Below, in pieces: positions 1 to 64,000 of a stretch of DNA of 64,000 nt. A program made the translations under genes and the position numbers. The stretch is from positions 312,155 through 376,154 of the forward strand of contig JADZAS010000016.1 in assembly GCA_020852515.1 (NCBI GenBank), given 5' to 3'. Numbering within the stretch: position 1 is the first letter of the stretch; the number at the start of each line of letters is the position of its first letter. Source of the stretch: Phycisphaerales bacterium. Lineage in GTDB: Bacteria > Planctomycetota > Phycisphaerae > Phycisphaerales > UBA5793. A model generated the notes under the pieces. That model was not told the DNA's origin. It worked only from the letters and a program-made list of their open reading frames with translations, and did no database searches.

Positions 1-397
1 CTCTGCCACGATCATCGCGCAGTGTCGCCTCAAGTTCGCTGAAATCTTCAAGCGTGCGAGCGTAGACGACGACAGCTGACTTCTGCCCGGGCTGGATCGT
101 GATTTCGCGCGTGATGACCTGGCTGTAGACCATGTCCTGGGGCACGCGGACCTGCACGTGCGCCCGCTGCGCGTCGCCGGTGATCGGCTCCCCCGGCGGG
201 GAGACCCACGAAACCTCGACGTGGATCGGGAAGAAGTAGTGCGTCCGCACCGCGCCGCCGTGCCCGACGGACACGCTGAGCACCGGCTGGGGTTCGGCGC
301 CCGCTGGTGCGGTCAGCGCCAGCACCGCCAGCAGCGCCGCGCACAGCGCCAGCAGGCGGGACCGGAGGGCGGCACGGTCGCGACGCGAACGGAACAT
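1..397 (-). CDS. Secreted protein of the VWA operon, N-terminal part only
   Basis: The first 132 codons of a gene that runs off the left edge. The ATG at 397 overlaps the stop of the upstream VWA gene (TGATG), so the two are translationally coupled. The product starts with an Arg-rich n-region and a Leu/Ala-rich hydrophobic core ending near Ala-Gly-Ala-Glu, a good signal peptide, so it is exported. The visible mature part is beta-rich with no motif I recognise. Its place at the end of a MoxR/DUF58/VWA operon suggests a periplasmic or envelope role alongside those proteins, but that is inference. The C-terminus and any further domain are outside the window. Confidence 0.75.
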   Translation of the reverse strand, partial: MFRSRRDRAALRSRLLALCAALLAVLALTAPAGAEPQPVLSVSVGHGGAVRTHYFFPIHVEVSWVSPPGEPITGDAQRAHVQVRVPQDMVYSQVITREITIQPGQKSAVVVYARTLEDFSELEATLRDDRGR

Positions 398-2475
398 CAC
401 ACGTAGGCCTTGCGATTATACACGACCCATTCGACGCACAGAAACGCCAGCGCCGCCAGCAGCGCCCACGGCCACAGCGTTCGCTTGTGCACGCCGGATT
501 CGGCATCCACCGTCTCCACCGCATCGCGCCCGAACCGCACGGATTCGGCCGCGGCGATGTCGCCCTCCGCCTCGTCGAAGAAATTCACGGCCACTGCGCG
601 CGTCTGCTCATCGGCAGAATCCGGCGTTTTGTATTTGATGACGTAGAGCCCCGCGAGGTCGGACGTGTAACTCGTCATCGTCGGGTCAAGCGGATCGATC
701 GGCGCCGAAACGCCGTCTGGCCGGAGGATCGATATCTCCGAAGCGTTGGAAGGCAGCCGCGCCACGATCGCCTGGCCCGGGCGCAGGGTCTCTTCGGTGA
801 GCGCATCGCCGAGCCGGCCAAGGTAGTCCAGCGTGTTCTGCATGAACTTCACGAGGTTGACGTCAAATGGCCAGTTCGACGCCACCGGACGGAACTGAAC
901 GGCGATAACCGAAACGCCGCGTTGAAACGCCTCAACCACCATCGGCCCATCCGAACCCTCCACGAGCACGCTCGCCTCGCGCGGCACATCGAGCGGCTCG
1001 GTCGGCGACACGAAGAGCGTGTGGTAGTTCATGTTCGCATTGATCGGATGATCTTCCTTCCACGACAGTGCGGTGTTGTTCGACTTCGACTCGCCCTTGG
1101 AGAAGCCCGGCAGTGGCGGCGCGATTCCAAAGGTCAGATACCTGCCGGGCCCGAGTTTCTCAACATTGACGCCATCGAGGATGATCAGGTCGTACTTTTC
1201 CGTGTCGCCCGTCGACGCCAGGTTGGCGAAATGCTCGGGCGAAAGATTTTCAATGCGCTGGAGGAACGGAATACCCGACATCGCCGACTCGATGATCCAG
1301 CCGTCCGGCGGGGCGACGAGCGCAACGGTAAGTTGCCGGGCTGGCGGAATGACCGTGTAGGCCACGTTGTCGATCGCCAGCCCGTCATCGGCGTGCAGCC
1401 GGATGCCGATCGTCAGACCGCGCGGATCGCTGAGTGCGAACGTGACCGAGTTGGAGCCCGGGAGAAGTTGGGGCCGCGAACCCTCTTCCGCGGACGGCTC
1501 GGTCGCCCCTTCGAGCGGCGTCGTCGACGCACCCTCGCCCGACTCCGCTGCGGCCTTGCGGGGGTCGGCCAGTGTGGCTCCCTCGATCGTCAGCGTGCGC
1601 GTATTGACCAGCAGGTCGCCCACCGACAAGTCCACATCGACGGTGCGCGGCTCGGTCGAGTAGTTCGCCACGCGCACGTAGATTTCGAGGTTCTCCGAAT
1701 CCTCAAGCGACCGCCGGGCGCCCAGGGCCGCGATGCCGACGTTCCAAATTCCCTCGGACTTGCCCACCGGACGGTAGACGACCGGCTCGTTCGCCCGCGC
1801 CACCTGATCGTCAAGATCGGAAATGCGCCCGTCGGAAAAAAGCAGCAGCGTCGCAGGCGGGCCGACGTCGCGCCCCGCCGTTTCGGGGTCGGTGTTGATG
1901 GTGTACGCGCGGGCGAGTTCGATCGCTTCGCCAAGGGCGGTGCGGCCGTGCGTGGGCGTGATGCTCTGGACTGCGGCGGTCAACTGGGCCTTGCTGGAGG
2001 TGAACGTGCTGTAGACCTGCGCCTCGTCACTGAAGCCGATGACCATGACCTGCTCGGTATCTGCGGCGCTGCCGATGATGCCGCCGGACTTCATGCCATC
2101 GATGTACTCGATCGCCTGGCGCTTCGCTTCGTCGAGCCGGCTGCCCCCCCCATCCACGTCGGTCGCCGTCATGCTGGCCGAGCGGTCGATGAGAATCACG
2201 GTGCGCGAGCCGCGCTGAATCTCGCCGACGTACTCAGGCTGGGCGATGGCCAGCAGGATGAGGGCGAGCACGATGAGTTGCAGCAGCAGAAGCCAGCTCA
2301 TGCGCAGTCGCTGGAAGAGCGCGTTGGCCTGCAGGTCCTGCACCGACTGCTTCCACAGCAGCGTCGATGGAATGTAGTGCTCGCGCCGGCGCAGCTTGAG
2401 GAAATAGAGGAGGATGAGCGGCGGAATGAGACACGCCGCCACTACCGCCGCCAGCCATGGAGTGGCCCAGATCAT
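397..2475 (-). CDS. BatA-like membrane protein with von Willebrand A domain
   Basis: 692 residues. The N-terminus matches the aerotolerance-regulator N-terminal module: a first membrane helix at about 8-26, a cytoplasmic loop beginning LKLRRREHYIPS, and a second helix at about 61-79. A VWA domain follows with an intact metal site (D97-x-S99-x-S101 in VILIDRSASM). Later parts look like beta-sandwich and a GATase-like Rossmann segment, and a last helix (about 664-685) precedes the short tail. Such proteins sit with MoxR ATPases and DUF58 proteins and are thought to act in envelope integrity or complex assembly; the exact substrate is unknown. The start overlaps the DUF58 stop by 4 bp (2472-2475). 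Confidence 0.85.
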   Translation of the reverse strand: MIWATPWLAAVVAACLIPPLILLYFLKLRRREHYIPSTLLWKQSVQDLQANALFQRLRMSWLLLLQLIVLALILLAIAQPEYVGEIQRGSRTVILIDRSASMTATDVDGGGSRLDEAKRQAIEYIDGMKSGGIIGSAADTEQVMVIGFSDEAQVYSTFTSSKAQLTAAVQSITPTHGRTALGEAIELARAYTINTDPETAGRDVGPPATLLLFSDGRISDLDDQVARANEPVVYRPVGKSEGIWNVGIAALGARRSLEDSENLEIYVRVANYSTEPRTVDVDLSVGDLLVNTRTLTIEGATLADPRKAAAESGEGASTTPLEGATEPSAEEGSRPQLLPGSNSVTFALSDPRGLTIGIRLHADDGLAIDNVAYTVIPPARQLTVALVAPPDGWIIESAMSGIPFLQRIENLSPEHFANLASTGDTEKYDLIILDGVNVEKLGPGRYLTFGIAPPLPGFSKGESKSNNTALSWKEDHPINANMNYHTLFVSPTEPLDVPREASVLVEGSDGPMVVEAFQRGVSVIAVQFRPVASNWPFDVNLVKFMQNTLDYLGRLGDALTEETLRPGQAIVARLPSNASEISILRPDGVSAPIDPLDPTMTSYTSDLAGLYVIKYKTPDSADEQTRAVAVNFFDEAEGDIAAAESVRFGRDAVETVDAESGVHKRTLWPWALLAALAFLCVEWVVYNRKAYV

Positions 2476-3416
2476 TTGAGCAGGCCCCTCTTGCGCAGGT
2501 AGTCGAGCACGAGCGTTTCCATGCTCATGTCCGTCCGCAGAACCATGTGCACCATGGAGCGGCGGATGCAGTGGTCGCGCAATTGGCCGCAGTAGGCGTT
2601 GAGATTCTCCTTGTACCGCTTGAGCAGCGCCGCCGAGACGGACACCTCGGCGGTGTTACCGTCTTCCATGTCGCGCAGTTTGAGATCGCCGCTGAGCGCG
2701 TTGGTGGCGCCGGGGTCGATTTCCTGGGGGCTGAGCGTCTGGAGGATGAAGGTGTCAAATCCGCCGCCGACGAGGTAGCGCAGGCCCTTTTCGTAGCCCG
2801 TCTTGTAGAGAAAGTCAGACAGGATCACCATCACGCCGCGCCCCTGCCGGCTCAGTGCGACGGACTTCATGGCCGCCTCGAAGTCGGTCGTGCCCTGCGG
2901 CTGCATCTCGAGGATCCACTGGCCCATCTGCTGGGTCTTGCGCCGGCCGCGCAGGTTGCTCAGGCGGCTGCGCACGCCCTCGCCAAACGAGACGAGCGTC
3001 ACGCGGTTGTAGTTCACGAGGCCGATGTAGCCCAGCGCCATGGCCAGCCGCTGGCAGAAGGTCAGTTTGTCCGGCTCGCCGTAGTCCATCGACATCGACG
3101 AATCCATCACAATGAAGAACGACAGGTCCTCCTCTTCGAGAAACATCTTGAGGAAGAGCTGATCGAGGCGGGCGTAGACGTTCCAGTCGATGTAGCGCAG
3201 GTCATCGCCGGGCACGTAATTGCGGAAGTCGGCGAACTCGACGCTCTGGCCGCGCTTCTTGCTTCGGCGCTCGCCCTGCAGTTTCCCCGCGAAGATCTTG
3301 CGCGAGACGACGTCGAGCTGATCGAGGCGCGACATCAGGCGCGAGTCGATGAGATCATCGATCTTCTGCGGCCGCTTGCGCCGGCTCTGGGGCATCGCGG
3401 TGGAGACCTGCGTCAT
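2472..3416 (-). CDS. DUF58 domain protein
   Basis: 314 residues, the usual length. The DUF58 signature is clear: the segment ending in GDDLRYIDWNVYAR, followed by a VWA-like core with VMDSSMSM as a degenerate metal-site motif. DUF58 proteins are standard partners of MoxR AAA ATPases; here the gene lies 50 bp downstream of the MoxR gene and overlaps the next VWA gene by 4 bp. No membrane helix is obvious, so it is probably cytosolic or peripheral. The molecular function of the family is not settled. Confidence 0.9.
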   Translation of the reverse strand: MTQVSTAMPQSRRKRPQKIDDLIDSRLMSRLDQLDVVSRKIFAGKLQGERRSKKRGQSVEFADFRNYVPGDDLRYIDWNVYARLDQLFLKMFLEEEDLSFFIVMDSSMSMDYGEPDKLTFCQRLAMALGYIGLVNYNRVTLVSFGEGVRSRLSNLRGRRKTQQMGQWILEMQPQGTTDFEAAMKSVALSRQGRGVMVILSDFLYKTGYEKGLRYLVGGGFDTFILQTLSPQEIDPGATNALSGDLKLRDMEDGNTAEVSVSAALLKRYKENLNAYCGQLRDHCIRRSMVHMVLRTDMSMETLVLDYLRKRGLLK

Positions 3417-3466
3417 CGCGTGAAGCGTCCCTTCTGGACATCATGCGGGAATCAGTCCCGCGACTT

Positions 3467-4543
3467 TCATCGGCCGTTGACCGTCACGGCGGGGAGATCC
3501 GACTCCTGCTCGCACGGCACAAGGCGGACCAATTCATTGATCACGTCATCGCTCGATACGTCTTCCGCTTCGGCTTCAAAGTTCACCATCACCCGGTGCC
3601 GCAGCGCCGGCAGCGCCATCTGCTGAATGTCCCGGAAGGACACGGCGAAGCGCCCGTCGATCACCGCGCGCACCTTCGCGCCCAGAATGAGCGCCTGCGC
3701 TCCGCGCGGGCTCACGCCGACCCGCACGTACCGGTTCGTCACCGCGGGGGCGTCGGTTCCACGCGGGTGCGTCGCCAGCACCAGCCGGATGGCGTAATCC
3801 TGCACGTGCTCGGCCACGACGACGCCGCGGACGAGTTGCTGCGCCTGGAGGATGTGCTCGGCGTCGATCACCGGCTTGACTTCGGGCGCTCCTCCCGCCG
3901 TCGTCCGCTCGAGGATCCTGGTCATCTCGCCGCGCGTCGCGTACGGCACGACGAGCTTGAACAGGAACCGGTCGAGCTGGGCCTCGGGAAGCCGGTACGT
4001 CCCCTCCTGCTCAATGGGGTTCTGAGTCGCCAGCACGATGAACGGCTCGTTGAGTTTGTACGTGCGTCCCGCGACCGTCACGCGGCGCTCCTGCATCGCT
4101 TCGAGCAGAGCCGACTGCGTTTTGGGCGTGGCGCGGTTCACTTCATCGGCGAGCACGATCTGCGCAAAAACCGGCCCGGCGCGGAACTCGAGCGAGCGCC
4201 GGCCGGTCGTGCGGTTCTCCATTACGATGTTTGTGCCGACGATGTCGGCTGGCATGAGATCGGGGGTGAACTGAATGCGACTGAACGGCAGCAGCAGCGC
4301 CTGCGACAGCGTGCGCACCAGAAGCGTCTTGCCGAGGCCCGGAACACCTTCGAGCAGGATGTGGCCATTGGCGAAGAGCCCCACCAGCGTGAGATCGACG
4401 ATCTCATCCTGGCCGACGATGACGCGGGCGATCTCCCGCTTGAGGTTGCCCATCACGGCGCGCAGCGCTTCGCAGCGTTTGACGACCTCGGCGGCACTGT
4501 TCTGAAGAAGGCGCAGTTCGGGCAGTTGCATCGCTTCAGCCAT
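3467..4543 (-). CDS. MoxR-family AAA+ ATPase
   Basis: 358 residues from the ATG at 4543. An in-frame extension up to 4834 is Arg/Ser/Pro-rich and is the shadow of the upstream gene, so it is excluded. Walker A is GVPGLGKT, Walker B is LADEVNRATPKTQ, and sensor and lid regions follow in normal order. MoxR ATPases act as chaperones that assemble or activate partners, typically VWA proteins, as encoded on both sides here. The gene overlaps the end of the large VWA gene by 8 bp, indicating translational coupling. Confidence 0.92.
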   Translation of the reverse strand: MAEAMQLPELRLLQNSAAEVVKRCEALRAVMGNLKREIARVIVGQDEIVDLTLVGLFANGHILLEGVPGLGKTLLVRTLSQALLLPFSRIQFTPDLMPADIVGTNIVMENRTTGRRSLEFRAGPVFAQIVLADEVNRATPKTQSALLEAMQERRVTVAGRTYKLNEPFIVLATQNPIEQEGTYRLPEAQLDRFLFKLVVPYATRGEMTRILERTTAGGAPEVKPVIDAEHILQAQQLVRGVVVAEHVQDYAIRLVLATHPRGTDAPAVTNRYVRVGVSPRGAQALILGAKVRAVIDGRFAVSFRDIQQMALPALRHRVMVNFEAEAEDVSSDDVINELVRLVPCEQESDLPAVTVNGR

Positions 4544-7500
4544 CGCCGCCTCCCTGCGGTTTGTCCTTGCCCTGCTGACGGGCGCGGCGCTTGGCTTCGA
4601 GCAGGCGCGAGGTATACGAGCCCTCGTCCGCCTCGTCGGCGGCGGGCTCGGGCTTTGTGCGAGCCGGCGGCGGCTTCTTGAGCGATCCTTCGCCCTCATC
4701 GGACCCGACCTTGTCGAGATCGATCGCCGCTCCGCCGGCGGCGTCGGCCTCGAAGCGCGCCTCGGCCGCTTCGCGCTCCTCTGCGATCTGCTGCGAACTC
4801 TTGCGCCGGCCGGTGACGCGCTCCTGCACTTCACTGCGCGTCTGCTTGAGGCGATCGAGGCTCTGCCCAGCCGAAGACGAGCCGCCGTGCATCAAAGCGT
4901 ACATGCGCCGCCGCAGGGCGATCGGGTCGATGGCCAGCCGCCGCGCCGCCACGTCCATCAGGAACAGGCCAGCGGCGATGATCGCCATGAGCGGCCAGAT
5001 GTCGGTGAGACTCTTGGGCGTCTCAAGACCCTCGCGGTTGAAGAGATCAGCCTGCGCAGGGTCGCTGGGAAGTTCCCGCCCCTGCGTCACTCGCGCCAGG
5101 TTGGTCATCAGCGGCGCGTTGTCGCGCAGAGCGCTGAACTCCGGGCTGTACGGCACCGACACGCCGGACTGAATCGAACTGCGCTCGCCGTCGGCACTCT
5201 CGTAGATCATGTTGGCGATCCACGAGCCTTCTTCATCGACGGTGTACTCGCCGCGCCACTTGCCCGGCGCGATCTGCTGCAGATTGAAGAGTTCTTCCTT
5301 CAGTCCGGGCGAAAGCACGAGGGCGCTGATCTTGCCGAAGTTGGCGAACTGATTGTCGCTGCCGAGCACGTTGACTTCGACGATCGCCTTGTTGCCCTCG
5401 ATGCGCGTGGACTGCTGGATGTTGGTTGGAGCCGCCGGCCGCATGGACCAGCGCACGACCTGCTCCCAGAATCCCTGGAAGTCCGCCCAGTCCACCCAGG
5501 CCTGACCCCAACGGCTCGTGGCGTCGCTCGTGAAGGCGATGCTCTTGCCCAAGCCGTATTGCCACTGCGCCATGATCGGATCACGGTCGCCGAAGTTGCT
5601 GACTATCTCGGGGTCGTAGCCGGGGCGAGGCGCTGTCAGGACGTAGCCCTGCATGGTCGGCAGCGCGGGCCAGCGACCGGCGAACGGGCCGGGCCGACCG
5701 GTCGGCTGGTGGATCGCCTGGTAGGTCTCGCCCTCGACGATGAGCGAGCGGCGGACGATCATCGCCTCCTTGATGAAGATCTTGGGCATCTGGTTGGGCC
5801 GCGACGGGTTGTAGGCCGTTCCCCCGGTCTGACGGGCGATGTTGGCCATCTGCTGCACGTCCTGCGGGTTGCCGTGCCCGCCGGCGATGACGGTGGAGAT
5901 GGAGATCTTCGAGGCAATGAACTGGTTGATCATCGCCTGGCCCGGCGGACTCGGATCGCCGTCGGAGATGATGATGACGTGCTTCTGCCCCGCCGTGTTG
6001 TTCTGCAGCGCCGTGAGGGCCATCTGCATGGACGGGGCGAAGTCGGGCATGTCGCCCATCGTCATTTTCTTGATCGCGCTGATCGCGCCTGACTTGTCGC
6101 CGGCCGGGCTGAGCTTGTAGACCCAGTTGCACCCGGCATTCGGCCCGCCGACGTTCCAGTCAAAGTCGATGATGCCCACGTCATCCAGCCGGCTGAGCGC
6201 CTCGACGGCGGCAATGGCGCACTGCTGTCCCCAGTAGTTGCCCTGGGGGATTTCGCTGCTGTGCATGATGCACACGAGCGCGCCCTTGGGCATCTGGCTC
6301 TTCTCCGGCGGATCGAGCCGCACGGGCAGGGCTTTGGAGACTTCGCTGTTGATCCACCCGCCGGCGCCGAAACTGTCCGGCCCGCCGAGCATGATGAGTC
6401 CGCCGCCTATGTCATGCACGTAGCGCCGCAGCGCATCATCGACGCCCGCGCCAAACGCATGGGCCGGCACGTTGGCCAGGACGATCGAGTCGTAGCCGGA
6501 GAGAAAGAGCAGATCGCTCGTGACCTCACTGGGCAGCGCCGTATCGACTTCGATCGCGGCGTCGCGCATCGCCGCGCGCAGCGACGCGGTCTCGTCGGTC
6601 GTTTCGTGAATGACCAGCACGCGCCCCTCACCGCCCACGACGACCACTGCGTCGGCGCGGTTGTTTGTTGAGATCGGGTCGTCCTGCGGGTTGTCCGGCT
6701 CGAACTCGGCACGAAACCGCTGCGGGCCCTTCTGCGAGAGCGTCAGGTTCACCGTGCGGACGTTGATGCCTTCTTCCAGTTGGACGGGCACGCTCATGCT
6801 TGCCGGGTCGTCGGCGTTGAGATCGATGAGCGTGTCGTTCTGGTAAAGCGAGATGCGGCCGGTGGTGGCTTGGCGGCTGCGCAAGGCGAAGCGGAGCGAG
6901 ATGGGCTGGCCTTCGCGCGCCATCGACGGCGCCATGATCCGCTCGAACTTGACTTCCTTCTGGTAGTCGTAGGTCAACTTCAGAACGTCGATGGGAATCT
7001 TGTTGGCCCGGGCGATGTCCGCGACGGTCATGACGTTGCCCGTCGTCTCGTTGCCGTCGCTCACGAGTACGAAGCGCACGGCCGAATCGCGCGGCGCGAT
7101 GGCCAGGCCGAGGCGAACTGCATGCGCCAGGTTGGTCGCGTTGCGTTCTTCGATGGTCGTGTTCGGTTCGAGGATGGTGGCGCGATCGACCACCTGCACA
7201 ACGCGCGCCTCGGCGCCGATGTTGATCACGCCCAGGCGGTCAAAGGGCTGCTTGCCCTTGGGATCATCCGTGGCTCGCCGCAGGTACTCGAGCGCGTTCG
7301 CCTCGAGCTGGTGCGAGATCGAGTGGCTGCGGTCGATCATGAGGATGACCGTCATGCTCTCGCTGCGTTCGAGCCACTTGGGCTGGGCAACGGTGACGGC
7401 GATGAGGGCGATGACGAGGGAGCGCAGCGCGCAGATGATGCCGCGCCGCAGCGGGGACATGCCCGTGAGGTGCCTCCAGCCGAACCACACGACCGGCGGA

Positions 7501-7580
7501 ATGAGCAGACAGAGCAGAAGAGCGCCGGGATTGTCGAACTGAATGGGCAAGTCCATCGGCCTCGTAACGAAATGTCCCAT
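4536..7580 (-). CDS. Large membrane protein with VWA and GATase-like domains
   Basis: 1014 residues. Two N-terminal membrane helices (about 18-35 and 48-66) precede a first VWA domain with an intact metal motif (D83-x-S85-x-S87). A GATase1-like segment follows (about 320-420, with GGGLIMLGGPDSFG). A second VWA-like fold (about 430-600) has the ISDGDPSPP strand, but at the expected metal site it reads MHSSE, so the first Asp is missing. One more helix lies at about 880-900, then a charged, Lys/Arg-rich tail. It opens the operon. The start may instead be the ATG at 7556 (MDLPIQF), which has a GAGG just before it and gives the more usual family N-terminus. Confidence 0.85.
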   Translation of the reverse strand: MGHFVTRPMDLPIQFDNPGALLLCLLIPPVVWFGWRHLTGMSPLRRGIICALRSLVIALIAVTVAQPKWLERSESMTVILMIDRSHSISHQLEANALEYLRRATDDPKGKQPFDRLGVINIGAEARVVQVVDRATILEPNTTIEERNATNLAHAVRLGLAIAPRDSAVRFVLVSDGNETTGNVMTVADIARANKIPIDVLKLTYDYQKEVKFERIMAPSMAREGQPISLRFALRSRQATTGRISLYQNDTLIDLNADDPASMSVPVQLEEGINVRTVNLTLSQKGPQRFRAEFEPDNPQDDPISTNNRADAVVVVGGEGRVLVIHETTDETASLRAAMRDAAIEVDTALPSEVTSDLLFLSGYDSIVLANVPAHAFGAGVDDALRRYVHDIGGGLIMLGGPDSFGAGGWINSEVSKALPVRLDPPEKSQMPKGALVCIMHSSEIPQGNYWGQQCAIAAVEALSRLDDVGIIDFDWNVGGPNAGCNWVYKLSPAGDKSGAISAIKKMTMGDMPDFAPSMQMALTALQNNTAGQKHVIIISDGDPSPPGQAMINQFIASKISISTVIAGGHGNPQDVQQMANIARQTGGTAYNPSRPNQMPKIFIKEAMIVRRSLIVEGETYQAIHQPTGRPGPFAGRWPALPTMQGYVLTAPRPGYDPEIVSNFGDRDPIMAQWQYGLGKSIAFTSDATSRWGQAWVDWADFQGFWEQVVRWSMRPAAPTNIQQSTRIEGNKAIVEVNVLGSDNQFANFGKISALVLSPGLKEELFNLQQIAPGKWRGEYTVDEEGSWIANMIYESADGERSSIQSGVSVPYSPEFSALRDNAPLMTNLARVTQGRELPSDPAQADLFNREGLETPKSLTDIWPLMAIIAAGLFLMDVAARRLAIDPIALRRRMYALMHGGSSSAGQSLDRLKQTRSEVQERVTGRRKSSQQIAEEREAAEARFEADAAGGAAIDLDKVGSDEGEGSLKKPPPARTKPEPAADEADEGSYTSRLLEAKRRARQQGKDKPQGGGDG

Positions 7581-7603
7581 CGTCGCGGCGCGACGGTCGG
7601 GGC

Positions 7604-7609
7604 ATTATA
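7604..7609 (-). promoter_or_regulatory. Possible -10 element of the VWA/MoxR operon
   Basis: On the minus strand this hexamer is a perfect TATAAT, 24 bp before the annotated operon start. Transcription would begin near 7597, leaving a 17-nt or 41-nt leader depending on which ATG is used. No good -35 hexamer lies at 16-18 bp, which is why confidence is moderate. Confidence 0.4.
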
Positions 7610-7682
7610 CCGAAGGCGATGGGGTAATTGACGCTGCCCGCCGGACATTTCCGGCAAGCGGCACTGCACGACGGGCGGATCG

Positions 7683-8231
7683 TCAGGTCGCCAGCGCCGG
7701 CGCGGGAATCGGCATGTCGTACTCGCGGGCGGCCTTCCGGGCTCCCTTGGGCAGGCCGATGGTCTGGGCACTGATCTTGTCCTGCAGGCGCATGAGGCCC
7801 TCAATGAGCGCCTCGGGCCGCGGCGGGCAGCCGGGCACGTAGATATCCACGGGCACGACGAGATCGACGCCCTTGACGACGTGATAGCCGTACTTGAAGT
7901 ACGGCCCGCCGCCGACGGTGCACGCGCCCATGGCGATGACGTACTTGGGATCGGGCATCTGCTCGTAGAGCCGGCGCACGCGGGAGGCCATCTTGTACGT
8001 CACAGTGCCGGCGACGATCATGAGATCCGACTGCCGGGGTGTGGCGCGGAAAGCGCCGGCGCCGAATCGATCGACGTCAAATCGCGAAGCACCGAAGGCC
8101 ATCATCTCGATCGCGCAGCACGCCAGGCCGAAGGTCATGGGCCAGATGCTCGACTTGCGGGCCCAGTTGAGCGCGAAATCGACGCCGGTGATGATGAGAT
8201 TGTCTTCGAAACGGTTCTCGATCCAACTCAT
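7683..8231 (-). CDS. nuoB: NADH-quinone oxidoreductase subunit B
   Basis: 182 residues from the ATG at 8231; the 40 in-frame codons before it are non-conserved. NuoB carries 4Fe-4S cluster N2, the last electron carrier before quinone in complex I. The ligands are visible: the CC pair in [11 protein letters not shown], the Cys in GACTVGG, and the Cys in [10 protein letters not shown]. The protein belongs to the peripheral arm. No other nuo gene is adjacent: the upstream neighbour is a secreted protein and the downstream one is the VWA operon. The gene is therefore transcribed on its own or with non-nuo genes, which is unusual. Confidence 0.95.
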
Positions 8232-8351
8232 GATGGCTGCAGTTCCATGTCGTGAAAGGGCCGCGCAGACCCGATGAGGCGTGGATGGGATTGTAGTGCA
8301 GGCCCGGTCCACGAGCCAGCGCCGAGAGTCGTGGATACACCGCAAATGCAA

Positions 8352-8379
8352 GCGGGCCGCCGGCTGACCGGCGACCCGC
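8352..8379 (-). terminator. Hairpin terminator after the secretin-N-like gene
   Basis: A strong inverted repeat: GCGGG and GCCGG on one side pair with CCGGC and CCCGC on the other, with a 4-nt loop and a 2-nt internal mismatch. It lies 29 bp beyond the stop at 8409. On the minus strand it is followed by TTGCATTTG, a weak U-tract, so termination efficiency is uncertain. Confidence 0.5.
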
Positions 8380-8408
8380 GGTTATGGACGTGATGTGATT
8401 GCGATGGC

Positions 8409-9356
8409 TTACCTGCCGGGATCGCCCGAGTCGATGACGCGGCCGCCGACGAGCACCGGGATGCTCGATTCTTCGATGTCCACGATCTTCGCCACGCCCC
8501 AGTCACCGGTCAGTGTGACGTAGCGCGGCGAAGGGATGGCATTGGCCAGGCCAAGGCCGCGTCCGCCGGCGTTGGCCGAGGACCGAGCGCCGTTCGTGCG
8601 GGCCGGAGCGAAGGGATATCCGCCAACCTGGCGATGCAGGTAGTCGGACGCGTTGATGATGAGATTGCCGCGGAAGTAGCGGATGCTGCCGCCGTCGCCG
8701 CCGAGCGATTCCCACTGCGTGGGCTCGACGATCGAGGTGATGATGTCGATCAGTTCGTTGGCCTGATCCGCCTCATTGCCGCGAGCGACGTTGTTCTCAT
8801 CACCCTGATCATCGCGGAAGAACTGACCCGAACTTCCGCCGCCGCCGCCCTGGCCGCTCCGCGAGCTGCTCTGCAGCACCTGGTTGAGGTCCAGTTGCGG
8901 CGCGTTGTCGAAGCGAGGCGGCACAAAGAGCAGTTCGCGCACCGGGTAGATGCGGACGTACTTGTTCTTGTTAAGGATCGACTTGGTGCCGATCTCGACG
9001 TAGCCGTCGCCGAGCACCCAAGTCGTCTCCTCGTCGGTCGCCTGCTTCATGACGAGTTCGAGAATGGTGAGCAGCGAGGTCGGGTTCTTGAGTTGAAGCG
9101 TGATCTTCGCGTTCGGATCGAATCCCTCGCCGAAGCCTTCTTCGTTCCACTTGGCGAGGATGTCGAGGTTCGCCAGTTCGGAGAGGAAGCCGACGACGGT
9201 GCGGAACTCGTGTCCGCTGAAGTCCACGGTGGGCAGTTCGGTGTTGAGCAGTTTGCCCAGCGCTTCAGAACGTGCCTGCATATCCTGGGCCGAGGCCACA
9301 GCCGCCGCACCACCCAGCACAGCCGTCGCAGCGAGAGTCATGATAAATCGACGCAT
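8409..9356 (-). CDS. Secreted secretin-N/STN-like protein
   Basis: 315 residues. The ATG at 9356 is chosen because AAGGAG lies 6 bp upstream; another ATG 27 bp further upstream has no such site. A signal peptide (MRRFIMTLAATAVLGG, cleavage near ASA-QD) is followed by an STN/secretin-N0-like domain (about 30-130) and a second domain with NLIINASDYLHRQVGGYPF near 220-245. A Gly/Ser-rich linker joins them. The fold resembles N-domains of type II/III secretins, but there is no pore domain. A role in the envelope is likely; the partner is unknown. Confidence 0.75.
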   Translation of the reverse strand: MRRFIMTLAATAVLGGAAAVASAQDMQARSEALGKLLNTELPTVDFSGHEFRTVVGFLSELANLDILAKWNEEGFGEGFDPNAKITLQLKNPTSLLTILELVMKQATDEETTWVLGDGYVEIGTKSILNKNKYVRIYPVRELLFVPPRFDNAPQLDLNQVLQSSSRSGQGGGGGSSGQFFRDDQGDENNVARGNEADQANELIDIITSIVEPTQWESLGGDGGSIRYFRGNLIINASDYLHRQVGGYPFAPARTNGARSSANAGGRGLGLANAIPSPRYVTLTGDWGVAKIVDIEESSIPVLVGGRVIDSGDPGR

Positions 9357-9416
9357 TGGAGTCTCCTTGCCTTTGGAGGCCACGGGCGGTCGCTCGTGCC
9401 GCCTTCACTCTACTGG

Positions 9417-9444
9417 ATGATAGCAGCCGGCCATGCTGGCACAA
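9417..9444 (-). promoter_or_regulatory. Putative sigma-70-type promoter of the secretin-N-like gene
   Basis: On the minus strand: -35 TTGTGC at 9444-9439, a 16-bp spacer, and -10 TATCAT at 9422-9417 (5 of 6 to consensus). The expected start is near 9410, giving a leader of about 55 nt before the ATG at 9356. Confidence 0.45.
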
Positions 9445-9551
9445 TCTGCCCGAAACCGCTCCGATTGTTCCGCTGCCGCGCCCGAGAATCCACATCGGCA
9501 CAACCGGCTTGCGAATTCCCGATGCGACTCAATTCGCCTGCACGGCACTTC

Positions 9552-11324
9552 TTATTGGCCGCCACCGGCCGACTGCTCGAACGCTTCCAGCGTGCTCACC
9601 GCCGCCAGCAGCGTCGCCGCCGACGCCGCGACGGGCATGGTCTGGTCGCACACGCCGGTCCGCACCCCTCCCAGCGCCGTCTCAGGATTTCGTGTGCGGT
9701 AGCGGTCGGCATCGCGCACCTGCAGTTGCCGCAGGAAACGCAGTGACCGCTGAAGGTTGATGATCTGCTCGGGCCGCTCCTGCGGCGGGGTGCACTGGCT
9801 GTCGCTGAGCATCACCGCGCTGTACGTCACCAGGTGCGCCGCCCGCCAGTCCGGATCCATCGCCGCCCGGTACTTCAGCGCCCCGATCATGTCTGGCTCG
9901 GCGATCTGTCCCGGGTCATAGCCCGGCTGCTCGGCCAGAACGCGCTGCCGCAAGGCCCGAAGCGCCGGCAGCGAGGGGATGCCCCGGCCGGAGCGGGCCT
10001 GCTCCACTTCCGCCATGGCCAGCCAGGGCATCAGCAGCGGCTGCATCGCCGGTCCCACAGATACCCACGCCGCATCGATGGCCTGGCGCGTACCCAGAGC
10101 CGCGGCCACGAGGGCTCGGTCTTCAGGAGACAGGTTCTCGCTGAAGCCGCGATCGGGGCGGAACGCCCGCTCGATTCCCGCATCCACCGCCGCCGAGAGT
10201 TCCGAGAGCGCCGGCGTCAATTCTGCGGGCTGCAGTTGCTCGATCGCCAGATGGGTCAAAGCTGCGGCGCGGGCATCCTGCCCCACCGCCAACCGCGTGG
10301 CCTCGTCGTATCCGAGCAGCGAAAGCAGGGCCAAGGCGCTGCTGCGGGCGGCGGCGGAGTCGCTGCTTTCCACGATCGCGGCGTATTTCAGCAGCGCCAG
10401 CGCCGCCAGCGCATGGTCGGCAAGGGTCGCCCGATCCTGCAGCCGGCGATCCACCTGAGGCAGGTAGTCGCCAAGCAGCAGCAGGTAACCCGGCTGGTCG
10501 GGGATGGCGATGGTTGATCGCCGAAGGTAGCCCGCCGTTTCGTGCGCCATGGTGCGGATTTCGGCCACGTCAATCGACTGCAGCGGCACGGCGCGGCTGC
10601 CGCGGTACAGAAACGCCGCCGCCCCGTCGCGCGTGGCCTGCGCCAGGTGGACGGTCTGAAATCTCCAGATGCGAATCGTGCCGTCGCCGATTTCGCGGTC
10701 GAGGCTTTCCGTAGGCGCCCCACTGCGGCTGAGCAGCGCGACGATCGCGCTCGACGGCCGCGTGTCAAAGGCCAGCATCTCCGCCGGGAACACCGAGTAC
10801 GTCTGCCCTTCGCGCCGGAGCAGCAAACCGTCGAGGCCGGGGCGAATTGATTCGAGCACGCGGTCAAGGGAGGTGGCGCGGATTCGCTCGGGCGAATGGG
10901 CAAGATCGAGTTCGAGGGTCCGAAATGGAGAGGCGAGGAACTGCTCCTGCTTATCGGCGCGGATGTCGGCGTCGGTCACGCCGCCCGCGGTGTCGAGCGC
11001 CGCGGCCATAGCCCGGCGCGCGGCGCCGGTCAGAGCGCGCGAGGACGGCGTATCGAGGCTGTTGGCGTCTATCCCCGATCCGGCCCCCACGGGCCGGCCG
11101 GCCAGCCGGATCGCGACCCACACGCCCACGCAGCCGCGCGGCAACTGGGCGTCGGTTGGCGTCTCCCATGCGTCGAGCCACTCGGACACCTCGGCGAAGG
11201 TCCGAAGCGCATCGGCCGGCTCGATCTGCGAGGTTGCCGCACCGCCGCCCTGCCCGAGCGCCGGCAATGCCATCGCCAGACAGGCGATGAGCGGCGCCAA
11301 CATCATGTTGCCCGCCCGCCACAT
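9552..11324 (-). CDS. Large secreted protein of unknown function
   Basis: 590 residues from ATG 11324 (MWRAGNMMLAPLIAC), giving a signal peptide with cleavage after LPALG; ATG 11306 is an equally possible start. The in-frame extension to 11603 is Arg-rich and unlikely to be translated. The mature part is Ala/Leu-rich and probably alpha-helical, with several Cys (for example DSQCTP and GVCDQ) and a hydrophobic C-terminus rich in Ala. I recognise no catalytic motif. It lies downstream of uppS on the same strand with a 259-bp gap, so it probably has its own promoter. Probably periplasmic. Confidence 0.7.
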   Translation of the reverse strand: MWRAGNMMLAPLIACLAMALPALGQGGGAATSQIEPADALRTFAEVSEWLDAWETPTDAQLPRGCVGVWVAIRLAGRPVGAGSGIDANSLDTPSSRALTGAARRAMAAALDTAGGVTDADIRADKQEQFLASPFRTLELDLAHSPERIRATSLDRVLESIRPGLDGLLLRREGQTYSVFPAEMLAFDTRPSSAIVALLSRSGAPTESLDREIGDGTIRIWRFQTVHLAQATRDGAAAFLYRGSRAVPLQSIDVAEIRTMAHETAGYLRRSTIAIPDQPGYLLLLGDYLPQVDRRLQDRATLADHALAALALLKYAAIVESSDSAAARSSALALLSLLGYDEATRLAVGQDARAAALTHLAIEQLQPAELTPALSELSAAVDAGIERAFRPDRGFSENLSPEDRALVAAALGTRQAIDAAWVSVGPAMQPLLMPWLAMAEVEQARSGRGIPSLPALRALRQRVLAEQPGYDPGQIAEPDMIGALKYRAAMDPDWRAAHLVTYSAVMLSDSQCTPPQERPEQIINLQRSLRFLRQLQVRDADRYRTRNPETALGGVRTGVCDQTMPVAASAATLLAAVSTLEAFEQSAGGGQ

Positions 11325-11583
11325 GCCGGAGCGGCCGTACCGGCAATGGCGCCCGCGGCGCGCTGCCGGCCGTACAGGGGCCGGTATTTCCGGACCGACT
11401 GCCGCGGCACGGCGATTGATCCCCTTGTGGACGAACAAGCGGAGACTGGACATGCTCAATACCTTCCTCCTGACCGACAACCGCCGCCGCGTGCTGCTGC
11501 TGACCATTCTGATGTTTGCGGCGCTCTGCTGAGCGTGCCGCAGGCCTGGCCGGCAGCACTGAACTTTACGCCGCAGCGACCGA

Positions 11584-12426
11584 TCACGAGTTGCTGTGGT
11601 CAATGCCGCCGAAGCGCCGGTGACGACTGGCGTAGTCGCGGATGGCTGCGCGCAATCCCTCCACGCCGAAATCGGGCCAGAGCGTCTTGGTCACGTACAG
11701 TTCCGCATAACTGATCTGCCACAGCAGGTAGTTGCTGATGCGCATCTCGCCGGCCGTCCTGATAAGCAGATCCGGATCGGGCAGTTCCGGCACGTAGAGA
11801 TGCGAGCGGATCGTCTCTTCGTTGATGTCGTCGGCGCGCAGCACGCCCGCCTGCACCTTCGAGGCAATCGCCTTGACCGCGTCGGTGATCTCGGCCCGCG
11901 ACCCGTAGTTGATGGCGAGCACCAGTTTCAGGCCGCTGCAGTGCCGCGTCGCTTCGATGGTGCGATCCAGTTCTTCGAGGACGCGCCCGGGCAGCCCGCT
12001 TCGGCGGCCGCACTGGATGAAGCGGATGTTGTTGTCGATCATCTCCTGCCGCTCGGCGATGAGATAAACCTCATACAGGCTCATGAGGAAATCGACTTCG
12101 TCCTCCGGCCGCTTCCAGTTCTCGATGGAAAAACTGTACAGTGTCAGCGCTTCGATGCCGAGATGGGCGCACTCGGTCACGACCGACCGCACCGATTGCG
12201 CTCCGGTCTTGTGGCCATGCATGCGCGGCAGGCCGCGCTCCACTGCCCAGCGCCCGTTGCCGTCCATGATGATCGCGATGCTGCGCGGCAGCCGGTCGAG
12301 CGGCACATCGGGCAGGCGCAGTTGCGGAGTCGGCGCCGGGAATCGAGGAGTCCCGCCTGCCCCCGCGGCCCGGCGGGCGTCCGGCGATTGCTCCACCTTT
12401 TCCGCAGCACTGCCCATCGGCTTCAT
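11584..12426 (-). CDS. uppS: Isoprenyl transferase (undecaprenyl diphosphate synthase)
   Basis: 280 residues. It condenses isopentenyl diphosphate units onto farnesyl diphosphate to form the polyprenyl carrier used for peptidoglycan and surface glycans. All cis-prenyltransferase signatures are present: IIMDGNGRWA with the catalytic Asp, SFSIENWKRP, and DLLIRTAGEMRISNYLLWQ. An N-terminal extension of about 45 Pro/Ala-rich residues precedes the enzyme core, making it longer than the usual 240-250. The start could also be the ATG at 12417. Cytosolic or membrane-associated. Confidence 0.95.
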   Translation of the reverse strand: MKPMGSAAEKVEQSPDARRAAGAGGTPRFPAPTPQLRLPDVPLDRLPRSIAIIMDGNGRWAVERGLPRMHGHKTGAQSVRSVVTECAHLGIEALTLYSFSIENWKRPEDEVDFLMSLYEVYLIAERQEMIDNNIRFIQCGRRSGLPGRVLEELDRTIEATRHCSGLKLVLAINYGSRAEITDAVKAIASKVQAGVLRADDINEETIRSHLYVPELPDPDLLIRTAGEMRISNYLLWQISYAELYVTKTLWPDFGVEGLRAAIRDYASRHRRFGGIDHSNS

Positions 12427-12509
12427 TGTATCACCTTCGCGTCGGCCGAATGTGCGTTGGGCGATGATGACGCATTTGACAGAAAGCCGATCCTTTTGGA
12501 GGGAATCCC

Positions 12510-13556
12510 ATGCCTGCCTTCGATCGTTTTGCCCTGTGCCTCAGCGCATCGCTGCTCGCTGCCGCCGCCGCGTCCGCCCAGCCGCTTTACGACGCCGAGA
12601 TCTTCTCGCCGATCACGGGGCAGGCGTCGATTTTTGCCACCGCGATGGATGGCAACGGAGTGATCGTCGGCTACTGCGGAGATGATCGATACGACCCGCT
12701 CGCCACACCGGTTGCCGTTATCGATGGCCGCGTCATCGAGGGCGCCAAGCCGACGGGCTCTCTCAACTTCCCCCTCGGCCTGTCAGGCCCGGCGCTCGTC
12801 GTCGGCACGTCATCGCAGTTTCCCGTGGCGTGGGTGCAGGGCCGGCCCCGGGCGCTGCGGCCAGCCGGCGGCCTGCCGCAGGGCGCCGCATCCGACGCCA
12901 ATACTCTGGGCATCATCTGCGGCGAAGTCGTCCGCGATTTCACCGGCGCTCAGTTCCCCGTCGTGTGGCCGAACCATGCGGCGGCCGGCATCCGATTGCG
13001 CGGCCTCGGCGACGCTTCGCGCGGGTCTTGCTTCGCCATCAACGAACACAACCAGGTCGCCGGCGCCGTGCACAACGTCGCCGGCTACGGCTTTGTCGCC
13101 GTTCGCTGGGATCGGGTCGATCGGCCGCCGCTGCCCATCGGCGTGCTTCCGGGCGCGATGAACAGTGAAGGGCTGTGCATCAATGATCTGGGCGATATCG
13201 CCGGCCGCTCGTCATTTCCGGATTTCACCACCGAAGCCTTCGTCTATCTCGATGACACCCGGTCGATGATTGGCCTGGGTAACCTCGGCCAGCCGTACAG
13301 TTACGCGCGCGGCATCAATGATGCACGACAGGTCGTCGGCGAGTCCGCCGCGGCAAACGGACAGGTGCACGGCTTTGTCTGGAGCGACGGGGTAATGCGT
13401 GACCTGACCGATCTCATTGCCCACTCGAGCGAGCCGATTCTCTACATCTCCAACGCCGTGGCAATCGATGGCTCCCGCCGCATCGCCGCTGAAGCGCAGG
13501 TGTCCACCTCCGGCGGCCCGGCGACGCGGATCGCCCTGCTGACGCCGGTGCGATAG
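12510..13556 (+). CDS. Secreted HAF-repeat-type protein
   Basis: 348 residues with AGGGA 6 bp before the ATG. A clear signal peptide (cleavage after ASA-QP) is followed by repeated short blade-like units of the form xxAxDINDxGxxVGxxxxxxGxxxAFxW (for example CFAINEHNQVAGAV, LCINDLGDIAGRS, ARGINDARQVVGES). This is the pattern of extracellular HAF repeats, probably a beta-propeller. There is no C-terminal anchor. Function unknown; such proteins are common in exported sets of environmental bacteria. It is a single gene, convergent with the cyclase/kinase gene 33 bp away. Confidence 0.7.
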   Translation: MPAFDRFALCLSASLLAAAAASAQPLYDAEIFSPITGQASIFATAMDGNGVIVGYCGDDRYDPLATPVAVIDGRVIEGAKPTGSLNFPLGLSGPALVVGTSSQFPVAWVQGRPRALRPAGGLPQGAASDANTLGIICGEVVRDFTGAQFPVVWPNHAAAGIRLRGLGDASRGSCFAINEHNQVAGAVHNVAGYGFVAVRWDRVDRPPLPIGVLPGAMNSEGLCINDLGDIAGRSSFPDFTTEAFVYLDDTRSMIGLGNLGQPYSYARGINDARQVVGESAAANGQVHGFVWSDGVMRDLTDLIAHSSEPILYISNAVAIDGSRRIAAEAQVSTSGGPATRIALLTPVR

Positions 13557-13589
13557 GCAATCCGAGAGCGCGCTTTCGGCCCAGCGGCT

Positions 13590-16500
13590 TCATTGATCGG
13601 CGCCCGCGGGCGGGAGCGTTGTCGAACGCGCTCTCCAAATCGCCGCCCGCTCGCCGTAGTCCTCTGATGGAAACTGCGCGTGCAGTGCCTCGTACCGATC
13701 GGCGAGGATTGTCGCCGGCGCGGCGATTCTCCACGCACGATACTCGAACTCCGGACCAGCTGTGTCGAGCATGCGGTTGAGCAGCGACTCTGCCTCTTCA
13801 AGTTCATCAGACTGAATCAGGAACAGCGCCAGCACTTCAGCCGCTTCTGTTGTAACTCGATGCGCCGGACCAAGCGTTTTGTGGCAGTCCTCGTACAGTG
13901 CGGCGGGCGTCGGTTCGATGGAATCCAACTCGCCGACCGCGAGCAGGACCGAAGCCCGGCCCAACTCTGCCTCAAGCGTCTGACGATGCGACCGGCCGAG
14001 GGTGCGCCGCCTCAGCGCAATCGCGTTCTCGAAGTGAGGCTTGGCATCAGCCACTTGAGCCGCGCGCGCCAGCAGTTCTGCGAAGCGCAGTTCCGCTTCG
14101 ATCGCCAGGGCCGAGTCGCTCCCAAGCGCCGAACTCGCTTTGGCGAACGTCGCCTCAAGCATGGCGCGGGCCTCATCGACTCGGCCGCTCGCGCCCAACG
14201 CTCGGGCGTGGATGATCTCTCCGCTGAGGGCGAGGACGTCGCCGCCAGCCGCGCTGCGATCACCGATGAGTTCGATGGCTTGACGCGGCTCGCCCCCGAG
14301 GATCAGTGTCAGTGCGAGTCTGTGCGACGCCTGTATCGTCAGCGGATCGTCAGGACCGAGTGCGGTGCGACATGTCTCCAATGCGGCCTCAAGCTGCTCT
14401 ACCGCATCCGCGATGCGCCCCTGCTCGCGGAGCAGCACCCCGAGGCTGATCCTCGTTTCAATCGAATCGGCATCGTGAGGACTGAGCAATTCCTCCCGGA
14501 TCTCCCTCGCACGAGACAACGCCTGCTCCGCCCCTTCGAGAAAGCCCACGTCCATCATCAGATCCGCCAGCGTCTGAAACAGTGACGCCTTCACGACGGG
14601 ACGAACGGAGTCGGCGTCGCGCAACGAGACAATTGCACGCGAGAAAAAGTGCTTGTTCACGATGTGAATCGCCAGCACGGTCGGTGCGCCCTGACGCGTG
14701 AGTTCGTCGAGGGCGGCGACTGCCGGCCGGCGGCGCGCGTCGTTCGGCCCGCCGCGGCCAATCGGCGGCCCGTCCTGCCTGAGGGGCGGACGGTCGTCCG
14801 CGCCCGTCCCGGGGCCAGGGCCGGCAATCGGTTGGTCGGGCAGGCTGTCCGGGTTGCGTCCCAGCGCGCCCGACATCTGCAGGGCCTGGCGAATCTCGCC
14901 GACCATGTCCATGCTCATGGCTTCGAGATCCGCGCCGGTCAGCACCGTACCGAGAAAGCGCTTCACTTCCTCCAGATCGCGCGCCCGGCTCTCCGCCAGC
15001 GTGCGCGACTCGATTTCCTGGGCCCGCAGGCCTCGCTCCCGATTCAGAAAGAACCACGACACACCCAGCAGCGCCATCAGCGATGCCGCAATCGTCCAGC
15101 GGACCGCGGCGCCGACGCGCCGCCGCAACGCCGCCATGCGGCGATCGACCTCTTCGCGCGCCAGCTGTTCCTGTCGCGCCTGGGCGAGTTCATGACACCG
15201 CTGGTCGAGTGCGCCCAGACGGCGAGCCGCTTCGGCCGCGCTGGCCAGTCGATGGCCGACATCTCCATCCACCATCTCCGCCACGTCGTTGGTCAGGATC
15301 TCGCGCCGCACCGGGTCCTCGATAGTCCGTTCGAGGTCGCGCTGCCAGCCAGGCGCGAGCGGCCGATCGAGGTCTCCCGCGAGCATCTGGTAGAGCATGA
15401 CGCCGATGGCGTAGACATCGCCCTGTGCTGTGAAGGCCGCAGGTTTCGCATCTGCATGACCACTCGGAACGGGGGCGAGCATTTCGGGCGGCGCATACAT
15501 CGGCGTCCCCGAACGGCTCGACAGATTGGCCGTCGTCTGCGTCACCGTGAAGCCAGACATGGTGATGTGCCGTTCGAGCAGGCGCGCGCGGTCCTGCAGC
15601 ACGCCGATTCCAAAGTCGCTGATCATCGGCCGCGGCGTACCGTCCGCCGATCGGTCGATGAGCACGTTGGACGGCTTGAGGTCCTTGTGCAACACACCCA
15701 CGCTATGAGCCGCGGCCACGGCCTGCGCGACCTGGCGGAGCAGTTCGAGTCGGAAGTCCATCGGCACCGCCTGGATGCCGCCCTGCTCCTGAGCCCAGAT
15801 TCTCAGGTCGCCGAGCGGCGCATACTCGCTCTCGAGGTAAAACGGCGGAGACTCGAAGTTCACCTCGTACAGCCGAGCGATATCGGATCTGTCGCCCAGA
15901 ACATCGCGCAGGAGCCGGAACAGAGTCAACTCGCGCTTGAGCGAACGAAGTCGATCCGGGTCGAAGCAGAATTTGAAGACGCGGTAGCCGCGCGTGCGCT
16001 GATGCTGCGCGAGCCAGACTTCGCCCGACCCGCCGACTCCCAGTTGTCGCTCAATGAACCAGCCTGGCCGATGCGGCACTTCGAGGCCGCGCGCCGGGCG
16101 CCAGCCGTAGGTCTCCTCGTCGCCGGCGGGAACGGCCTGCCGCGCCTTATCCGTATTTCGCGGAGGCTCGAGCGGCGCCACGCCCCGCGCCCCGACCTCG
16201 TGGATGAGAATCGGTTCGTCTGCGCCCTGAAAAACGTACGGGCCGTGCGCCAGCCACGCCAGCGGCGGCGCTTCACCGGAACCTATCCGGGGATGCTCGC
16301 GCACGTACTGCCGCGCGTCGTTGAAGCAGTGGTTCGTAAGCAGAATCTGGCTCGGACCCGCCAGGCTCATCACCCTCGCGGCCAGATCGACGGCTAGCCC
16401 CGACACGTCGTACCGGCCTCGCTCGTCGGGGACTTCGATCGCAGTACCCGCGTGAATCGCGATTCGAACACGAATCGCCTCGCTCTGCCATGGCTCGTTC

Positions 16501-16769
16501 GCCAAAGCCCACTGGAACGAAAGGGCCGTACAAACCGCCTCACCGGGCGTCTCGAACTGCGCCAGAAACCCATCGCCGGTGTCCTTGAGCAGCACGCCCC
16601 GAAGCGAGTTGGACATGGCATCGCGGAACAGTTCGGCGTGGCGCTTGAGCAGCAGGACATAGGCCTGGTCGCCGAGCCGCGTCTTCATGCCGACGGAATC
16701 AACGATGTCGCTGAAGAGCAACACGACCTGCCGAGCAGAGCCCGTCGTTGGTTCCGCGCCGATCGCCAC
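13590..16769 (-). CDS. Class III nucleotide cyclase / Ser-Thr kinase / TPR fusion protein
   Basis: 1059 residues. Cyclase domain about 12-190: metal Asp D21 (FSDIVDS) and D66 (TGDGFLA), adenine-type K62 and D121. The transition-state Asn is Asp here (D128 in AVDLAAR) while R132 is kept. Kinase domain about 236-500: glycine loop LGVGGSGEVW, Lys K266 (VFKF), HKDLKPSN with D363, D385 of DFG, and SGTPMYAPPE. A single membrane helix at about 556-575 precedes coiled and TPR repeats to the C-terminus. The kinase looks active; cyclase activity is doubtful. It lies 60 bp downstream of atpG on the same strand. Confidence 0.88.
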   Translation of the reverse strand: MAIGAEPTTGSARQVVLLFSDIVDSVGMKTRLGDQAYVLLLKRHAELFRDAMSNSLRGVLLKDTGDGFLAQFETPGEAVCTALSFQWALANEPWQSEAIRVRIAIHAGTAIEVPDERGRYDVSGLAVDLAARVMSLAGPSQILLTNHCFNDARQYVREHPRIGSGEAPPLAWLAHGPYVFQGADEPILIHEVGARGVAPLEPPRNTDKARQAVPAGDEETYGWRPARGLEVPHRPGWFIERQLGVGGSGEVWLAQHQRTRGYRVFKFCFDPDRLRSLKRELTLFRLLRDVLGDRSDIARLYEVNFESPPFYLESEYAPLGDLRIWAQEQGGIQAVPMDFRLELLRQVAQAVAAAHSVGVLHKDLKPSNVLIDRSADGTPRPMISDFGIGVLQDRARLLERHITMSGFTVTQTTANLSSRSGTPMYAPPEMLAPVPSGHADAKPAAFTAQGDVYAIGVMLYQMLAGDLDRPLAPGWQRDLERTIEDPVRREILTNDVAEMVDGDVGHRLASAAEAARRLGALDQRCHELAQARQEQLAREEVDRRMAALRRRVGAAVRWTIAASLMALLGVSWFFLNRERGLRAQEIESRTLAESRARDLEEVKRFLGTVLTGADLEAMSMDMVGEIRQALQMSGALGRNPDSLPDQPIAGPGPGTGADDRPPLRQDGPPIGRGGPNDARRRPAVAALDELTRQGAPTVLAIHIVNKHFFSRAIVSLRDADSVRPVVKASLFQTLADLMMDVGFLEGAEQALSRAREIREELLSPHDADSIETRISLGVLLREQGRIADAVEQLEAALETCRTALGPDDPLTIQASHRLALTLILGGEPRQAIELIGDRSAAGGDVLALSGEIIHARALGASGRVDEARAMLEATFAKASSALGSDSALAIEAELRFAELLARAAQVADAKPHFENAIALRRRTLGRSHRQTLEAELGRASVLLAVGELDSIEPTPAALYEDCHKTLGPAHRVTTEAAEVLALFLIQSDELEEAESLLNRMLDTAGPEFEYRAWRIAAPATILADRYEALHAQFPSEDYGERAAIWRARSTTLPPAGADQ

Positions 16770-16829
16770 GCGGACATCATAACCCGTGCGGGGGGTCCGG
16801 GAGCAGGCCAGCCATCTTGGCGATCACTC

Positions 16830-17696
16830 TCAGCCCAGCGCCGCCGAGCCGCCGATGATTTCGTTCAGTTCGGTGGTGATCTGCGCCTGGCGGGCGCGGT
16901 TGTAGTTGCGTCGCAGGGTTTTGCTCAACTTACCGGCGTTGTCGGTCGCGGCCTTCATGGCCACCATCCGCGAGACATGCTCGCTGACCACCGCGTCGTT
17001 GATCGCCTGGAACAGGCTCGTCTTAACGGTGATGGGCAACAGATCGGCCAGCAGGCTCTCGGCGTCGGGACTGAACTCGTACTCCGCGATGCGCCTGGGA
17101 CCGCCCGCATCGGCGTGCTCGGGCGCGCTCAGCGGAAGGATCGACTCGACGACCGGCATCTGCCGCCCGGCCGAGATGAACTTCATGTACGCCACGGACA
17201 CTTTGTCGTACACGCCCTCTTTGAATTCTCGCATGAGCCGCTCAGCCAAAACCTCGACGGCGGCGTAGGTCGGCTTCTCGCCGAACTGGTGCTGCCGGGC
17301 CACGTCAAAGCCGGCAAAGCGATAGAACAGCACGCCCTTCTTGCCCACGACCTCGAGGCGACGCTCGCGCTGCATCGAGCGAAGGTAGGTGGTGGCGGTT
17401 CGCAGGACATTCGAGTTGTACGCGCCGCACAGGCCGCGATCCGACGTCAGGACCAGCAGCAGCTCGCGGTTGGGCGAAGGCGTGGGCGCCTGGAAGAGGT
17501 AGTGGGAGACACCGCCGGCGCTGGCGGCCAATTCGCCCACGAGCGTGCGGACTTTCTCGGTGTATGGCTTGGTCGCCGTAGCGCGATCCAGGGCGCTCTT
17601 GAAGCGGGCCGTGGCGATCATCTGCATCGTGTTGGTAATGCGTCGGATGTTGCCGACGGCCTTGATGCGCTTCTTGATCTCGCGGATTTGTGCCAT
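16830..17696 (-). CDS. atpG: F-type ATP synthase gamma subunit
   Basis: 288 residues from the ATG at 17696 (MAQIREIKKRI); an upstream in-frame ATG at 17753 gives a Pro-rich extension that is not family-like. Gamma is the rotor shaft coupling proton flow in FO to catalysis in F1. The N-terminal helix (IRRITNTMQMIATARF) and the C-terminal helix (RARQAQITTELNEIIGGSAAL) are both typical. No atpA, atpD, atpH or atpC is adjacent: the upstream neighbour is a divergent desaturase and the downstream gene is a kinase. This isolation is unusual, since gamma normally sits between alpha and beta genes. Confidence 0.93.
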   Translation of the reverse strand: MAQIREIKKRIKAVGNIRRITNTMQMIATARFKSALDRATATKPYTEKVRTLVGELAASAGGVSHYLFQAPTPSPNRELLLVLTSDRGLCGAYNSNVLRTATTYLRSMQRERRLEVVGKKGVLFYRFAGFDVARQHQFGEKPTYAAVEVLAERLMREFKEGVYDKVSVAYMKFISAGRQMPVVESILPLSAPEHADAGGPRRIAEYEFSPDAESLLADLLPITVKTSLFQAINDAVVSEHVSRMVAMKAATDNAGKLSKTLRRNYNRARQAQITTELNEIIGGSAALG

Positions 17697-18031
17697 AGGC
17701 GGCGATGGTAGGTTTGGCCGCTGGCCGGGACAATCCGGGCGATAACCGGGCATCGGACCTCCGCTTTAATCCACCGCAGGCGTCGCCGCAACGCCGATCT
17801 GCAGAATTGAACGGGCAGTTCAAGGTTTTGCGGGTCTTGGACAAATCCTGATATACACTTGATACGTCCGGTATCGACCGTCGGCGGCACGGACGCATCG
17901 GGGCGACGGCTCAGTCGCAGCACACGCCTCCGACGCGGTTTGCACACCGCCGACAATGTGAGCGGGAGAAGGTGTCTCAGCGCGATCCAGCAACGGTCCG
18001 CGGCTGAGACTGCAGAAGAGAGAGAACGCGC
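17697..18031. other. 335-bp divergent intergenic region, atpG / desaturase
   Basis: No coding region is supported. It must hold the promoters of atpG (minus) and the desaturase (plus). A more AT-rich stretch around 17826-17870 contains the only plausible plus-strand promoter elements. The remainder up to 18031 would be a long 5' leader of the desaturase mRNA; I see no recognised riboswitch in it. Confidence 0.5.
17828..17857 (+). promoter_or_regulatory. Possible desaturase promoter
   Basis: -35 TTGCGG at 17828-17833, an 18-bp spacer, then -10 TATACA at 17852-17857. It lies in the most AT-rich part of the gap. The implied 5' leader is about 165 nt. Confidence 0.3.
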
Positions 18032-19093
18032 ATGACGCAAGTGGTGGAACGTGTCGGGGGCGTGGCCATCGGGTCCAGGCCTCTGCCGTCGATCCGAGCA
18101 ACTGGAACGGCGCCCGTCGCCCTCGCGGCCGAGGACGCCCGGCAGCCGTTGGGCGGCGCCTCACCCGCGCCGGCCGCGATCGGCGCCGGACGCTCTCCCC
18201 TGGTCCGCCTGGGCATCGCCCTGCGCCGGCTCACGCTGGTGACGGTGATCCACCTGTCGCTGGTGTTCGTGCCGTTCGTCTTCTTCTCGTGGGAGATGGT
18301 GGCGGCGACGGTGTTCACCTACTGCTTCCTGATGATCGGGATGGCGGGGTGGATGCACCGCTATTTCAGTCACCGCACGTTCCGCACGAGTCGCGCGTTC
18401 CAGTTCATCCTCGCCTTCTGGGCGGGCTGCGGCGCGCAGCGCGGCACGCTTTGGTGGGCGGCGCATCACCGCCGGCACCATGCATTTGCCGACACCGTCG
18501 ATGACCCGCACACTCCCACGCTGCTCGCGTTCTGGCGATCGCACATGGTCTGGATCTTCGAAGACGCGCATCAGCAGTCGAACTACAAATGGGTGCGCGA
18601 CCTGGCGCGGTATCCCGAACTGCGCTTCCTCGACAAGTGGTACTGGACGCCACCGATTGTCTACTGGACCTCTTTCGGCCTGCTCGGCGCCTGGCTGGGA
18701 CACGCCCGCGGCATCGGCGCTGGCGCTGGCGCCGGCGCGATGCTCGTATGGGGACCGGTGCTGGGTACGGTGCTGGCCTGGCACGCCACGTTCTGCATCA
18801 ACTCAGTCACGCACCTGTGGGGCCGGCGGCGTTACGACACCGGCGACGACAGCCGCAATGTCTCCTGGCTCTCGTGGATTAACTTCGGCGAAGGCTGGCA
18901 CAACAACCACCACTACTACCCGCACTCGGCCAACCTCGGCTTCCACTGGTGGCAGGTTGACCCGGCGTACTACGTCATCCTGCTGGCCGAAAAGCTCGGT
19001 CTGATCTGGGATGTCAAGAAGGCCCCGCCGCGCGCGGTCGAGGGCCAGGTCCGCCGCGCCAAGCCGCGACCCGAACATTTCGAACGCGATTGA
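18032..19093 (+). CDS. Membrane fatty acid (acyl-CoA/acyl-lipid) desaturase
   Basis: 353 residues. It introduces a double bond into acyl chains using a di-iron centre and O2. The three histidine boxes are complete: HRYFSH (about 110), HHRRHH (about 147) and HNNHH (about 291), plus the extra His in NSVTHLWG. Membrane helix pairs flank the boxes. An N-terminal extension of about 60 Ala/Pro-rich residues precedes the first helix. The pattern is that of the delta-9 desaturase family; lipid versus CoA substrate cannot be told. It is a single gene, probably for membrane fluidity control. Confidence 0.9.
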   Translation: MTQVVERVGGVAIGSRPLPSIRATGTAPVALAAEDARQPLGGASPAPAAIGAGRSPLVRLGIALRRLTLVTVIHLSLVFVPFVFFSWEMVAATVFTYCFLMIGMAGWMHRYFSHRTFRTSRAFQFILAFWAGCGAQRGTLWWAAHHRRHHAFADTVDDPHTPTLLAFWRSHMVWIFEDAHQQSNYKWVRDLARYPELRFLDKWYWTPPIVYWTSFGLLGAWLGHARGIGAGAGAGAMLVWGPVLGTVLAWHATFCINSVTHLWGRRRYDTGDDSRNVSWLSWINFGEGWHNNHHYYPHSANLGFHWWQVDPAYYVILLAEKLGLIWDVKKAPPRAVEGQVRRAKPRPEHFERD

Positions 19094-19163
19094 AGTTGTT
19101 TCCGCGCTACGTGTGCGATGATCCGGGGCTTCGGCGGCCTGCCCCCCGGCTTGGGTCGCGCGC

Positions 19164-20564
19164 TCAGGGCTTGGCCGCGCGGCGCTGGCGGATCCAGGCG
19201 AGCAGTTCCTCGCGCTTGAGGATGTGCTGACGGCCGTCGGTGAAGTCCTTCACGGACACCGTGCCGGCCGAGTACTCATCATCGATGATGATCGCCGTCC
19301 GCGCGAAGCACGAGGCGGCATCCTTGAGCAACTTCTCGACCTTGCTGGTGGACTTGTACGAGCGGCGCGCGTGCAGTCCGGCGCGCTGCAGTTCAGCCAC
19401 CAGCGGCACCACCGCCGCGTCGCACTCCGTGCCGCCCGTCGAAATGACGAACGCGTCGGGCCTCGTGTTGAGATGTTCGGCGAGCATCTCCTCATCGGGC
19501 ATCAGACCGCTCTCTTCGAGCACGAGCGAGAGCACGACGTCACCCATTCCAAAGCCAACGGCAGGCGTGGGCGGGCCGCCGAACATCTCGATGAGCCGGT
19601 CGTAGCGCCCGCCGCCGGCAATGGCCCGCTGGCCCTGCGCGGTGATCTCGAACACGGTGCCTGTGTAGTACGCCAGGCCGCGCACGATCGAGAAGTCAAA
19701 CTCGCACCACCTGAGGATCGCGCGAGCCGCCAGTTCGGACAGCAACGCCACGAGGCCCGCCGTCGCCGGGGAACTCCTGTCAATCGGCGGGATCGTCCGT
19801 CCGCTCTCGAGCGCGGCCAGCGCCTCGTTCATCTGGCTCTGTACCTGGTCGAGTCCGCGGATAAACGCGCCGGAATCGAGGCCGATCTCAGCGCACGATG
19901 CATCGAACTGCTCGGCCGGCATGCGGTCGCGCCGGTCAAGCAGCGTAAGTGCCGCCTGCAGATCTGCTTCGGCCACCCCGCTGCTTTGCAGCATTTCGGA
20001 GACGAGATCGCGGTTGCTCAGGCGCACCGTGAGATGCTTCGATTCCAGGCCGAGTTCGCGAAAGAGCGCGATGGCCGCCGCAATGACCTCGGCGTCGGCC
20101 GCGGGCGAGTCGTCGCCGATGACATCGACGTTCCACTGAAGAAACTCGCGCAGCCGGCCGCGCTGGGGCCGCTCGGCGCGGTAGTGCAGCGGGATGGCGA
20201 ACCACTTCGTCGGCCGGGGCAGCGAGGCAGCCCTGTCGGCGAACATGCGGGCGAGCGTGGGCGTGAACTCCGGCCGCAGGGCATAGGGCGCCCGGCCGGT
20301 GGCTTTGACCTGCTCGACCTCTTCGGGGCTTTTGCCGCTGAAGGCCTGGAAGAGTTCGCCGAGGATCCCCTCGCCGCTCTTGACGGCGTAAAGGTCGGAG
20401 GATTCGAAGGTGGGCCCTTCAATCTCGTCAAAGCCGTGCCGGATAGCCACTTTGCGCCAAGCTCGCTCGATGTAGCGTCTGCGGGCCATCTCGCGCGGAT
20501 AGAAGTCGCGCGTGCCCTTGGGTCCCTGGAACTTTTTGCCGCGTTTACCTTCCTTTTCAGCCAT
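19164..20564 (-). CDS. hisS: Histidyl-tRNA synthetase
   Basis: 466 residues from ATG 20564 (MAEKEGKRGKKFQGPKGTRD). It attaches histidine to tRNA-His. Class II motif 2 (HYRAERPQRGRLREFLQWN), the HisRS-specific RGLAYYTGTVFE and motif 3 (AIAGGGRYDRLI) are present, followed by an anticodon-binding domain from about 365. The Lys-rich N-terminus is typical of high-GC planctomycete-like proteins. The in-frame extension to 20672 is rejected because it covers the divergent promoter region and lacks similarity to the family. Confidence 0.95.
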   Translation of the reverse strand: MAEKEGKRGKKFQGPKGTRDFYPREMARRRYIERAWRKVAIRHGFDEIEGPTFESSDLYAVKSGEGILGELFQAFSGKSPEEVEQVKATGRAPYALRPEFTPTLARMFADRAASLPRPTKWFAIPLHYRAERPQRGRLREFLQWNVDVIGDDSPAADAEVIAAAIALFRELGLESKHLTVRLSNRDLVSEMLQSSGVAEADLQAALTLLDRRDRMPAEQFDASCAEIGLDSGAFIRGLDQVQSQMNEALAALESGRTIPPIDRSSPATAGLVALLSELAARAILRWCEFDFSIVRGLAYYTGTVFEITAQGQRAIAGGGRYDRLIEMFGGPPTPAVGFGMGDVVLSLVLEESGLMPDEEMLAEHLNTRPDAFVISTGGTECDAAVVPLVAELQRAGLHARRSYKSTSKVEKLLKDAASCFARTAIIIDDEYSAGTVSVKDFTDGRQHILKREELLAWIRQRRAAKP

Positions 20565-20782
20565 GGCGGCTGAGGGTAGCGGCGGCTTGATGGCGAATCG
20601 ACTGCAAGCGACGCGAGTGCCCGGCGACTCTCCTGCAACCGGGAGTCGAACAAAAAGTGAGGAATTCGCCAAAGAAACTGGCGTGAGATAGCCAAATCAG
20701 GTACATTATTGAGCATCGGGCCGCGTTCGCCGGCCTGCACGCTCTGCGGATGCTCGTGGGCTGCTGACTGAAGGAGAATCGA

Positions 20783-21583
20783 ATGCCGCGTCTGATCGCT
20801 CGCCGCCGGGGCTTCACCCTCATCGAACTGCTCGTGGTGATCTCCATCATCGCGCTGCTCATCGGCCTGCTGCTGCCGGCCCTGTCGCAGGCGCGCGATG
20901 CCGGCCGCCGCGCGACGTGCCTGTCGAACATGAAGCAGATCGGGTACGGCATGCACTTCTACGCGAAGGACTACGACAGCTTCGTGCCGCGTGAGGGGCA
21001 CTATTACGACCGACGGTACTCAAGTTGGAACCCGAACCTCTCGTCGAACATCCCCTGGCCGTTCGCGTTTCGTCCCTACGTGGACAAGACGCCCGGAGAC
21101 TACTACACGCGCATGCAGCGCGGCGGGCAGGGCGACAAATTCGAGTTCCTGAGCGTGTACAAGTGCCCTTCGCATCCCCGCAAGGAGCACTACATCCAGT
21201 ATGTGAACAACGGCATCAAGTTCGATCGCAGCGGAAACCGCGATGACCTTTGTCCAGCCACCCGCTACGAGGAGTTCCAACGTCCATCGACGACGCTCTA
21301 CTTGTCAGAGTTCACGGACGACGAATCGGCGTCATTCGCGCAGAACAACTACGGCCCGGCATTCTCGAGTTACGGCGATCGCGGCGTCGCCTCGTGGTAC
21401 GACATCTGGCGCGGCTTCCATATCAACGGACAGAATGAGAACTACGACACGGGCCGCCGCCTCTCCAAAAACCGCCACAAGACAGGGTCGAACTGCCTCT
21501 TCACTGACAGCCATGCTGAACTGATCAAGGACGACAGCATGGTCGAGAAGGACTCCTGGAACGACTGGACGCCCCGCTTCTAG
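20783..21583 (+). CDS. Type II-pseudopilin-like protein (first of a tandem pair)
   Basis: 266 residues, AAGGAG 7 bp before the ATG. A prepilin signal sits at the N-terminus: a basic leader RRRG cut before [24 protein letters not shown], the hydrophobic helix with conserved Glu at +5. The globular part carries two Cys (TCLSN, YKCPSHP) and near the end the processing-associated H-x9-D-G signature, here H-x9-D-S ([18 protein letters not shown]). It ends WNDWTPRF. Such proteins are abundant in planctomycetes; their role in secretion or surface assembly is unproven. A paralogue follows after 12 bp. Confidence 0.88.
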
Positions 21584-21595
21584 ACCTGCAGGCTT

Positions 21596-22405
21596 GTGAA
21601 CATGCATCGCGCCACTCGCGGACGATCCGGTTTCACGCTGATCGAACTGCTCGTCGTCGTTTCGCTGATCGCGCTGCTCATCGCGCTGCTCCTGCCGGCG
21701 CTGGCGCAGGCGCGGCGGGCGGCGCAGCGGACGGGTTGCCTCTCCAACCTGCGGCAGATCGGCTGCGGCATCCAGTTCTACACCCGCGACTTCAACGACT
21801 TCGTGCCGCGCGAAGGGCACTACTTCGACCGGGCGGCGCCGTCGTGGGCTCGGAAGCCCGCTTCGAGCATTCCGTGGGCGTTTGCCTTTCGCCCCTATGT
21901 CGATCCATCGTCTCCTGGCGACTACTACAAGCGCATGCAGCGCGGCGGCGAAGGGGACCGCTTCGAATTTCTGAGCGTGTACAAGTGCCCCTCGCACCCA
22001 CGGCGCGAGCACTTCATCCAGTACGCCGTGAACGGAATCAAATTCGACCGCACCGGCGGGCGCGATGAACTGGCCACGGCCACCACGCTCGACGAGTTCC
22101 GCCGGCCCGCCGAGACGATTTACCTGTCCGAATTCACCGATGACGAGTCGGCATCTTTTGCCGCCAACGCTTACGGGGTGGCGTACACGAACTGGGGCGA
22201 CCGGGGCGTGGCGTCGTGGTACGACTTCTGGGAAGGCGTCCACATCAGTTCGCCGCTCGAGAACTACGATCGCGGCCGGCGCCTGTCGAGCAATCGGCAC
22301 GGCAGCGGCTCGAACGCGCTGTTTGCAGACGGGCACGCCCGGCTCATCGACGCGGAGGTGCTGGTGACGCGAGACGCGTGGAACGACTGGACGCCGCGCT
22401 TCTGA
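21596..22405 (+). CDS. Type II-pseudopilin-like protein (second of a tandem pair)
   Basis: 269 residues from a GTG; an ATG at 21602 is the alternative. Prepilin motif [15 protein letters not shown] with Glu at +5, and a complete H-x9-D-G signature ([18 protein letters not shown]). It is co-linear with the preceding protein along its whole length, sharing [37 protein letters not shown] and the WNDWTPRF end, so the two are a tandem duplication. The middle Cys in the H-x9-D region of the first copy is replaced by Ala. Probably co-transcribed with it. Confidence 0.87.
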
Positions 22406-22468
22406 ACTAGAGATGCGGGCGTTTCCCGGCGTCCCCGCCGCCGCCGTCGGCGGCTACGATTGCGCTCC

Positions 22469-24163
22469 ATGGGCACGATCACGATCAACGGCAAGCCGTG
22501 CGCGTTTGAGGGCGCTCCTTCGATCCTCCAGGTGGCGCTGGACAACGGCATCGACATCCCCCGCTACTGCTACCACGAGGGGCTCAGCGTGGTCGCGTCG
22601 TGCCGCATCTGCCTGGCCGAAGTCTGGGCGCCCAACCCGAAGTCCGGCCAGCTCGAGGCGATTCCGCGCCTGCTGCCGACCTGCCAGACGCCCTGCGGCG
22701 ACGGGCAGCTGGTCCGCACCGACAGCCCCAAATCGATCGCCAACCAGAAAGCGGTGATGGAGTACCTGCTCATCAACCACCCGCTGGACTGCCCGATCTG
22801 CGACCAGGCCGGCGAGTGCTACCTGCAGGATTACTCCTACGAATACGGCCGAGGCGAATCCCGCTTTGAAGAGGCGAAGATCAAGCAGCCCAAGAAGGAC
22901 GTCGGGCCGCACATCTACCTCTACAGCGACCGCTGCATCATGTGCAGCCGGTGCGTGCGCTTCACGCGCGAAGTGACGGGAACGGCGGAGCTGTGCGTCG
23001 TCGGGCGCGGGGCCGCCGAGCAGATCGACCTGTTTCCGGGCAAGGCGCTGGACAACGAACTTTCGGGCAACGTGGCGGACATCTGCCCGGTTGGCGCGCT
23101 GCTCGACAAGGATTTCCTCTTCGCCCAGCGCGTCTGGCTGCTCACGAAGACACCGAGCATCGACGGCATCACCGCGTCGGGCGACAACATCTCCATCGAA
23201 CACAACGACGGGCGGATCTACCGCGTCAAGCCGCGGCGCAACCTCGCCGTCAACAAGTGGTGGATCAGCGACGAGGTGCGCTACGGCTGGGACTTCGTCC
23301 ACCGCGACGATCGCATCAACGAGCCGCGGCGCGCGCAGTACGGCGACCAGGTGAGCACGAGCTTCACCGCGGCTTATGACGAGATCCACGACCGGCTCTC
23401 GACGGTCGTCGCGGGCGGCGGCAAGGTGGCGGCGCTCATCAGCCCGATGCTGCCGTGCGAAGAGGCGTATCTCATGGGCAAGTGGATGCGCGGGCTGTGC
23501 AGCGAGCCGGTCCAGCCGATCCTGGGCGTCGGGCCGGTGCCGGTCAGCGGCGAAGAGAAGACGTTTCCGCCGGGCGCTTCGCCTTCGGATAAGAACGCGT
23601 TCACCATCCGCGCCGAGAAAGCGCCAAATGCGCGCGGCGTGCGGCGCGTGCTCAAGGGATTCAACCGGCTCGACGGCGACACCGCCCAGCCGCCGGAGTT
23701 TGAGCAGTGGCTGGCGGCGATCAAGAACGCCGAGGCGGTGGTCTTGACGGGCAACTATCCCAGCGAATGGGTAACCAAGGACCTCGCCAAGGCCCTGAGC
23801 CGCAAGTTCGTCGTGCTCATCGACACGTTGCCCAATGACTTCACGGCCAAGGCGAACGTGGTGCTGCCCGGCGCGACATGGGCGGAAAAGAGCGGGACGT
23901 TCGAAAACGTGAACGGCCTGCTGCAGACATTTGAGCAGGCGATTCCGCCGCGCGAGCGCTGCCGGAGCGAAGGGCAGATCTTCAGCGACCTGCTGGCCCG
24001 CCGCGCTGCGGGCGCCAACGGCCACGGCCTGCCGCGCTACAACGCCGCGACGGTGCGAGAGGAGATGGCGCGCGAGTTGCAGTTGACGGAATTCACGACG
24101 GATGTGCACGCGCCCCTCGCGGGCTCGTTCATCGAATCAGACATGGAACTCGTCGACCTGTAG
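22469..24163 (+). CDS. nuoG: NADH-quinone oxidoreductase subunit G, short form
   Basis: 564 residues from ATG 22469. The N-terminal ferredoxin domain (2Fe-2S: CYHEGLSVVASCRIC and CQTPC), the His-Cys3 cluster (HPLDCPICDQAGEC) and the next 4Fe-4S ligands (CIMCSRC and DICPVGAL) are complete, so it belongs to the electron-input arm of complex I. The molybdopterin-like C-terminal part is much reduced: it keeps VVLTGNYPSEW and KANVVLPGATWAEKSGTFEN but is shorter than in usual 700-900-residue NuoG. The neighbour is purQ, 17 bp downstream; no other nuo gene lies here. Confidence 0.92.
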   Translation: MGTITINGKPCAFEGAPSILQVALDNGIDIPRYCYHEGLSVVASCRICLAEVWAPNPKSGQLEAIPRLLPTCQTPCGDGQLVRTDSPKSIANQKAVMEYLLINHPLDCPICDQAGECYLQDYSYEYGRGESRFEEAKIKQPKKDVGPHIYLYSDRCIMCSRCVRFTREVTGTAELCVVGRGAAEQIDLFPGKALDNELSGNVADICPVGALLDKDFLFAQRVWLLTKTPSIDGITASGDNISIEHNDGRIYRVKPRRNLAVNKWWISDEVRYGWDFVHRDDRINEPRRAQYGDQVSTSFTAAYDEIHDRLSTVVAGGGKVAALISPMLPCEEAYLMGKWMRGLCSEPVQPILGVGPVPVSGEEKTFPPGASPSDKNAFTIRAEKAPNARGVRRVLKGFNRLDGDTAQPPEFEQWLAAIKNAEAVVLTGNYPSEWVTKDLAKALSRKFVVLIDTLPNDFTAKANVVLPGATWAEKSGTFENVNGLLQTFEQAIPPRERCRSEGQIFSDLLARRAAGANGHGLPRYNAATVREEMARELQLTEFTTDVHAPLAGSFIESDMELVDL

Positions 24164-24180
24164 CAACGAGTTGACCTCGC

Positions 24181-24984
24181 ATGAAGCCGAACACACTGAT
24201 CATCCGGGCGGCGGGAACGAACTGCGATCGCGAGCTCGCGCACGCCTTTGACAGTGCCGGCGCCGCAACGCAGTTGATCCACCTCAACGTGCTCATGGAC
24301 CAGCCGGAGCTGCTCGACCGCTTCGATCTGCTCGGCGTGCCGGGCGGGTTCAGTTACGGCGACGACGTGGCAGCCGGGAAGATCCAGGCGCTGCTCATGA
24401 AAGAGCGGCTGTATCCGGCGTTGCGGCGCTGCATCGAGCGCGGCGTGCCGATCTTTGCGCCGTGCAACGGTTTTCAGGCGCTGGTCAAAATGGGCCTGCT
24501 GCCGGGCCCGGCGCGCGGGCAAGCCTGGCCGACCGACCGGCCCCCGGCGCAGAGCGTCACGCTGCTGGACAACGCCGGCGGGTGCTTCATCGACCGCTGG
24601 GTCAACGTCGAAATCGAGCCGCAGTGCCCGTGCATCTGGACGCAGAAGCTCGATGACGTCGGCGGCGAACTGGTCCTGCCCATTGCGCACGGCGAGGGGC
24701 GCTTCATCGCCGACCCCGACACGCTCGCGGCGCTCGAAGCGGAGCACTTCATCGCGCTGCGCTACGCCGAGGGGCACAACGTAAACGGCTCAATGAACCG
24801 CATCGCCGGCATCTGCGACGCCAGCGGGCTGATCTTCGGCCTCATGCCGCATCCGGAACGGTTTACCCGGTGGATTCAGCACCCCCGCTGGACGCGGCTG
24901 GATCAATCGGCCCTTTCGGGTACGCCGCTCGGACTGGCGATGTTCCGCAATGCCGTGCGCCACGCCCAGGCGCAGCGCGTGTAA
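24181..24984 (+). CDS. purQ: Phosphoribosylformylglycinamidine synthase, glutaminase subunit
   Basis: 267 residues. It is the class I glutamine amidotransferase that supplies ammonia to PurL in the fourth step of purine synthesis. The oxyanion region VPGGFSYGDD, nucleophile C95 (FAPCNGFQAL) and H224/E226 (LMPHPERF) are present. The residues before the nucleophile are Ala-Pro where Gly-Ile/Val is usual. Length fits the purQ family, somewhat long. It follows nuoG by 17 bp and may be co-transcribed. It is convergent with pgpH, with stops 7 bp apart. Confidence 0.92.
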   Translation: MKPNTLIIRAAGTNCDRELAHAFDSAGAATQLIHLNVLMDQPELLDRFDLLGVPGGFSYGDDVAAGKIQALLMKERLYPALRRCIERGVPIFAPCNGFQALVKMGLLPGPARGQAWPTDRPPAQSVTLLDNAGGCFIDRWVNVEIEPQCPCIWTQKLDDVGGELVLPIAHGEGRFIADPDTLAALEAEHFIALRYAEGHNVNGSMNRIAGICDASGLIFGLMPHPERFTRWIQHPRWTRLDQSALSGTPLGLAMFRNAVRHAQAQRV

Positions 24985-24991
24985 CGCCCGG

Positions 24992-27334
24992 TCAGGCCGT
25001 GGCGGCCGGTGTGGGCGGAGTCTGCTCGCGTTCAGCGGTTTCTCGCTCGACCTGCTGCGACGGATAGACGATGCGTGCATGTCGAATGGCGCAGAGCGAC
25101 TTGATGATCGAGTCTTCGATCAGCGTGAGTTCGCGCAGCGTCAGGTTGCACTCGTCAAACTGATGGTCGAGCAGGCGCTTCTGCCCCATGCTTCGGACGA
25201 GTTGCTCGATGCGCGTCGGCGAGAAGTCTGGCAGAGCGCGCGACGCCGACTCGGATGCGTCGGCGAGCATCACGATCGCCACTTCTTTGGTGCGCGGCCG
25301 CGGACCGGGGTAGCGATAGGCCACTTCGTTCACGTCGTCGTGCGTCTTGCCCGACTCGGCCCGCTCCTTGGCGACCTGGTAGAAGTACTCGACGAGCGTC
25401 GTGCCGTGGTGGGCTTCGATGAAGTGGTGGATCGGCTTGGGCAAACCCCACTCGCGGGCCATTTCCAGGCCGTCTTTGACGTGGCCGACAATGAGCAGCA
25501 GGCTCATGGCCGGGCTGAGTTTCTCGTGGCGGTTGAGCCCGTCGTCCTGGTTCTCGACGAAGTACTGCGGCTTGCTCATCTTGCCGATGTCGTGGTAGAG
25601 TGAGCCGACGTAGGTCAGCAGCGAATTGGCGCCGATCGCTTCGGCGGCGGTCTCGGCGATGGTGGCCACCTGCAGCGAGTGGTTCCAGGTGCCCGGGGCG
25701 CGCTGCTGGAGTTCACGCAGCAGTTCGTGCTTGGGGTCCCGCAGTTCGACAAGCGTCAGGCCGGTGGTGACGTCGAACACCCGCTCGATCGTCGAGAGAA
25801 CGCCCAGCGCGAACACGCCGACGAGCACCCCTGCCGACGCGGCAAAGAGGCCGTCGTAGAGCGCTGCCTGCCAGAACGGCGCGGGCTCGGTCATCGGCAG
25901 CGACCAGATGGAGCGCAGAATCGCGCCCACGCCCAGCACCGCTCCGGTCATGACCCCGGCACGCACCAGCGTGTGCCGGTCGCGGATGTCGCGCAGGCAC
26001 GCGACGATGACGCAGGAGCCGACCACGAGCAGGATCAGGGCGCTGATGCGCAGATCGAGGGCAAAGCACACGATCAGCGCGTGAATGGCGCTGACGCCGA
26101 TGGCCATCTGCCGGCCGAAAGCGACGTGCACGATCACCGTAAGCAGCAGCGTCGGCGCCAGAATCGCCAGCACCAGTGCTTGCGGCATGGCGCGGGCCGC
26201 CAGGACGGTCAGCAGCAGCGCGGCGACGCTCATGACCGACATCGACAGCAGGTGTCGCGGGCGGTTGAGCACCGTCGAGTAGAAGATCGAGAGATACGCT
26301 CCGAGCGATCCGGCGATGAGCGCCACCAGTCCGGCGATGCCAAGGCGGCCGATCCAGCGCGGCAGCGCCTGCAGATTGTCGAGATAGGCGGCGTGCTCGG
26401 CGGTCACGAGTTGCACCTGCTCATTCGTCAGCCGTTCGCCCCTCGTGTAGAGCACTTCCCCGCGCTTGTGCGTGTTCCACTGGTTGGGCACGGCGTCGGC
26501 GTTGCGCCGGGCCGTCAGTTGCGTCGCCGCCTCGTCGAACTGGAACGTCGGCTGCTGCTCGGCGAGCAGCCGATGGAGAATCGGCGCCCGCAGCGGCTCG
26601 GGAAAGATGCGAATCACACTCTCGCGCACGCCTTCGGGGGCCTCGCCCTCTGCATCGACAAAATCGGAGACGGACACGGTCCGCGTCTCGCCGCTGGCCA
26701 GCCTGAGGTGAATGGGCACGGGGGTAAGCGTGGGCTCGAGCTGCCAGCGGTCGCTGTCGATGATGGGCCGGCGGTATACCGTGCGATCGAAGAACTGATC
26801 GACGAGCGACGACCACTCCGGCTTCGTCTCGCCGGTTTCGTCGGTGAACTGATGCAGCGCTCCCAACGCCTGCGGCGTCAGATTGAACGAGCGCACCAGC
26901 GTTTCATTCACTTCCGAGAGCGAAGCGCGGTTGGCGACGGCGCGCGGCAGGCCGAGAATCGACTGGCGCAGCGGCCCGGTCACCTTCTCGACCTCGGTGT
27001 AGATGCGCGGCGCCTGCTGCATCGCCACTTCCTTCTGGGCGCGCGTGCGGCTTTCGTCGAGGACGTTGAAGGACACGCGCGCGGCGAAGGTGTCGCGCAT
27101 GATCAGGCCCGCGCTGAGCATCGCCTGGCCGCGCGACCAGACGATCAGGCTCGCCGCACCCAGTACATACAACGCCGCGATCCCCAGCGCAATGAGAATC
27201 TCGGGGCGGTCGCGCCATGTCGCGGGCGGGCGGCGATCGGCCGGCGAGCGCGTGCGGCGGAACTCCTCGCGCCGGCCGGGCAGTTGCGGCCGCCCGCCGC
27301 GGCGCGTCACGCGCGTGGTATTCGTGCGGGTCAT
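24992..27334 (-). CDS. pgpH: 7TM-HD family phosphodiesterase (PgpH-like)
   Basis: 780 residues. A basic N-terminus and one membrane helix (about 47-68) are followed by an extracytoplasmic 7TMR-HDED-type domain (about 75-330), a cluster of about seven helices (about 335-510), and a cytosolic HD domain: WNHSLQVA, YHDIGKMSKPQYF, and later His residues in EAHHGTTL. In characterised members this domain hydrolyses cyclic di-AMP, linking the gene to turgor and wall control; whether this organism uses that nucleotide is not shown here. It overlaps phoH by 4 bp, the common phoH-pgpH arrangement. Confidence 0.9.
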   Translation of the reverse strand: MTRTNTTRVTRRGGRPQLPGRREEFRRTRSPADRRPPATWRDRPEILIALGIAALYVLGAASLIVWSRGQAMLSAGLIMRDTFAARVSFNVLDESRTRAQKEVAMQQAPRIYTEVEKVTGPLRQSILGLPRAVANRASLSEVNETLVRSFNLTPQALGALHQFTDETGETKPEWSSLVDQFFDRTVYRRPIIDSDRWQLEPTLTPVPIHLRLASGETRTVSVSDFVDAEGEAPEGVRESVIRIFPEPLRAPILHRLLAEQQPTFQFDEAATQLTARRNADAVPNQWNTHKRGEVLYTRGERLTNEQVQLVTAEHAAYLDNLQALPRWIGRLGIAGLVALIAGSLGAYLSIFYSTVLNRPRHLLSMSVMSVAALLLTVLAARAMPQALVLAILAPTLLLTVIVHVAFGRQMAIGVSAIHALIVCFALDLRISALILLVVGSCVIVACLRDIRDRHTLVRAGVMTGAVLGVGAILRSIWSLPMTEPAPFWQAALYDGLFAASAGVLVGVFALGVLSTIERVFDVTTGLTLVELRDPKHELLRELQQRAPGTWNHSLQVATIAETAAEAIGANSLLTYVGSLYHDIGKMSKPQYFVENQDDGLNRHEKLSPAMSLLLIVGHVKDGLEMAREWGLPKPIHHFIEAHHGTTLVEYFYQVAKERAESGKTHDDVNEVAYRYPGPRPRTKEVAIVMLADASESASRALPDFSPTRIEQLVRSMGQKRLLDHQFDECNLTLRELTLIEDSIIKSLCAIRHARIVYPSQQVERETAEREQTPPTPAATA

Positions 27335-28398
27335 GGCGCCACCTCGCTCTCGGCCGGCCGGCGCGGCGGACTCTCCGCAGGCCCGGCGCGGAAGGGCCGC
27401 TCGGGTTTGCTGGCCCGCGACACGGCTTCAGAGCCGTAGGCCTCGACAATCTGCTGCACGAGGCGGTGGCGCACGATGTCCTCGCGACCCAGCGCGACCG
27501 TCTCCACGCCTCGGATGCGGTGCAGGCGGCGAACCGCGTCGATGAGGCCCGATTGGCTCGGGTCATCCAGGTCCACCTGACTCGGATCGCCGGTCACGAT
27601 GCACTTGCTGCGCCGGCCGGTGCGCGTGAGGAACATCATCATTTGAGAAATAGTGGCGTTCTGGGCTTCGTCGAGAATGATCGCGGCGTCGTTAAGCGTG
27701 CGGCCGCGCATGAACGCCAGCGGGATGATCTCGACCACGTCGTTGGCGATGAAGCGCTGCAGCGACTGGTAATCGAGCATGTCGCCCAGTGCATCGAAAA
27801 GCGGGCGCAGGTAGGGGTTGACCTTCTGCTGCAGATCACCGGGCAGAAAGCCGAGCCGCTCGCCAGCCTCGACCGCGGGCCGCGCTAGAACGAGGCGCTT
27901 CACGCGGCCGGTTTTGAGCATGTGCACCGCGGCGGCGACGGCGAGGTAGGTCTTACCCGTTCCGGCCGGTCCCACGCCGAAGACGAGGTCGTTGGTTCGT
28001 ATGGCCTCGAGGTAGAGGTCCTGATTGGGCGTCTTTGGACGCACGGGCCGGCCGGAGGCGTAGACATTGATCAGGCCGTCCCACGCGGGCAGATCATCGC
28101 CCACGAGCGTTTCATCCACGCGCGGGGCTTCCGGTGCCGACACGATGGCCTCGAGCACTTGCTCGCGCGATAATGACTGGCGGCTCTGCGCCAGGCGCGC
28201 GAGATGTTCGACCACCGCGGCGGCCTTGTTGACCGCTGCCTCATCGCCCCGCAGGACGACGCGGCCGTCCTGGGCGGCCGTGATGTGAACACCCAGCGCT
28301 TCGCGGATCATCTTGAGGTTCCTGTCGGAGGAGCCGAGCAGGGTCGTGCGATCGATGCCTGGAGGAATCTTGAGCGTGCGTTCGAGCAACAGGTCCAC
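27331..28398 (-). CDS. phoH: PhoH-family ATPase
   Basis: 355 residues. Walker A GPAGTGKT and Walker B IILDEAQN in a compact P-loop domain, preceded by a small KH-like N-terminal part (about 20-75). The RPAVEAGERLGFLPGDL and VTGDPSQVDL signatures are typical. PhoH/YbeZ proteins bind RNA and act with YbeY in rRNA maturation; here the next gene is pgpH instead of ybeY. The C-terminal 30 residues are Pro/Arg/Ser-rich and look disordered. Translationally coupled to pgpH through a 4-bp overlap. Confidence 0.93.
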   Translation of the reverse strand: MDLLLERTLKIPPGIDRTTLLGSSDRNLKMIREALGVHITAAQDGRVVLRGDEAAVNKAAAVVEHLARLAQSRQSLSREQVLEAIVSAPEAPRVDETLVGDDLPAWDGLINVYASGRPVRPKTPNQDLYLEAIRTNDLVFGVGPAGTGKTYLAVAAAVHMLKTGRVKRLVLARPAVEAGERLGFLPGDLQQKVNPYLRPLFDALGDMLDYQSLQRFIANDVVEIIPLAFMRGRTLNDAAIILDEAQNATISQMMMFLTRTGRRSKCIVTGDPSQVDLDDPSQSGLIDAVRRLHRIRGVETVALGREDIVRHRLVQQIVEAYGSEAVSRASKPERPFRAGPAESPPRRPAESEVAP

Positions 28399-28441
28399 TC
28401 CGTTCGCACCTGCCGGCGCGAAGTTCCTTCCGTCCGCCTCT

Positions 28442-29239
28442 GTGTCCCCATTGCGGGATGCCCATGATTCTAATCGGCTATCGGGGAGGGGGCGACGAAT
28501 TCAATACGGACCGGCAACACTGCTCTGTTCGCTGTTCGTTTGGGGCTGCGCCGAGACCCAACGGGACTTCTACCAGGCGCCTCCACCCGAGCCCGCGGGC
28601 TGGTCTACAGCGAAGACCAGCGCGCAAGACCTGCCCAGCCAGGTTATTACGCTGCTCTCACGCGAGGGGTTCGAGCTGCACGTGGGCGAGTCGGCGCCGG
28701 CTTTCGTGCACGGCAGACTCCTCGAGGAGGGGAACGAAGCCGGTGAGATTCTGGTGATCAAGTACGACCCCCAATTGCCTGATCAGACCGCCGTGGAAGC
28801 ACGGCTGGGCCTGCTGGGCCGGCCTGAGCGCGAGCGCCGCCTGGCGGAGGCGATCGCCGCGGGATTGACCCAGGCGCCGGCCGGCAGTGAACCGGCGCCA
28901 CCAGTGCCCGGCCCGTGGAGCACCGCGACCATCACCGGCCGCTGGATCGATCTCGAGGCCGCCGTCAAGGGGGCTGGGGTGTCGGAACATTCGGTCGATC
29001 TCACAGTAGTGAGCGTGGACCGCTGGCGCTTTGCGGCACGTTTCACCCTGCGCACACTCGCCGCTGATGAGGGAATGTTGATCGTCACCGGCGACCGGGA
29101 AAGCGCCGCCGGTCCGCAACGGGCGTATCTGCGGATCGGGCTGTTCGGCGACCCGGAGCTGGAGCGCGAGGTTCTCGACCGGCTGCAAGAGGCACTCAAT
29201 CGGCTGGGCAAGCGGCAGCGGCTGCCGGGAGCGCGATGA
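28442..29239 (+). CDS. Putative lipoprotein of unknown function
   Basis: 265 residues if begun at GTG 28442. A signal peptide with Arg-rich n-region, the core ATLLCSLFV and a lipobox-like VWGC makes it a candidate lipoprotein. The mature part is Glu/Arg-rich with a likely alpha/beta fold and a domain near the end reading RAYLRIGLFGDPELEREVLDRLQEAL; I do not recognise the family. The start is not settled: there is no ATG close to the signal peptide and no clear ribosome binding site. TTG 28451 and ATG 28313 (inside phoH, antisense) are alternatives. Confidence 0.6.
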   Translation: MSPLRDAHDSNRLSGRGRRIQYGPATLLCSLFVWGCAETQRDFYQAPPPEPAGWSTAKTSAQDLPSQVITLLSREGFELHVGESAPAFVHGRLLEEGNEAGEILVIKYDPQLPDQTAVEARLGLLGRPERERRLAEAIAAGLTQAPAGSEPAPPVPGPWSTATITGRWIDLEAAVKGAGVSEHSVDLTVVSVDRWRFAARFTLRTLAADEGMLIVTGDRESAAGPQRAYLRIGLFGDPELEREVLDRLQEALNRLGKRQRLPGAR

Positions 29240-29253
29240 GCCTTCAACCTCAC

Positions 29254-29282
29254 TTGTCAAAAACCCGATGACCCGGTATACT
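29254..29282 (+). promoter_or_regulatory. Sigma-70-type promoter of tRNA-Gly
   Basis: -35 TTGTCA (29254-29259), a 17-bp spacer, and -10 TATACT (29277-29282). Both hexamers are 5 of 6 to consensus with ideal spacing. Transcription should begin about 6 bp before the tRNA 5' end. Confidence 0.8.
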
Positions 29283-29294
29283 CCGCCTCGTCGC

Positions 29295-29366
29295 GCGGGT
29301 GTAGCTCAGTGGTAGAGCGTCACGTTGCCAACGTGAAAGTCGTGAGTTCGAATCTCATCACCCGCT
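29295..29366 (+). tRNA. tRNA-Gly (anticodon GCC)
   Basis: Complete cloverleaf: acceptor GCGGGTG pairs with CACCCGC; D arm with AGTGGTA loop; anticodon stem TCACG/CGTGA with loop TTGCCAA (GCC at 29327-29329); T arm with TTCGAAT loop; discriminator T. The 3' CCA is not encoded. GCC reads GGC and GGT, which dominate glycine codons in this GC-rich sequence. Confidence 0.97.
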
Positions 29367-29466
29367 CTTGCAAGCCCCGGAACTCCCGGGGCTTGATGCA
29401 TTCCGGGCCCAATTGCAGCCGGCGCGTCCCGTCGGCCCCCGAGATCGAGCCGCACCATGCCTGCCG

Positions 29467-31389
29467 ATGACTGATTTGCTGCGCAACCTCGTCGGCCGCA
29501 TCAGGCGACTGAATCTCGACCTCGGCCGGGACTGGGTGCTCATCATCTACGGCGCGATCATCGGCACGCTGACGGCCGCCGGCGCGGTCGGCTTCGCCAA
29601 GGCGCTGCACTGGACCGAGCATCTCTGCTACGAGCAGCAGCGATCCTGGCCGATCTGGCTGCTTCCCCTACTGCCCATGGCCGGGGCGCTCGTAACCGGG
29701 ATCCTCGTTCAGACCTTTGCCAAAGACGCCGAAGGCCACGGCGTACCGCAGGTTATCGACGCCATCGCCCGGCGCGGCGGCAAGATCTCCTGGAAAGTGG
29801 GCGTCGTCAAAGTCCTTGCCTCGATTGCCACCGTCGGCTCGGGCGGCTCGGCCGGAGCGGAGGGGCCGATCGTGCAGATCGGCTCGACGTCCGGCTCGGT
29901 CTTCGGGCAGATCGCGCGAGTCACGCGTATTGATCTGAGCACTCTGGTCGGCTGCGGCGCTGCCGCCGGGATCGCTTCGATCTTCAACGCGCCTATTACA
30001 GGCGTGCTGTTCGCTCTTGAGATCCTGCTGCGCGACTTCTCGCTCAAGACGTTCACCCCGATCATGGTCGCCAGCGTGTTTTCCACTGCGGTGACGCAGG
30101 CGCTGCTGCACAACAAGGATGCGATCTTTGCCGTCGAACTGACCGGTTATGAATTTACCTTTGCCGAGATGCCCAGTTACGTGCTGCTGGGCCTGGTCTG
30201 CGTACTGGTGAGCGTCGGTATGACGCGCCTGCTCCACTTCGCGGAGGATCAGTTCGCAAAAGTGAAAATGCCGCGCGTGTTGCTGCCGGTGCTGGGCGCG
30301 GCGCTGCTGGGCATCACCGGAATCATCTGGGTGCTGCTCATGCGGGGCCCCTACAACGCCAACCAGCACGTGCCGCCGTTCTACGGCAACGGCTACCCCA
30401 CCATCGTCCATCTCATCGAGCCACGAACCTACGAGCCTCAGCCACTGGCCGCGCCGGCGGCAGATATCGAGCGCGTGCAGACGGAGATCGCCGTTCGGAA
30501 TGATGAGCCGGACACGGTGGACGACCGAGCCGACGACGCAGCCGCCGAGGCCGATGCGCCGCCGCTGCTCATCAGCGTTCTCGTGCTGCTGACGCTGTTC
30601 AAAGCACTGGGCACCTGCCTGACGCTGGGCTCGGGCGGATCCGGCGGAGTGTTCGCGCCGAGCCTGTACATCGGCGCGACGACGGGCGCAGCGTTCGGCC
30701 TCATTCTCGAACGGCTCTCGCTCATACCCGCTGGCGTGACGCCCGCTTCCTATGCCCTCGTCGGCATGGCCGCCGTGATCGCAGGCACGACCTTCGCGCC
30801 GCTCACGGCGATTCTGCTGCTGTTCGAACTGACCCGCGAGCCGTTTGTCATGCTACCGGCAATGCTCACGGCCATCATCGCGGCCATCGGCTCGCACCTG
30901 TGGATGCGCGACTCAATCTACACGATGAAATTGCGCCAGGCGGGCGTGCTGCTCGGCGGCGGGCGCGACCTGACCATCATGCGCCGCGTGCAGGCCCGCA
31001 CCGTGCCGCCGACGCCCCTGCCCAGCGAGCCGATCTATCCGTCTGATCCGCTGTCCAAACTCATCGCCATGCACATGCCGCGCACGGCTCCGGACTTCGT
31101 CGTCGTCGATGAACACGGCGCTTATCTCGGCATGGTAACGGGCGAAGACCTGCGCACGGCGCTGGTCGATCGCGAGGCCATCCCCCTGCTGCTGGTTGCT
31201 GAACTGCTGCGCACGGATCTGCCGACGATCGATCCTGAAGAAACGCTCGACACGGTTCTCGACAAGTTCGCCCAACACGACGTGGCGAGCCTGTGCCTGC
31301 TGGCGCAGCGCAACCCGAGCCAGCCGCTCGGCCTGATCACGCGCGCGAAGGTCATTCGCTGCTACCAGGAGGCCATCGCGGCCTCGTAG
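29467..31389 (+). CDS. ClC-family anion channel/transporter with CBS pair
   Basis: 640 residues from ATG 29467; an upstream TTG at the tRNA end is a shadow start. The selectivity signatures are present: GSGGSAGAEGPIVQIG with gating Glu E132, and GSGGSGGVFAPSLYIG. At the position of the proton glutamate (E203 in the E. coli protein) there is Ile (I186, in FNAPITGVLFALEI), and the central Ser of GSGIP is His (GHGVP). An acidic insertion (about 330-365) lies between membrane segments. Two CBS motifs occupy about 530-630. The residue pattern suggests a channel-like rather than proton-coupled protein. Confidence 0.9.
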   Translation: MTDLLRNLVGRIRRLNLDLGRDWVLIIYGAIIGTLTAAGAVGFAKALHWTEHLCYEQQRSWPIWLLPLLPMAGALVTGILVQTFAKDAEGHGVPQVIDAIARRGGKISWKVGVVKVLASIATVGSGGSAGAEGPIVQIGSTSGSVFGQIARVTRIDLSTLVGCGAAAGIASIFNAPITGVLFALEILLRDFSLKTFTPIMVASVFSTAVTQALLHNKDAIFAVELTGYEFTFAEMPSYVLLGLVCVLVSVGMTRLLHFAEDQFAKVKMPRVLLPVLGAALLGITGIIWVLLMRGPYNANQHVPPFYGNGYPTIVHLIEPRTYEPQPLAAPAADIERVQTEIAVRNDEPDTVDDRADDAAAEADAPPLLISVLVLLTLFKALGTCLTLGSGGSGGVFAPSLYIGATTGAAFGLILERLSLIPAGVTPASYALVGMAAVIAGTTFAPLTAILLLFELTREPFVMLPAMLTAIIAAIGSHLWMRDSIYTMKLRQAGVLLGGGRDLTIMRRVQARTVPPTPLPSEPIYPSDPLSKLIAMHMPRTAPDFVVVDEHGAYLGMVTGEDLRTALVDREAIPLLLVAELLRTDLPTIDPEETLDTVLDKFAQHDVASLCLLAQRNPSQPLGLITRAKVIRCYQEAIAAS

Positions 31390-31401
31390 GCGAACTGCCG
31401 C

Positions 31402-31429
31402 TTGACGGCCGCCGCCGCAAGGCTATCCT
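31402..31429 (+). promoter_or_regulatory. Putative promoter of the Met leader and metB-hom
   Basis: -35 TTGACG (31402-31407, 5 of 6), 16-bp spacer, -10 TATCCT (31424-31429, 4 of 6). The expected transcription start is at about 31436-31438, so the leader ORF may be read leaderless from the second ATG at 31438. Confidence 0.45.
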
Positions 31430-31431
31430 CG

Positions 31432-31536
31432 ATGCCGATGGTTGATCGCCTTCACATCGCGACGGACATGATGATGTCCATGCCCAGCCCGGGCGCGGGA
31501 TTCGAATCCTGCGGCTGGTTGGGCGTCGCTCGCTGA
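31432..31536 (+). CDS. Candidate Met-rich leader peptide upstream of metB
   Basis: A 34-codon ORF starting ATGCCGATG and ending TGA at 31534, with AAGG upstream. Met occurs at codons 1, 3, 13, 14, 15 and 17, and the cluster Met-Met-Met-Ser-Met lies just before a strong hairpin (31484-31518). A run of regulatory codons followed by competing hairpins in front of the matching biosynthetic genes is the layout of an attenuation leader peptide. metB-hom are methionine/homoserine-branch genes, so the match is apt. That the ORF is translated is inference from sequence. If transcription begins at about 31436, the first ATG is skipped and the peptide has 32 residues. Confidence 0.55.
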   Translation: MPMVDRLHIATDMMMSMPSPGAGFESCGWLGVAR

Positions 31537-31641
31537 TCGACCGTTCCCCACCACCGCAATGACTCGATTCCCCCGTCCGGGCCTGCACCGGACCGCGTTG
31601 TGCTTCTGCCTTCAGCACTCCCGAACAAGGGGAATCGAATC
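31464..31641 (+). promoter_or_regulatory. Attenuator-like structured leader of metB-hom
   Basis: Elements in order: hairpin GGACAT/ATGTCC (31464-31479) over the Met codons; hairpin CCAGCC/GGCTGG (31484-31518) enclosing the stem GCGGGA/TCCTGC; the sequestering strand 31561-31573; an inner hairpin GTCCGG/CCGGAC (31575-31593); and the metB ribosome-binding strand 31629-31641. Strand 31561-31573 pairs with 31629-31641 at 12 of 13 positions, burying AAGGGG next to the metB ATG. Segment 31497-31508 can pair with 31561-31572 at 10 of 12 positions, an alternative that would free the ribosome binding site. The pairings were made by eye; no folding energies were computed. Confidence 0.5.
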
Positions 31642-32823
31642 ATGTCTTACCGCTTTGACACGCTGGCGATCCACGCCGGCCAGCCCAACGACGCCCTCAC
31701 CGGCGCCGTCGTTACGCCCATCTACCAGACCACCACCTACGCCCAGCATGAACTTGGCGGACAGCCCGACTACTGCTACTCGCGCACGGGCAATCCCGGG
31801 CGCACGGCCCTCGAGTCCAGCCTGGCCGCACTCGAAGGCGCGCGATACGGGCTCGCGTTTGCGAGCGGGCTCGCGGCCGTCAACGCCCTGCTCCAGACCC
31901 TCAGCGCGGGCGATCATGTCGTCGCTTCGCAGGATCTCTACGGCGGGTGCTACCGCATCTTCACGAAGATCTTCTCGCGTTTCGGCGTCACCTTCTCGCT
32001 CATCGACACGACGGACGTGCGCAACGTCGAGCGGGCCATCACTGGCGCGACCCGGCTACTCTGGCTCGAAACACCGTCGAATCCGCTGCTGCGGATCACG
32101 GATATCCAGGCGTGCTGCGCCGTCGCGCGAGCGCGCGGCATCCGCAGCGTCGTGGACAACACGTTTGCCACGCCGGTGCATCAGCAGCCGCTGCAACTCG
32201 GGGCCGACATCGTCCTGCACTCGACGACCAAGTACATTGGCGGGCACTGCGATGTGCTCGGCGGAGCCCTGGTGACCAACGACGAAGAGACATTCGCCGA
32301 ATTGAAGTTCGTGCAGAATGCAACCGGCGCCGTTCCGGGGCCGCAGGAGTGCTTCCTGCTGCTGCGCGGCATCAAGACGCTCTCGCTGCGCGTGCGCCAG
32401 CACGCCGCCAATGCCCAGCGCATCGCCGAACATCTCGAAGCGCACCCAGAGGTGCGACGCGTGATCTATCCGGGGCTGGGCAGTCACCCGCAGCATGAAC
32501 TCGCGAAGCGCCAGGCGTCGGGCTTCGGCGCCGTCGTCAGCGTCGAATTCGAAGGCGGCATCGAGCGGGTGAGGTCGCTCATCGGCCAGTTGCGCCTCTG
32601 GCCGCTGGCCGAGAGCCTCGGCGGCGTGAAGTCGCTGCTGTGCCACCCCGCGACCATGACCCACGCCGCGGTCGAGCCGGCCGAGCGTCGTCGCATCGGA
32701 ATCGGCGACGGCCTCTTGCGCCTCTCGGTCGGCATCGAGGACGTGCACGACCTCATCGACGACCTCGATGCAGCGCTGGAGCAGTCGGCGCGGGCCGGGC
32801 GGGAAGAGCAGGTGTCGGCATGA
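31642..32823 (+). CDS. metB: Cystathionine gamma-synthase / gamma-lyase family enzyme
   Basis: 393 residues from ATG 31642. This PLP enzyme joins an activated homoserine with cysteine to cystathionine, or runs the reverse lyase reaction. The PLP lysine sits in HSTTKYIGGHCDVLGG; YSRTGNPGRTALE and VVDNTFATP are the other fold signatures. The fold family also includes MetC and MetZ, so the exact reaction is assigned by context: the next gene is hom, which overlaps by 4 bp. AAGGGG lies 10 bp upstream but is predicted to be buried in a leader structure, implying translational control. Confidence 0.9.
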   Translation: MSYRFDTLAIHAGQPNDALTGAVVTPIYQTTTYAQHELGGQPDYCYSRTGNPGRTALESSLAALEGARYGLAFASGLAAVNALLQTLSAGDHVVASQDLYGGCYRIFTKIFSRFGVTFSLIDTTDVRNVERAITGATRLLWLETPSNPLLRITDIQACCAVARARGIRSVVDNTFATPVHQQPLQLGADIVLHSTTKYIGGHCDVLGGALVTNDEETFAELKFVQNATGAVPGPQECFLLLRGIKTLSLRVRQHAANAQRIAEHLEAHPEVRRVIYPGLGSHPQHELAKRQASGFGAVVSVEFEGGIERVRSLIGQLRLWPLAESLGGVKSLLCHPATMTHAAVEPAERRRIGIGDGLLRLSVGIEDVHDLIDDLDAALEQSARAGREEQVSA

Positions 32824-34112
32824 TCCGCCTGCTCGATACACCCGTATCAATATCGAAGGCGATCAGCCGCATCGCCATCCTCGGGTGCGGCAACGTCGGC
32901 TCGGAGGTGGTCCGGCAACTGCAGTCGCGGTCGTCGATCGAGGTCGTCTCTGTGCTCGTGCGCGATCTCGCACGCGAGCGGCCCGCGCCGCGCGACCTGC
33001 TGACCGATTCATTTGACGACGTACTCGTGAGTCGGCCTGACGTTGTGATCGAACTGCTTGGCGGCGTCGAGCCCGCGCGCACGCATATCGAAGCGGCGCT
33101 GCAGCGCGGCGTACCGGTCGTGACGGCCAACAAGTCGGTCATCGCGCGGCATGGCGAATCGCTGCACCGAATCGCCGGCACGCGAGGCGTTCACTTGCGG
33201 TACGAAGCCGCGGTCGGCGCCGGCGTGCCGGTGCTCGCCGCGCTCGACCAGCTGCGCGGCGACCGGATCAGCGCGATTCGCGGCATCGTCAACGGCACGT
33301 GCAATTTCATCCTCGAACGCGTTGAGAAGACGCGCTGTTCGATCTCTGAGGCGCTGGTCCAGGCCCAGGGCTTCGGATACGCCGAACCGGATCCCTCGGC
33401 CGACATCACCGGCCGCGACAGCGCGGAGAAACTGTGCGTTCTGGCGCACCGGGCCGGCTGGGGATGGCCGCGCGTTCAGGACGTGCACACGACCGGGATC
33501 GAATCGATCACGGCCGAGGACGTGCAGTGCGCGCTGCGGCAGCACTGCGTTATTCGCCTGGTCGCCGAGGCGCAGTGCGATGGCAATGGGCGCCTGTCGC
33601 TGCGCGTTGGGCCCACTCTCGTTCCGCGCGGTCATGCGCTGGCGGCGGCGAGGGGATGCGAGAATGCGTTCGAGATCATCGCGAAGCACGCCGGAGCGAT
33701 TCGACTGCACGGCCCCGGCGCCGGAGCAAAGCCGACCGCCAGCGCGGTCATCAGCGACCTGCTCGCGATGGTGCCTGCGCGCCGTCACGCAGCGGCGCGC
33801 GAAGCGACGTCCACAGCCGCCCAGCCGCTGGAAGAAGTTCCCGCGATGCGTCGGCACTACATCCGCGCTGTCGCGCCGGGCAGAGCCTTCTCTCCGGAGC
33901 GGGTATTCGCGGCCCTGAATCTGCATGGAATCGATGTGGACACGACCGAGCTCGTGGATCAGCGCGCCGTGGTGCACACCATGCCCGTCGGCCGCGATCG
34001 CGCCCTGGCGCTGGCGCGTCATCTCGTCAATGATGAGATGCGCCACTGCCTCGTGGCGCCTTATGTCGAGCCGGACGACCGGCCCGTCAGCCGCTGGAGG
34101 ACGCGTTCGTAG
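32820..34112 (+). CDS. hom: Homoserine dehydrogenase
   Basis: 430 residues from ATG 32820, which overlaps the metB stop (ATGA). It reduces aspartate semialdehyde to homoserine, the branch point to Thr and Met. NAD(P) loop GCGNVGSEVV, VTANKSVIA, GIVNGTCNFIL and the GPGAGAKPTASAVISDLL signature are present. A C-terminal ACT-like domain (from about 340, HYIRAVAPG onward) suggests feedback regulation, perhaps by Thr. Its pairing with metB points to supply of the methionine branch. The 3' end overlaps the convergent glycosyltransferase gene by 52 bp. Confidence 0.94.
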   Translation: MIRLLDTPVSISKAISRIAILGCGNVGSEVVRQLQSRSSIEVVSVLVRDLARERPAPRDLLTDSFDDVLVSRPDVVIELLGGVEPARTHIEAALQRGVPVVTANKSVIARHGESLHRIAGTRGVHLRYEAAVGAGVPVLAALDQLRGDRISAIRGIVNGTCNFILERVEKTRCSISEALVQAQGFGYAEPDPSADITGRDSAEKLCVLAHRAGWGWPRVQDVHTTGIESITAEDVQCALRQHCVIRLVAEAQCDGNGRLSLRVGPTLVPRGHALAAARGCENAFEIIAKHAGAIRLHGPGAGAKPTASAVISDLLAMVPARRHAAAREATSTAAQPLEEVPAMRRHYIRAVAPGRAFSPERVFAALNLHGIDVDTTELVDQRAVVHTMPVGRDRALALARHLVNDEMRHCLVAPYVEPDDRPVSRWRTRS

Positions 34113-35272
34113 ACCACCTGCAGATCGTCGACCATGCGCTGCACGCTGAAGCGTTCGCGGCAGAGTTCGCGGCCACGCTCGGCCATTGCTGCCCGCTCGG
34201 CGGGGTGATCCGCCATCCAGGCGATCGCCTCGCTCAGCGCCCGGCGCTGTCCGGGCGCAACGAGCCGACCGGTCTGTCCGTCGATGCAGACCTCCGGCGC
34301 GCCATCTACGCTGTACGCGACGACGGGCACACCGCTGAGCAGCGCCTGCGGCACCGTGCGCGGCAGCCCCTCGCGGTAACTCGGGTGAACGAGCACATCC
34401 ATCGCGCGCATCATCGCCGGCACTTGTTCCGGCGGAACCAGGCCCGTCAGGATGACCTGCTTCTCGAGCCCGAGTTCGCGCACCCTGCTCATGAGCCGAT
34501 CGCGCCACCAGCCGTCGCCCACCCAGAGCATTTTCCAGTTCGGACTGACGCGCATGATCTCGCCGATCGCGTCGAGCAGATCATCGTGACCCTTGAGTTC
34601 GGCAAGGCGCGCCACGGTGCCGATGACGAAATCCTCGGGTGACAGGCCGAGTTGCTCGCGCACCTGCTCGCGCGTCACGCCGGGATCGAGAAACTGCTCG
34701 GTCTCCATGCCGCTGTAGGCGGTGGTGTAAAGGTCGTCGCGGCCGATCTTCGCAGCCAGCGCCTGGGTCTTCATGGCGTCGCAGACGGTCACGATGGCGT
34801 GGCAGCGCCGCGCCGCAATGCGTTCGGCCTGAATGTAGACCCAGTTACGCCAGCGCGACTCGTAGGGGTGGAAGGGCAGGCCGTGGATGGTGTGGATGAT
34901 GCCGCGCCGACCGGCAGCGCCACCCTCCTTCCACCCGGCGAGGCGGCCGAGGATGCCGGCCTTGGATGAGTGCGTGTGCACGATGTCGGGATCGATCTTC
35001 GCGATGAGGCGGCGGCACTCGCTGTAAGCCATCCGATCGCGCCAGGGCGATAGTTCGCGCACGAGATGAGGCACGGTGTGCGTCGTTATGCCGCGAGCAT
35101 CGGCCGTGCGAAACGCCTGAACGCGTTCGAGCAGCGAGCCTTCGGGCCCGTAGATGGGGCCAAATGCGAGGTGCACTTCATGCCCGGCCCGCGCCTGCCC
35201 TTCGCAGGAGAGAACGGTGTTCTCCTGCGAGCCGCCGAGTATGAGCCGGGTTGAGAGGTGGAGGATGAGCAT
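34061..35272 (-). CDS. Family 4-type glycosyltransferase
   Basis: 403 residues from ATG 35272 (MLILHLSTRLILGGSQ); ATG 35302 is the alternative. A GT-B fold is indicated by the N-terminal LILGGSQENT loop, a middle IGTVARLAELKGHDDLLDA segment and the C-terminal EGLPRTVPQALLSGVPVVAYSVDGAPE sugar-nucleotide motif with both conserved Glu. No membrane helix. It would transfer a sugar onto a lipid or glycan acceptor for surface polysaccharide; donor and acceptor cannot be read. It is isolated from other sugar genes. Its last 52 bp overlap hom on the opposite strand. Confidence 0.88.
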   Translation of the reverse strand: MLILHLSTRLILGGSQENTVLSCEGQARAGHEVHLAFGPIYGPEGSLLERVQAFRTADARGITTHTVPHLVRELSPWRDRMAYSECRRLIAKIDPDIVHTHSSKAGILGRLAGWKEGGAAGRRGIIHTIHGLPFHPYESRWRNWVYIQAERIAARRCHAIVTVCDAMKTQALAAKIGRDDLYTTAYSGMETEQFLDPGVTREQVREQLGLSPEDFVIGTVARLAELKGHDDLLDAIGEIMRVSPNWKMLWVGDGWWRDRLMSRVRELGLEKQVILTGLVPPEQVPAMMRAMDVLVHPSYREGLPRTVPQALLSGVPVVAYSVDGAPEVCIDGQTGRLVAPGQRRALSEAIAWMADHPAERAAMAERGRELCRERFSVQRMVDDLQVVYERVLQRLTGRSSGST

Positions 35273-35403
35273 GAAGCAGGCATCAGGGAGAGCCGGAGGC
35301 AACGAAGTTTAGCAGCGCCGCCTGCGACGCCTTCGGGCCTATGGTTTGTGTGCGCGATCTGCTCCCACTCTCTCGGGGGCGGCTTGCACAGGCAGAGAGA
35401 TGA

Positions 35404-35796
35404 ATGCCAGATCTTTCTTTTGATGACTTTCGCCGAATGTTGCGCAACGCCTATCCGATTGGCGACGGACCGGGACTTGACGAACTGTGTCACACGTTTG
35501 ATCCCGCTTTTGACCACGCAGTTCGATTCGATCATTCCGAGAACTTTGCCCGCCTCCTCATCGACCACTTGGATGAGGTCGTCATAGAGATGCCTTCCGA
35601 GCCGCTGCGCCAAACTCGCGATGAAGCGGCGTGCCAACTCCCCGGGCTGTTGTATCAGCTCGTACTCAACTATCCGGGACTGAAAGACGACGCAATTGCC
35701 GCAATTCACCAATTGAAAAACATTGAATACCAAGACGAAGCTGGCGTTCTCGATTCGCTCAAACAGCACTGCGATCAGATTGCCAATCTTCACTGA
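35404..35796 (+). CDS. Orphan hypothetical protein in a more AT-rich segment
   Basis: 130 residues, acidic, mostly alpha-helical by eye, no signal peptide or membrane helix. GAGAGATGA lies directly before the ATG. Codons are visibly less G/C-biased at the third position than in the neighbours (for example ttt, gat, cgc and att are mixed), which suggests recent acquisition. I do not recognise the family. Size and acidity recall toxin-immunity proteins, but no toxin is next to it, so this is only a thought. Neighbours are a glycosyltransferase (divergent) and uvrA. Confidence 0.6.
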   Translation: MPDLSFDDFRRMLRNAYPIGDGPGLDELCHTFDPAFDHAVRFDHSENFARLLIDHLDEVVIEMPSEPLRQTRDEAACQLPGLLYQLVLNYPGLKDDAIAAIHQLKNIEYQDEAGVLDSLKQHCDQIANLH

Positions 35797-36134
35797 TTCG
35801 CATGTGAGCATCTGCGGCGGCCCGGTCTCACAGCACCCTCGCTGGACCCTTTCCATCTCTTTCGCGCGCAGCAACTGCTTCGCCCCCTCGCGAAAACTCA
35901 ACCCTGATGGCTCCGTCTTGTGCCTGCTCGGGAAGGCGCGCACCGCCCGCCGCTTGGCGTGCGAGTATCGCCGCCGCCCAGCCCACCGCTGTTCGGATAA
36001 AGAATTTTTTCTCGTGCGCGCAGCGGAGGCAGTAGAGGAAGAGTCTCGCCGCATCCGTCTCGGCCTTGTGGCACGCCCGGCCGGCCGTGATTCCGTGGCC
36101 CGAGCATATCATTGACTCCAACCAGGAGCGGCCT
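35797..36134. other. 338-bp gap before uvrA
   Basis: No convincing gene. Open frames here on both strands are Arg/Ala/Pro-rich and not codon-like. The segment contains a short A/T run (ATAAAGAATTTTTT near 35997-36010) that could belong to a promoter for uvrA. I searched for a LexA/SOS-type palindrome in front of uvrA and did not see one. Confidence 0.5.
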
Positions 36135-39100
36135 TTGCCCAATCGGACTTCAACCAGCCAGAGCATCCGCGTGCGCGGCGCGCGGGAGCACAACCTGCGC
36201 GGCATCGACGTAGATATACCGCGCGACCAGCTCATCGTCGTCACCGGCCTGTCGGGCTCGGGAAAGAGTTCACTCGCGTTTGACACGATCTTCGCCGAAG
36301 GTCAGCGGAAGTACATGGAGTCGCTGTCGGCGTATGCGCGGCAATTCCTCGACCAGTTGCAGAAGCCCAATGTCGAGACCATCGAGGGCCTGCCGCCGAC
36401 TATCGCCATCGAGCAGCGCGCCAGCGGACACAATCCGCGCTCGACCGTTGCCACGACGACGGAAATCTACGACTACCTGAGATTGCTCTTTGCGCGCTGC
36501 GGCACGCCGCGCTGCTGGCATGGCGCTGACGGCAGCGAACCTCTCTGCGATCGCGTCATCCAGCGATCCAGCGCCACGCAGATCGTCGATGCCATCATGG
36601 CCCTGCCTGAAGGCACGAAACTCATGCTGCTGGCGCCACTGGTGCGCGGCAAGAAGGGCTACCACCGTGACGTCCTCGAGAAGCTGCAAACGGAAGGCTT
36701 CGTCCGCGCCCGCGTGAACGGCGGCATCATCGACCTGCGCGAAGCGCTCAAGGAGCCGGGCGAGAATCCGCTCAATCTCGGGCGCTACGAACAGCACAGC
36801 ATCGAAGCCGTCATCGATCGCGTGATCGTCCGGGCGGACGGGCGCGGGCGCATGGCGGATTCGGTCGAGACGGGGTTGCGGTTGGGCGAGGGGCTGCTGA
36901 TCGTCTCGACCCAGCAAGGGGCGGAGGGAACCGACACCTGGTTGGATCAACTTTACAGCGAACACTTCGCCTGCCCGGTGCATCCGGAGTGCAGTCTGCC
37001 GGAACTCGAGCCGCGCCTGTTCAGTTTCAACTCGCCTTTTGGCGCCTGCCCGACGTGCCTGGGTCTGGGCACGATCCAGGAGTTCGATCTCGATCTCATC
37101 GTTGACGATCCTTCGCTGACGATCGCGGAGGGCGCCATCAGCGCGTTCGCGAAGATCGGCCACGCGTACCGCTCGTGGTTTTCGGCGGCGATCCGGCGGG
37201 CGTGCAAGCGCTTCGGCATCGACATGCACACGCCATTTGCCTCGCTGCCGCGCGAGCACCGCTCGATTCTCCTCGACGGCTCGGGCCAGAGCGGCCGCAA
37301 GCGCAACGGCAAGGCGGCCCCCCACTTCACCGGCGTGATTCCGATCCTCAAGGAGCGCTTCGCCAACACGCAGAACGAGCGGGTGAAAGAGCGACTGAGC
37401 ATGCTGCTGAGCCAGACACCCTGCCCGGCCTGCCGCGGGCGGCGCCTGCGGGTCGAAGCGCTGCACGTCTTCCTGACCGGCCCCGGCGAGCGGCGCATCA
37501 ACATCGCCGACTTCACGGAGATGACCGTCGAGCAAGCGGACGACTTCGCCGCGGGCCTCGTCCTGACGCGCGAGCAGCAGGAGATCGCCCGGCCGATTCT
37601 CAAGGAGATTCTTGCCCGGCTCGGCTTCCTGCGCAGCGTCGGCCTGGGCTATCTCAATCTCAACCGGCGCACGGGCACGCTCTCGGGCGGCGAAGCGCAG
37701 CGGATCCGCCTGGCGACGCAGGTGGGAACGGGACTCGTGGGCGTGTGCTACGTCCTCGACGAGCCGACCATCGGCCTGCACCAGCGCGACAACGACCGGC
37801 TCATTGCGACGCTGCGACACCTGAGCGACATCGGCAACACCGTCATCGTCGTCGAGCACGATGAAGACATGATCCGCGCCGCCGACCACATTCTCGATCT
37901 CGGCCCCGGGCCGGGCGTGCACGGCGGTCTCATCGTCGCGCAGGGCGACGTGGCGGCCATTATTGCGTCGAAGGACTCGATCACCGGACAGTATCTCTCG
38001 GGCAGAGAACGCATTGAACTTCCCCAGCAGCGGCGCGAGATGAGCGCGAGCACGGCCATCACCGTCAAGGGCGCCAGCGCCAACAACCTCAAGAACATTG
38101 ACGTCTCATTTCCTCTGGGCGGCGTCATCTGCGTGACCGGCGTGAGCGGCTCGGGCAAATCGACGCTCGTAAACGAAGTGCTGCTCAAGGCCGTACGGCG
38201 CCATCTCAGCCTCGGCCGCGACAAGCCCGGCGAGCACAAGCGCATCACCGGATTGAACAAGATCGACCGCATCATCGACGTGGATCAATCTCCCATCGGC
38301 CGCACGCCGCGCAGCAATCCCGCGACGTACACCGGCTTCTTTGATGACATCCGCAAACTCTTCACGAAGACGAAGGAAGCCCGCGTGCGCGGCTACCAGC
38401 CGGGCCGGTTCAGTTTCAACGTCAAGGGCGGGCGCTGTGAAGTCTGCGAGGGCCAGGGCACCAAGAAGATCGAGATGCACTTCCTGCCCGACGTCTATGT
38501 CGAGTGCGAGGCGTGCGGCGGCACCCGCTACAACCGCGAAACGCTCGAAATCACCTTCAAGGGCAAGAACATCGCTCAGGTGCTGGCGATGACCGTCGAA
38601 GAGGGCGTCGAGTTTTTCGAAGCCCACCCGGCGATTCTGCGCATGCTCGAGTGCCTGCACGACGTGGGGCTCGATTACATCCAGATCGGCCAGCCTTCGA
38701 CGACGCTCTCAGGCGGCGAAGCGCAGCGCATCAAACTCGCCGCCGAACTGGGCAAGGGTTCGACGCTGCACGGCCAGAGCCAGCACACGCTCTACATCCT
38801 CGACGAGCCCACCACCGGGCTGCACTTTGCCGACATCAAGAAACTGCTGTCGGTGCTGAATCGACTCGCTGAACAGGGCAACACGCTCGTCGTCATCGAA
38901 CACAACCTGGATGTGGTCAAGTGCGCCGACTGGATCATTGACCTCGGCCCCGAAGGCGGCGAGGCGGGCGGCAGCGTCGTGGCCGCGGGCACGCCCGAAG
39001 ACGTGATGCGCATCGACGCGAGCCACACCGGACGGTGGATGCGCAAACATCTCGGCGGCGGCGATGGCGCGAGCCCGGCCAAGCCGCGCAGCGCCAAGCG

Positions 39101-39164
39101 CTCACCCAAGAAGCAATCGCCTGCTCCTCGCAAGAAGGTGCGGCAGAGCGTCAAGCGGAAGTGA
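36135..39164 (+). CDS. uvrA: Excinuclease ABC subunit A
   Basis: 1009 residues from TTG 36135, chosen because AGGAG lies 6 bp upstream; the extension to ATG 36066 is not family-like. UvrA recognises DNA damage and loads UvrB in nucleotide excision repair. Two ABC cassettes: Walker [10 protein letters not shown] and GVSGSGKST, signatures [12 protein letters not shown] and [12 protein letters not shown]. Zinc-finger Cys pairs are visible (CPTC/CPAC, CEVC/CEAC). It is longer than the usual ~940 residues, partly because of a Lys/Arg/Ser/Pro-rich tail of about 35 residues. It stands alone, without uvrB. Confidence 0.96.
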
Positions 39165-39182
39165 ACCGGCCAGGCGGAACGA

Positions 39183-39428
39183 CTACATCCCGCTGCGCAG
39201 CAGCTGCTCGGCCTCGCGCCAGTTCTGGTCGGCATCGCCGCCGCGCATCTTCCAGAGTTCGTAGGCCCGCGCGGCAATCATGTCGTGCGTGATGACGCCC
39301 GGCGTCTGCCGACGGGCGAGCGCTGGGACCTCCACGGGCGCCGGCGGCGCGACCGAGCGTTCCGACCGCGAGCGGGTGGCGACGCCTGTGCCCCCGGGTC
39401 TGATGTTGCCTGAGCGGTTTGTTGCCAT
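39183..39428 (-). CDS. Small DUF2934-type protein
   Basis: 81 residues; ATG 39428 has GGGAGG 7 bp upstream, better than the ATG at 39443. The first half is low-complexity (Gly/Arg/Pro/Ser). The second half, IAARAYELWKMRGGDADQNWREAEQLL, matches the DUF2934 pattern (AYELWExRGxxxGxxxxDWxxAE). This small helical domain is widespread in bacteria and its function is unknown. The stop is 18 bp from the convergent uvrA stop. Confidence 0.75.
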   Translation of the reverse strand: MATNRSGNIRPGGTGVATRSRSERSVAPPAPVEVPALARRQTPGVITHDMIAARAYELWKMRGGDADQNWREAEQLLRSGM

Positions 39429-39587
39429 GCCAATCCCTCCCAACGTGTCAGGTCTGCGAGTCGAGTCGGACTCCCAGACGATCCAGATTACCTTGTTTAA
39501 CGATGATAGGGGCTGGCCCTCTGAAGGTTCGCGCGAAGACGGACTTGTCGGGAGAATTCACGCTGCGCTGGATCAAAACAGGGTGAC

Positions 39588-40424
39588 TCACCCTCTGACG
39601 GCTTCGAGCAGCGCGGCGATCTGCGACACCGAAAGTTCCTCAGGTCGCTGCGAGGGATCTATCCCTTCAGGCCAGCGGCAGTCGCGGCCGAGAATGCCGC
39701 CCAACTGCTTGCGCCGACTGCTGAAGAGACGCTGCAGAAAGGCCGCAAAGCCGCGGCGGTCGTGCACGGCCGGTTCGGGTCGCGGCCGGATGGCGATCAT
39801 GGCGCTGTCCACCTTCGGCGCGGGCCAGAAGCACTGCGGCCCGAGCCTGGCGATCATCTCAACTTCGGCCAGCGCCTGGCAAAGCACCGAAAGAACGCCG
39901 TACTGCTTCGTCCGCGGGCCACTGACGATGCGCTCGGCCGCCTCGCGCTGCACGGTGATGAACATGCCCGTGCAGGGCGTGGCGGGCGCCGGGTCGACCC
40001 AGTCGATGAGCAGCGTCGAGAGCAGCGGGCTGGCGATCTGGTAGGGCAGATTCGCCACGAGCTTGAACGGACGGCGGAGATGTGCCGTCACTTCCGGCGC
40101 AATCTCGTGCTTGGTGGAGAGGCAATCCGTCTCGATGAGCGTGAGGCGATCGGGGAATCGCGGCGTCACGTGCTCGGCGACGATGCCCGCCATGTCGGCG
40201 TCGATTTCGCACGCGACTACTTCTGCGCCCGCTTCGAGCAGGGCCTCGGTGAGTGTGCCGGTGCCGGGGCCGACTTCGAGGATCAATTCGCCTGGCCGCA
40301 CATCCGCGGCGGCGATCAGTTTGCGCAGCTGGTTCTGGTCGTGGAGAAAGTTCTGCCCGAAGCGGTGCTTCGGCCGCAGGTCGCGCTGGGCGAGAAGTTC
40401 ACGGATCTGCGAAAGCGTCTGCAC
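39588..40424 (-). CDS. rsmA: 16S rRNA dimethyladenosine transferase
   Basis: 278 residues. It dimethylates two adjacent adenines in the 3' hairpin of 16S rRNA. KHRFGQNFLHD at the N-terminus, SAM loop LEVGPGTGTLTEALL, CEIDADM, and the NLPYQIASPLL catalytic motif are intact, and length fits. It lies 27 bp downstream of a gene of unknown function on the same strand and may be transcribed with it. Confidence 0.95.
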   Translation of the reverse strand: MQTLSQIRELLAQRDLRPKHRFGQNFLHDQNQLRKLIAAADVRPGELILEVGPGTGTLTEALLEAGAEVVACEIDADMAGIVAEHVTPRFPDRLTLIETDCLSTKHEIAPEVTAHLRRPFKLVANLPYQIASPLLSTLLIDWVDPAPATPCTGMFITVQREAAERIVSGPRTKQYGVLSVLCQALAEVEMIARLGPQCFWPAPKVDSAMIAIRPRPEPAVHDRRGFAAFLQRLFSSRRKQLGGILGRDCRWPEGIDPSQRPEELSVSQIAALLEAVRG

Positions 40425-40451
40425 CTCGGCGGATCGTATGGCCGACGCGGC

Positions 40452-41171
40452 TCACGCGCCGAAATCGAGCTGGCGATCGGCGGGGTTGGCGCGGTTTTCG
40501 TCGTAGAAGGCGTTATGCGGACTGCCGGATATGCGTCCGGCTCCGACGAAGTGATTTGCGCCGCGACGCAACGACGTCAGGCGGATCAGGTCGGGGTTCG
40601 CAGTGTCCACAAGCCCGACCATACCCGTGAACTCGGAGAACTGCCGAATCCAAGCAACGATGTCGGACTGGCTCGCCCCTGAGGATATCGTGAGCTGCTG
40701 GCGGCCGCGATTGCCAACCAGCAGGAATGAGAATGAACCGCCGTTGCCATTAAAGAACCGTCCGGTGGACAGGAACACCCGCGCCCGCTCGCCCGGGCCG
40801 GCTTGCGGATCAGAGGAGATCGCGTCGGCGACCGCAGTCCCGAGCGGGCCGAGTTGAAGCAGTTCGTCGTGCGCTCCGCGCGGCGGCGGATCGGGCAGGG
40901 CCGCCAGGTCGTCAATGTCGAGCAGAGTCCGCCGGATCATTGCCCGCCACTCGTGGTCTTCACGTCGCACTCGCACGGCGGGCTCAGTCTCCGCCTCGAT
41001 CAACGCATCGAGCGCGTCGAGTTGGAGGCCGATCTCTTCGAGAGACATCCCGCCACCGGAATCCGCTTCCTGGCGCGAGCGGCGAGCGGCGCGACATTGG
41101 GAGAGGATGCCGAGCACCGTCGCAAGCGTTCCCGCTCCCACTTCAAACAGGATTCGGCTAACTTCGCTCAT
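40452..41171 (-). CDS. Hypothetical protein with flagellin-IN-like module
   Basis: 239 residues from ATG 41171, which has GGAGG 4 bp upstream; ATG 41183 is the alternative and the longer extension to 41609 lies over ftsY. The N-terminus has a short hydrophobic segment (about 10-25, FEVGAGTLATVLGIL). The middle is acidic and helical. The C-terminal 100 residues (LTISSGASQSDIVAWIRQFS, GLVDTANPDLIRLTS, GANHFV) resemble the hook-IN repeat seen in flagellins, but the flagellin D0/D1 ends are missing. Function unknown; rsmA follows at 27 bp. Confidence 0.6.
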   Translation of the reverse strand: MSEVSRILFEVGAGTLATVLGILSQCRAARRSRQEADSGGGMSLEEIGLQLDALDALIEAETEPAVRVRREDHEWRAMIRRTLLDIDDLAALPDPPPRGAHDELLQLGPLGTAVADAISSDPQAGPGERARVFLSTGRFFNGNGGSFSFLLVGNRGRQQLTISSGASQSDIVAWIRQFSEFTGMVGLVDTANPDLIRLTSLRRGANHFVGAGRISGSPHNAFYDENRANPADRQLDFGA

Positions 41172-41343
41172 CGTGCCTCCCATCGCACTGGCTGGTGGTA
41201 GAGATCGGAGGTTGGATCGCGCGGGCTTGAATGAGTGAGCGATGCCAGATCGAAGCGCGAGCATGACAGATGCGCGCGCGGCGAGTTCGTGCGAGGTCGT
41301 CGGCTTCGTCCTCGCTGGCGCGTCGGTCTGGTATTGTGCGAAA

Positions 41344-42267
41344 CTATTCCGCGAACATCGACTCGATGAACGTTTCGGGGTCGAAGGGTTCGACGTCTTC
41401 GGGCGATTCGCCGACGCCGATGAGTTTGACGGGGATGTCCACCGCCTCGCGGATCGCGATGACGATGCCGCCCTTGGCCGTGCCGTCGAGTTTGGCGAGG
41501 AAGATGCCCGTGACGTTGATCGCCTCCTTGAACTTCTTCGCCTGCTCAATGGCATTCTGGCCGGTGGTCGCGTCGAGCACAAGCAGCACCTCGTGCGGCG
41601 CGCCGGCAATGCGCTTGGCGACCACGTCGCGGATCTTGATGAGCTGCTTCATCAGCGGATCCTGCGTGTGCAGCCGACCGGCGGTGTCGATGACGAGTAC
41701 ATCCACGCCGCGCGCCATCGCCGCTTCGCAGGCGTCGAACGCCACGGAGGCGGGATCGGAATTCTGCTGGCCCTTGATGATCGGAACGCCGAGGCGTTGA
41801 GACCAGATCGTCAGTTGATTCACCGCCCCGGCTCGGAACGTGTCGCACGCGGCCAGCATGACGCTGCGCTTCTCGTCGAGCAGGCTCTTGGCAATCTTGG
41901 CGACGCTGGTGGTTTTGCCCGCGCCATTGATGCCGGCGACGAGGATCACCGTCGGCTTGCATGCAGCGCGCGCGATCTGTCGATTTGCCGCGGGCCAGTA
42001 AGACTTGAGTTCCGTCTTGAGGAACCCGATGACCTGCTCGCCCTGTGTGACTTTGCCTGCCCGATACTGCTCGCGCAGATGCTCGATCAGCCGCGTGGTC
42101 GTGCGGACCCCCACGTCGGCCTGGATGAGGCGCGATTCGATCTCGTCGATGACGTCTTCGGAGAGCTTCCGACCGCGCAACAGCGACCGCAGGCCCCCCA
42201 CGAACGAGTCGCGGGTGCGCGACAGCCCCTTTTTGATCGCTCCGACGGTCGAGGAGAAGAGCCCCAT
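41344..42267 (-). CDS. ftsY: Signal recognition particle receptor
   Basis: 307 residues. It is the GTPase that docks SRP-ribosome complexes at the membrane for co-translational insertion. The N-domain four-helix bundle, G1 GINGAGKTTSVAKIA, CDTFRAGAVNQL, DTAGRLHTQDPLM and AKLDGTAKGG are all present. It has only a very short N-terminal segment before the N-domain, without the acidic A-domain of E. coli. It follows nusB by 4 bp, in a ribH-nusB-ftsY operon. Confidence 0.95.
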   Translation of the reverse strand: MGLFSSTVGAIKKGLSRTRDSFVGGLRSLLRGRKLSEDVIDEIESRLIQADVGVRTTTRLIEHLREQYRAGKVTQGEQVIGFLKTELKSYWPAANRQIARAACKPTVILVAGINGAGKTTSVAKIAKSLLDEKRSVMLAACDTFRAGAVNQLTIWSQRLGVPIIKGQQNSDPASVAFDACEAAMARGVDVLVIDTAGRLHTQDPLMKQLIKIRDVVAKRIAGAPHEVLLVLDATTGQNAIEQAKKFKEAINVTGIFLAKLDGTAKGGIVIAIREAVDIPVKLIGVGESPEDVEPFDPETFIESMFAE

Positions 42268-42271
42268 CGGT

Positions 42272-42820
42272 CTATTCGGAACTCCAGTACTCGGTGTGCA
42301 GGACCGGGTTGTCCACCGGCTCGCGCGCTTCGCCGGCTTCGTGCTCGTGCTCGTGCTCGGCGTTGAGCACGCGCTTGAGCATGCGATCGAGCACGCCGTT
42401 GAGAAACGCGCCGCTGCGGTCGGTGCCGAATTCCTTGGCCAGTTCGATGGCTTCGTTCACGGCGGCCTTGGGGGGCACGCCGCCTTCGGTCATCTCGTAC
42501 CAGCACAGGCGGATCACATTGCGATCGACCACGGGCTGGCGGTGCGTCGGCCATTCGGGCGCCAGGGCCGTGGCCATCTGATCGGCCTGGCCGCGCGCGT
42601 TCCATGCGGCCAGCGCCGTGACAAACGCCTGGCGATGGGCGCTCGGGTCGTCGAGCGTGGGCACGGCCCACGGCCCGGAGAATTGCTCGCCGCGCGACGC
42701 GTTGAGCAGCGAATCGCGAATCGCATCCGCGTCTTCACCCTGACGCGCATCGAGCTGATAGAGCATCTGCAGGGCGAGGCGGCGGACGTTGTGCGGAGTC
42801 GGAGTAGACACGTGGTTCAA
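42272..42820 (-). CDS. nusB: Transcription antitermination factor NusB
   Basis: 182 residues. NusB binds BoxA RNA with NusE to antiterminate rRNA transcription. The helical bundle with RRLALQMLYQLDAR at the start and the family motif VNEAIELAKEFGTDRSGAFLNGVLD is clear. A tail of about 30 residues with EHEHEHE is added; this His/Glu stretch could bind metal but may be low complexity. The start overlaps the ribH stop by 4 bp. Confidence 0.93.
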   Translation of the reverse strand: MNHVSTPTPHNVRRLALQMLYQLDARQGEDADAIRDSLLNASRGEQFSGPWAVPTLDDPSAHRQAFVTALAAWNARGQADQMATALAPEWPTHRQPVVDRNVIRLCWYEMTEGGVPPKAAVNEAIELAKEFGTDRSGAFLNGVLDRMLKRVLNAEHEHEHEAGEAREPVDNPVLHTEYWSSE

Positions 42821-43305
42821 CTTTCCCCTGGCCGCATTGCCTGCACGGCCCGAATCATGAGTGCGGTCTGCACGGCGGCGTCCATGGCCTCCGCGCCCTT
42901 GTTGCCTGCATCGCCTCCCGTGCGGGCCTTGACCTGCTCGGCGGTGTCGCAGGTGAGCACGCCAAAACCAACGGGCACGCCAGTGCGCGAGGTCACGTCA
43001 GCCAGCGCCTGCGTAACTCCCTGGCAGATGTACTCGAAATGGTCCGTCTCACCGCGAATGACCGCGCCCAGGGCGACGATGGCATCCACTGCTCCGCTCT
43101 GCGCCAAGGCGCGGGCGATGGCGGGCAACTCCCATGTGCCCGCAGCGCTGGCCACAACCAGCGACTGCTCATGCCCGCCGAGGCGCCGCCAGCGATCGAC
43201 GGCTGCTTCGAGCATCTTTCCCGTAGCCCAGGAATGGTAGGTGCTTCGGACGATCGCCACGCGAAGCGAGGCAACATCACGCTGTGGATCGAGAGTTTGA
43301 ACCAT
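42817..43305 (-). CDS. ribH: 6,7-dimethyl-8-ribityllumazine synthase
   Basis: 162 residues from ATG 43305; upstream in-frame sequence is Arg-rich and unlike the family. It makes the last riboflavin precursor. IVRSTYHSWATGKMLEAA, AAGTWELPAIARAL, ALGAVIRGETDHFEYIC with the catalytic His, and FGVLTCDTAEQVKAR are present. The ribH-nusB pairing is common in many bacteria. I looked for an FMN riboswitch in the 121 bp upstream and saw none. Confidence 0.95.
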   Translation of the reverse strand: MVQTLDPQRDVASLRVAIVRSTYHSWATGKMLEAAVDRWRRLGGHEQSLVVASAAGTWELPAIARALAQSGAVDAIVALGAVIRGETDHFEYICQGVTQALADVTSRTGVPVGFGVLTCDTAEQVKARTGGDAGNKGAEAMDAAVQTALMIRAVQAMRPGES

Positions 43306-43426
43306 GAATCGAGAAGGGATGGTACGAGCTGGCGGGGCGGGGTTCCAGACAGGTGGCGGCCGGCGCATGCTGGAGGCGATGGAAACGGCTGCCGCCCGGT
43401 TGCGGCGGGTTCTACCATGAGAGCCA

Positions 43427-44404
43427 ATGATCCGCCCGCTCGTCGTCAACCTGCTCTCGACGGTGCAACTCACCCGGCTGACGCACGCGTTCGCCGCCGT
43501 GGCCAACCTGTGGTTCATCATCCTGTGGTCGCGGGATGTCAATCTCGAGCACCAGATGGCGGCGAGGATCGGCGAATCGCCTCTCTGGATCGCCTTAGCC
43601 CTGGCGTCGATCCTCGGCGTGGGGCTTTCGACCTACGGCGGCGCGCTCAACGACGTCTTTGACGCCAACCGGGACACCACCTTCGCGCCCAACCGGCCAA
43701 TCCCCTCGGGACGCATCTCGGCCCAGGCCGCGGCGATCATCGGCTTTGTTTCGCTGCTCAGCGCGCTTCTGGTCGCGGCGATTCTCGATCAGACGGTGCT
43801 GCTGATGACGCTTTTCTGCGCCGCGGCGATTCTCTTCTACAACGCCGCGGCCAAGTACGTGCCGGGAGTCGGCCTGGTCACGCTGGGAGTGGTCTACGCG
43901 TCAGAGATGCTCATTCTCAACTTCGGCCTGCGCTTCGTCTGGCCGATCATGCTCGTGGTGGCGCATGCCATGGTGGTGCAGGCCGCCGCTTACCGGCTCG
44001 AGCAGAAGCGGCCGCGCCTCACTCCGCTGACGATCATCGGCGGCGTGATCGGGTACATCGCGATCTGCGTGTTTCTGCTCTGGCAATCGCGCGAGAAGGG
44101 CTGGCTGTGGGACCCGGCCTTTCCGTGGGTGGGGATCATCTGGCCTGTCGCCGCGGCTCTGCTCTTTCTCATCAGCAGCGTCCACAAAGTGCGCTTTGCG
44201 TCCAGCCCAACTTTTGCGGCCGAAAAACTCCAGCGCTACGGCTCGCTCTGGATCGGCGTGTACGGCATCTGCTGGTTGCTTGGCACCGGCCTCTGGACGG
44301 GCGCGGCAATTCTCGCCTGCCTCGTCGCCGCCGCCGTCCTCTGGATGATGGTGGTGCGCGACCTGGGCGCGTGGATTGAGCAGCCCATCGGCTACCGATG
44401 GTGA
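43427..44404 (+). CDS. UbiA-family prenyltransferase-like membrane protein
   Basis: 325 residues, about eight membrane helices. The first Asp-rich motif of UbiA enzymes is present (N75-D76-xx-D79-xxx-D83 in NDVFDANRDTTFAPNRP). At the position of the second Asp-rich motif it reads YRLEQKRPRL (about 189-198), without the two Asp that normally hold the second magnesium. Members join polyprenyl groups to aromatic or other acceptors, for example in quinone, heme or glycerolipid synthesis. With one site altered, the substrate cannot be guessed. It is divergent from ribH and convergent with the MlaE gene (1 bp between stops). Confidence 0.85.
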   Translation: MIRPLVVNLLSTVQLTRLTHAFAAVANLWFIILWSRDVNLEHQMAARIGESPLWIALALASILGVGLSTYGGALNDVFDANRDTTFAPNRPIPSGRISAQAAAIIGFVSLLSALLVAAILDQTVLLMTLFCAAAILFYNAAAKYVPGVGLVTLGVVYASEMLILNFGLRFVWPIMLVVAHAMVVQAAAYRLEQKRPRLTPLTIIGGVIGYIAICVFLLWQSREKGWLWDPAFPWVGIIWPVAAALLFLISSVHKVRFASSPTFAAEKLQRYGSLWIGVYGICWLLGTGLWTGAAILACLVAAAVLWMMVVRDLGAWIEQPIGYRW

Positions 44405-44405
44405 A

Positions 44406-45251
44406 TCACGTCCACTCGAGTGAGAAGAAGATCGTGGTGAAGATCAGGTCGGCGAAGATGACCGACACCACGCTCGCCACCACGGTCGCGGTGGTGGCGC
44501 GACCGACGCCCGCGGCGCCGCCGGTTACGCGCAGGCCGTTGTAGCACGAAATCAGTCCGATGAGCATCCCGAACACCGCCGCCTTGACCAGCCCCGTGAG
44601 CAGGTCACCGGGTTTGCACTGGCTGAGCGTGTTGTCCCAGTACTGCACCGCCGGCACATCGTGCACGTAGACCGAAATAAACATGCCCGCGGCGATCGCG
44701 ACGATGTTGGAGATCACCGTCAGGCACACCAGCGAGAACGTGGTCGCGATCACGCGCGGCACCACGAGAAACCGCACCGGATTGAGCGCGTGTGCCTCGA
44801 GCGCTTCGATTTCCTCGCCGACCACCATGGTCCCGACCTCGGCGGCGACGGCGGCGCCGGCAAAGCCGGTGAGGATAACGGCGCTGATGAGCGGGCCCAG
44901 TTCGCGCAGCACCGCCACCCCGATGATGTTGGCGATCTTGTCCGTCTGGCCGAAATCGCGCAGCGGCGGCTCCATCTGCAGCGCCAGGATGGCGCCGATG
45001 GCCATCGAGAGCAGCATCACGATGCCGATGGCCCGCGCGCCAAGGCGGACGACCTGGCTGACGATAGCGACGCGGCCCAGCCGGATGCGGCGCGAGGCGA
45101 GCGCCTTGGTGATCCAGCGCATCACGTCAACGAAGAGGTACCACACGCCCCCGACGTTGTGCTGGAAGTCGAGCCACCGCTCACCGACAAACGCGACGCC
45201 CTGCACGGCGCGGGAGGAGGCGGGCTCGGTCTGGGGCTCAGCTTCGCTCAT
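44406..45251 (-). CDS. mlaE: MlaE-type ABC transporter permease
   Basis: 281 residues with about five membrane helices. The MlaE/PF02405 family signature is clear: VLRELGPLISAVILTGFAGAAVAAEVGTMVVGEEIEALEAH and NPVRFLVVPRVIA. Such permeases move phospholipids between membranes together with an ATPase (MlaF) and an MCE protein (MlaD). Neither partner is encoded next to it; upstream on the same strand are a STAS protein (45296-45643) and an anti-sigma-type kinase. MlaB, the usual fourth subunit, is a STAS protein, which makes this neighbourhood notable. Confidence 0.9.
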   Translation of the reverse strand: MSEAEPQTEPASSRAVQGVAFVGERWLDFQHNVGGVWYLFVDVMRWITKALASRRIRLGRVAIVSQVVRLGARAIGIVMLLSMAIGAILALQMEPPLRDFGQTDKIANIIGVAVLRELGPLISAVILTGFAGAAVAAEVGTMVVGEEIEALEAHALNPVRFLVVPRVIATTFSLVCLTVISNIVAIAAGMFISVYVHDVPAVQYWDNTLSQCKPGDLLTGLVKAAVFGMLIGLISCYNGLRVTGGAAGVGRATTATVVASVVSVIFADLIFTTIFFSLEWT

Positions 45252-45295
45252 GGGATGCAGTGCAAATCAACAGGCGGCAGTCGAGGCGGTGCAGC

Positions 45296-45643
45296 CTAGG
45301 CCAGCAGCGCCTCGTCAAGCGAATCGACGATCTTGAAAACCATATCGAGCCGGGCGATCTCGAAGATTGAACGAACCCGCTCGTGCAGGCCGCAGAGAAT
45401 CACGGATCCGTGGTAGCGGCGGGCAACCTGCATGGCCTCGACGAGCGTTGCCACGCCCGAACTGTCCATATAGGGCACTTCCGTGAGGTCGAAGATCAGA
45501 CGCCGCGGCTTGTCGGTCTGCGCGCGGCTGATGGTCGTGCGCAGCGACGGCGAGCGCGCCAGATCGATCTCCCCCGAAGGGCGCAGGACGACGGCGTCGC
45601 CTTGCTGCTCAAATTCAACCGGGACTTCGTCTGTGCTGGCCAT
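45296..45643 (-). CDS. STAS-domain protein (anti-anti-sigma or MlaB-like)
   Basis: 115 residues, one STAS domain. The phospho-acceptor loop is intact: VPYMDSSGVATLVEA, with Ser after Asp, as in SpoIIAA/RsbV proteins. It could control a sigma factor by partner switching with the HATPase protein whose gene ends 1 bp upstream, or serve as the MlaB-like subunit of the MlaE transporter encoded 44 bp downstream. The sequence does not decide between the two. Cytosolic. Confidence 0.88.
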   Translation of the reverse strand: MASTDEVPVEFEQQGDAVVLRPSGEIDLARSPSLRTTISRAQTDKPRRLIFDLTEVPYMDSSGVATLVEAMQVARRYHGSVILCGLHERVRSIFEIARLDMVFKIVDSLDEALLA

Positions 45644-45644
45644 G

Positions 45645-46106
45645 TCAGGCCGGTTCCTTCCTGGCTTGCGGCATCGACTGCTCGCCCGCGATGTGTTTTT
45701 CCATGAGCAGCGACATGCCGCCGCCGTCGCGCTTCTCGTACTGCACTCGATCCATCACCTGGCTGATGATGTGCACGCCGAGGCCGCCGGGCCGGATGTC
45801 ATCGAGTTGGCGCGACCGGATCTCCGACGGCTCGACCTGGCGCCCGCGATCTTCGATGAGAATGCGGATGCCGCAACACTGACCCTCAAGCGGCCAGACG
45901 CTGATCCAGATGTGCTGGTCTTCACGCTTCCCATAGCCGTGCTTGATCACGTTGCACAGCGCTTCATCGAGCGCCAGCGCCACGTGGGCGCAGTCGGCCT
46001 CGCGAAAGCCCAGCCGCCGGGCCACCGACGCGATCATCGCCCGCGCTCCGGCGAGGTAGCGCGGCTGAGAGAGCATGTCGATCTTCACGTGAGGGTCAGC
46101 GGTCAA
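45645..46106 (-). CDS. RsbW/SpoIIAB-like serine kinase, HATPase domain
   Basis: 153 residues from TTG 46106, chosen because AAAGGA lies 6 bp upstream; GTG 46088 or ATG 46139 are possible. It is a GHKL ATPase with N box DEALCNVIKHGYG, G1 box EDRGRQV (DxG retained) and G2-like PGGLGVHIISQVMD. In partner switching such kinases phosphorylate the STAS protein and hold an anti-sigma target. The gene overlaps the end of the upstream lipoprotein gene by 11 bp and precedes the STAS gene by 1 bp. Confidence 0.87.
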   Translation of the reverse strand: MTADPHVKIDMLSQPRYLAGARAMIASVARRLGFREADCAHVALALDEALCNVIKHGYGKREDQHIWISVWPLEGQCCGIRILIEDRGRQVEPSEIRSRQLDDIRPGGLGVHIISQVMDRVQYEKRDGGGMSLLMEKHIAGEQSMPQARKEPA

Positions 46107-46524
46107 GGAGCGTCCTTTCGCTCGCTGAGGTCGTTTCAAGTGTATCCGGCAGCAGCGGCGTGCCGTCGCGCAGGGTGAGTTCGCCGCCGAGCCAGGCTTC
46201 GCTCCATCGCTTCACTGCGGGGGACCGCACCCACTCCGGGTCATAGTGCCGGTAGCCGCAGGTCTCCCCCGTCAGTTCGTAGAGCGCCTCGGCGCTGAGC
46301 AGGCGAACCGCGGGATCGTCCGATTCGAGGTTGCGGATGAGACCGGGGATGGCGGCCCGGACCTTGCCGGGGTCGGTCTCGGCTGCGGCGCGACGGGTGG
46401 CGAAGAGCCGTGCCGCCGGCTGCGGCGAGTCGAAGTCGCCCGTGATCGCCGGCGGACCACATGACGCCGGGCCGAGCAGGGTCGCGCCAATCACAGCCGG
46501 CACAAGAAAGGAGGCACACCGCAT
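46096..46524 (-). CDS. Putative lipoprotein with HEAT-like region
   Basis: 142 residues from ATG 46524 ([13 protein letters not shown]); ATG 46551 is possible. The hydrophobic core ends in GPASC, a weak lipobox with Pro at -3, so lipid attachment is likely but not certain. The mature part has one helix pair resembling a HEAT repeat ([30 protein letters not shown]), then a short region with Trp ([19 protein letters not shown]). No enzyme motif. It heads the RsbW-STAS-MlaE gene run and overlaps RsbW. Confidence 0.65.
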
Positions 46525-46611
46525 CGGCCAATGGTAGGGCCTCAGGCGCATGCCGAGAGCCGTTCGCCCCCGGAGGCGCGACTCGGACCGGCGGTTCGGG
46601 AACCTCGTGGA

Positions 46612-46640
46612 TTGGATGGGCGGCGAATCAGCCATACACT
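46612..46640 (+). promoter_or_regulatory. Putative guaA promoter
   Basis: -35 TTGGAT (46612-46617), a 17-bp spacer, -10 TACACT (46635-46640). The start would fall near 46647, giving a leader of about 27 nt. No purine riboswitch fits in that length. Confidence 0.45.
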
Positions 46641-46673
46641 CTCGTTTCCCACCTCGAAAAGGGTCGCGCGTCC

Positions 46674-48254
46674 ATGGCCGTCACTTCACCGACCATCCGC
46701 ATTCCCGACAACACAGAAGTCATCGTCATTCTGGACTTCGGCTCGCAATACGCGCAACTGATCGCTCGGCGGGTGCGCGAGGCCGGGGCGTTCAGCGTGC
46801 TGGTTGCGCCGTCTGCGCCGATTGAAACGCTGGCGCAGTTCCGTCCGAAGGGCATTATCCTCTCGGGCGGGCCGGCGAGCGTCAACGAATTCGGCGCCCC
46901 GCGCTGCGATGAGCGGCTCTTTGAGATGGGCGTGCCGGTCCTGGGCATCTGCTACGGCATGCAACTGGGCTGCCAGATGCTCGGCGCCGACGTCCGCAGC
47001 GCAGGCAAGCGCGAGTTCGGCCGGGCGAACCTGAACATCCTGCCCGTGGAGGAGCGCGGGCTGCTTGTCGACCTGCCCGCCTCGACGACTGTGTGGATGA
47101 GTCACGGCGACCAGGTCGAGACGCTGCCGCAGGAGTTCGAAGCCATCGCAACGACTCCCACCTGCCCCATCGCCGCGGTGCGTCACCTCAAGCACAAGTT
47201 CTACGGCATCCAGTTCCATCCGGAAGTGACCCACACGCCGCACGGCATCGACATCCTGCGCAACTTCATCTTCGAGATCTGCCAGTGCAAGGGCACGTGG
47301 CGAATGAGCGAATTCCTCGAAAGTGAGTGCAGACGCATCCGTGAGGAAGTGGGCGCCAAGCGCGTCATCTGCGGCCTCTCGGGCGGCGTCGACTCATCGG
47401 TGCTGGCGGCGATGCTCATTCGGGCCATCGGCGAGCAACTGACCTGCGTCTTTGTCGACAATGGATTGCTTCGCAAAGCGGAACGGCAACTGGTCGAATC
47501 CACTTTTCGCGATCACTTCCAGGCGGACCTGCGCGTCGTCGATGCGTCAGAGCAGTTTCTGGGGGATCTCAAGGGCGTGCTCGACCCGCAGGAGAAGCGC
47601 CGCCGCATCGGCCATCGATTCATCGAAGTTTTCAAGCAGACGGCCGCCGAGATCGGCGATTTCGAATTCCTCGCGCAAGGCACGCTCTATCCCGACGTGA
47701 TTGAATCCGGCCACAGCCACGCCGGGACCGCGGCGAACATCAAGTTGCACCACAACGTCGGCGGCCTGCCTGAGCAACTTGGCTTCAAACTCATCGAGCC
47801 GCTCCGCGATCTCTTCAAGGATGAGGTGCGAAAACTCGGGGCCGTACTCGGCCTGCCGGACCAGATCATCTGGCGCCATCCGTTCCCCGGCCCGGGGCTG
47901 GCGGTGCGCATCGTCGGCGAGGTGACCAAAGCGCGGCTCGATCTGCTGCGCGACTGCGATGAAATCCTGCTCGAAGAGATCGTGGCCAACAACCTCTACC
48001 GCAGCACCAGCCAGGTCTTCGCCGTCCTGCTGCCCATCCAGTCGGTCGGCGTGATGGGCGACGGGCGGACCTACGAAAGCGTGGTGGCGATCCGCGCGGT
48101 GGAGACGCAGGACTTCATGACCGCCGACTGGGCGCGGATTCCCTTCAGCGTGCTGGCGACGATCAGTTCGCGGATCATCAACGAAATCCGCGGCGTAAAC
48201 CGGGTGGTCTACGACATCAGCTCCAAGCCCCCGGCGACGATCGAGTGGGAGTAG
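46674..48254 (+). CDS. guaA: GMP synthase (glutamine-hydrolysing)
   Basis: 526 residues from ATG 46674. It converts XMP to GMP. Class I amidotransferase domain with nucleophile Cys ([12 protein letters not shown]) and HPEVTHT; ATP pyrophosphatase loop [13 protein letters not shown]-terminal dimerisation domain ending PPATIEWE. Length and order are standard. The upstream in-frame extension to 46461 covers the promoter and is not translated. It stands as a single gene. Confidence 0.97.
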
Positions 48255-48314
48255 GCGGCGAAGGGTCACCGAAGGCATTTGGCATCCAGCCGAGATCGCG
48301 CCGATAATCAAGGC

Positions 48315-48422
48315 ATGAACCACCCCGCGGTGACCAACATCCCGCGATCGCGAGTTCTTCGCTCGGGTGACGTCGTCAGATTCCTTTCGGATGACCGAAT
48401 CCGTCATGCATTCCGGAAGTGA
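48315..48422 (+). CDS. Very short ORF of uncertain status
   Basis: 35 codons, basic (MNHPAVTNIPRSRVLRSGD...), with AAGG one base before the ATG, too close for good initiation. Its end overlaps the start of the next small gene, so it might be a coupled upstream ORF. There is no other support. Confidence 0.15.
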   Translation: MNHPAVTNIPRSRVLRSGDVVRFLSDDRIRHAFRK

Positions 48423-48606
48423 CTCAGAGGCGAGTGCGACAATTGCGGGGGCCCGTAACGCCCTACCCATCATCCACGAACTTGAGCAGTTGGCAGCGCA
48501 CTGGCAGAGTGAAGGGGATGCACCGGCTGCGCGCACGTGCCAATACGCCGCCGTCCTGTTCGCCAGCGTCTACCGCATCGCTGAAGACATGGGCTACGAG
48601 TGGTAG
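48391..48606 (+). CDS. Small hypothetical protein
   Basis: 71 residues from ATG 48391 (ATG 48406 or GTG 48367 are alternatives; none has a clear ribosome binding site). Likely two amphipathic helices: NALPIIHELEQLAAHWQSEG and QYAAVLFASVYRIAEDMGYEW. Soluble, no signal. I do not recognise it. The next gene begins shortly after, on the same strand. Confidence 0.5.
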   Translation: MTESVMHSGSDSEASATIAGARNALPIIHELEQLAAHWQSEGDAPAARTCQYAAVLFASVYRIAEDMGYEW

Positions 48607-48657
48607 ATGGCCACTCGGCGCGCCAGAGCCAGTGGAGGCTTTGCGTTAGAATCCACC

Positions 48658-49440
48658 ATGTTGATGCCCCTGCATCTGGCGCTTCTGGTCCTGCTGTCCT
48701 CCCCACCGGCCGGCCTGACGCCGACAGCGCTCGAAGCGCTCGGCGATGTCGTCGACGATCAGCCGCTCGCGGCGGACGCAGGCCTGGATGCGCTCATCTC
48801 ACCGGCCCTGATCGCGACCGCCTCGAGCGGCGCTGCCGCACCGGACTGGATCGCCATCGCCCAAACTCCGGCTGAGTTCCGTGGCCGGACATTTCACTTC
48901 ATGACCGGGCCTGCGACGCGCGTTGCCGAGCGGGCTTTTGGCATCGACGGCCTCAGCGCGTGGCAGACGAGTTCTCCGGCGATCGTCGAACCGATTCTGC
49001 TGCTCGTCTATGAACCGCCAACACCATCATCGCCCGATGCGGCGGCAGCGCCAACGTACATCGACTCGATCGAACTCGATGCGGCATTCTGGAAGACCGC
49101 AATGGCGGATCTTCACCCCCTACGCGAAACCATGGTTCAAACTGTGCGCGCGACGCCGCTGCCGCGGCGCATTCTCGTTTTCGTCGGCACCAGTCCTCGC
49201 TATACGCCGCTTCGGAGCGGCGGCATCGACGAATGGACCGGGCTGGTCGCAGCACTGGTGGTCGGCGGGGCAATGCTGCTGATTGTGCGAAGAGCGGCAC
49301 GACCGCGGTTGGCGGGCGGTCCTGTTTCAGGCGTCGATGCCGGGGAGCCGCAGTGGAACGACGCGGATCTTCCCGATGAGCCCGCCGAGGCGCTGGCCGA
49401 ACTCCGCCGGCGCGGCGAAGATACGATGACGCATGAGTGA
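48658..49440 (+). CDS. Membrane-anchored protein of unknown function
   Basis: 260 residues from ATG 48658 (MLMPLHLALLVLLSSPPAGL), giving a signal peptide; an upstream ATG at 48607 would hide it. The extracytoplasmic part (about 20-200) has an OB-like beta-rich start (EFRGRTFHFMTGPATRVAERAF). One membrane helix follows at about 205-225 (WTGLVAALVVGGAMLLIVRRAAR), then an acidic cytosolic tail. No known domain. The stop overlaps aroB by 8 bp, so the two are coupled. Confidence 0.7.
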   Translation: MLMPLHLALLVLLSSPPAGLTPTALEALGDVVDDQPLAADAGLDALISPALIATASSGAAAPDWIAIAQTPAEFRGRTFHFMTGPATRVAERAFGIDGLSAWQTSSPAIVEPILLLVYEPPTPSSPDAAAAPTYIDSIELDAAFWKTAMADLHPLRETMVQTVRATPLPRRILVFVGTSPRYTPLRSGGIDEWTGLVAALVVGGAMLLIVRRAARPRLAGGPVSGVDAGEPQWNDADLPDEPAEALAELRRRGEDTMTHE

Positions 49441-50557
49441 TCGCCACCGCGTTCGCATCGATCTGCACGTGGCCTCAGCGCCGCGCGAATGCGCCATCCA
49501 CGTCGGCTCCGGGCTGCTCGAAGAGGCGGGTGAAATCCTCTCGCCGCACGTTCGCGGCCGGCGCCTGGCCATCATCTGCGACGCCGCCGTCGCTCAAACG
49601 CACGGGCAGACGCTTGCACGCGCGTGCTCCAGATCGGGCTTCGATTGCCATCAGATTGCCGTGCCGTCCGGCGAGGCACATAAAACCGTCGAATCGGCCG
49701 CTCGCCTGTACGAGGCGATGCTTGCAGCCTCGCTGGATCGGTCGAGCGCCCTGATCGCGCTCGGCGGAGGAGTAACGACCGACCTCGCCGGATTCGCCGC
49801 CGCAACGTTCATGCGCGGCATCACGCTCATCAACGCGCCGACCACGCTGCTGGGCATGGTGGATGCGTCAATCGGCGGCAAGACGGGAGTCAACTTTCCC
49901 CTGCCCGGTTCCGCAGTCCTGGGCAAGAACCTCGTCGGCGCGTTTCACCACCCCGCGGCCGTGCTCATGGACGCCGCGACGCTGCACACGCTCCCGCCGC
50001 GCGCCTTTCGCTGCGGCCTGGCCGAGTGCCTCAAACACGCGCTCATCGCCGACCCGTCAATGCTCGACTGGATCGAGGCTCACAGCGCCGCGCTTCAGCC
50101 GGCCCGAAGCGGTGAACTCATCGACTTCATTGCACGAAACGCCCGGATCAAAGCCGACGTCGTCGCCGGCGATGAGCGAGAAACCGGTCAGCGCCTGCTG
50201 CTCAACCTCGGCCACACCTTCGCGCACGCCATCGAAACGCGGCCGGAACTCGGCCTTGAACATGGCGAGGCCGTAGCGCTTGGTCTGCTGGCGGCCTGCG
50301 CCGCGGGCGAGCATCTCAAGATCACCGACCTCGAATTGCGGCCCAGGCTGCGCGCGGTCATCGGGCAGCTCGGGCTCCCCGTGCGCCTCACCTCCAGCCC
50401 ACCTCTGGCCGAAGTGCTCAGCGCCATGAACGCAGATAAAAAGACCGAGGACGGGAAGCTGCGGCTGCTCATTCCGGTCGACGTGGGAGTGGTGGAGATG
50501 GTCCGGTCGGCTCCGGATTCGGCTGTGGAAGCTGGGCTGGCGTCCATTTCCCCCTGA
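49433..50557 (+). CDS. aroB: 3-dehydroquinate synthase
   Basis: 374 residues. Second step of the shikimate pathway. GGGVTTDLAGFAAATFMRGI (NAD and metal site), DASIGGKTGVNFP, GLAECLKHALI, LNLGHTFAHAIE and LEHGEAVALGL carry the conserved Lys, His, Glu and Asn of the active site. Normal length. It starts inside the end of the preceding membrane-protein gene (8-bp overlap); no other aro gene is in the window. Confidence 0.96.
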   Translation: MSDRHRVRIDLHVASAPRECAIHVGSGLLEEAGEILSPHVRGRRLAIICDAAVAQTHGQTLARACSRSGFDCHQIAVPSGEAHKTVESAARLYEAMLAASLDRSSALIALGGGVTTDLAGFAAATFMRGITLINAPTTLLGMVDASIGGKTGVNFPLPGSAVLGKNLVGAFHHPAAVLMDAATLHTLPPRAFRCGLAECLKHALIADPSMLDWIEAHSAALQPARSGELIDFIARNARIKADVVAGDERETGQRLLLNLGHTFAHAIETRPELGLEHGEAVALGLLAACAAGEHLKITDLELRPRLRAVIGQLGLPVRLTSSPPLAEVLSAMNADKKTEDGKLRLLIPVDVGVVEMVRSAPDSAVEAGLASISP

Positions 50558-50675
50558 CCTTCCCCGCTTGGCGGGCGGCGCGTATCCTTATGGACACCCA
50601 CCGCCCGCCCGCGCCGCTGATCCGCCATGGCGCCTGTCGCCACCGTGGCTGCCGCGCAGCAGAGGAGAAGATGCG

Positions 50676-51104
50676 ATGCCCCAGCCGCAAGGCCAACTTG
50701 CCGACCGATCCGTGCTCATTGTCGATGACGAATCTGACATACGCGAGTCCGTCGAGACGGTGTTCAAGGCGGAAGGCGCGCGCACGCGAACCGTGTCCGA
50801 CGGCAACTCGGCGGTTCGAATCTGCCTCGACGAAAAGCCCGACCTGGTGGTTCTGGACATGATGCTTCCCGGCCGCAGCGGCTTCCTGGTCCTTGAGAAG
50901 ATCAAGGGCTACGAAGACTCGCCCGTGGTGATCATGATCACGGCCAACGAGGGCAAGCGGCACCGCTCTTTCGCGACGGGGCTCGGCGCCGATCTGTACC
51001 TGCAGAAACCGTTTTCGATGGATGTGCTGGTTGAAAAATCCGTCGAGCTGCTCAAGCAGGCCGATGAGGTCAAGGCGCGGGCCGGCTCGCGCACAAAGGA
51101 CTGA
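50676..51104 (+). CDS. Single-domain response regulator
   Basis: 142 residues from ATG 50676, AGGAG 8 bp upstream. Receiver domain only: acidic pair D17/D18 (LIVDDES), phospho-acceptor D61 (VVLDMMLPG), and the LQKPFS Lys near 109. No output domain, so it probably acts by protein contact. No histidine kinase is adjacent; the nearest one is at 55084. Two small genes follow with 5- and 10-bp gaps, which suggests one operon. Confidence 0.92.
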   Translation: MPQPQGQLADRSVLIVDDESDIRESVETVFKAEGARTRTVSDGNSAVRICLDEKPDLVVLDMMLPGRSGFLVLEKIKGYEDSPVVIMITANEGKRHRSFATGLGADLYLQKPFSMDVLVEKSVELLKQADEVKARAGSRTKD

Positions 51105-51109
51105 AGCCC

Positions 51110-51421
51110 TTGGCCAAGCGGCAACTTGTCATCACCGGCCCGGCGCCCAGCGATCCGGATGAAGCACCCACCCTCGGCTCAAAGCGCGAAGTGCTCGCCA
51201 CGCTTTCGAAGTTCAACACCTGTCCCGATGTCGAAGGCGGCGAATTCCTTTACGGCCCGGGCCTGACCATGCAGATGACGCCGGGCGCCGAAGAACTGAG
51301 CCAGATGCTCGTCGCCGTGCTCGACGAGGACATCGCCTGGACGGTGCTGACGCGAATCTGCAAGACGACGCACTGGCAACTGCTCGATCTCGAATCCGGC
51401 CGCTCGCTCTCGTTCTCCTGA
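51110..51421 (+). CDS. Small protein of unknown function, receiver operon
   Basis: 103 residues, starting with TTG at 51110 just after the receiver gene stop (5 bp). Acidic, alpha/beta by eye: strand KRQLVITGPA, helix LSQMLVAVLDEDIAWTVLTRICKTTHW, and an ending LLDLESGRSLSF. No Cys motif or signal. The family is not known to me. Tight spacing with the response regulator and the next gene suggests that the three work together. Confidence 0.65.
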   Translation: MAKRQLVITGPAPSDPDEAPTLGSKREVLATLSKFNTCPDVEGGEFLYGPGLTMQMTPGAEELSQMLVAVLDEDIAWTVLTRICKTTHWQLLDLESGRSLSFS

Positions 51422-51431
51422 CCAATCCCTC

Positions 51432-51824
51432 ATGTCTGAAGTCGAACACGAACATCATGTTCCGGCCGCAGCCGCCGATTCGCCCGAGGGCCGGGTCTAC
51501 GACTTTGCCGACCCTCGCCAAGCGGAAGAAGCGCTCGAACTGGCCTTCGACTACCGCGGCGACGTGACGCTCACGCTCGATGGCGGCCGAACCGTCGAAG
51601 GCTACCTGTTCGACCGTCGCCACGATGAGCAGGGCCGGCTGCTGGTTCGGCTCATGCTGACCTCCTCGCCGGCCAAGGAGACTGTCCCCGCGCGGCAGAT
51701 CCGCCGGCTCGCCTTCACGGGGCGCGACACGGCCTTGGGCAAGAGTTGGGAGACGTGGGTGCGGCAGTACGCCCGGCGCCTGGCGGAGAAGCGTGCAGCT
51801 GCGGACGCTCAATCGTCCTCATAA
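51432..51824 (+). CDS. Small protein with Sm/SH3-like barrel region
   Basis: 130 residues. The middle (about 40-95: RGDVTLTLDGGRTVEGYLFDR and EGRLLVRLML-type strands) looks like a small five-strand barrel, with FTGRDTALGKSWETWV and an Arg/Lys-rich helix after it. The N-terminus is acidic. Soluble. I cannot name the family. It is the last gene of the presumed receiver operon, followed by a 146-bp gap. Confidence 0.65.
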   Translation: MSEVEHEHHVPAAAADSPEGRVYDFADPRQAEEALELAFDYRGDVTLTLDGGRTVEGYLFDRRHDEQGRLLVRLMLTSSPAKETVPARQIRRLAFTGRDTALGKSWETWVRQYARRLAEKRAAADAQSSS

Positions 51825-51970
51825 AAAGGTCGCCGCCGAACATCGATCGCTGCCGCGAGCTTTCGACCGGCAGATTCTGCGCTGAGATGCAGCCGCCGGC
51901 CGCGGGCTGCCGATAAACGATCTGGACCTCGGCGGCCGCGTTCAGCCGCCTCGTCAGATGAAAGTCAGCC

Positions 51971-54487
51971 GTGGCGCCTGAGCAGAATCAGAATCCGACT
52001 CCCGACCAGGCGCCGGCCGCCGCACCGGTTTCATGGGCACACGTGTGGCAGTTGCCTGCCGCGGTGGCCAGCGCGGGCCTGGTGCTGCTGGCGGTCGTGC
52101 TCATGTTCACGACCCGGCCTTCAATCGATTTTCCCGAGGTGCTCAGGGAAGTGAAGCGGCTCGGGGACGCCGGCGAGTACGAGGCCGCGATCGATAAACT
52201 CGTCGAAACCGAACGCTATGGCCTCAGGATGACCGAGGAAGACATCCGCCGGTTCCTCGCGACGCGGGCGGATCTCTTTTACGCCCGGCAGTTGGCGGAT
52301 GGTGGGGACGCCTCGCACAACCTGACTCAAGCCGTGGACGGTTACGTTGACGCCGAGGAAAGCGGCGCAACGCTGACGCCCCAGCAGGTTTTTCAGCAGG
52401 CCGATGCGCTCATCCGCCTGAACCGGGCGGACGAAGTGCCGCCGCTCATCGAACGGCTGCCTCCCACCGCCGCGCCGCTCCGCCAGCGCCTGATCAAGTC
52501 TCTTGTCGATCAGAATCTGGCGATGTCCGAAGACCGGTACGCCGAGACCGTCGATCTGCTTATGAAACTCATGACCGAACCCGATCTCGCGCCTGAGGAT
52601 CGGATCTGGACCTATGCGCGGCTGACGGAACTGCGGCTCGGCCAGGGATTTGTCAACGAGGCGATCGACAAACTGCTCGTGGCCATGCAGCAGTTGCGCG
52701 CCGACGGCGTACGGGACTTTCCTGAACTCTACCTGCTTCTGGGCCGCGGCTACTTCGAATTGGGCCACTACGCACGCGCCGAGGAGCACCTCCAGACCGC
52801 GGCCGAGGGGCTTTCCAATTCCAGCGCGCTGCGCGGCGAAGCGCTACTGCTCCAGGCTCGCATCGTCCAGCAGCGGCAGAAATGGGATGACGCATACCAG
52901 ATGCTCGACGATGTCGTCGTCACCTATCCCGGCACGCGCGCTTACCTGCCCGCCCTGATGGCCAGGGCGGAGGTGCAAGCCCAGCTCGGTAACCATAATG
53001 AGTCGGTCAACGACTACCATGCGGTCGTGCGCGCTCTTGAGGCGGCGCGGCAACGCCCGGATGAGACGCCGCAATTGACCCCGCGCCAGGTCTGCACCAG
53101 TCTGCTCGTCTGGCATGACCGGCGGCGCGATGACGGACGGCTGCTCGAGGCACTGGAATTCGCGAAGCTGGCGGAGAGCCTCTATCCCACGGCCAGGGAC
53201 ATGCCTCAGGATCTCGTGCTGCGGCTGGCGGAGACGAACTGGTCGCTGGGTGACCAGATCCTGGCCGAGGCGTGGTCCGCCGCCGGCGTCCAGCTCGACG
53301 CCGAAGGCCTGCCCGTCCAGCCGGATGATGCGTCGCGCGTCGATGCCGCTACGCGCCGCCAGGCGCAGCGCTTCTTCCTTGATGGCGGAGAGTACTACCG
53401 CCTGCTGGCGGAAATGGCGATTCAACTCGATCCCGACGCGGCGGCAGAATCGCTGCGCTGGGCGGCGAGGTGTTTCGACCGCGGCGGCGAATACCTCGTG
53501 GCCGTCCAGTGCCTCAAGGAGTTTGTCCGCCTGAGTGCCGGCCAGTCGCGCGAACTCTGGGGAGTGCACATGCTTGGCCGGTCCTACCAGTCTCTGGGCG
53601 ACTACGAGGGCGCCATCGCCCAGTTCAAGACGCTCATCGCCGACCACCACAACTCAATCGAAGCGCACCGCTCTTACGTGCCCTTGGCGCAGTGCTATCT
53701 CAGACTGGAGCGGCCGAATCCCGCCGAGGCTGAACGACTGCTCACGCACGTGGTGGATGGCGGCGCTGAACTTGATCCGGATGCATGGGAATTCGCCGAT
53801 GCGCTCATCGAACTGGGCAGGCTCTACAGCCACGCCGCCGAATATCCAATGCCCCGCCCCCCGGCCGAGTACTACCCCGAGGCCATCCGCCGTCTCACCG
53901 AGGCGATCGAACGCTACCCCGCGGACCCACGACTCAACCATCTGCACTACGAACTGGCCCACGCCTACCGGCTCAGCGCCAAATCCATCGAGGAGGAACT
54001 CGCGCTGGAGCGGCCCGAGGCCGAGCGGATCCAGTTGAACCAGACACGTGATGAACATCTCGCCGAGGCGGCCAGGCACTACGCGATCGCCATCGGCGGC
54101 TTCGAGTCAATCGAACCCTACAAGCGCTCGCCCGAGGTGAGCCAGAACCTCAAGTTTGCCGCGTTCTGGCGGGCGGACTGCGCTTTTGACCAGGGCTCCT
54201 ATCACGAAGCGATCCGGCTCTACTCGGGCGTTGCGGACCGCTACAGCGAGGACGCCACGGCGATTGTGGCGCTGATCCAGATCGTCAACGCCTACGCGGC
54301 GCTGAATGACCTGCCCGCCGCCCGCACGGCACAGAACCGGGCCTGGCGGCTGCTGCGCGATCTGCCGGCCGCAGCATTCGAGAGCAGCCCGCTGCCGCTC
54401 GATCGCGATGCCTGGGAGCGCGTGCTTCGCTCCAACGAGATGACCGCGCAGGGCGAACTGACTTCGGCCCAGAGCCCTTCGCCGTAG
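51971..54487 (+). CDS. TPR-repeat membrane protein
   Basis: 838 residues from GTG 51971. A Pro/Gln-rich start, one membrane helix (about 29-47, AAVASAGLVLLAVVLMF), then TPR-like helix pairs over the remaining length (for example GRGYFELGHYARAEEHLQTA, LGRSYQSLGDYEGAIAQFKT, DCAFDQGSYHEAIRLYSG). The topology places the repeats on one side of the membrane, probably as a protein-binding scaffold. No enzyme motif. It stands right before the flagellar locus, but a flagellar role is only suggested by position. Confidence 0.8.
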   Translation: MAPEQNQNPTPDQAPAAAPVSWAHVWQLPAAVASAGLVLLAVVLMFTTRPSIDFPEVLREVKRLGDAGEYEAAIDKLVETERYGLRMTEEDIRRFLATRADLFYARQLADGGDASHNLTQAVDGYVDAEESGATLTPQQVFQQADALIRLNRADEVPPLIERLPPTAAPLRQRLIKSLVDQNLAMSEDRYAETVDLLMKLMTEPDLAPEDRIWTYARLTELRLGQGFVNEAIDKLLVAMQQLRADGVRDFPELYLLLGRGYFELGHYARAEEHLQTAAEGLSNSSALRGEALLLQARIVQQRQKWDDAYQMLDDVVVTYPGTRAYLPALMARAEVQAQLGNHNESVNDYHAVVRALEAARQRPDETPQLTPRQVCTSLLVWHDRRRDDGRLLEALEFAKLAESLYPTARDMPQDLVLRLAETNWSLGDQILAEAWSAAGVQLDAEGLPVQPDDASRVDAATRRQAQRFFLDGGEYYRLLAEMAIQLDPDAAAESLRWAARCFDRGGEYLVAVQCLKEFVRLSAGQSRELWGVHMLGRSYQSLGDYEGAIAQFKTLIADHHNSIEAHRSYVPLAQCYLRLERPNPAEAERLLTHVVDGGAELDPDAWEFADALIELGRLYSHAAEYPMPRPPAEYYPEAIRRLTEAIERYPADPRLNHLHYELAHAYRLSAKSIEEELALERPEAERIQLNQTRDEHLAEAARHYAIAIGGFESIEPYKRSPEVSQNLKFAAFWRADCAFDQGSYHEAIRLYSGVADRYSEDATAIVALIQIVNAYAALNDLPAARTAQNRAWRLLRDLPAAAFESSPLPLDRDAWERVLRSNEMTAQGELTSAQSPSP

Positions 54488-54594
54488 CGAGCGAGGCGAA
54501 AAGTTCATGATTTCACGCGGCGATGGATGATGTAGAGGAAGATTGACGCATCACAGCGACGGCCGGCGGAGCCGGCCACGGACGGAAGGTCAGG

Positions 54595-55080
54595 ATGACC
54601 GCAACACGCACCAGCACCGTCGCTTTCAAAGACCACGACCCGGTTCATCTCCTGGGCCAGCAGGTCGAGATCTGCCTGCAACTCGAACGGTTCTCGGGCG
54701 ACCTCCTCGATCAACTCAAGCAAGGGCAATCTGACGAGGCGATGCCGCTGCTCGACGCCCGGCGCCCGCTTGTGGACGAGTTGTGCCGCCTGAATCGCCA
54801 GTTCGCTGCGTGCTGTCCTTCGTGGCCCGCTCACCTTGCCACGCTCGGACCCGCGCCGCGGCGCGAGGCCGAAACGCTCGCCGGCCGATTCGACGATCTG
54901 CTCCAGCGTGTTCGCACGATTGATGCACTGCTCAGCGAGCGGCTGAGCGAGATCAGGACCGAAGTCAGCGACGCGCTGGGCGAACTGCTCACGGGGCGCA
55001 ACTCCAATCGCGCTTACGTCACGGGGACGACCGCGGCAGCAGCGCCGGGTCGAACGCGCTTCATGGACAGGCGAGGCTGA
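54595..55080 (+). CDS. FlgN-like coiled helical protein
   Basis: 161 residues, mostly helical with long amphipathic helices (QVEICLQLERFSGDLLDQLKQG; LAGRFDDLLQRVRTIDALLSERLSEIRTEV) and a flexible Ala/Thr/Arg-rich end. It has no signal. Size and helix pattern resemble FlgN/FliT export chaperones, which carry hook-associated proteins; sequence similarity by eye is weak. Its position, 3 bp before the flagellar histidine kinase gene, supports a flagellar role. Confidence 0.5.
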   Translation: MTATRTSTVAFKDHDPVHLLGQQVEICLQLERFSGDLLDQLKQGQSDEAMPLLDARRPLVDELCRLNRQFAACCPSWPAHLATLGPAPRREAETLAGRFDDLLQRVRTIDALLSERLSEIRTEVSDALGELLTGRNSNRAYVTGTTAAAAPGRTRFMDRRG

Positions 55081-55083
55081 CCC

Positions 55084-56067
55084 ATGAGCCCGAGTGTGAT
55101 CGAACATCTTGAGCAGCCGGCATTGATCGAACGTGAAGAGACCGATCAGCGCCCCCCAATCGACTCCGCGCTCGCCGCCCGCGAGGCCCAGGACCTCGCG
55201 GAGATCATGACCGCATTCACGCAGGTCACCGACCGCCTGCAGGGCGCGCACCAGACGCTGCAGGCCGAAGTCCGGCGGCTCAACCATGAACTGCACGAGA
55301 CGAACGAGCAGTTGCGCCGCTCGCGTCAGTTGGCGGCGCTTGGCCAGATGGCCGCAGGCATCGCGCACGAGATTCGCAATCCGCTGGCTTCGATCCGCCT
55401 GTACGCCTCGATGCTGGCGGAAGATCTTTCGGACCGGCCGGATTCAAACCGCCTGGCGGCGCAGATCGCCCGCGCCGTGCGCGACCTGGATGCGGTTGTC
55501 GGCGACGTGCTCAACTTTGCGCGCGAGTTGAAGATAAACCCGGCCGCGGCGCGCGTGACCTCGCTGCTCGACCAGGCGATCGAAGCCTGCCGCGGGCTGC
55601 TGCACGACTCGCGCGTCGAGGTTCGACGGAACCTCAAGAACGAATCACGCTTGCCTGCACTGCACGTCGACGCCGCCGTGCTCAACCAGGCGCTGGTCAA
55701 CCTGATCCGCAACGCGATCGAAGCCATGTCGGGCGACGGCACCTTGACCCTTTCGGCCGCCCTCCGCGCAGATCGCCCGCCGTCGGCGCCAGATGACGAT
55801 GGCGCCGGAGACGAATGGTGCATCCTCACGATCGACGACACCGGCCCCGGAATCCCGCCGGAAATCGTCGAGCGGATCTTCAATCCCTTCTTCACCACGC
55901 GACAGAGCGGCACCGGCCTGGGGCTGGCGATCGTGCACCGCATCGTCGATGCGCACGGCGGCGAGATCACCGTCGGACGCAACGGCGCGGGCGGCGCGTC
56001 GATCGCGCTGCGTCTGCCCACGGCATCGAGGCCGGCCGCGGCGCCGGCCGCTTCACATCACACCTGA
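55084..56067 (+). CDS. Soluble sensor histidine kinase of the flagellar locus
   Basis: 327 residues without a membrane helix. A coiled coil (about 45-82) leads to the HisKA motif with H95 (GIAHEIRNPLASIR) and a HATPase domain: N box NLIRNAIEAM, DDTGPGIP and GTGLGLAI. It lacks a PAS or other sensor domain, so it probably senses through partners, as FlrB/FleS-type kinases do. It directly precedes the sigma-54 activator gene (24 bp) and is the likely phosphodonor. Confidence 0.9.
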   Translation: MSPSVIEHLEQPALIEREETDQRPPIDSALAAREAQDLAEIMTAFTQVTDRLQGAHQTLQAEVRRLNHELHETNEQLRRSRQLAALGQMAAGIAHEIRNPLASIRLYASMLAEDLSDRPDSNRLAAQIARAVRDLDAVVGDVLNFARELKINPAAARVTSLLDQAIEACRGLLHDSRVEVRRNLKNESRLPALHVDAAVLNQALVNLIRNAIEAMSGDGTLTLSAALRADRPPSAPDDDGAGDEWCILTIDDTGPGIPPEIVERIFNPFFTTRQSGTGLGLAIVHRIVDAHGGEITVGRNGAGGASIALRLPTASRPAAAPAASHHT

Positions 56068-56091
56068 CGACTTCGGGAGGAGCCGACCATC

Positions 56092-57603
<1,512 letters not shown>

Positions 57604-57662
57604 TCGTCGCGCAACTGTTGCGCGAGAACGCGATCCGATCGGCGTTGGGTGGGGTCGGAGGC

Positions 57663-57678
57663 TGGCGCGCCGGTTGCT
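57663..57678 (+). promoter_or_regulatory. Sigma-54 (-24/-12) promoter of flgB
   Basis: TGGCGCG, four bases, then TTGCT: the GG and GC pairs are 12 bp apart, as required, with A to G at the fifth base the only change from TGGCACG. Start near 57689, 41 nt before the flgB ATG. It is adjacent to the gene for a sigma-54 activator with a complete GAFTGA loop. Confidence 0.75.
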
Positions 57679-57729
57679 CATCCGCCCTGCGGGGATGTGA
57701 AGGCGCAACTTCCGCCGAGGACCGGCACC

Positions 57730-58170
57730 ATGATCGAGGGACTCTTTCGCGAATCCGGCATCGATGTGCTCGAGCGGACCGTCCAGTTCGCAGGGCAGCG
57801 CCACCGCCTCATCGTCAACAACATCGCAAACCTGTCCACACCAAACTACCGTCCGACAGATGTGGATGCCGGCGCCTTTCGCGAGTCGATGGCCAAGGCG
57901 CTCGGCCGGCGTCGCGCCACGCATCCAGGGCTGCGCTCCGAGACGCCGATTCGACCCAAGGACACGGCTGACATCGAGTTCACCAATCACGGCATGCACT
58001 TCAAGCCGCGCCCGACCGGCCGGGGCATTCTCTTTCATGACCGCAACGACCGCGATCTCGAAGGGCTCATGGCCGAACTGGCGGAAAACACCCTGACGCA
58101 CCGCACCGCGACCGAACTGCTCCGAGCCCGTTTCGCCACGCTCCAGACCGCCATTCGCGAGCGCGTCTGA
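57730..58170 (+). CDS. flgB: Flagellar basal-body rod protein
   Basis: 146 residues from ATG 57730 (GAGG upstream); the longer frame to 57649 lies in the promoter. FlgB forms the proximal rod. The rod-family N-terminal motif is clear (RHRLIVNNIANLSTPNYRPTDVD), and the C-terminal helix (TATELLRARFATLQTAIRERV) is helical and amphipathic. Length fits. First gene of the flgB-flgC-fliE-fliF-fliG-fliH-fliI run. Confidence 0.95.
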   Translation: MIEGLFRESGIDVLERTVQFAGQRHRLIVNNIANLSTPNYRPTDVDAGAFRESMAKALGRRRATHPGLRSETPIRPKDTADIEFTNHGMHFKPRPTGRGILFHDRNDRDLEGLMAELAENTLTHRTATELLRARFATLQTAIRERV

Positions 58171-58191
58171 TACTGAGAGGACCACCGCCCG

Positions 58192-58596
58192 ATGTACGGC
58201 CTGCTCGACGTTTCAACCTCCGGCATGATCGCACAGCGAACGCGCGTGGAAGTGGCGACCGCCAACATCGCCAACGCCAACAGCATTCTCGATCCAAATG
58301 GCAACAACGAGCCGTTTCGCCGCCGCATCGCGATGCTCGCGCCGGGCGATCCGGTTTCGGGCGATTCCATGGGTGTCCACGTGGCCAGGATCGATCTGGC
58401 GGACGGCGAGTTTCGCCCCAGGTACATGCCCGGCAGCCCGTTCGCGAACGAGCAGGGCATGGTCTACACGCCGGATATCGACATCACGACCGAAACCGTC
58501 AACGCGATCGAAGCGTCGCGCGCGTACGAAGCAAACATCATGGCGGCCGAGGCGACCAAGGCGATGCTCTCGGCCTCGTTGAGAATCCTGGCGTGA
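58192..58596 (+). CDS. flgC: Flagellar basal-body rod protein
   Basis: 134 residues. Rod protein with the N-terminal motif RVEVATANIANANSILDPNG and C-terminal helix EASRAYEANIMAAEATKAMLSASLRIL. It replaces the usual NIANAxT with NIANANS. AGAGGA upstream. Exported by the flagellar apparatus. Confidence 0.95.
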   Translation: MYGLLDVSTSGMIAQRTRVEVATANIANANSILDPNGNNEPFRRRIAMLAPGDPVSGDSMGVHVARIDLADGEFRPRYMPGSPFANEQGMVYTPDIDITTETVNAIEASRAYEANIMAAEATKAMLSASLRILA

Positions 58597-58716
58597 GCCG
58601 GGCCGGATTTGAAGGATTGCACGGAGTCGAACCGATGAAGCGATGTGCGAAACCGTCCGCGAGCGGCGCATGGGACCGGGCCGACACGGGCCATCCGGCT
58701 GCGACGGCTCGCACGC

Positions 58717-58735
58717 CCGCCCGATTGAGGCGGGT
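58717..58735 (+). other. Hairpin in front of fliE
   Basis: CCCGCC pairs with GGCGGG (loop of 7), ending 2 bp before the fliE Shine-Dalgarno (AGGAGG). No T-run follows, so it is not a simple terminator. It could influence fliE translation or mRNA stability. Confidence 0.45.
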
Positions 58736-58749
58736 TGAGGAGGCCTGAC

Positions 58750-59064
58750 GTGAGTGATCCACTTGGACTGATCCAATCGGCCGGCGCCGCGCAGCCGCTC
58801 GCGCGCGCGCATCAGCCCCTGCCGGGCGCGCAGGATGGCACCCAGGGCTCCTTCAAGAACATGCTCCTCGATCAGTTGCGCGAGGTCAATCGCCTCGAGC
58901 AGGAGACGACCCAGGCGCTTGAAGACTTCACGACCGGCAAGCGAACCGACTTTGACGCCGTGTTCACCGCCCAGCGCAAGGCGGATACGGCTTTTCAGAT
59001 GCTGCTGCAGGTGCGCAACAAGGTGATGGACGCCTACAACGAGGTCAAGCAGATCCGCGTGTAG
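58750..59064 (+). CDS. fliE: Flagellar hook-basal body adaptor
   Basis: 104 residues from GTG 58750, with AGGAGG 6 bp upstream (an in-frame TTG at 58735 would overlap that site). FliE joins the MS ring to the rod. The conserved SFKNMLLDQLREVNRLEQE and the C-terminal TAFQMLLQVRNKVMDAYNEVKQIRV match. It lies 153 bp after flgC. Confidence 0.93.
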   Translation: MSDPLGLIQSAGAAQPLARAHQPLPGAQDGTQGSFKNMLLDQLREVNRLEQETTQALEDFTTGKRTDFDAVFTAQRKADTAFQMLLQVRNKVMDAYNEVKQIRV

Positions 59065-59117
59065 CGCCACTTCGGGCGCGGCGGCGCACGGCGTCAGGAG
59101 GATGCCGGCTCGTCGCG

Positions 59118-59144
59118 CGTCGCAGCAGTCCGGCTGCTGCGACG
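59118..59144 (+). other. Strong hairpin in the fliE-fliF gap
   Basis: An 11-bp perfect stem (CGTCGCAGCAG with CTGCTGCGACG) and a 5-nt loop. A second upstream segment (59109-59116, CTCGTCGC) can pair with 59139-59146 and would compete. No T-run follows, so a processing or regulatory role is more likely than termination. Confidence 0.5.
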
Positions 59145-59172
59145 AGTTCGGTTGGACAGCGCCGGCTGAGGC

Positions 59173-60873
59173 ATGGAGGCCCGCACGGTGGACCGATTTC
59201 GCCAGTCATTCGAGTTCGTTCGCGGCCGGCTCGCCGACCTCAAGCCCCTGCACAAGGTGCTCGTCGGCTCGGGCCTGCTTGTCTTTCTGATGGCCATGTT
59301 CATCGTCGCGCAGTACGCCGGCAAGTCGAGCATGGAACTCGTCGAAGTCTCGCCCGATTCGCGCGATGCGGTGCTCACCCGCTTCGCCGCCCAGGGAATC
59401 ACCGCGACTCCTGCAGGCAATGACTTCCTCGTGCCGCGCCGTCAGCAGATGGATGCACTGGCCATCGTGGGAGAGGTGGACAAGAGCGCGGCCGGTTCGT
59501 CCGTGCTGCTTGGGCTCATTAAAGAGCAGCCTTGGTATGCGAACCGGCATCAGAACAAGCAGCAGTATTACGCGGCCCTGAACCAGGTGCTCAGCGACAT
59601 CATCGGCCGCTGGACCTACGTCCAGAAGGCGGAGGTCATCCTCACCCCGCCCGAGGAGGGTCCGGGCGCGATCGGCCGCCGCGCCTCCAAGCCGACCGCC
59701 TCGGTTTCGATCACCCCCGTCGGCACCGGCCTGACCACCGAGCAGGTTGAAGGCATTGCCATGTTCGTCAGCGGCTCGGTCGCGGGCCTGGAACCCGAGG
59801 GCGTCACCGTCATCAACTCGCGCACCGGCAACCCGATGCGCACGCCTGACGAAAACGACCGCTCGAACGGTGCCTACATGGAACTGCAGACCCGCATCGA
59901 CAGTTACTGGCGGGCCAAGATCGAGGACAACCTGCGGCACATTCCCGGCGTCATCGTGCAGGTTAACGCCACTGTGGACGCCTCGCGCGAGCGCAGCAAT
60001 GACGTGTCCTACAAGAAAGAAGGCGAAGGCTCCGTTACCCCCATCACGCTGGAAACCGAAAGCAAGACGCAATCCACCGAAGCGAGTTCGGGCGGCGTGG
60101 CGGGCGTGCAGCCCAACACCGGCCAGGGCATCAGCCTGAGCAATTCCGCAACCCCGAGCAATACGACATCTGAATCCACCAGCGAGTTCGCCCCTCAAAC
60201 CGGCGTGCGCGAAACGACGCGCGAAGATCCCAAGGGCTACGCCCGCAAGATCAACGCCACCGTCAAGATTCCCCGCAGTTACTTCCAGCGGATCTGGGAG
60301 AAGCGCAACCCCGACGCGACCAGCCCGCCGAACGACGCAGCGCTCAAGCCGATCGAAACCGACGAGATCGCCAAGATCAGCCAGGAAGTGAACGTGCTGA
60401 TCGACACCGAGGCGACCAACGCCATCGATGGTTCGCAGAGTTACATCGGGACCGTCGTGGTCAACAGCTACACCGACCTGCAGCCGATCGCCGCACTCGC
60501 ACCGGAGTCGAATGCCGACGCCGGCTTCCTCGGCATGCCGGGCGATTTCGTCAATCTGCCGTGGGGATCGATGGGCATGGCGCTGCTGGCGGGGCTGAGC
60601 CTGTTCATGATGTTCCGGCTCGTGCGGAGCACGACGTCGGCTCGCGATCTGCCTTCGGCCGAAGAACTGGTGGGCATCCCGCCGTCGTTGACGCCTTCGA
60701 TCGACGAATTGATCGGCGAGGCGGACGAGTCCGATCCGGCCATCGACGCCGTCGAACTTGACGACGAAGAACTGCGAACCCGCACCATCATGCAGCAGAT
60801 CGGCGAACTCGTAAGCCATGACGCGACCGATGCGACGCGCGTCGTGAATCGATGGATCTCTTCCGAGGAATGA
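59173..60873 (+). CDS. fliF: Flagellar MS-ring protein
   Basis: 566 residues. Two membrane helices (about 30-48 and 452-472) enclose the periplasmic ring-building domains; the YscJ/FliF core is seen in AEVILTPPEEG and VEGIAMFVSGSVAGLEPEGVTVIN. The C-terminal end DATRVVNRWISSEE is the FliG-binding tail. The Ser/Thr-rich loop (about 300-350) is typical of the family. It precedes fliG by 3 bp. Confidence 0.95.
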   Translation: MEARTVDRFRQSFEFVRGRLADLKPLHKVLVGSGLLVFLMAMFIVAQYAGKSSMELVEVSPDSRDAVLTRFAAQGITATPAGNDFLVPRRQQMDALAIVGEVDKSAAGSSVLLGLIKEQPWYANRHQNKQQYYAALNQVLSDIIGRWTYVQKAEVILTPPEEGPGAIGRRASKPTASVSITPVGTGLTTEQVEGIAMFVSGSVAGLEPEGVTVINSRTGNPMRTPDENDRSNGAYMELQTRIDSYWRAKIEDNLRHIPGVIVQVNATVDASRERSNDVSYKKEGEGSVTPITLETESKTQSTEASSGGVAGVQPNTGQGISLSNSATPSNTTSESTSEFAPQTGVRETTREDPKGYARKINATVKIPRSYFQRIWEKRNPDATSPPNDAALKPIETDEIAKISQEVNVLIDTEATNAIDGSQSYIGTVVVNSYTDLQPIAALAPESNADAGFLGMPGDFVNLPWGSMGMALLAGLSLFMMFRLVRSTTSARDLPSAEELVGIPPSLTPSIDELIGEADESDPAIDAVELDDEELRTRTIMQQIGELVSHDATDATRVVNRWISSEE

Positions 60874-60876
60874 CCC

Positions 60877-61917
60877 GTGGCGATGAAGGCCGGCCAGAAA
60901 CTTCCTGAAACCATCGCCGAACTCGACGGCACCACCAAGGCGGCGGTGCTGCTTGTCAGCGTGGACCAGGAAACGGCTTCGGCCATTCTCAAGGGGCTCG
61001 ACGAGCAGGTCGTCAACGACGTTGTGCGCGAACTGGCGTCGCTGGGCCCGGTTCCGCGCTCGCTGAGAAATTCCGTCGTCGAGGAGTTTTACACCACGAT
61101 CCTCGCGAGCAAGTACGCCAACGAAGGCGGACTGGAGTACGCTCGCTCGCTGCTGTCGCGCTCGGTCGATCCAAAGATGGCCGACAAAATCATGTCGGGC
61201 ATCCAGACGCACGTGCAGAAGACGCCGTTCAACTTCCTGCAGAAGGCGGAATCGGAGAACCTCCTGACCTTCATCCAGGACGAGCACCCGCAGACGATCG
61301 CGCTGATCATCAGCCACCTGGCCCACCACAAGGCGGCGGAGATCCTCATCGGACTGCCGGCGCAGAAGCAGATCGAAGTCGTCAAGCGCATCGCCAACAT
61401 GGATCAGACCAACCCCGAAGTCATTCGGACCGTCGAGCGGGCCCTCGAGTCGCGCCTCTCGAACATGCTCATGCAGTCGATGGAGAAGGCGGGCGGCGTG
61501 GAAACGGTCGCGGAGATTCTCAACCTCGCCGACCGCTCGACGGAGAAGTCAATCATGGAGGGCCTCGAGTCGGAAGATCCGGACCTCGTCGAGCAGATCC
61601 GCCGGCTCATGTTCGTCTTCGACGACATCATCCACGTGGACGGCAAGGGCATCCAGGCGGTCCTCAAGGAGATCGACAACGACGAACTCGCCCTGGCGCT
61701 CAAGACGGCGAGCAAGGAACTGCAGGAGAAGATCTTCGGCAACATGTCCGAGCGCGCCGCGGAACTCATCAAGGAAGACATGCAGTACATGGGCCCCGTG
61801 CGCGTCAGCGACGTCGAAGCCGCCCAGCAGCGGATTGTGGATATTGTGCGCCGGCTCGAAGACGCAGGCGAGATCATCATTGCGGGCCGCGGCGGCGAGA
61901 AGGATCTGATCGTTTGA
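60877..61917 (+). CDS. fliG: Flagellar motor switch protein
   Basis: 346 residues from GTG 60877 (or ATG 60883). FliG transmits torque from the stators and sets rotation sense. The EHPQTIALIISHL motif, the middle-domain region ESRLSNMLMQS, and the C-terminal charged helix (DNDELALALKTASKEL) that faces MotA are complete. Between fliF (3 bp) and fliH (10 bp). Confidence 0.96.
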   Translation: MAMKAGQKLPETIAELDGTTKAAVLLVSVDQETASAILKGLDEQVVNDVVRELASLGPVPRSLRNSVVEEFYTTILASKYANEGGLEYARSLLSRSVDPKMADKIMSGIQTHVQKTPFNFLQKAESENLLTFIQDEHPQTIALIISHLAHHKAAEILIGLPAQKQIEVVKRIANMDQTNPEVIRTVERALESRLSNMLMQSMEKAGGVETVAEILNLADRSTEKSIMEGLESEDPDLVEQIRRLMFVFDDIIHVDGKGIQAVLKEIDNDELALALKTASKELQEKIFGNMSERAAELIKEDMQYMGPVRVSDVEAAQQRIVDIVRRLEDAGEIIIAGRGGEKDLIV

Positions 61918-61927
61918 GGCTCAGCGC

Positions 61928-62692
61928 ATGGCACTGATTCGCAGCAAGCAAGCCGCCGCACTCGTGCGCGAGGCCGTCGTCCTCGACCTGGGCGATCTCG
62001 CCCGGCAGGGTGAAGCACTCAAGCAGCGCGCGCAGGCCCAGGCCGATCAGATTCTCAAACAGGCCCACGATGAAGCGCGTCAACTCGCCCAGAGCGCCTC
62101 GAAGCGCGGCTATGAGGAGGGCTTGCAGAAAGGTTTGGCCGAAGGGCGCCGTCAGGGTCACGAAGCCGGGCAGAAGCAGGCGCTCGAAGAACGCCGTGCC
62201 CAACTCGAGCAACTCGAAGCAAGGTGGGCTGAATCGCTCGCCGGCTTCACCGAGGCGCGAAAGGGCCTGCTCATCGAAGCCAGGCTCGATGTGCTCCGCC
62301 TGGCGCTGGCGATCGCGGAGCGCGTCGTGTTCCGCACCGTCGAACTCGACCCGACCGTCATCGAAGACCAGATGGCCGAAGCGATGAGCCTGCTGGCGCG
62401 ACGATCGGCCGTCGTCATCCGGGTGCACCCTTCTGACCTCGCGCATGCGCAGGAAGTGCTGCCGGCGCTGACTGCAAGGATGCATCAGTGCGAACACGCC
62501 GCGCTGAGCGCCGATGAGTCGATCACGCCCGGCGGCTGCATCCTCGACGCAGGCACCACGACCATCGACGCGACCCTGGAGACGCAAGTCGACCGAATCA
62601 TTGCGACGCTGCTGCCCGATGATCCGGGACTGCAGCAGCAGGATACGCGCGAATTTCCGCCCACCACCGACTCAGCCGATTCCGCATCATGA
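61928..62692 (+). CDS. fliH: Flagellar export regulator
   Basis: 254 residues. A long coiled-coil N-terminal half, with a Gly-repeat stretch (GYEEGLQKGLAEGRRQGHEAGQ) of the GxxxG kind that FliH proteins share, then the V-type ATPase E-like C-terminal domain (VVIRVHPSDLAHAQEVL, ITPGGCILD). It holds FliI at the export gate. Its stop overlaps the fliI start by 4 bp. Confidence 0.93.
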   Translation: MALIRSKQAAALVREAVVLDLGDLARQGEALKQRAQAQADQILKQAHDEARQLAQSASKRGYEEGLQKGLAEGRRQGHEAGQKQALEERRAQLEQLEARWAESLAGFTEARKGLLIEARLDVLRLALAIAERVVFRTVELDPTVIEDQMAEAMSLLARRSAVVIRVHPSDLAHAQEVLPALTARMHQCEHAALSADESITPGGCILDAGTTTIDATLETQVDRIIATLLPDDPGLQQQDTREFPPTTDSADSAS

Positions 62693-64000
62693 CGGTCCTC
62701 GCTCCAGCCTGGTACATGCTCGATCGCCTCCAGACGAGGCAGATCAGCAGTTGCATCAGCAGCGTGCGCGGCCAGACGGTGACGACGCAACCTCTCAGCC
62801 TGCCGGTCGGTGCGCTGGTGAGTATCGAGAGCCGTCGCGGCGCCACCCGGCCGACGTTTGGCGAAGTCATCGCCGCGGATCACGCTGGAACCATCATCAT
62901 GCTCTTCTCGAGTGCGACGGGTCTGGGCCCGGGCGACCGCATCACCGCCGTGCAGACGGCGCCCACGGCGGCGCTGAGCGTCAACATGCTCGGCCGGGTG
63001 CTTGACGGCCTGGGCCGCCCGCTGGATGGCGCAGGGCCGCTGCGTGATGTTGAACTGAGACCGGTTTCGCCGCTGCCCATGTCCTCGCTTCACCGCGAGC
63101 CGATCACCAGCCCGCTGGCAACGGGCGTGCGAGCCATCGACGGCATGCTCACGGCGGGCAAGGGCCAGCGGCTGGGCGTGTTCGCCGGGCCGGGAGTGGG
63201 AAAGTCCACGCTGCTGGGCTCTATCGCCCGCAACACCCGGGCCGACGTGAGCGTCATCGCGCTCATCGGCGAACGCGGCCGTGAAGTGCGCGAATTCATC
63301 GAGCGCACGCTCGGCCCCGAGGGGCTGGCGCGGAGCGTGGTGTTCGTCTCGACCGGTGATGAGTCGCCGCTGATGCGCATCCGGGCCGCGATGATTGCGA
63401 CTGCCGCCGCCGAGTTGTTCCGCGACAATGGCGCGGATGTCGTACTCATCATGGATTCGATCACGCGACTGTGCCAGGCGCAGCGGCAGATCGGCCTGGC
63501 CGCCGGCGAGCCGCCCACGACTAAGGGCTACACTCCGAGCGTCTTTTCGCTGTTGCCGTCATTGCTCGAGCGAGCCGGCGCGATTGAGAACTCCGGCTCC
63601 ATCACCGGGTTCTACGCCGTGCTCGTCGAAGGCGATGACATGACCGAGCCGATCTCCGACGCGGCCCGCGGCATCCTCGACGGCCACATCTCGCTGACGC
63701 GAAAACTCGCCAATCGCGGCCACTATCCAGCCATCGACATTCTCGATTCGGTCAGCCGCGTCGCCGACTCCGTCTGCACCTCCACGCATATCCAGGCGCG
63801 GCGGATGATCGCGCGCCTGCTGGCCGTCTACGCCGAGATCGAAGATCTGATCAACATCGGCGCCTACGTGCGCGGCTCGAACCCCGAGTGCGACGTGGCG
63901 ATCGAACTCAAGCCCCGCATCGACGCGCTGCTGCAGCAGCCATCTTCGGACTCCGCCCCGTTTGAGAGCACCGCCGGCGCGCTGACTTCACTCGCGGTGG
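62689..64000 (+). CDS. fliI: Flagellar export ATPase, 3' end outside window
   Basis: The first 437 codons from ATG 62689 to the window edge, only the last few codons missing. Walker A GPGVGKST, LIGERGREVREF, and the Walker B strand VVLIMDSITRL. The export-ATPase signature GEPPTTKGYTPSVFS and the C-terminal helix bundle (ARRMIARLLAVYAEIEDLINIGAY) mark it as FliI, not F1 beta. It drives unfolding and delivery of substrates to the flagellar export gate. Confidence 0.95.
   Translation, partial: MTVLAPAWYMLDRLQTRQISSCISSVRGQTVTTQPLSLPVGALVSIESRRGATRPTFGEVIAADHAGTIIMLFSSATGLGPGDRITAVQTAPTAALSVNMLGRVLDGLGRPLDGAGPLRDVELRPVSPLPMSSLHREPITSPLATGVRAIDGMLTAGKGQRLGVFAGPGVGKSTLLGSIARNTRADVSVIALIGERGREVREFIERTLGPEGLARSVVFVSTGDESPLMRIRAAMIATAAAELFRDNGADVVLIMDSITRLCQAQRQIGLAAGEPPTTKGYTPSVFSLLPSLLERAGAIENSGSITGFYAVLVEGDDMTEPISDAARGILDGHISLTRKLANRGHYPAIDILDSVSRVADSVCTSTHIQARRMIARLLAVYAEIEDLINIGAYVRGSNPECDVAIELKPRIDALLQQPSSDSAPFESTAGALTSLAV

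Follow-up and report, generated by a model that had tools for sequence, protein, structure and literature searches.

Background

Attenuators that rely on ribosome stalling at particular codons are textbook cases for Trp, His, Leu, Ile/Val, Thr and Phe, and bacterial control of methionine has been described via MetJ, SAM riboswitches and T-boxes. In Arabidopsis, the CGS1/MTO1 system relies on nascent-peptide arrest inside the coding sequence, which leads to mRNA decay. The leader described here, located upstream of the metB and hom genes of a planctomycete, would share with the trp, his, thr, leu and ilv leaders a short ORF carrying end-product codons and mutually exclusive folds set by ribosome position, but its codons are Met codons, its output would be sequestration of the Shine-Dalgarno (SD) sequence with no intrinsic terminator, and the strand of the leader hairpin that would switch is the 5′ and not the 3′ one. 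With CGS1/MTO1, it would share control of cystathionine gamma-synthase at the level of translation according to Met/SAM status, whereas the plant system is not an upstream codon-stalling leader.

Leaderless polycysteine upstream ORFs are described in mycobacteria (Canestrari et al. 2020, doi 10.1111/mmi.14498, as cited in PMC9094748), and candidate mycobacterial leaderless Cys-codon leader ORFs are found in PMC4633059; such ORFs resemble our locus by a leaderless short ORF, clustered pathway codons and no obvious terminator, but they use Cys codons and belong to Actinobacteria. Actinobacterial leader peptides without terminators are also documented, with no conserved terminator hairpin, and no conserved RNA structure was reported for actinobacterial methionine operons (PMC1262725). 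In Sinorhizobium meliloti, the trpL leader ORF begins at the first transcribed nucleotide (PMC7298713) but uses Trp codons and transcription attenuation with a terminator. SAM riboswitches, such as the SAM-II element preceding metA/metZ in S. meliloti (PMC9373788), likewise control Met biosynthesis through the 5′ RNA but by direct ligand binding, and none matches here. In Streptomyces lividans, a leaderless Met-dependent leader peptide, metL, was proposed upstream of metNIQ (PMC8079986); it differs from our locus since it precedes a transporter, its peptide (MSTTSDRTPATEATTTPGARCMCRRMCAF) carries the Met codons near its end and no switch was defined, and we saw no sequence resemblance to the planctomycete leader. 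This metL proposal is the only Met leader that we found in the open-access literature (subscription papers lie largely outside it), where we also found no Met-codon attenuation leader described in planctomycetes, as the initial annotation of this DNA had supposed. Thus, the class of mechanism is known, and the Met-x-Met/metB-hom element in Planctomycetota appears to be undescribed. Altogether, our results make it very probable that the metB-hom leader is a ribosome-mediated, probably leaderless, translational attenuator based on Met codons.

The leader ORF and its genes

The locus lies within a stretch of 64,000 nucleotides (hereafter the window), in which the following features were delineated (all on the plus strand):

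31402–31429 (+): sigma-70-type promoter, TTGACG-16 nt-TATCCT, the sole promoter-like site in 31380–31720
31438–31536 (+): leader ORF of 32 codons (MVDRLHIATDMMMSMPSPGAGFESCGWLGVAR, then stop), probably leaderless, its ATG kept in the genus and with a counterpart in the other leaders
31468–31482 (+): putative regulatory Met codons, ATG-ATG-ATG-TCC-ATG, four of them internal Met codons
31474–31482 (+): conserved core Met-x-Met, its final Met codon separated from the A element by 4 nt in every leader
31642–32823 (+): metB-type gene, Cys/Met metabolism PLP enzyme (Pfam PF01053), closest to cystathionine gamma-synthase
32820–34112 (+): hom, homoserine dehydrogenase (NCBIfam NF004976, above cut-off)

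The best NCBIfam model for metB, which starts at ATG 31642, was cystathionine gamma-synthase with 505.8 bits, just under the cut-off of 513. Its stop overlaps the hom start as ATGA (32820–32823), so that hom is probably translationally coupled and control at the metB SD would reach it; in 12 of the examined leader loci, hom comes after metB. Upstream, a tRNA gene (29295–29366, +) is the sole Rfam match at gathering score in the window.

The ATG codons of the ORF lie at 31432, 31438, 31468, 31471, 31474 and 31480 and its stop (TGA) at 31534–31536, so the six Met codons claimed within the first 17 are indeed there. The start proposed at ATG 31432 does not hold, since this codon is present only in the two closest genomes; the conserved start is ATG 31438, which the five genomes of the genus all keep and which has a counterpart in every other leader. 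The cluster is singular in its surroundings: across both strands of the 64 kb, the open frames of 25 codons or more contain 110,165 five-codon windows, and a single one, that of the leader, held at least four Met codons. Two minus-strand open frames over the leader (31452–31643 and 31423–31554) arise from inverted repeats and show no gene signs.

The promoter-like pair at 31402–31429 pointed out by the initial annotation is the only sigma-70-like site of the region (0.0 expected), and its distance from the ORF is a shared property of the leaders. Indeed, 18 of the 20 leaders have TTGAC 36–41 nt upstream of their ATG (46 nt in G559 and 68 nt in G546), and in the leaders read by eye the −10-like hexamer ends ~8–14 nt before this ATG. 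With such a spacing, transcripts would begin on the ATG or within a few nt upstream of it, leaving no space for an SD, which agrees with the earlier suggestion of a transcript starting at or near the ORF, possibly leaderless from ATG 31438. The leader start is thus probably leaderless or near-leaderless.

Competing RNA structures

What was initially annotated as one strong hairpin following the Met codons is indeed structured, but consists of two structures, namely hp1, which lies within the ORF's 3′ half, and a sequestor (~31559–31643) that takes in the metB SD and AUG. Their elements are the following:

31482–31524 (+): leader hairpin hp1, A:A′ (MFE and RNAalifold)
31487–31508 (+): A-ext, 5′ strand of the antisequestor, GCCCGGGCGCGGGATTCGAATC, within the ORF and forming the 5′ arm of hp1; best partner 31561–31582
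31559–31573 (+): 5′ strand of the sequestor, ATGACTCGATTCCCC, pairing with 31629–31643
31561–31582 (+): putative switch element (D′+C), predicted partner of A-ext in the ON state and of the metB SD region in the OFF state
31627–31632 (+): SD-like AAGGGG of metB, read from the sequence, within the sequestor and paired in the MFE fold
31629–31643 (+): 3′ strand of the sequestor, GGGGAATCGAATCAT, reaching into the metB start codon

The predicted folding of the region was more stable than all 200 shuffles, both for 31390–31660 (z −4.2) and for 31540–31645 (z −3.5). Over 13 leaders, RNAalifold gave 13 consensus pairs for hp1, 3 of which have double compensatory changes, and the sequestor pairing is retained in other lineages despite different sequences. 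The A element, which usually starts with GCCCG, is found 4 nt past the last Met codon. The long-range antisequestor pairing, which did not figure in the initial annotation, would be the switch: according to RNAduplex, the best spacer partners of A-ext and of the SD region overlap by 7–18 nt in 15/15 leaders, and in 13 of these 15 the A-ext duplex was stronger than with shuffled spacers (z −2.2 to −7.1), G273 and G100 being the exceptions. An ungapped complementarity score missed f19b and G032, whose duplexes have internal loops, and RNAduplex recovered both. The C element was not found in G559, and the SD sequestor is weak in G535, G546 and G586.

Judged from sequence, both alternative duplexes co-evolve. 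Pair types at A-ext positions 6, 9, 14–18 and 20–23 are exchanged on both sides between lineages, these counts leaning towards pairing because the pairs were picked per sequence by RNAduplex. An independent test, in which pairing partners were swapped between lineages (11 representatives, 100,000 permutations), gave a native A-ext:spacer sum of −414 kcal/mol against −345 +/− 13 for permuted partners and a native SD:spacer sum of −232 kcal/mol against −182 +/− 11; none of the 100,000 permutations reached the native value in either case, a result that is somewhat optimistic since related lineages are among the 11. The leaders thus display mutually exclusive RNA structures with covariation.

No terminator-like site, hence no intrinsic terminator before the first gene, was found in 31380–31720, and consequently control is most likely translational, with the SD and start codon sequestered in the OFF fold by a pairing that co-evolves. 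The initial proposal of ribosome-mediated attenuation therefore stands as regards the Met-codon leader and its alternative folds, and is refined to SD sequestration, most likely not termination.

Ribosome position and the proposed mechanism

The effect of the ribosome was modelled by masking the mRNA beneath it at each codon and computing the antisequestor probability under equilibrium folding. In most lineages, the antisequestor was allowed in the model up to Met-x-Met and fell to ~0 within about 7 codons past it. In the genome under study (G000), its modelled probability rose from 0.26 on ribosome-free RNA to 0.84–0.98 when a ribosome occupied the Met codons, and the corresponding rises were from 0.00 to 0.98–0.99 in G001 and from 0.00 to as much as 0.91 in G003. 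Within the genus, this rise is specific to the Met codons, although G004 and G001 also allow the antisequestor at several N-terminal codons. The results were much the same with a footprint edge of +9 to +11 nt and weaker in several genomes at +13 or +15; as exceptions, G273 and G100 never form the antisequestor and G002 does so weakly. In most lineages outside the genus, the antisequestor already prevails in the ribosome-free fold, and the model there has to be that translation past Met-x-Met actively breaks it when Met is plentiful; the modelled opening of the SD changes little, far less than the antisequestor pairing. Since the antisequestor returns with a ribosome at the stop codon, release must be quick. 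A first idea, in which A:C pairing would be the OFF state under starvation, was dropped because the longer duplexes (A-ext with D′+C) and the ribosome masks reverse its direction.

We infer from these elements the translation of the leader, the stalling on uncharged Met-tRNA and the direction of the Met response, as follows. The transcript would have its 5′ end on ATG 31438 or a few nt upstream, and the ribosome would start the leader without an SD. When Met-tRNA is scarce, it would wait at the Met codons with its leading edge just short of A-ext, blocking the base of hp1 and leaving A-ext free to pair with 31561–31582; the antisequestor thus formed would open the metB SD and AUG, so that metB would be translated and hom with it through the ATGA coupling. 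When Met-tRNA is plentiful, the ribosome would move on to cover A-ext, the antisequestor would be lost, and 31559–31573 would pair with the SD region, resulting in low translation.

Distribution and evolution of the leader

The initial annotation called for a search of relatives for upstream short ORFs with conserved Met codons and an otherwise variable sequence, and this is what we found upstream of metB/hom in relatives. In total, 20 genomes (our own and 19 other planctomycetes, from several families and some from outside the class) carry the leader directly 5′ of a metB homologue. The first 15, from four families including our genus, were found through metB protein similarity without use of the Met motif: metB orthologues of the genus (87–94% identity) and of one genome of another family (77%) each have a short ORF at the same place, and searching the whole class with metB brought in G307, from a third family, as well as eight genomes of a fourth (f19). 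All 15 leaders, those of close relatives included, keep Met-x-Met, with the last Met codon 4 nt before GCCCG in every one; the outcome named in the initial annotation as refuting its reading, close relatives devoid of an ORF with clustered Met codons, was therefore not observed. The peptides (for example MHTRTAMMMSMAMPSPGAGVDSCVRLGATRV, MSLRFANLMDMPMSMSSPGTGVNLRVRLGRSG, MRYGFITTQPQTMAMRRPSTGSNLCRVERIG and MQSGTKTIYSAIVPSDEAHLSMIMPSPSTGVYDLCAGFRGA) have little in common beyond Met-x-Met followed by x-x-P-(G/S)-(T/A). Over the 20 leaders, Met-x-Met is found in all, and the reading frame is kept though 6–26 residues precede it and the N-termini differ in sequence and length, a combination of clustered end-product codons, conserved as codons, with a variable remainder of the peptide. 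A Cys codon recurs several codons past Met-x-Met (as in GFESC, DLC and ILC) in the leaders of G000–G003, G032, f19 and G546; cystathionine gamma-synthase uses cysteine as its other substrate, but this codon, which falls within the 3′ arm of hp1, may be structural.

Pattern searches extended this set. The pattern ATGNNNATGYSNMGNCCSRGYRCGGG matched 13 of 347 class genomes, once in each and always 5′ of metB, and its reversed control gave no match. A covariance model together with a one-mismatch scan of 392 phylum genomes revealed three more leaders outside the class (G546, G535 and G559), most other matches being rejected as lying inside long ORFs, and a family scan added that of G723. Searching 367 genomes of the phylum with metB and no motif yielded one more, divergent leader in G586 (MLCGIVSMIMRSPGRNCLNGCVIL; locus L164, minus strand, ~1325–1500 of the oriented locus). 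In 84,980 species, the strict DNA pattern was found in 39 stretches, of which four are in frame, all in the genus; the other 35 were rejected as out of frame or within long ORFs. Also rejected were L107, antisense to a biotin carboxylase-like gene, and the leader-like MSMSTPGTGAG of L145–L147 (G580, G472 and G589), which runs antisense within a conserved GntR/MocR-like regulator gene.

When 65 metB homologues were placed in a tree, all 19 leader-bearing genes then known formed one clade (support 0.995), a count that excludes G586, which falls in the neighbouring clade. This indicates that the leader travels with this metB lineage, and since the upstream neighbours vary even inside the genus, synteny alone does not explain its conservation. 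No leader was seen at metB paralogues beside a CBS-domain gene, in class members at 55–57% metB identity or, G586 excepted, at the sister-clade metBs that follow aspartokinase-like genes. The four other fully read members of the G586 clade have no leader; among that clade's other members, three follow an aspartokinase-like gene and have none. The G586 case hints that the leader may predate the main clade or have been transferred.

Alternative explanations

A SAM, Met or SAH riboswitch, in which the conserved RNA (A, A′ and C) would bind a metabolite and sequester the SD while the ORF is incidental, would fit the highly conserved CCCGRGYRCGG core, the pseudoknot-capable A:C pairing beside the SD sequestor and the Met gene downstream. 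We nevertheless consider it unlikely, because an aptamer would need neither a reading frame kept despite very different N-termini, nor a start at the expected RNA 5′ end, nor a Met-x-Met with a variable middle codon, and because the long antisequestor is free to vary apart from its pairing. In addition, no Rfam match lies above cut-off in the region (a permissive search returned only chance microRNA matches, far below it), neither the other SAM riboswitch classes nor a T-box leader gave an Rfam covariance match in the window, and the SAM-I riboswitch was absent from all 13 carrier genomes tested. The strongly conserved core could reflect another RNA function. Even less likely is that Met-x-Met-(P/R)-x-P itself stalls the ribosome at high Met/SAM, like the plant MTO1 segment, so that A is covered and the SD sequestered. 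Arrest just past Met-x-Met would give the OFF state at high Met by the same RNA logic, and Met-x-Met-x-x-P-(G/S)-(T/A) is conserved; plain codon stalling suffices, though, conservation does not extend to the residues upstream of Met-x-Met, and RNA pairing accounts for the P-G/S-T/A codons, with their near-invariant third positions, a coincidence of residues and pairing just past Met-x-Met that confounds the test of this reading.

That the short ORF is conserved as a small protein with its own function and no cis regulation is most improbable, since neither its N- nor its C-terminus is conserved as protein, no Pfam or NCBIfam model matches it, conservation peaks where the RNA pairs and the ORF always stands 5′ of metB. 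Short ORFs being common, a chance Met cluster beside chance hairpins has to be named too, but it is scarcely credible for a cluster unique in the window, conserved in 20 genomes and with co-evolving pairings. Finally, the Met-codon attenuator may do more than respond to elongation: we hold it unlikely that the leader is also a Met-/SAM-sensing arrest peptide convergent with plant CGS1/MTO1, or that its leaderless AUG also reads initiator fMet-tRNA. In the latter case, initiation and elongation on one RNA would both report methionine supply.

Implications

If the attenuator is as we propose, amino acid attenuation extends to a new pair of amino acid and genes and reaches a phylum without described cases, as far as we found. 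The leader would give a clean test of Met-tRNA sensing when Met also serves initiation, and the annotation of metB-hom operons would gain a defined RNA element.

Follow-up and report, generated by a model that had tools for sequence, protein, structure and literature searches.

The control of methionine genes is known mainly to proceed through SAM riboswitches, repressors, and T-boxes, and to our knowledge control by Met codons in a leader peptide has hardly been described; methionine also doubles as the start amino acid of proteins. Attenuators of the classical kind are those of the trp, his, leu, thr, and ilv operons. The locus described here resembles them in having a leader ORF with codons for what the pathway makes, and mutually exclusive RNA pairings; the classical attenuators end in an intrinsic terminator, whereas here it is the ribosome-binding site that is hidden. 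This brings the proposed switch close to ermC, an antibiotic-inducible translational attenuator in which a hidden ribosome-binding site opens when a ribosome stalls in the leader ORF, except that the signal of ermC is a drug and the signal here would be charged Met-tRNA.

By analogy, the closest known system in its working is probably that of the leaderless polycysteine ORFs that act as attenuators in mycobacteria (Canestrari et al. 2020, as cited in PMC9031893 and PMC13236596). As those citing papers describe them, these are leaderless short ORFs in which the speed of the ribosome on regulatory codons sets the translation of a downstream biosynthetic gene, which is what we propose for our locus. 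At the level of such descriptions, the two differ in the amino acid (cysteine in Actinobacteria, methionine here) and in the explicit three-strand switch with covariation that we describe. In Streptomyces lividans, a metL leader has been predicted 5' of metNIQ (PMC8079986). It is a leaderless, Met-containing leader peptide ahead of a methionine gene, as the one here would be, but its sequence (MSTTSDRTPATEATTTPGARCMCRRMCAF) contains few and scattered Met, it precedes a transporter operon, its switch is not resolved, and it has no visible similarity to the leader studied here. This prediction was the only Met leader peptide that we found in the open-access literature, in itself weak evidence of novelty, and the literature searched described no such attenuator for the phylum. 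The design of the attenuator is known; its methionine version appears to be undescribed.

The leader lies in a window of 64,000 nucleotides from a Phycisphaerales bacterium, directly 5' of a gene that we call metB. On the basis of modelled folds and of their conservation, we consider it probable that it is a ribosome-mediated translational attenuator that senses the methionine supply and controls metB together with the coupled hom. The features of the locus, in window coordinates, are the following:

31402..31429, + strand: predicted promoter, TTGACG, 16-nt spacer, TATCCT
31438..31536, + strand: leader peptide ORF of 32 codons, peptide MVDRLHIATDMMMSMPSPGAGFESCGWLGVAR
31468..31482, + strand: putative regulatory Met codons, MMMSM, codons 11-15 of the leader ORF
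31482..31524, + strand: leader hairpin H1, 31482-31489 paired with 31517-31524 and 31494-31501 with 31506-31513, a minimum free energy (MFE) structure
31486..31509, + strand: strand A, the anti-sequestering strand, within the leader ORF; pairs with strand B
31561..31584, + strand: strand B, the alternative partner of A and of C; six genomes have the same 3' part, CGTCCGGGCCT
31575..31593, + strand: small hairpin GUCCGG/CCGGAC inside the B:C domain, with an interrupted U-rich stretch after it
31629..31643, + strand: strand C, the Shine-Dalgarno GGGGA and the first two bases of the metB start codon; pairs with 31559-31573
31642..32823, + strand: metB, cystathionine gamma-synthase-like protein of the PLP-dependent methionine-biosynthesis family, 393 aa
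32820..34112, + strand: hom, homoserine dehydrogenase (NF004976, 321 bits, cut-off 205), overlapping the end of metB

The best NCBIfam model for the metB product is NF005871 (cystathionine gamma-synthase), whose score of 505.8 bits falls slightly under the cut-off of 513, so that the exact activity is not fixed within the PLP family and we class the protein, from its sequence, as cystathionine gamma-synthase-like at the level of that family. The presence of hom 3' of metB is common to the genome of the window and its first relatives (L001-L006), and the 5' neighbour gene is not. Elsewhere in the window, a tRNA gene (29295-29366, Rfam 75 bits) stands just 5' of a gene for a ClC-type chloride channel.

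The leader was compared across 11 genomes, and in all of them the promoter spacer has exactly 16 nt and the distance from the -10 box to the ATG is 8-11 nt. Given the position of the promoter, transcription would start at the ATG at 31438 or within 1-2 nt before it, and the ORF is therefore probably read from a leaderless mRNA. Its frame, its Met cluster, and the PSPGAG-type block that follows are kept in the 11 genomes, where indels come in multiples of three and the stop codon moves within 6 nt. Each leader has three to five Met codons clustered 5' of strand A. Those placed 9 and 3 nt 5' of the CCC (or TCC) of the PSPGAG-type block are invariant, and the one placed 15 nt 5' of it is present in 10 of the 11. 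One relative (L003) carries CTG where the cluster would have its first Met, which makes a start of the ORF inside the cluster unlikely and indicates that these codons belong to an ORF starting upstream, at 31438.

These traits bear on the reading of the leader as a metabolite riboswitch for SAM, methionine, or SAH, with an expression platform that hides the ribosome-binding site and an ORF that is incidental. The strong nucleotide conservation and the stability of H1 just 5' of a methionine gene would suit a riboswitch, but the conservation of the frame, the frame-keeping indels, the stop, and the Met cluster would then have no reason, and we regard this explanation as very improbable. A search of the leader against Rfam 15, at gathering and at permissive thresholds, gave no match to a SAM or SAH riboswitch or to a T-box; the only families that it returned were microRNAs, dismissed as chance matches.

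At the RNA level, the core of the locus is a helix over the ribosome-binding site of metB. The initial annotation had proposed that 31561-31573 (GACTCGATTCCCC) pairs with 31629-31641 (GGGGAATCGAATC) at 12 of 13 positions, and this is what we find. It had the helix run from AAGGGG up to the ATG; the two A (31627-31628) lie outside, and pairing extends into the start codon, 31559-31560 with 31642-31643. This B:C helix is the predicted minimum structure, a point on which the annotation could have failed: it is the MFE of 31556-31645 at -38 kcal/mol (shuffled sequences -24.3 +/- 3.2, z -4.3), it persists when the whole leader (31392-31660) is folded to its MFE (z -4.1), and its duplex was equalled by two of 2000 shuffles. 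A competing match, 10 of 12 positions between 31497-31508 and 31561-31572, had also been noticed; it exists and makes up half of the match between strands A and B (31486-31509 with 31561-31584), which comprises about 20 pairs, with a duplex of -34.8 kcal/mol that none of 2000 shuffles attained. The A:B complementarity exceeds chance in all six genomes in which it was tested (0-21 of 2000 shuffles did as well). Because A:B and B:C use the same strand, strand B has two mutually exclusive partners. Strand A in turn has an alternative, since it can fold locally into H1. Among nine sequences 94% of the cells of this hairpin are paired, and it is mostly invariant, with weak covariation, so that covariation says little about it. 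The switch first sketched was thus incomplete, its competing segment being longer than was thought, H1 taking part, and the leader ORF being longer and probably leaderless; the idea of one strand with two exclusive partners, chosen by the position of the ribosome on the Met codons, gains support from the predicted minimum structures and from the compensatory changes presented below.

The small hairpin nested in the B:C domain raises the question of whether the leader acts on transcription. Under transcriptional attenuation, this hairpin (31575-31593) or the B:C domain would terminate transcription before metB, A:B would be the antiterminator, and the helix over the ribosome-binding site would be secondary. 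A:B does disrupt the small hairpin too, and discontinuous U-rich stretches follow the hairpin in several genomes (GUUGUGCUUUU here, UGUUUCUUU in L006, UGUUUU in L099). Yet a terminator scan of the window returned none, there is no continuous T-run, and the relatives share no consistent hairpin with a T-run. L006, L097, and L098 have lost or remodelled the local hairpin, whereas most genomes preserve complementarity to the ribosome-binding site through rewritten sequence. We therefore hold this explanation to be unlikely, and the view that the leader controls the start of translation, and is no classic terminator, is supported. It is possible that hairpin and U-rich stretch (31575-31610, in several genomes) form a weak terminator, in which case transcription termination may be a layer added to the translational control.

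Since B and C have been rewritten between lineages, the counting of covarying columns is unsuitable, and strands were instead exchanged between genomes, using seven separate lineages and all 5040 permutations. The native combinations were on average better than the swapped ones: 1) for B:C, the mean energy was -16.7 kcal/mol in native and -11.9 in swapped pairs, with 12 of 5040 permutations as good; 2) for A:B, -38.5 against -33.9, with six permutations as good; and 3) for the variable halves of A and B, -16.3 against -11.9, with a single one. Compensatory change, whose absence would have refuted the initial annotation, is extensive in the relatives, and A:B is both kept and specific. The B:C helix is rewritten yet kept in 10 of the 11 genomes and is weak in the remaining one (L098), examples of rewritten B/C strands being CUCUGACUCCC/GGGAGUCAGAG (L006), GGCUCCUUCG/CGAAGGAGCC (L100), and GAACGGCUCC/GGAGUCGUUC (L096). 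In the core of A:B, one pair is G-U, G-C, or A-U depending on the genome. Part of the conservation of A:B could be due to that of the peptide-coding sequence.

This overlap of peptide and RNA also matters for the reading of the leader as an arrest peptide, in which the nascent chain would stall the ribosome in response to methionine or SAM and not to starvation for Met-tRNA. The MPSPGAG block is conserved at the level of amino acids, beyond the Met codons, and puts a Pro-containing motif directly after the Met cluster. However, strand A encodes PSPGAG, so that constraint on the RNA explains the block, and its residues vary (SSPGTG, PGPDGG, PSPDAG) together with the RNA sequence, which makes an arrest peptide very improbable.

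How the position of a ribosome would set the balance between A:B and B:C was modelled in the 11 genomes by folding the RNA 3' of the ribosome front edge at every position of that edge. Edges of +2, +3, and +4 correspond to a first free base at 31485, 31486, and 31487, and an edge of +3 is expected when the A site holds the invariant Met codon (31474-31476), provided that the ribosome extends about 12 nt from the first base of that codon. With Turner parameters, A:B beats B:C in 8, 10, and 10 of the 11 genomes at these three edges, in 4 of 11 at +9, and in none at +36 or beyond. The parameters of Andronescu 2007 give A:B as the winner at +3 in 7 of 11, the genome of the window not being one of them, and temperatures from 20 to 45 C had little effect on the outcome in six genomes. 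In two genomes (L004, L005) A:B wins nowhere except in a narrow zone around +3, and in L100 it never does. The ground state predicted with no ribosome varies by genome, being A:B in five and B:C in six. What the scan shows robustly is that A:B disappears as soon as the ribosome covers A or has moved beyond it, and that A starts just 3' of the Met codons.

From these folds we propose the following sequence of events on the probably leaderless transcript. With ample methionine, ribosomes would cross the Met cluster and strand A, leaving A covered or refolded into H1; with A unavailable, B:C would form and hide the ribosome-binding site and the start codon of metB. With charged Met-tRNA scarce, the ribosome would pause at the Met codons. 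When the ribosome has the codon at 31474 in its A site, the front edge would stand just before 31486, blocking the foot of H1 and leaving all of A free to capture B, such that C would be released and metB translated. Methionine starvation would then induce metB. The leader ORF and its Met codons, the two exclusive pairings with their compensated conservation, and the place of the conserved Met codon next to strand A come from sequence and computation; the leaderless start, the stall on Met codons, and both the sign and the size of the regulation are what we infer. A point against the attenuator is that the same starvation should also lower initiation with fMet-tRNA. If the proposal is true, methionine supply is sensed through Met-tRNA in a previously undescribed manner, and this compact, covariation-backed case from the Planctomycetes allows a direct test of whether a ribosome that lacks Met-tRNA on a leaderless mRNA can switch a methionine gene on. 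Covariation by strand swaps can reveal such attenuators in uncultured groups.

The leader is present in five members of the genus (the genome of the window and four others, MetB 87-94% identical) and in G032, from another family of the same order (MetB 77% identical). A covariance model built from these first six leaders (R1), which contains no metB information, was searched in 400 genomes of the order and found five further leaders, in G706, G750, G612, G455, and G662 (E 2.6e-13 to 7.9e-6), each directly 5' of a MetB ortholog (67-76% identical). Their peptides are, in this order, MHVFDQSMSMSMPSPGAGAVPASGWAVA, MKLRTANLMSLMAMTMPSPGAGPRSCVWAGGWRS, MAHASFNSMDMLMSMPSPDAGRAPVVRLGDSAC, MSLRFANLMDMPMSMSSPGTGVNLRVRLGRSG, and MRRTRTITQAMPMAMPGPDGGFPDGGRAVSAR, all of them Met-rich. 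Named members include Phycisphaerales bacterium UBA5793, Planctomycetota KLAP200, and planctomycete PLA5. In one family of 163 genomes, MetB of at least 72% identity occurs in only three (the next reaches 58%); the strong leader matches of the family come from exactly these three. The leader tracks a MetB subtype, which fits a unit of leader and subtype that is patchy across three families of the order and that may possibly have been transferred horizontally. We think it probable that this is a methionine-codon, leaderless-peptide translational attenuator of the Phycisphaerales, in which strand A imitates the ribosome-binding strand and vies with it for the strand that masks it, and which moves as one unit with the MetB subtype.

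The leader was found only in the order of the window's genome. A plain 18-nt pattern with two mismatches gave only noise across the phylum, and its one exact match, L036, was rejected as it shows no Met leader. A degenerate pattern of the Met cluster, run on 85,000 named genomes and on viral contigs, returned members of the genus and otherwise unrelated matches without such a leader. Weak matches to a model R2 (L103-L106, L110-L115, L118, L120-L122) were rejected as they have no MetB nearby. Another locus (L119, in G609) carries a divergent Met leader, MHMVMRSPVAG, 5' of a MetB 60% identical, with no clear B or C strand; as these strands could not be made out, it was left out of the count of 11 genomes. 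The genome of the window has a second MetB-like gene (G000:C21:164562-165734, L082), 51% identical and without a Met leader, and relatives have similar second copies (L081, L083-L086). Finally, the contig WYBR01000130.1 (L075) is labelled Vicinamibacteraceae (Acidobacteriota), yet its genome, G003, groups in the planctomycete genus of the window, and the assembly is probably misnamed.

Follow-up and report, generated by a model that had tools for sequence, protein, structure and literature searches.

The window analysed here is a stretch of 64,000 nucleotides (C16:312155-376154) taken from a genome of 4.72 Mb, which its closest named relatives place in the planctomycete order Phycisphaerales. 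Its minus strand carries four genes that run head to tail and encode a small lipoprotein, an RsbW/SpoIIAB-like kinase, a STAS protein and an MlaE-type permease. An initial annotation had recognised the last three as neighbours between 44406 and 46106, and all three were confirmed there. The features of this cassette are, in the order of transcription:

46096..46524, minus strand: small lipoprotein whose helices are HEAT-like; the operon begins with this gene (lipobox, HEAT matches and structure model)
45645..46106, minus strand: RsbW/SpoIIAB-like GHKL serine kinase (HATPase_c_2, 86.8 bits)
45296..45643, minus strand: STAS protein of the SpoIIAA/RsbV type (PF01740, 88.6 bits)
45461..45463, minus strand: codon of Ser61, the first serine of the DSSG motif (read from the sequence)
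44406..45251, minus strand: MlaE-type lipid ABC transporter permease (PF02405, 228.3 bits against a cut-off of 22.5)

The reading frame of the kinase was listed as 45645-46139, and its likely start is a TTG codon at 46106 that is preceded by AAAGGA. The kinase gene begins inside the lipoprotein gene, sharing its last 11 bases, and a single base separates the stop codon of the kinase from the start codon of the STAS gene (TGA-C-ATG). A gene named guaA by reading lies divergently upstream of the cassette and a UbiA-type gene lies convergently downstream, and a promoter scan revealed no promoter. As for the lipoprotein, its lipobox cysteine (Cys22) is invariant among 56 aligned proteins, its HEAT matches stay under the cut-off, and its model is helical (pLDDT 87.5) and yielded only weak helical-repeat matches in a structure search. 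HEAT-like lipoproteins with an invariant lipobox cysteine come first in the operon in several families (L191, L195, L210, L216), and the lipoprotein is present even at loci without the kinase (L117, L216). One might guess that this protein reports from the envelope.

The permease is the only MlaE match of the genome. A profile built from 48 of its relatives retrieved solved MlaE chains with E-values of 2e-47 and 3.4e-45, and the protein itself scored 205.6 bits against TIGR00056, just under the cut-off of 212.2; we assign it to the MlaE-family permeases of Mla/MCE lipid ABC transporters. That no ATPase or MCE gene accompanies it, as the initial annotation had noted, was borne out by mapping MCE and MlaF matches genome-wide, with neither an MCE gene nor a close MlaF falling inside the window. 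The genome does encode both an MlaF-type ATPase and an MCE protein, apart from MlaE: the sole MlaF match at E≤1e-40 is located at C16:174571-175503, approximately 180 kb from MlaE, and an MCE gene comes 24 bases behind it. The MCE matches of the genome map to C16:175708-175914, 242276-242458 and 242537-242806, the gene at 242 kb accounting for two of them and adjoining a frame that was read by eye as PqiA-like. Because there is only one MlaE and one close MlaF, at separate loci, permease and ATPase presumably assemble from two loci. Behind this MlaF, the MCE gene is followed and overlapped by an alpha/beta hydrolase (lipase-like) gene (L115 8799-10265, G000:C16).

Seven matches to PF01740 (one under the cut-off) were found in the genome, and seven matches to PF13466 (two under the cut-off) fell in the same genes. 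Only one of these seven STAS genes is located at MlaE, and no match of either Pfam family was found near the MlaF-MCE pair, making the STAS gene beside MlaE the one MlaB candidate by position. A separate and complete mla operon with an MlaB of its own was also considered, and none was found in the genome, in which the MlaF-MCE pair has neither MlaE nor STAS.

The STAS protein contains the motif D60-S61-S62-G63, in agreement with the earlier claim that it keeps the phospho-serine, and Ser61 aligns both with the phospho-serine of SpoIIAA, which we take to be Ser58, and with the Thr52 site of MlaB. It thereby carries the phospho-acceptor serine of a partner-switching module. Compared with solved chains, the STAS profile scored 98.9 bits with TM1442, 66.8 with RsbV and 65.5 with SpoIIAA, and only 26.1 bits with MlaB. 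The structure model (pLDDT 95.5) was nearest to kinase-bound SpoIIAA (1th8_B; Z 19.5, rmsd 1.4 over 110 residues, TM 0.88), its TM values with MlaB chains ranging from 0.58 to 0.68. Also present in the model are a fifth strand, which is short, and a helix at the C-terminus, two elements that MlaB does without according to the available part of its structural description (PMC7367683). By profile and by fold, the protein is therefore nearer to SpoIIAA/RsbV than to MlaB. Its score against the MlaB equivalog NF033618 was 23 bits, under the cut-off of 90, and we therefore refer to it as MlaB-like and not as MlaB; it likewise scores under the cut-off of the curated SpoIIAA equivalog.

The profile of the kinase scored 69.4 bits with RsbW and 45.7 bits with SpoIIAB among solved chains. 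Its GHKL domain has intact N and G boxes, with Asp45, Glu46, Asn50, His54 and Asp84 invariant where present (75 of 76 rows) and PGG.G found in 76/76 rows, these rows including one fragment and several near copies. Against the curated RsbW/SpoIIAB equivalogs it reached 62.3 bits (cut-off 145), 53.2 bits (cut-off 155.05) and 49.6 bits (cut-off 135). Judged from its sequence, the kinase is a relative of RsbW and SpoIIAB and neither one itself. The co-variation of kinase and STAS gave a partial Mantel r of 0.36 over 54 rows and of 0.15 (p 0.07) over 43 Phycisphaerae, no stronger than that of kinase and MlaE, for which r was 0.35 in both sets.

The adjacency of the three genes proved to be kept in relatives. 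Kinase, STAS and MlaE follow each other in the same order and on the same strand in 68 of the 80 loci that gave the best of 174 MlaE matches. Among the 12 loci outside this count, five are on contigs that reach less than 1,200 bases upstream, neither kinase nor STAS was found at L053, L071, L082 and L102, no kinase at L054 and L106, and no STAS at L084. These best 80 of 174 matches came from a single collection scan with MlaE, which sets the reach of the comparison beyond Planctomycetota, and all of them belong to Planctomycetota by name except one Vicinamibacteraceae and one plain 'bacterium'. Within the order, a kinase lies on the same strand and at most 2 kb upstream of MlaE in at least 29 of 41 genomes (this genome included), and the rows compared gave no linkage for the other 12. 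In 14 of those 29 genomes, MlaE and MlaF each gave exactly one match, and there the two presumably work together. Across the phylum, at least 24 of 149 genomes have a kinase at most 1.5 kb upstream of MlaE; they span 17 families and include this genome along with five others from its order. In 8 more genomes a kinase lies within 5 kb of MlaE in another arrangement, and for the remaining 117 the rows compared revealed no linkage. The order and phylum counts are lower bounds, kinase matches in the phylum having been taken at E≤1e-12. Starting from the kinase, 22 of the 25 best phylum matches to its profile have an MlaE no more than 5 kb away, and two of the remaining three are on contigs shorter than 4 kb. 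This adjacency is far beyond chance: the counts for loci, order and phylum rule out coincidence.

Another MlaE gene occurs in many relatives within the order (L005-L027, L029), and neither a STAS nor a kinase match lies within about 1.5 kb of it. These relatives also encode another MlaF elsewhere, so that this second set is split again (the other MlaF copies being L296-L315).

The wider architecture of the locus was derived from 20 loci that had been fetched because a kinase was near MlaE, and from other phylum loci, most of which had been chosen for a kinase close to MlaE or for good scores, and some for an MlaE that had no kinase in view; all these sets show architecture and not frequency. 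Kinase, STAS and MlaE occur in this order in 18 of the 20 loci, and MlaF comes next in 15 of those 18 (L191, L192, L195, L196, L198, L199, L202-L210), many of them with an MCE match behind it; no MlaF match was found at the locus in L193, L194 and L197. In L200 and L201 the order is MlaE..MlaF-STAS-kinase, with the linkage kept. Within the order of the window itself, G017 (L116) has kinase, STAS, MlaE and MlaF together, as the only such genome among the 29. Given the full operons in other families and in G017, the separation of MlaF from the trio in Phycisphaerales looks secondary. In sister operons, the STAS domain is fused to MlaE. A fusion of another kind was observed at L128 3018-4943 (G010:C32), where matches to MlaF (55 bits) and MlaE (28 bits) share one frame of 642 codons, apparently a fused ATPase-permease.

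Using a profile built from eight SpoIIE domains of this genome, we found a SpoIIE-type phosphatase adjoining the kinase or fused to it in 9 of 30 loci (L191-L220). The phosphatase gene lies directly beside the kinase in L199, L205, L206 and L211-L213, and the two form a single open frame in L200, L201 and L215. No MlaE was seen at L215, and the kinase-phosphatase set of L211-L213 is encoded on the strand opposite to MlaE, at a distance of about 3 kb. Pfam confirmed the SpoIIE domain in 6/6 scanned cases, in combinations such as FHA-GAF (L205), HAMP (L213) and kinase-GAF-SpoIIE (L200, L201). In L078, L079 and L081, a phosphatase is found within 10 kb and not beside the kinase. This genome has nine SpoIIE matches, all of them elsewhere, since the genome-wide search with the SpoIIE profile yielded no match near the cassette of the window. 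RsbW-like kinases away from MlaE have phosphatase neighbours as well (L186-L189), and a phosphatase neighbourhood alone is therefore not special to Mla.

The initial annotation had placed two readings side by side, namely that lipid transport is controlled by a phosphorylation switch or that two unrelated modules happen to be neighbours. The latter, with a stress-signalling pair located next to a lipid permease by chance, could draw on a second STAS-kinase pair at C16:80244-81053, which stands away from any MlaE and is probably an ordinary partner switch. However, the order kept across the phylum, the operons in which MlaF is included, the loci that are reordered yet linked, the fusions of STAS to MlaE and the phosphatases linked to the kinase make such a coincidence extremely improbable, and we rejected it. 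Conserved linkage, kinase-STAS-MlaE-MlaF operons and phosphatase links instead favour the phosphorylation switch, by which a modification of the STAS protein would affect transport. The initial annotation had named two outcomes as refuting the switch, namely an adjacency lost in relatives and a second, complete mla operon equipped with an MlaB, and neither was seen.

In E. coli, Tyr261, Leu265 and Leu266 of MlaF sit between MlaB and MlaF (PMC7367683). The alignment of E. coli MlaF with the remote MlaF of this genome extends over this C-terminal tail (DYHADLL versus NYEEDLL), with a match at all three residues. We counted the tail motif (Tyr...Leu-Leu) within the last 60 residues of MlaF in all groups, using a pattern that had been loosened from Tyr-x3-Leu-Leu after a first look and rows that are related by descent, so that the counts are not independent. 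The motif was present in 19/21 remote MlaF proteins from genomes with a split cassette, in 14/21 kinase-linked operons (the other 7 being without the strict motif) and in 5/7 operons with a separate STAS and no kinase. It was found in 0/19 cases with a fused STAS, in 0/22 without a STAS match and in 1/20 of the other MlaF copies of the order, which had been fetched with little flank and of which the single positive lies inside the ATPase core. Near misses were scored as misses (L287, L292, L192), and the tail is truly absent from L200, L201, L206, L211-L213, L250 and L251. The genome thus encodes a STAS protein together with MlaE and an MlaF with a docking tail, the combination looked for in an MlaB subunit, and this tail is the best evidence, on the level of sequence, that the STAS protein may work as MlaB.

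The MlaF proteins of L200, L201 and L250, from a lineage in which STAS comes after MlaF, end in Cys-x2-Cys...Cys-x2-Cys, which resembles a small zinc ribbon.

The residue at the Ser61 position was followed through loci with and without the kinase. Kinase-linked STAS proteins have Ser or Thr at the site in 75/75 rows (68 Ser-Ser and 7 Thr-Pro), and a second set of kinase-linked STAS proteins has Ser in 27/27. Where a separate STAS occurs at a locus without kinase, the serine is kept in 9/11 rows of the first set (two of them at contig ends, and two rows representing one locus) and, for those beside MlaE, in 6/6 of the second set (L251 being near a contig end). The kinase-less rows L119_1, L249 (not beside MlaE) and L250 stand outside this second count, the STAS of L250 lying beside MlaF on a contig that ends where a kinase would be. 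STAS domains fused to MlaE (n=20, no kinase) have 4 Ser, 5 Thr, 9 Gly and 2 Ala, which amounts to Ser/Thr in 9/20. On an MlaE tree of 94 rows, made with a quick method, kinase linkage changed at least 8 times, and 6 independent pairs had almost the same Ser/Thr content with and without kinase, a number too small for significance. Loss of the serine alongside loss of the kinase, which was expected, was not seen. Seven loci (L042, L043, L058, L067, L086, L089, L099) carry NTPG in place of DSSG and keep the kinase, constituting a natural Ser-to-Thr variant, and these NTPG loci share one concerted change in the kinase.

The Ser/Thr site is thus kept in STAS proteins that form a subunit of their own, whether or not a kinase is present. 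Since the serine is retained in most separate STAS proteins that are without a kinase, it has a role that does not depend on this kinase, and its retention alone is no proof of phosphorylation. Such retention fits MlaB, because the T52A substitution in E. coli abolishes ATPase activity there, with assembly kept (PMC5016091). This substitution and the persistence of the serine where the kinase gene is absent could be read to mean that the kinase is an assembly or sequestration partner only, with Ser61 being structural or catalytic, as Thr52 of MlaB may be, and no phosphorylation taking place. However, the invariant residues and the PGG.G motif of the kinase might not be needed for binding alone, and a phosphatase is linked in some relatives, so we regard a purely binding role as quite improbable.

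Another explanation inverts the direction of signalling and makes the transporter the sensor: STAS freed from MlaF would occupy an anti-sigma kinase and thereby release a sigma factor, through which lipid traffic would report the state of the envelope to transcription. By profile, the kinase belongs with anti-sigma factors and the STAS protein with anti-anti-sigma factors, and the founding partner-switch systems end at a sigma factor. However, no sigma factor gene was recognised by reading beside the cassette within the window, and six frames upstream of the kinase in relatives (L203, L204, L207, L208, L116) contain no sigma-factor domain. Moreover, the kinase stays with MlaE throughout the 17 families and scores far under the curated RsbW and SpoIIAB cut-offs, and we therefore consider the sensor explanation unlikely. 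At L203, the region upstream of the kinase (6601-8873) has a weak zf-HC2 (anti-sigma-like) match and another protein, a possible sigma link at that locus.

Taken together, we estimate a probability of about two in three that the trio is the regulated half of an Mla-type lipid ABC transporter, with the STAS protein as an MlaB-like subunit under kinase/phosphatase control. The following account of the phosphorylation, of which way the switch works, of its effect on transport and of the signal is inferred. The STAS protein would dock on the C-terminal tail of MlaF and let MlaF work on MlaE. The RsbW/SpoIIAB-like kinase would bind the STAS protein and phosphorylate Ser61, and either this phosphate or sequestration by the kinase would remove STAS from MlaF, causing transport to go down. 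If SpoIIAA and MlaB serve as a model, the phosphate group of Ser61 would be placed at the contact with MlaF and would drive MlaF off. Thr52 of MlaB is located in the MlaF interface and its phosphomimetic variant T52E weakens binding (PMC7367683), so that, together with this analogy, unphosphorylated STAS would correspond to transport being on, with the kinase turning it off and the phosphatase resetting it. A SpoIIE-type phosphatase, in this genome probably one of the nine encoded elsewhere, would reverse the phosphorylation of Ser61 on a signal, which may enter via the GAF, FHA or HAMP parts that the phosphatase has in other families.

More broadly, we lean towards the view that a whole partner switch has been rewired from transcription to a membrane machine, its STAS substrate being the activating subunit of MlaFE. 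Under such rewiring, the kinase-GAF-phosphatase proteins of some families would both write and erase the mark, and nature would provide a writer and an eraser for the site proposed on MlaB. How MlaB activity is set is described as an open question, for which phosphorylation is a possibility that is not established in cells (PMC7367683). The operons described here give a candidate kinase, phosphatase and substrate that are encoded with the transporter and that can be tested with few proteins. If the proposed switch is true, intermembrane lipid traffic could be quickly switched by signalling, and the STAS partner switch, a mechanism known so far mainly from gene regulation, would serve machines other than sigma factors.

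Compared with known systems, the planctomycete cassette resembles MlaFEDB of E. coli in its MlaE, in an MlaF tail with a Tyr and two Leu at MlaB-binding spacing, in an MCE gene beside MlaF and in a STAS protein encoded on its own that has Ser/Thr where MlaB has Thr52. In contrast to MlaFEDB, it has a dedicated kinase gene, joined in some relatives by a phosphatase, its STAS protein has the length and fold of SpoIIAA/RsbV whereas MlaB is shorter, and MlaF and MCE are encoded elsewhere in this genome. A kinase for MlaB is not reported in the available portions of PMC7367683 and PMC5016091. MlaE proteins with an N-terminal STAS fusion have been noted earlier (PMC1810536, PMC5016091), and such fusions share with the cassette that STAS is tied to MlaE, with MlaF adjoining in nearly all fetched cases, in Planctomycetota too. 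The fusions differ in that no kinase was found with them, that Ser/Thr is lost in 11/20 and that their MlaF proteins are devoid of the docking tail.

A survey of Mla across bacterial phyla covers the same core of MlaE, MlaF and MlaD, with PVC bacteria included, and reports MlaB to be sparsely distributed; kinase, RsbW and anti-sigma are absent from the accessible part of its main text (PMC10665443). No paper joining RsbW and MlaE was found in our literature search, whose scope lay outside preprints and most subscription journals. The parts of the cassette are of known kinds, and their union is absent from the papers found. With the SpoIIAB-SpoIIAA-SpoIIE and RsbW-RsbV-RsbU systems, finally, the cassette shares a GHKL serine kinase, a STAS protein with a conserved serine and, in some relatives, a SpoIIE-type phosphatase with GAF, FHA or HAMP. 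It differs from these systems in that its kinase and STAS score under the equivalog cut-offs, and in that it is tied to a transporter, not to a sigma factor.
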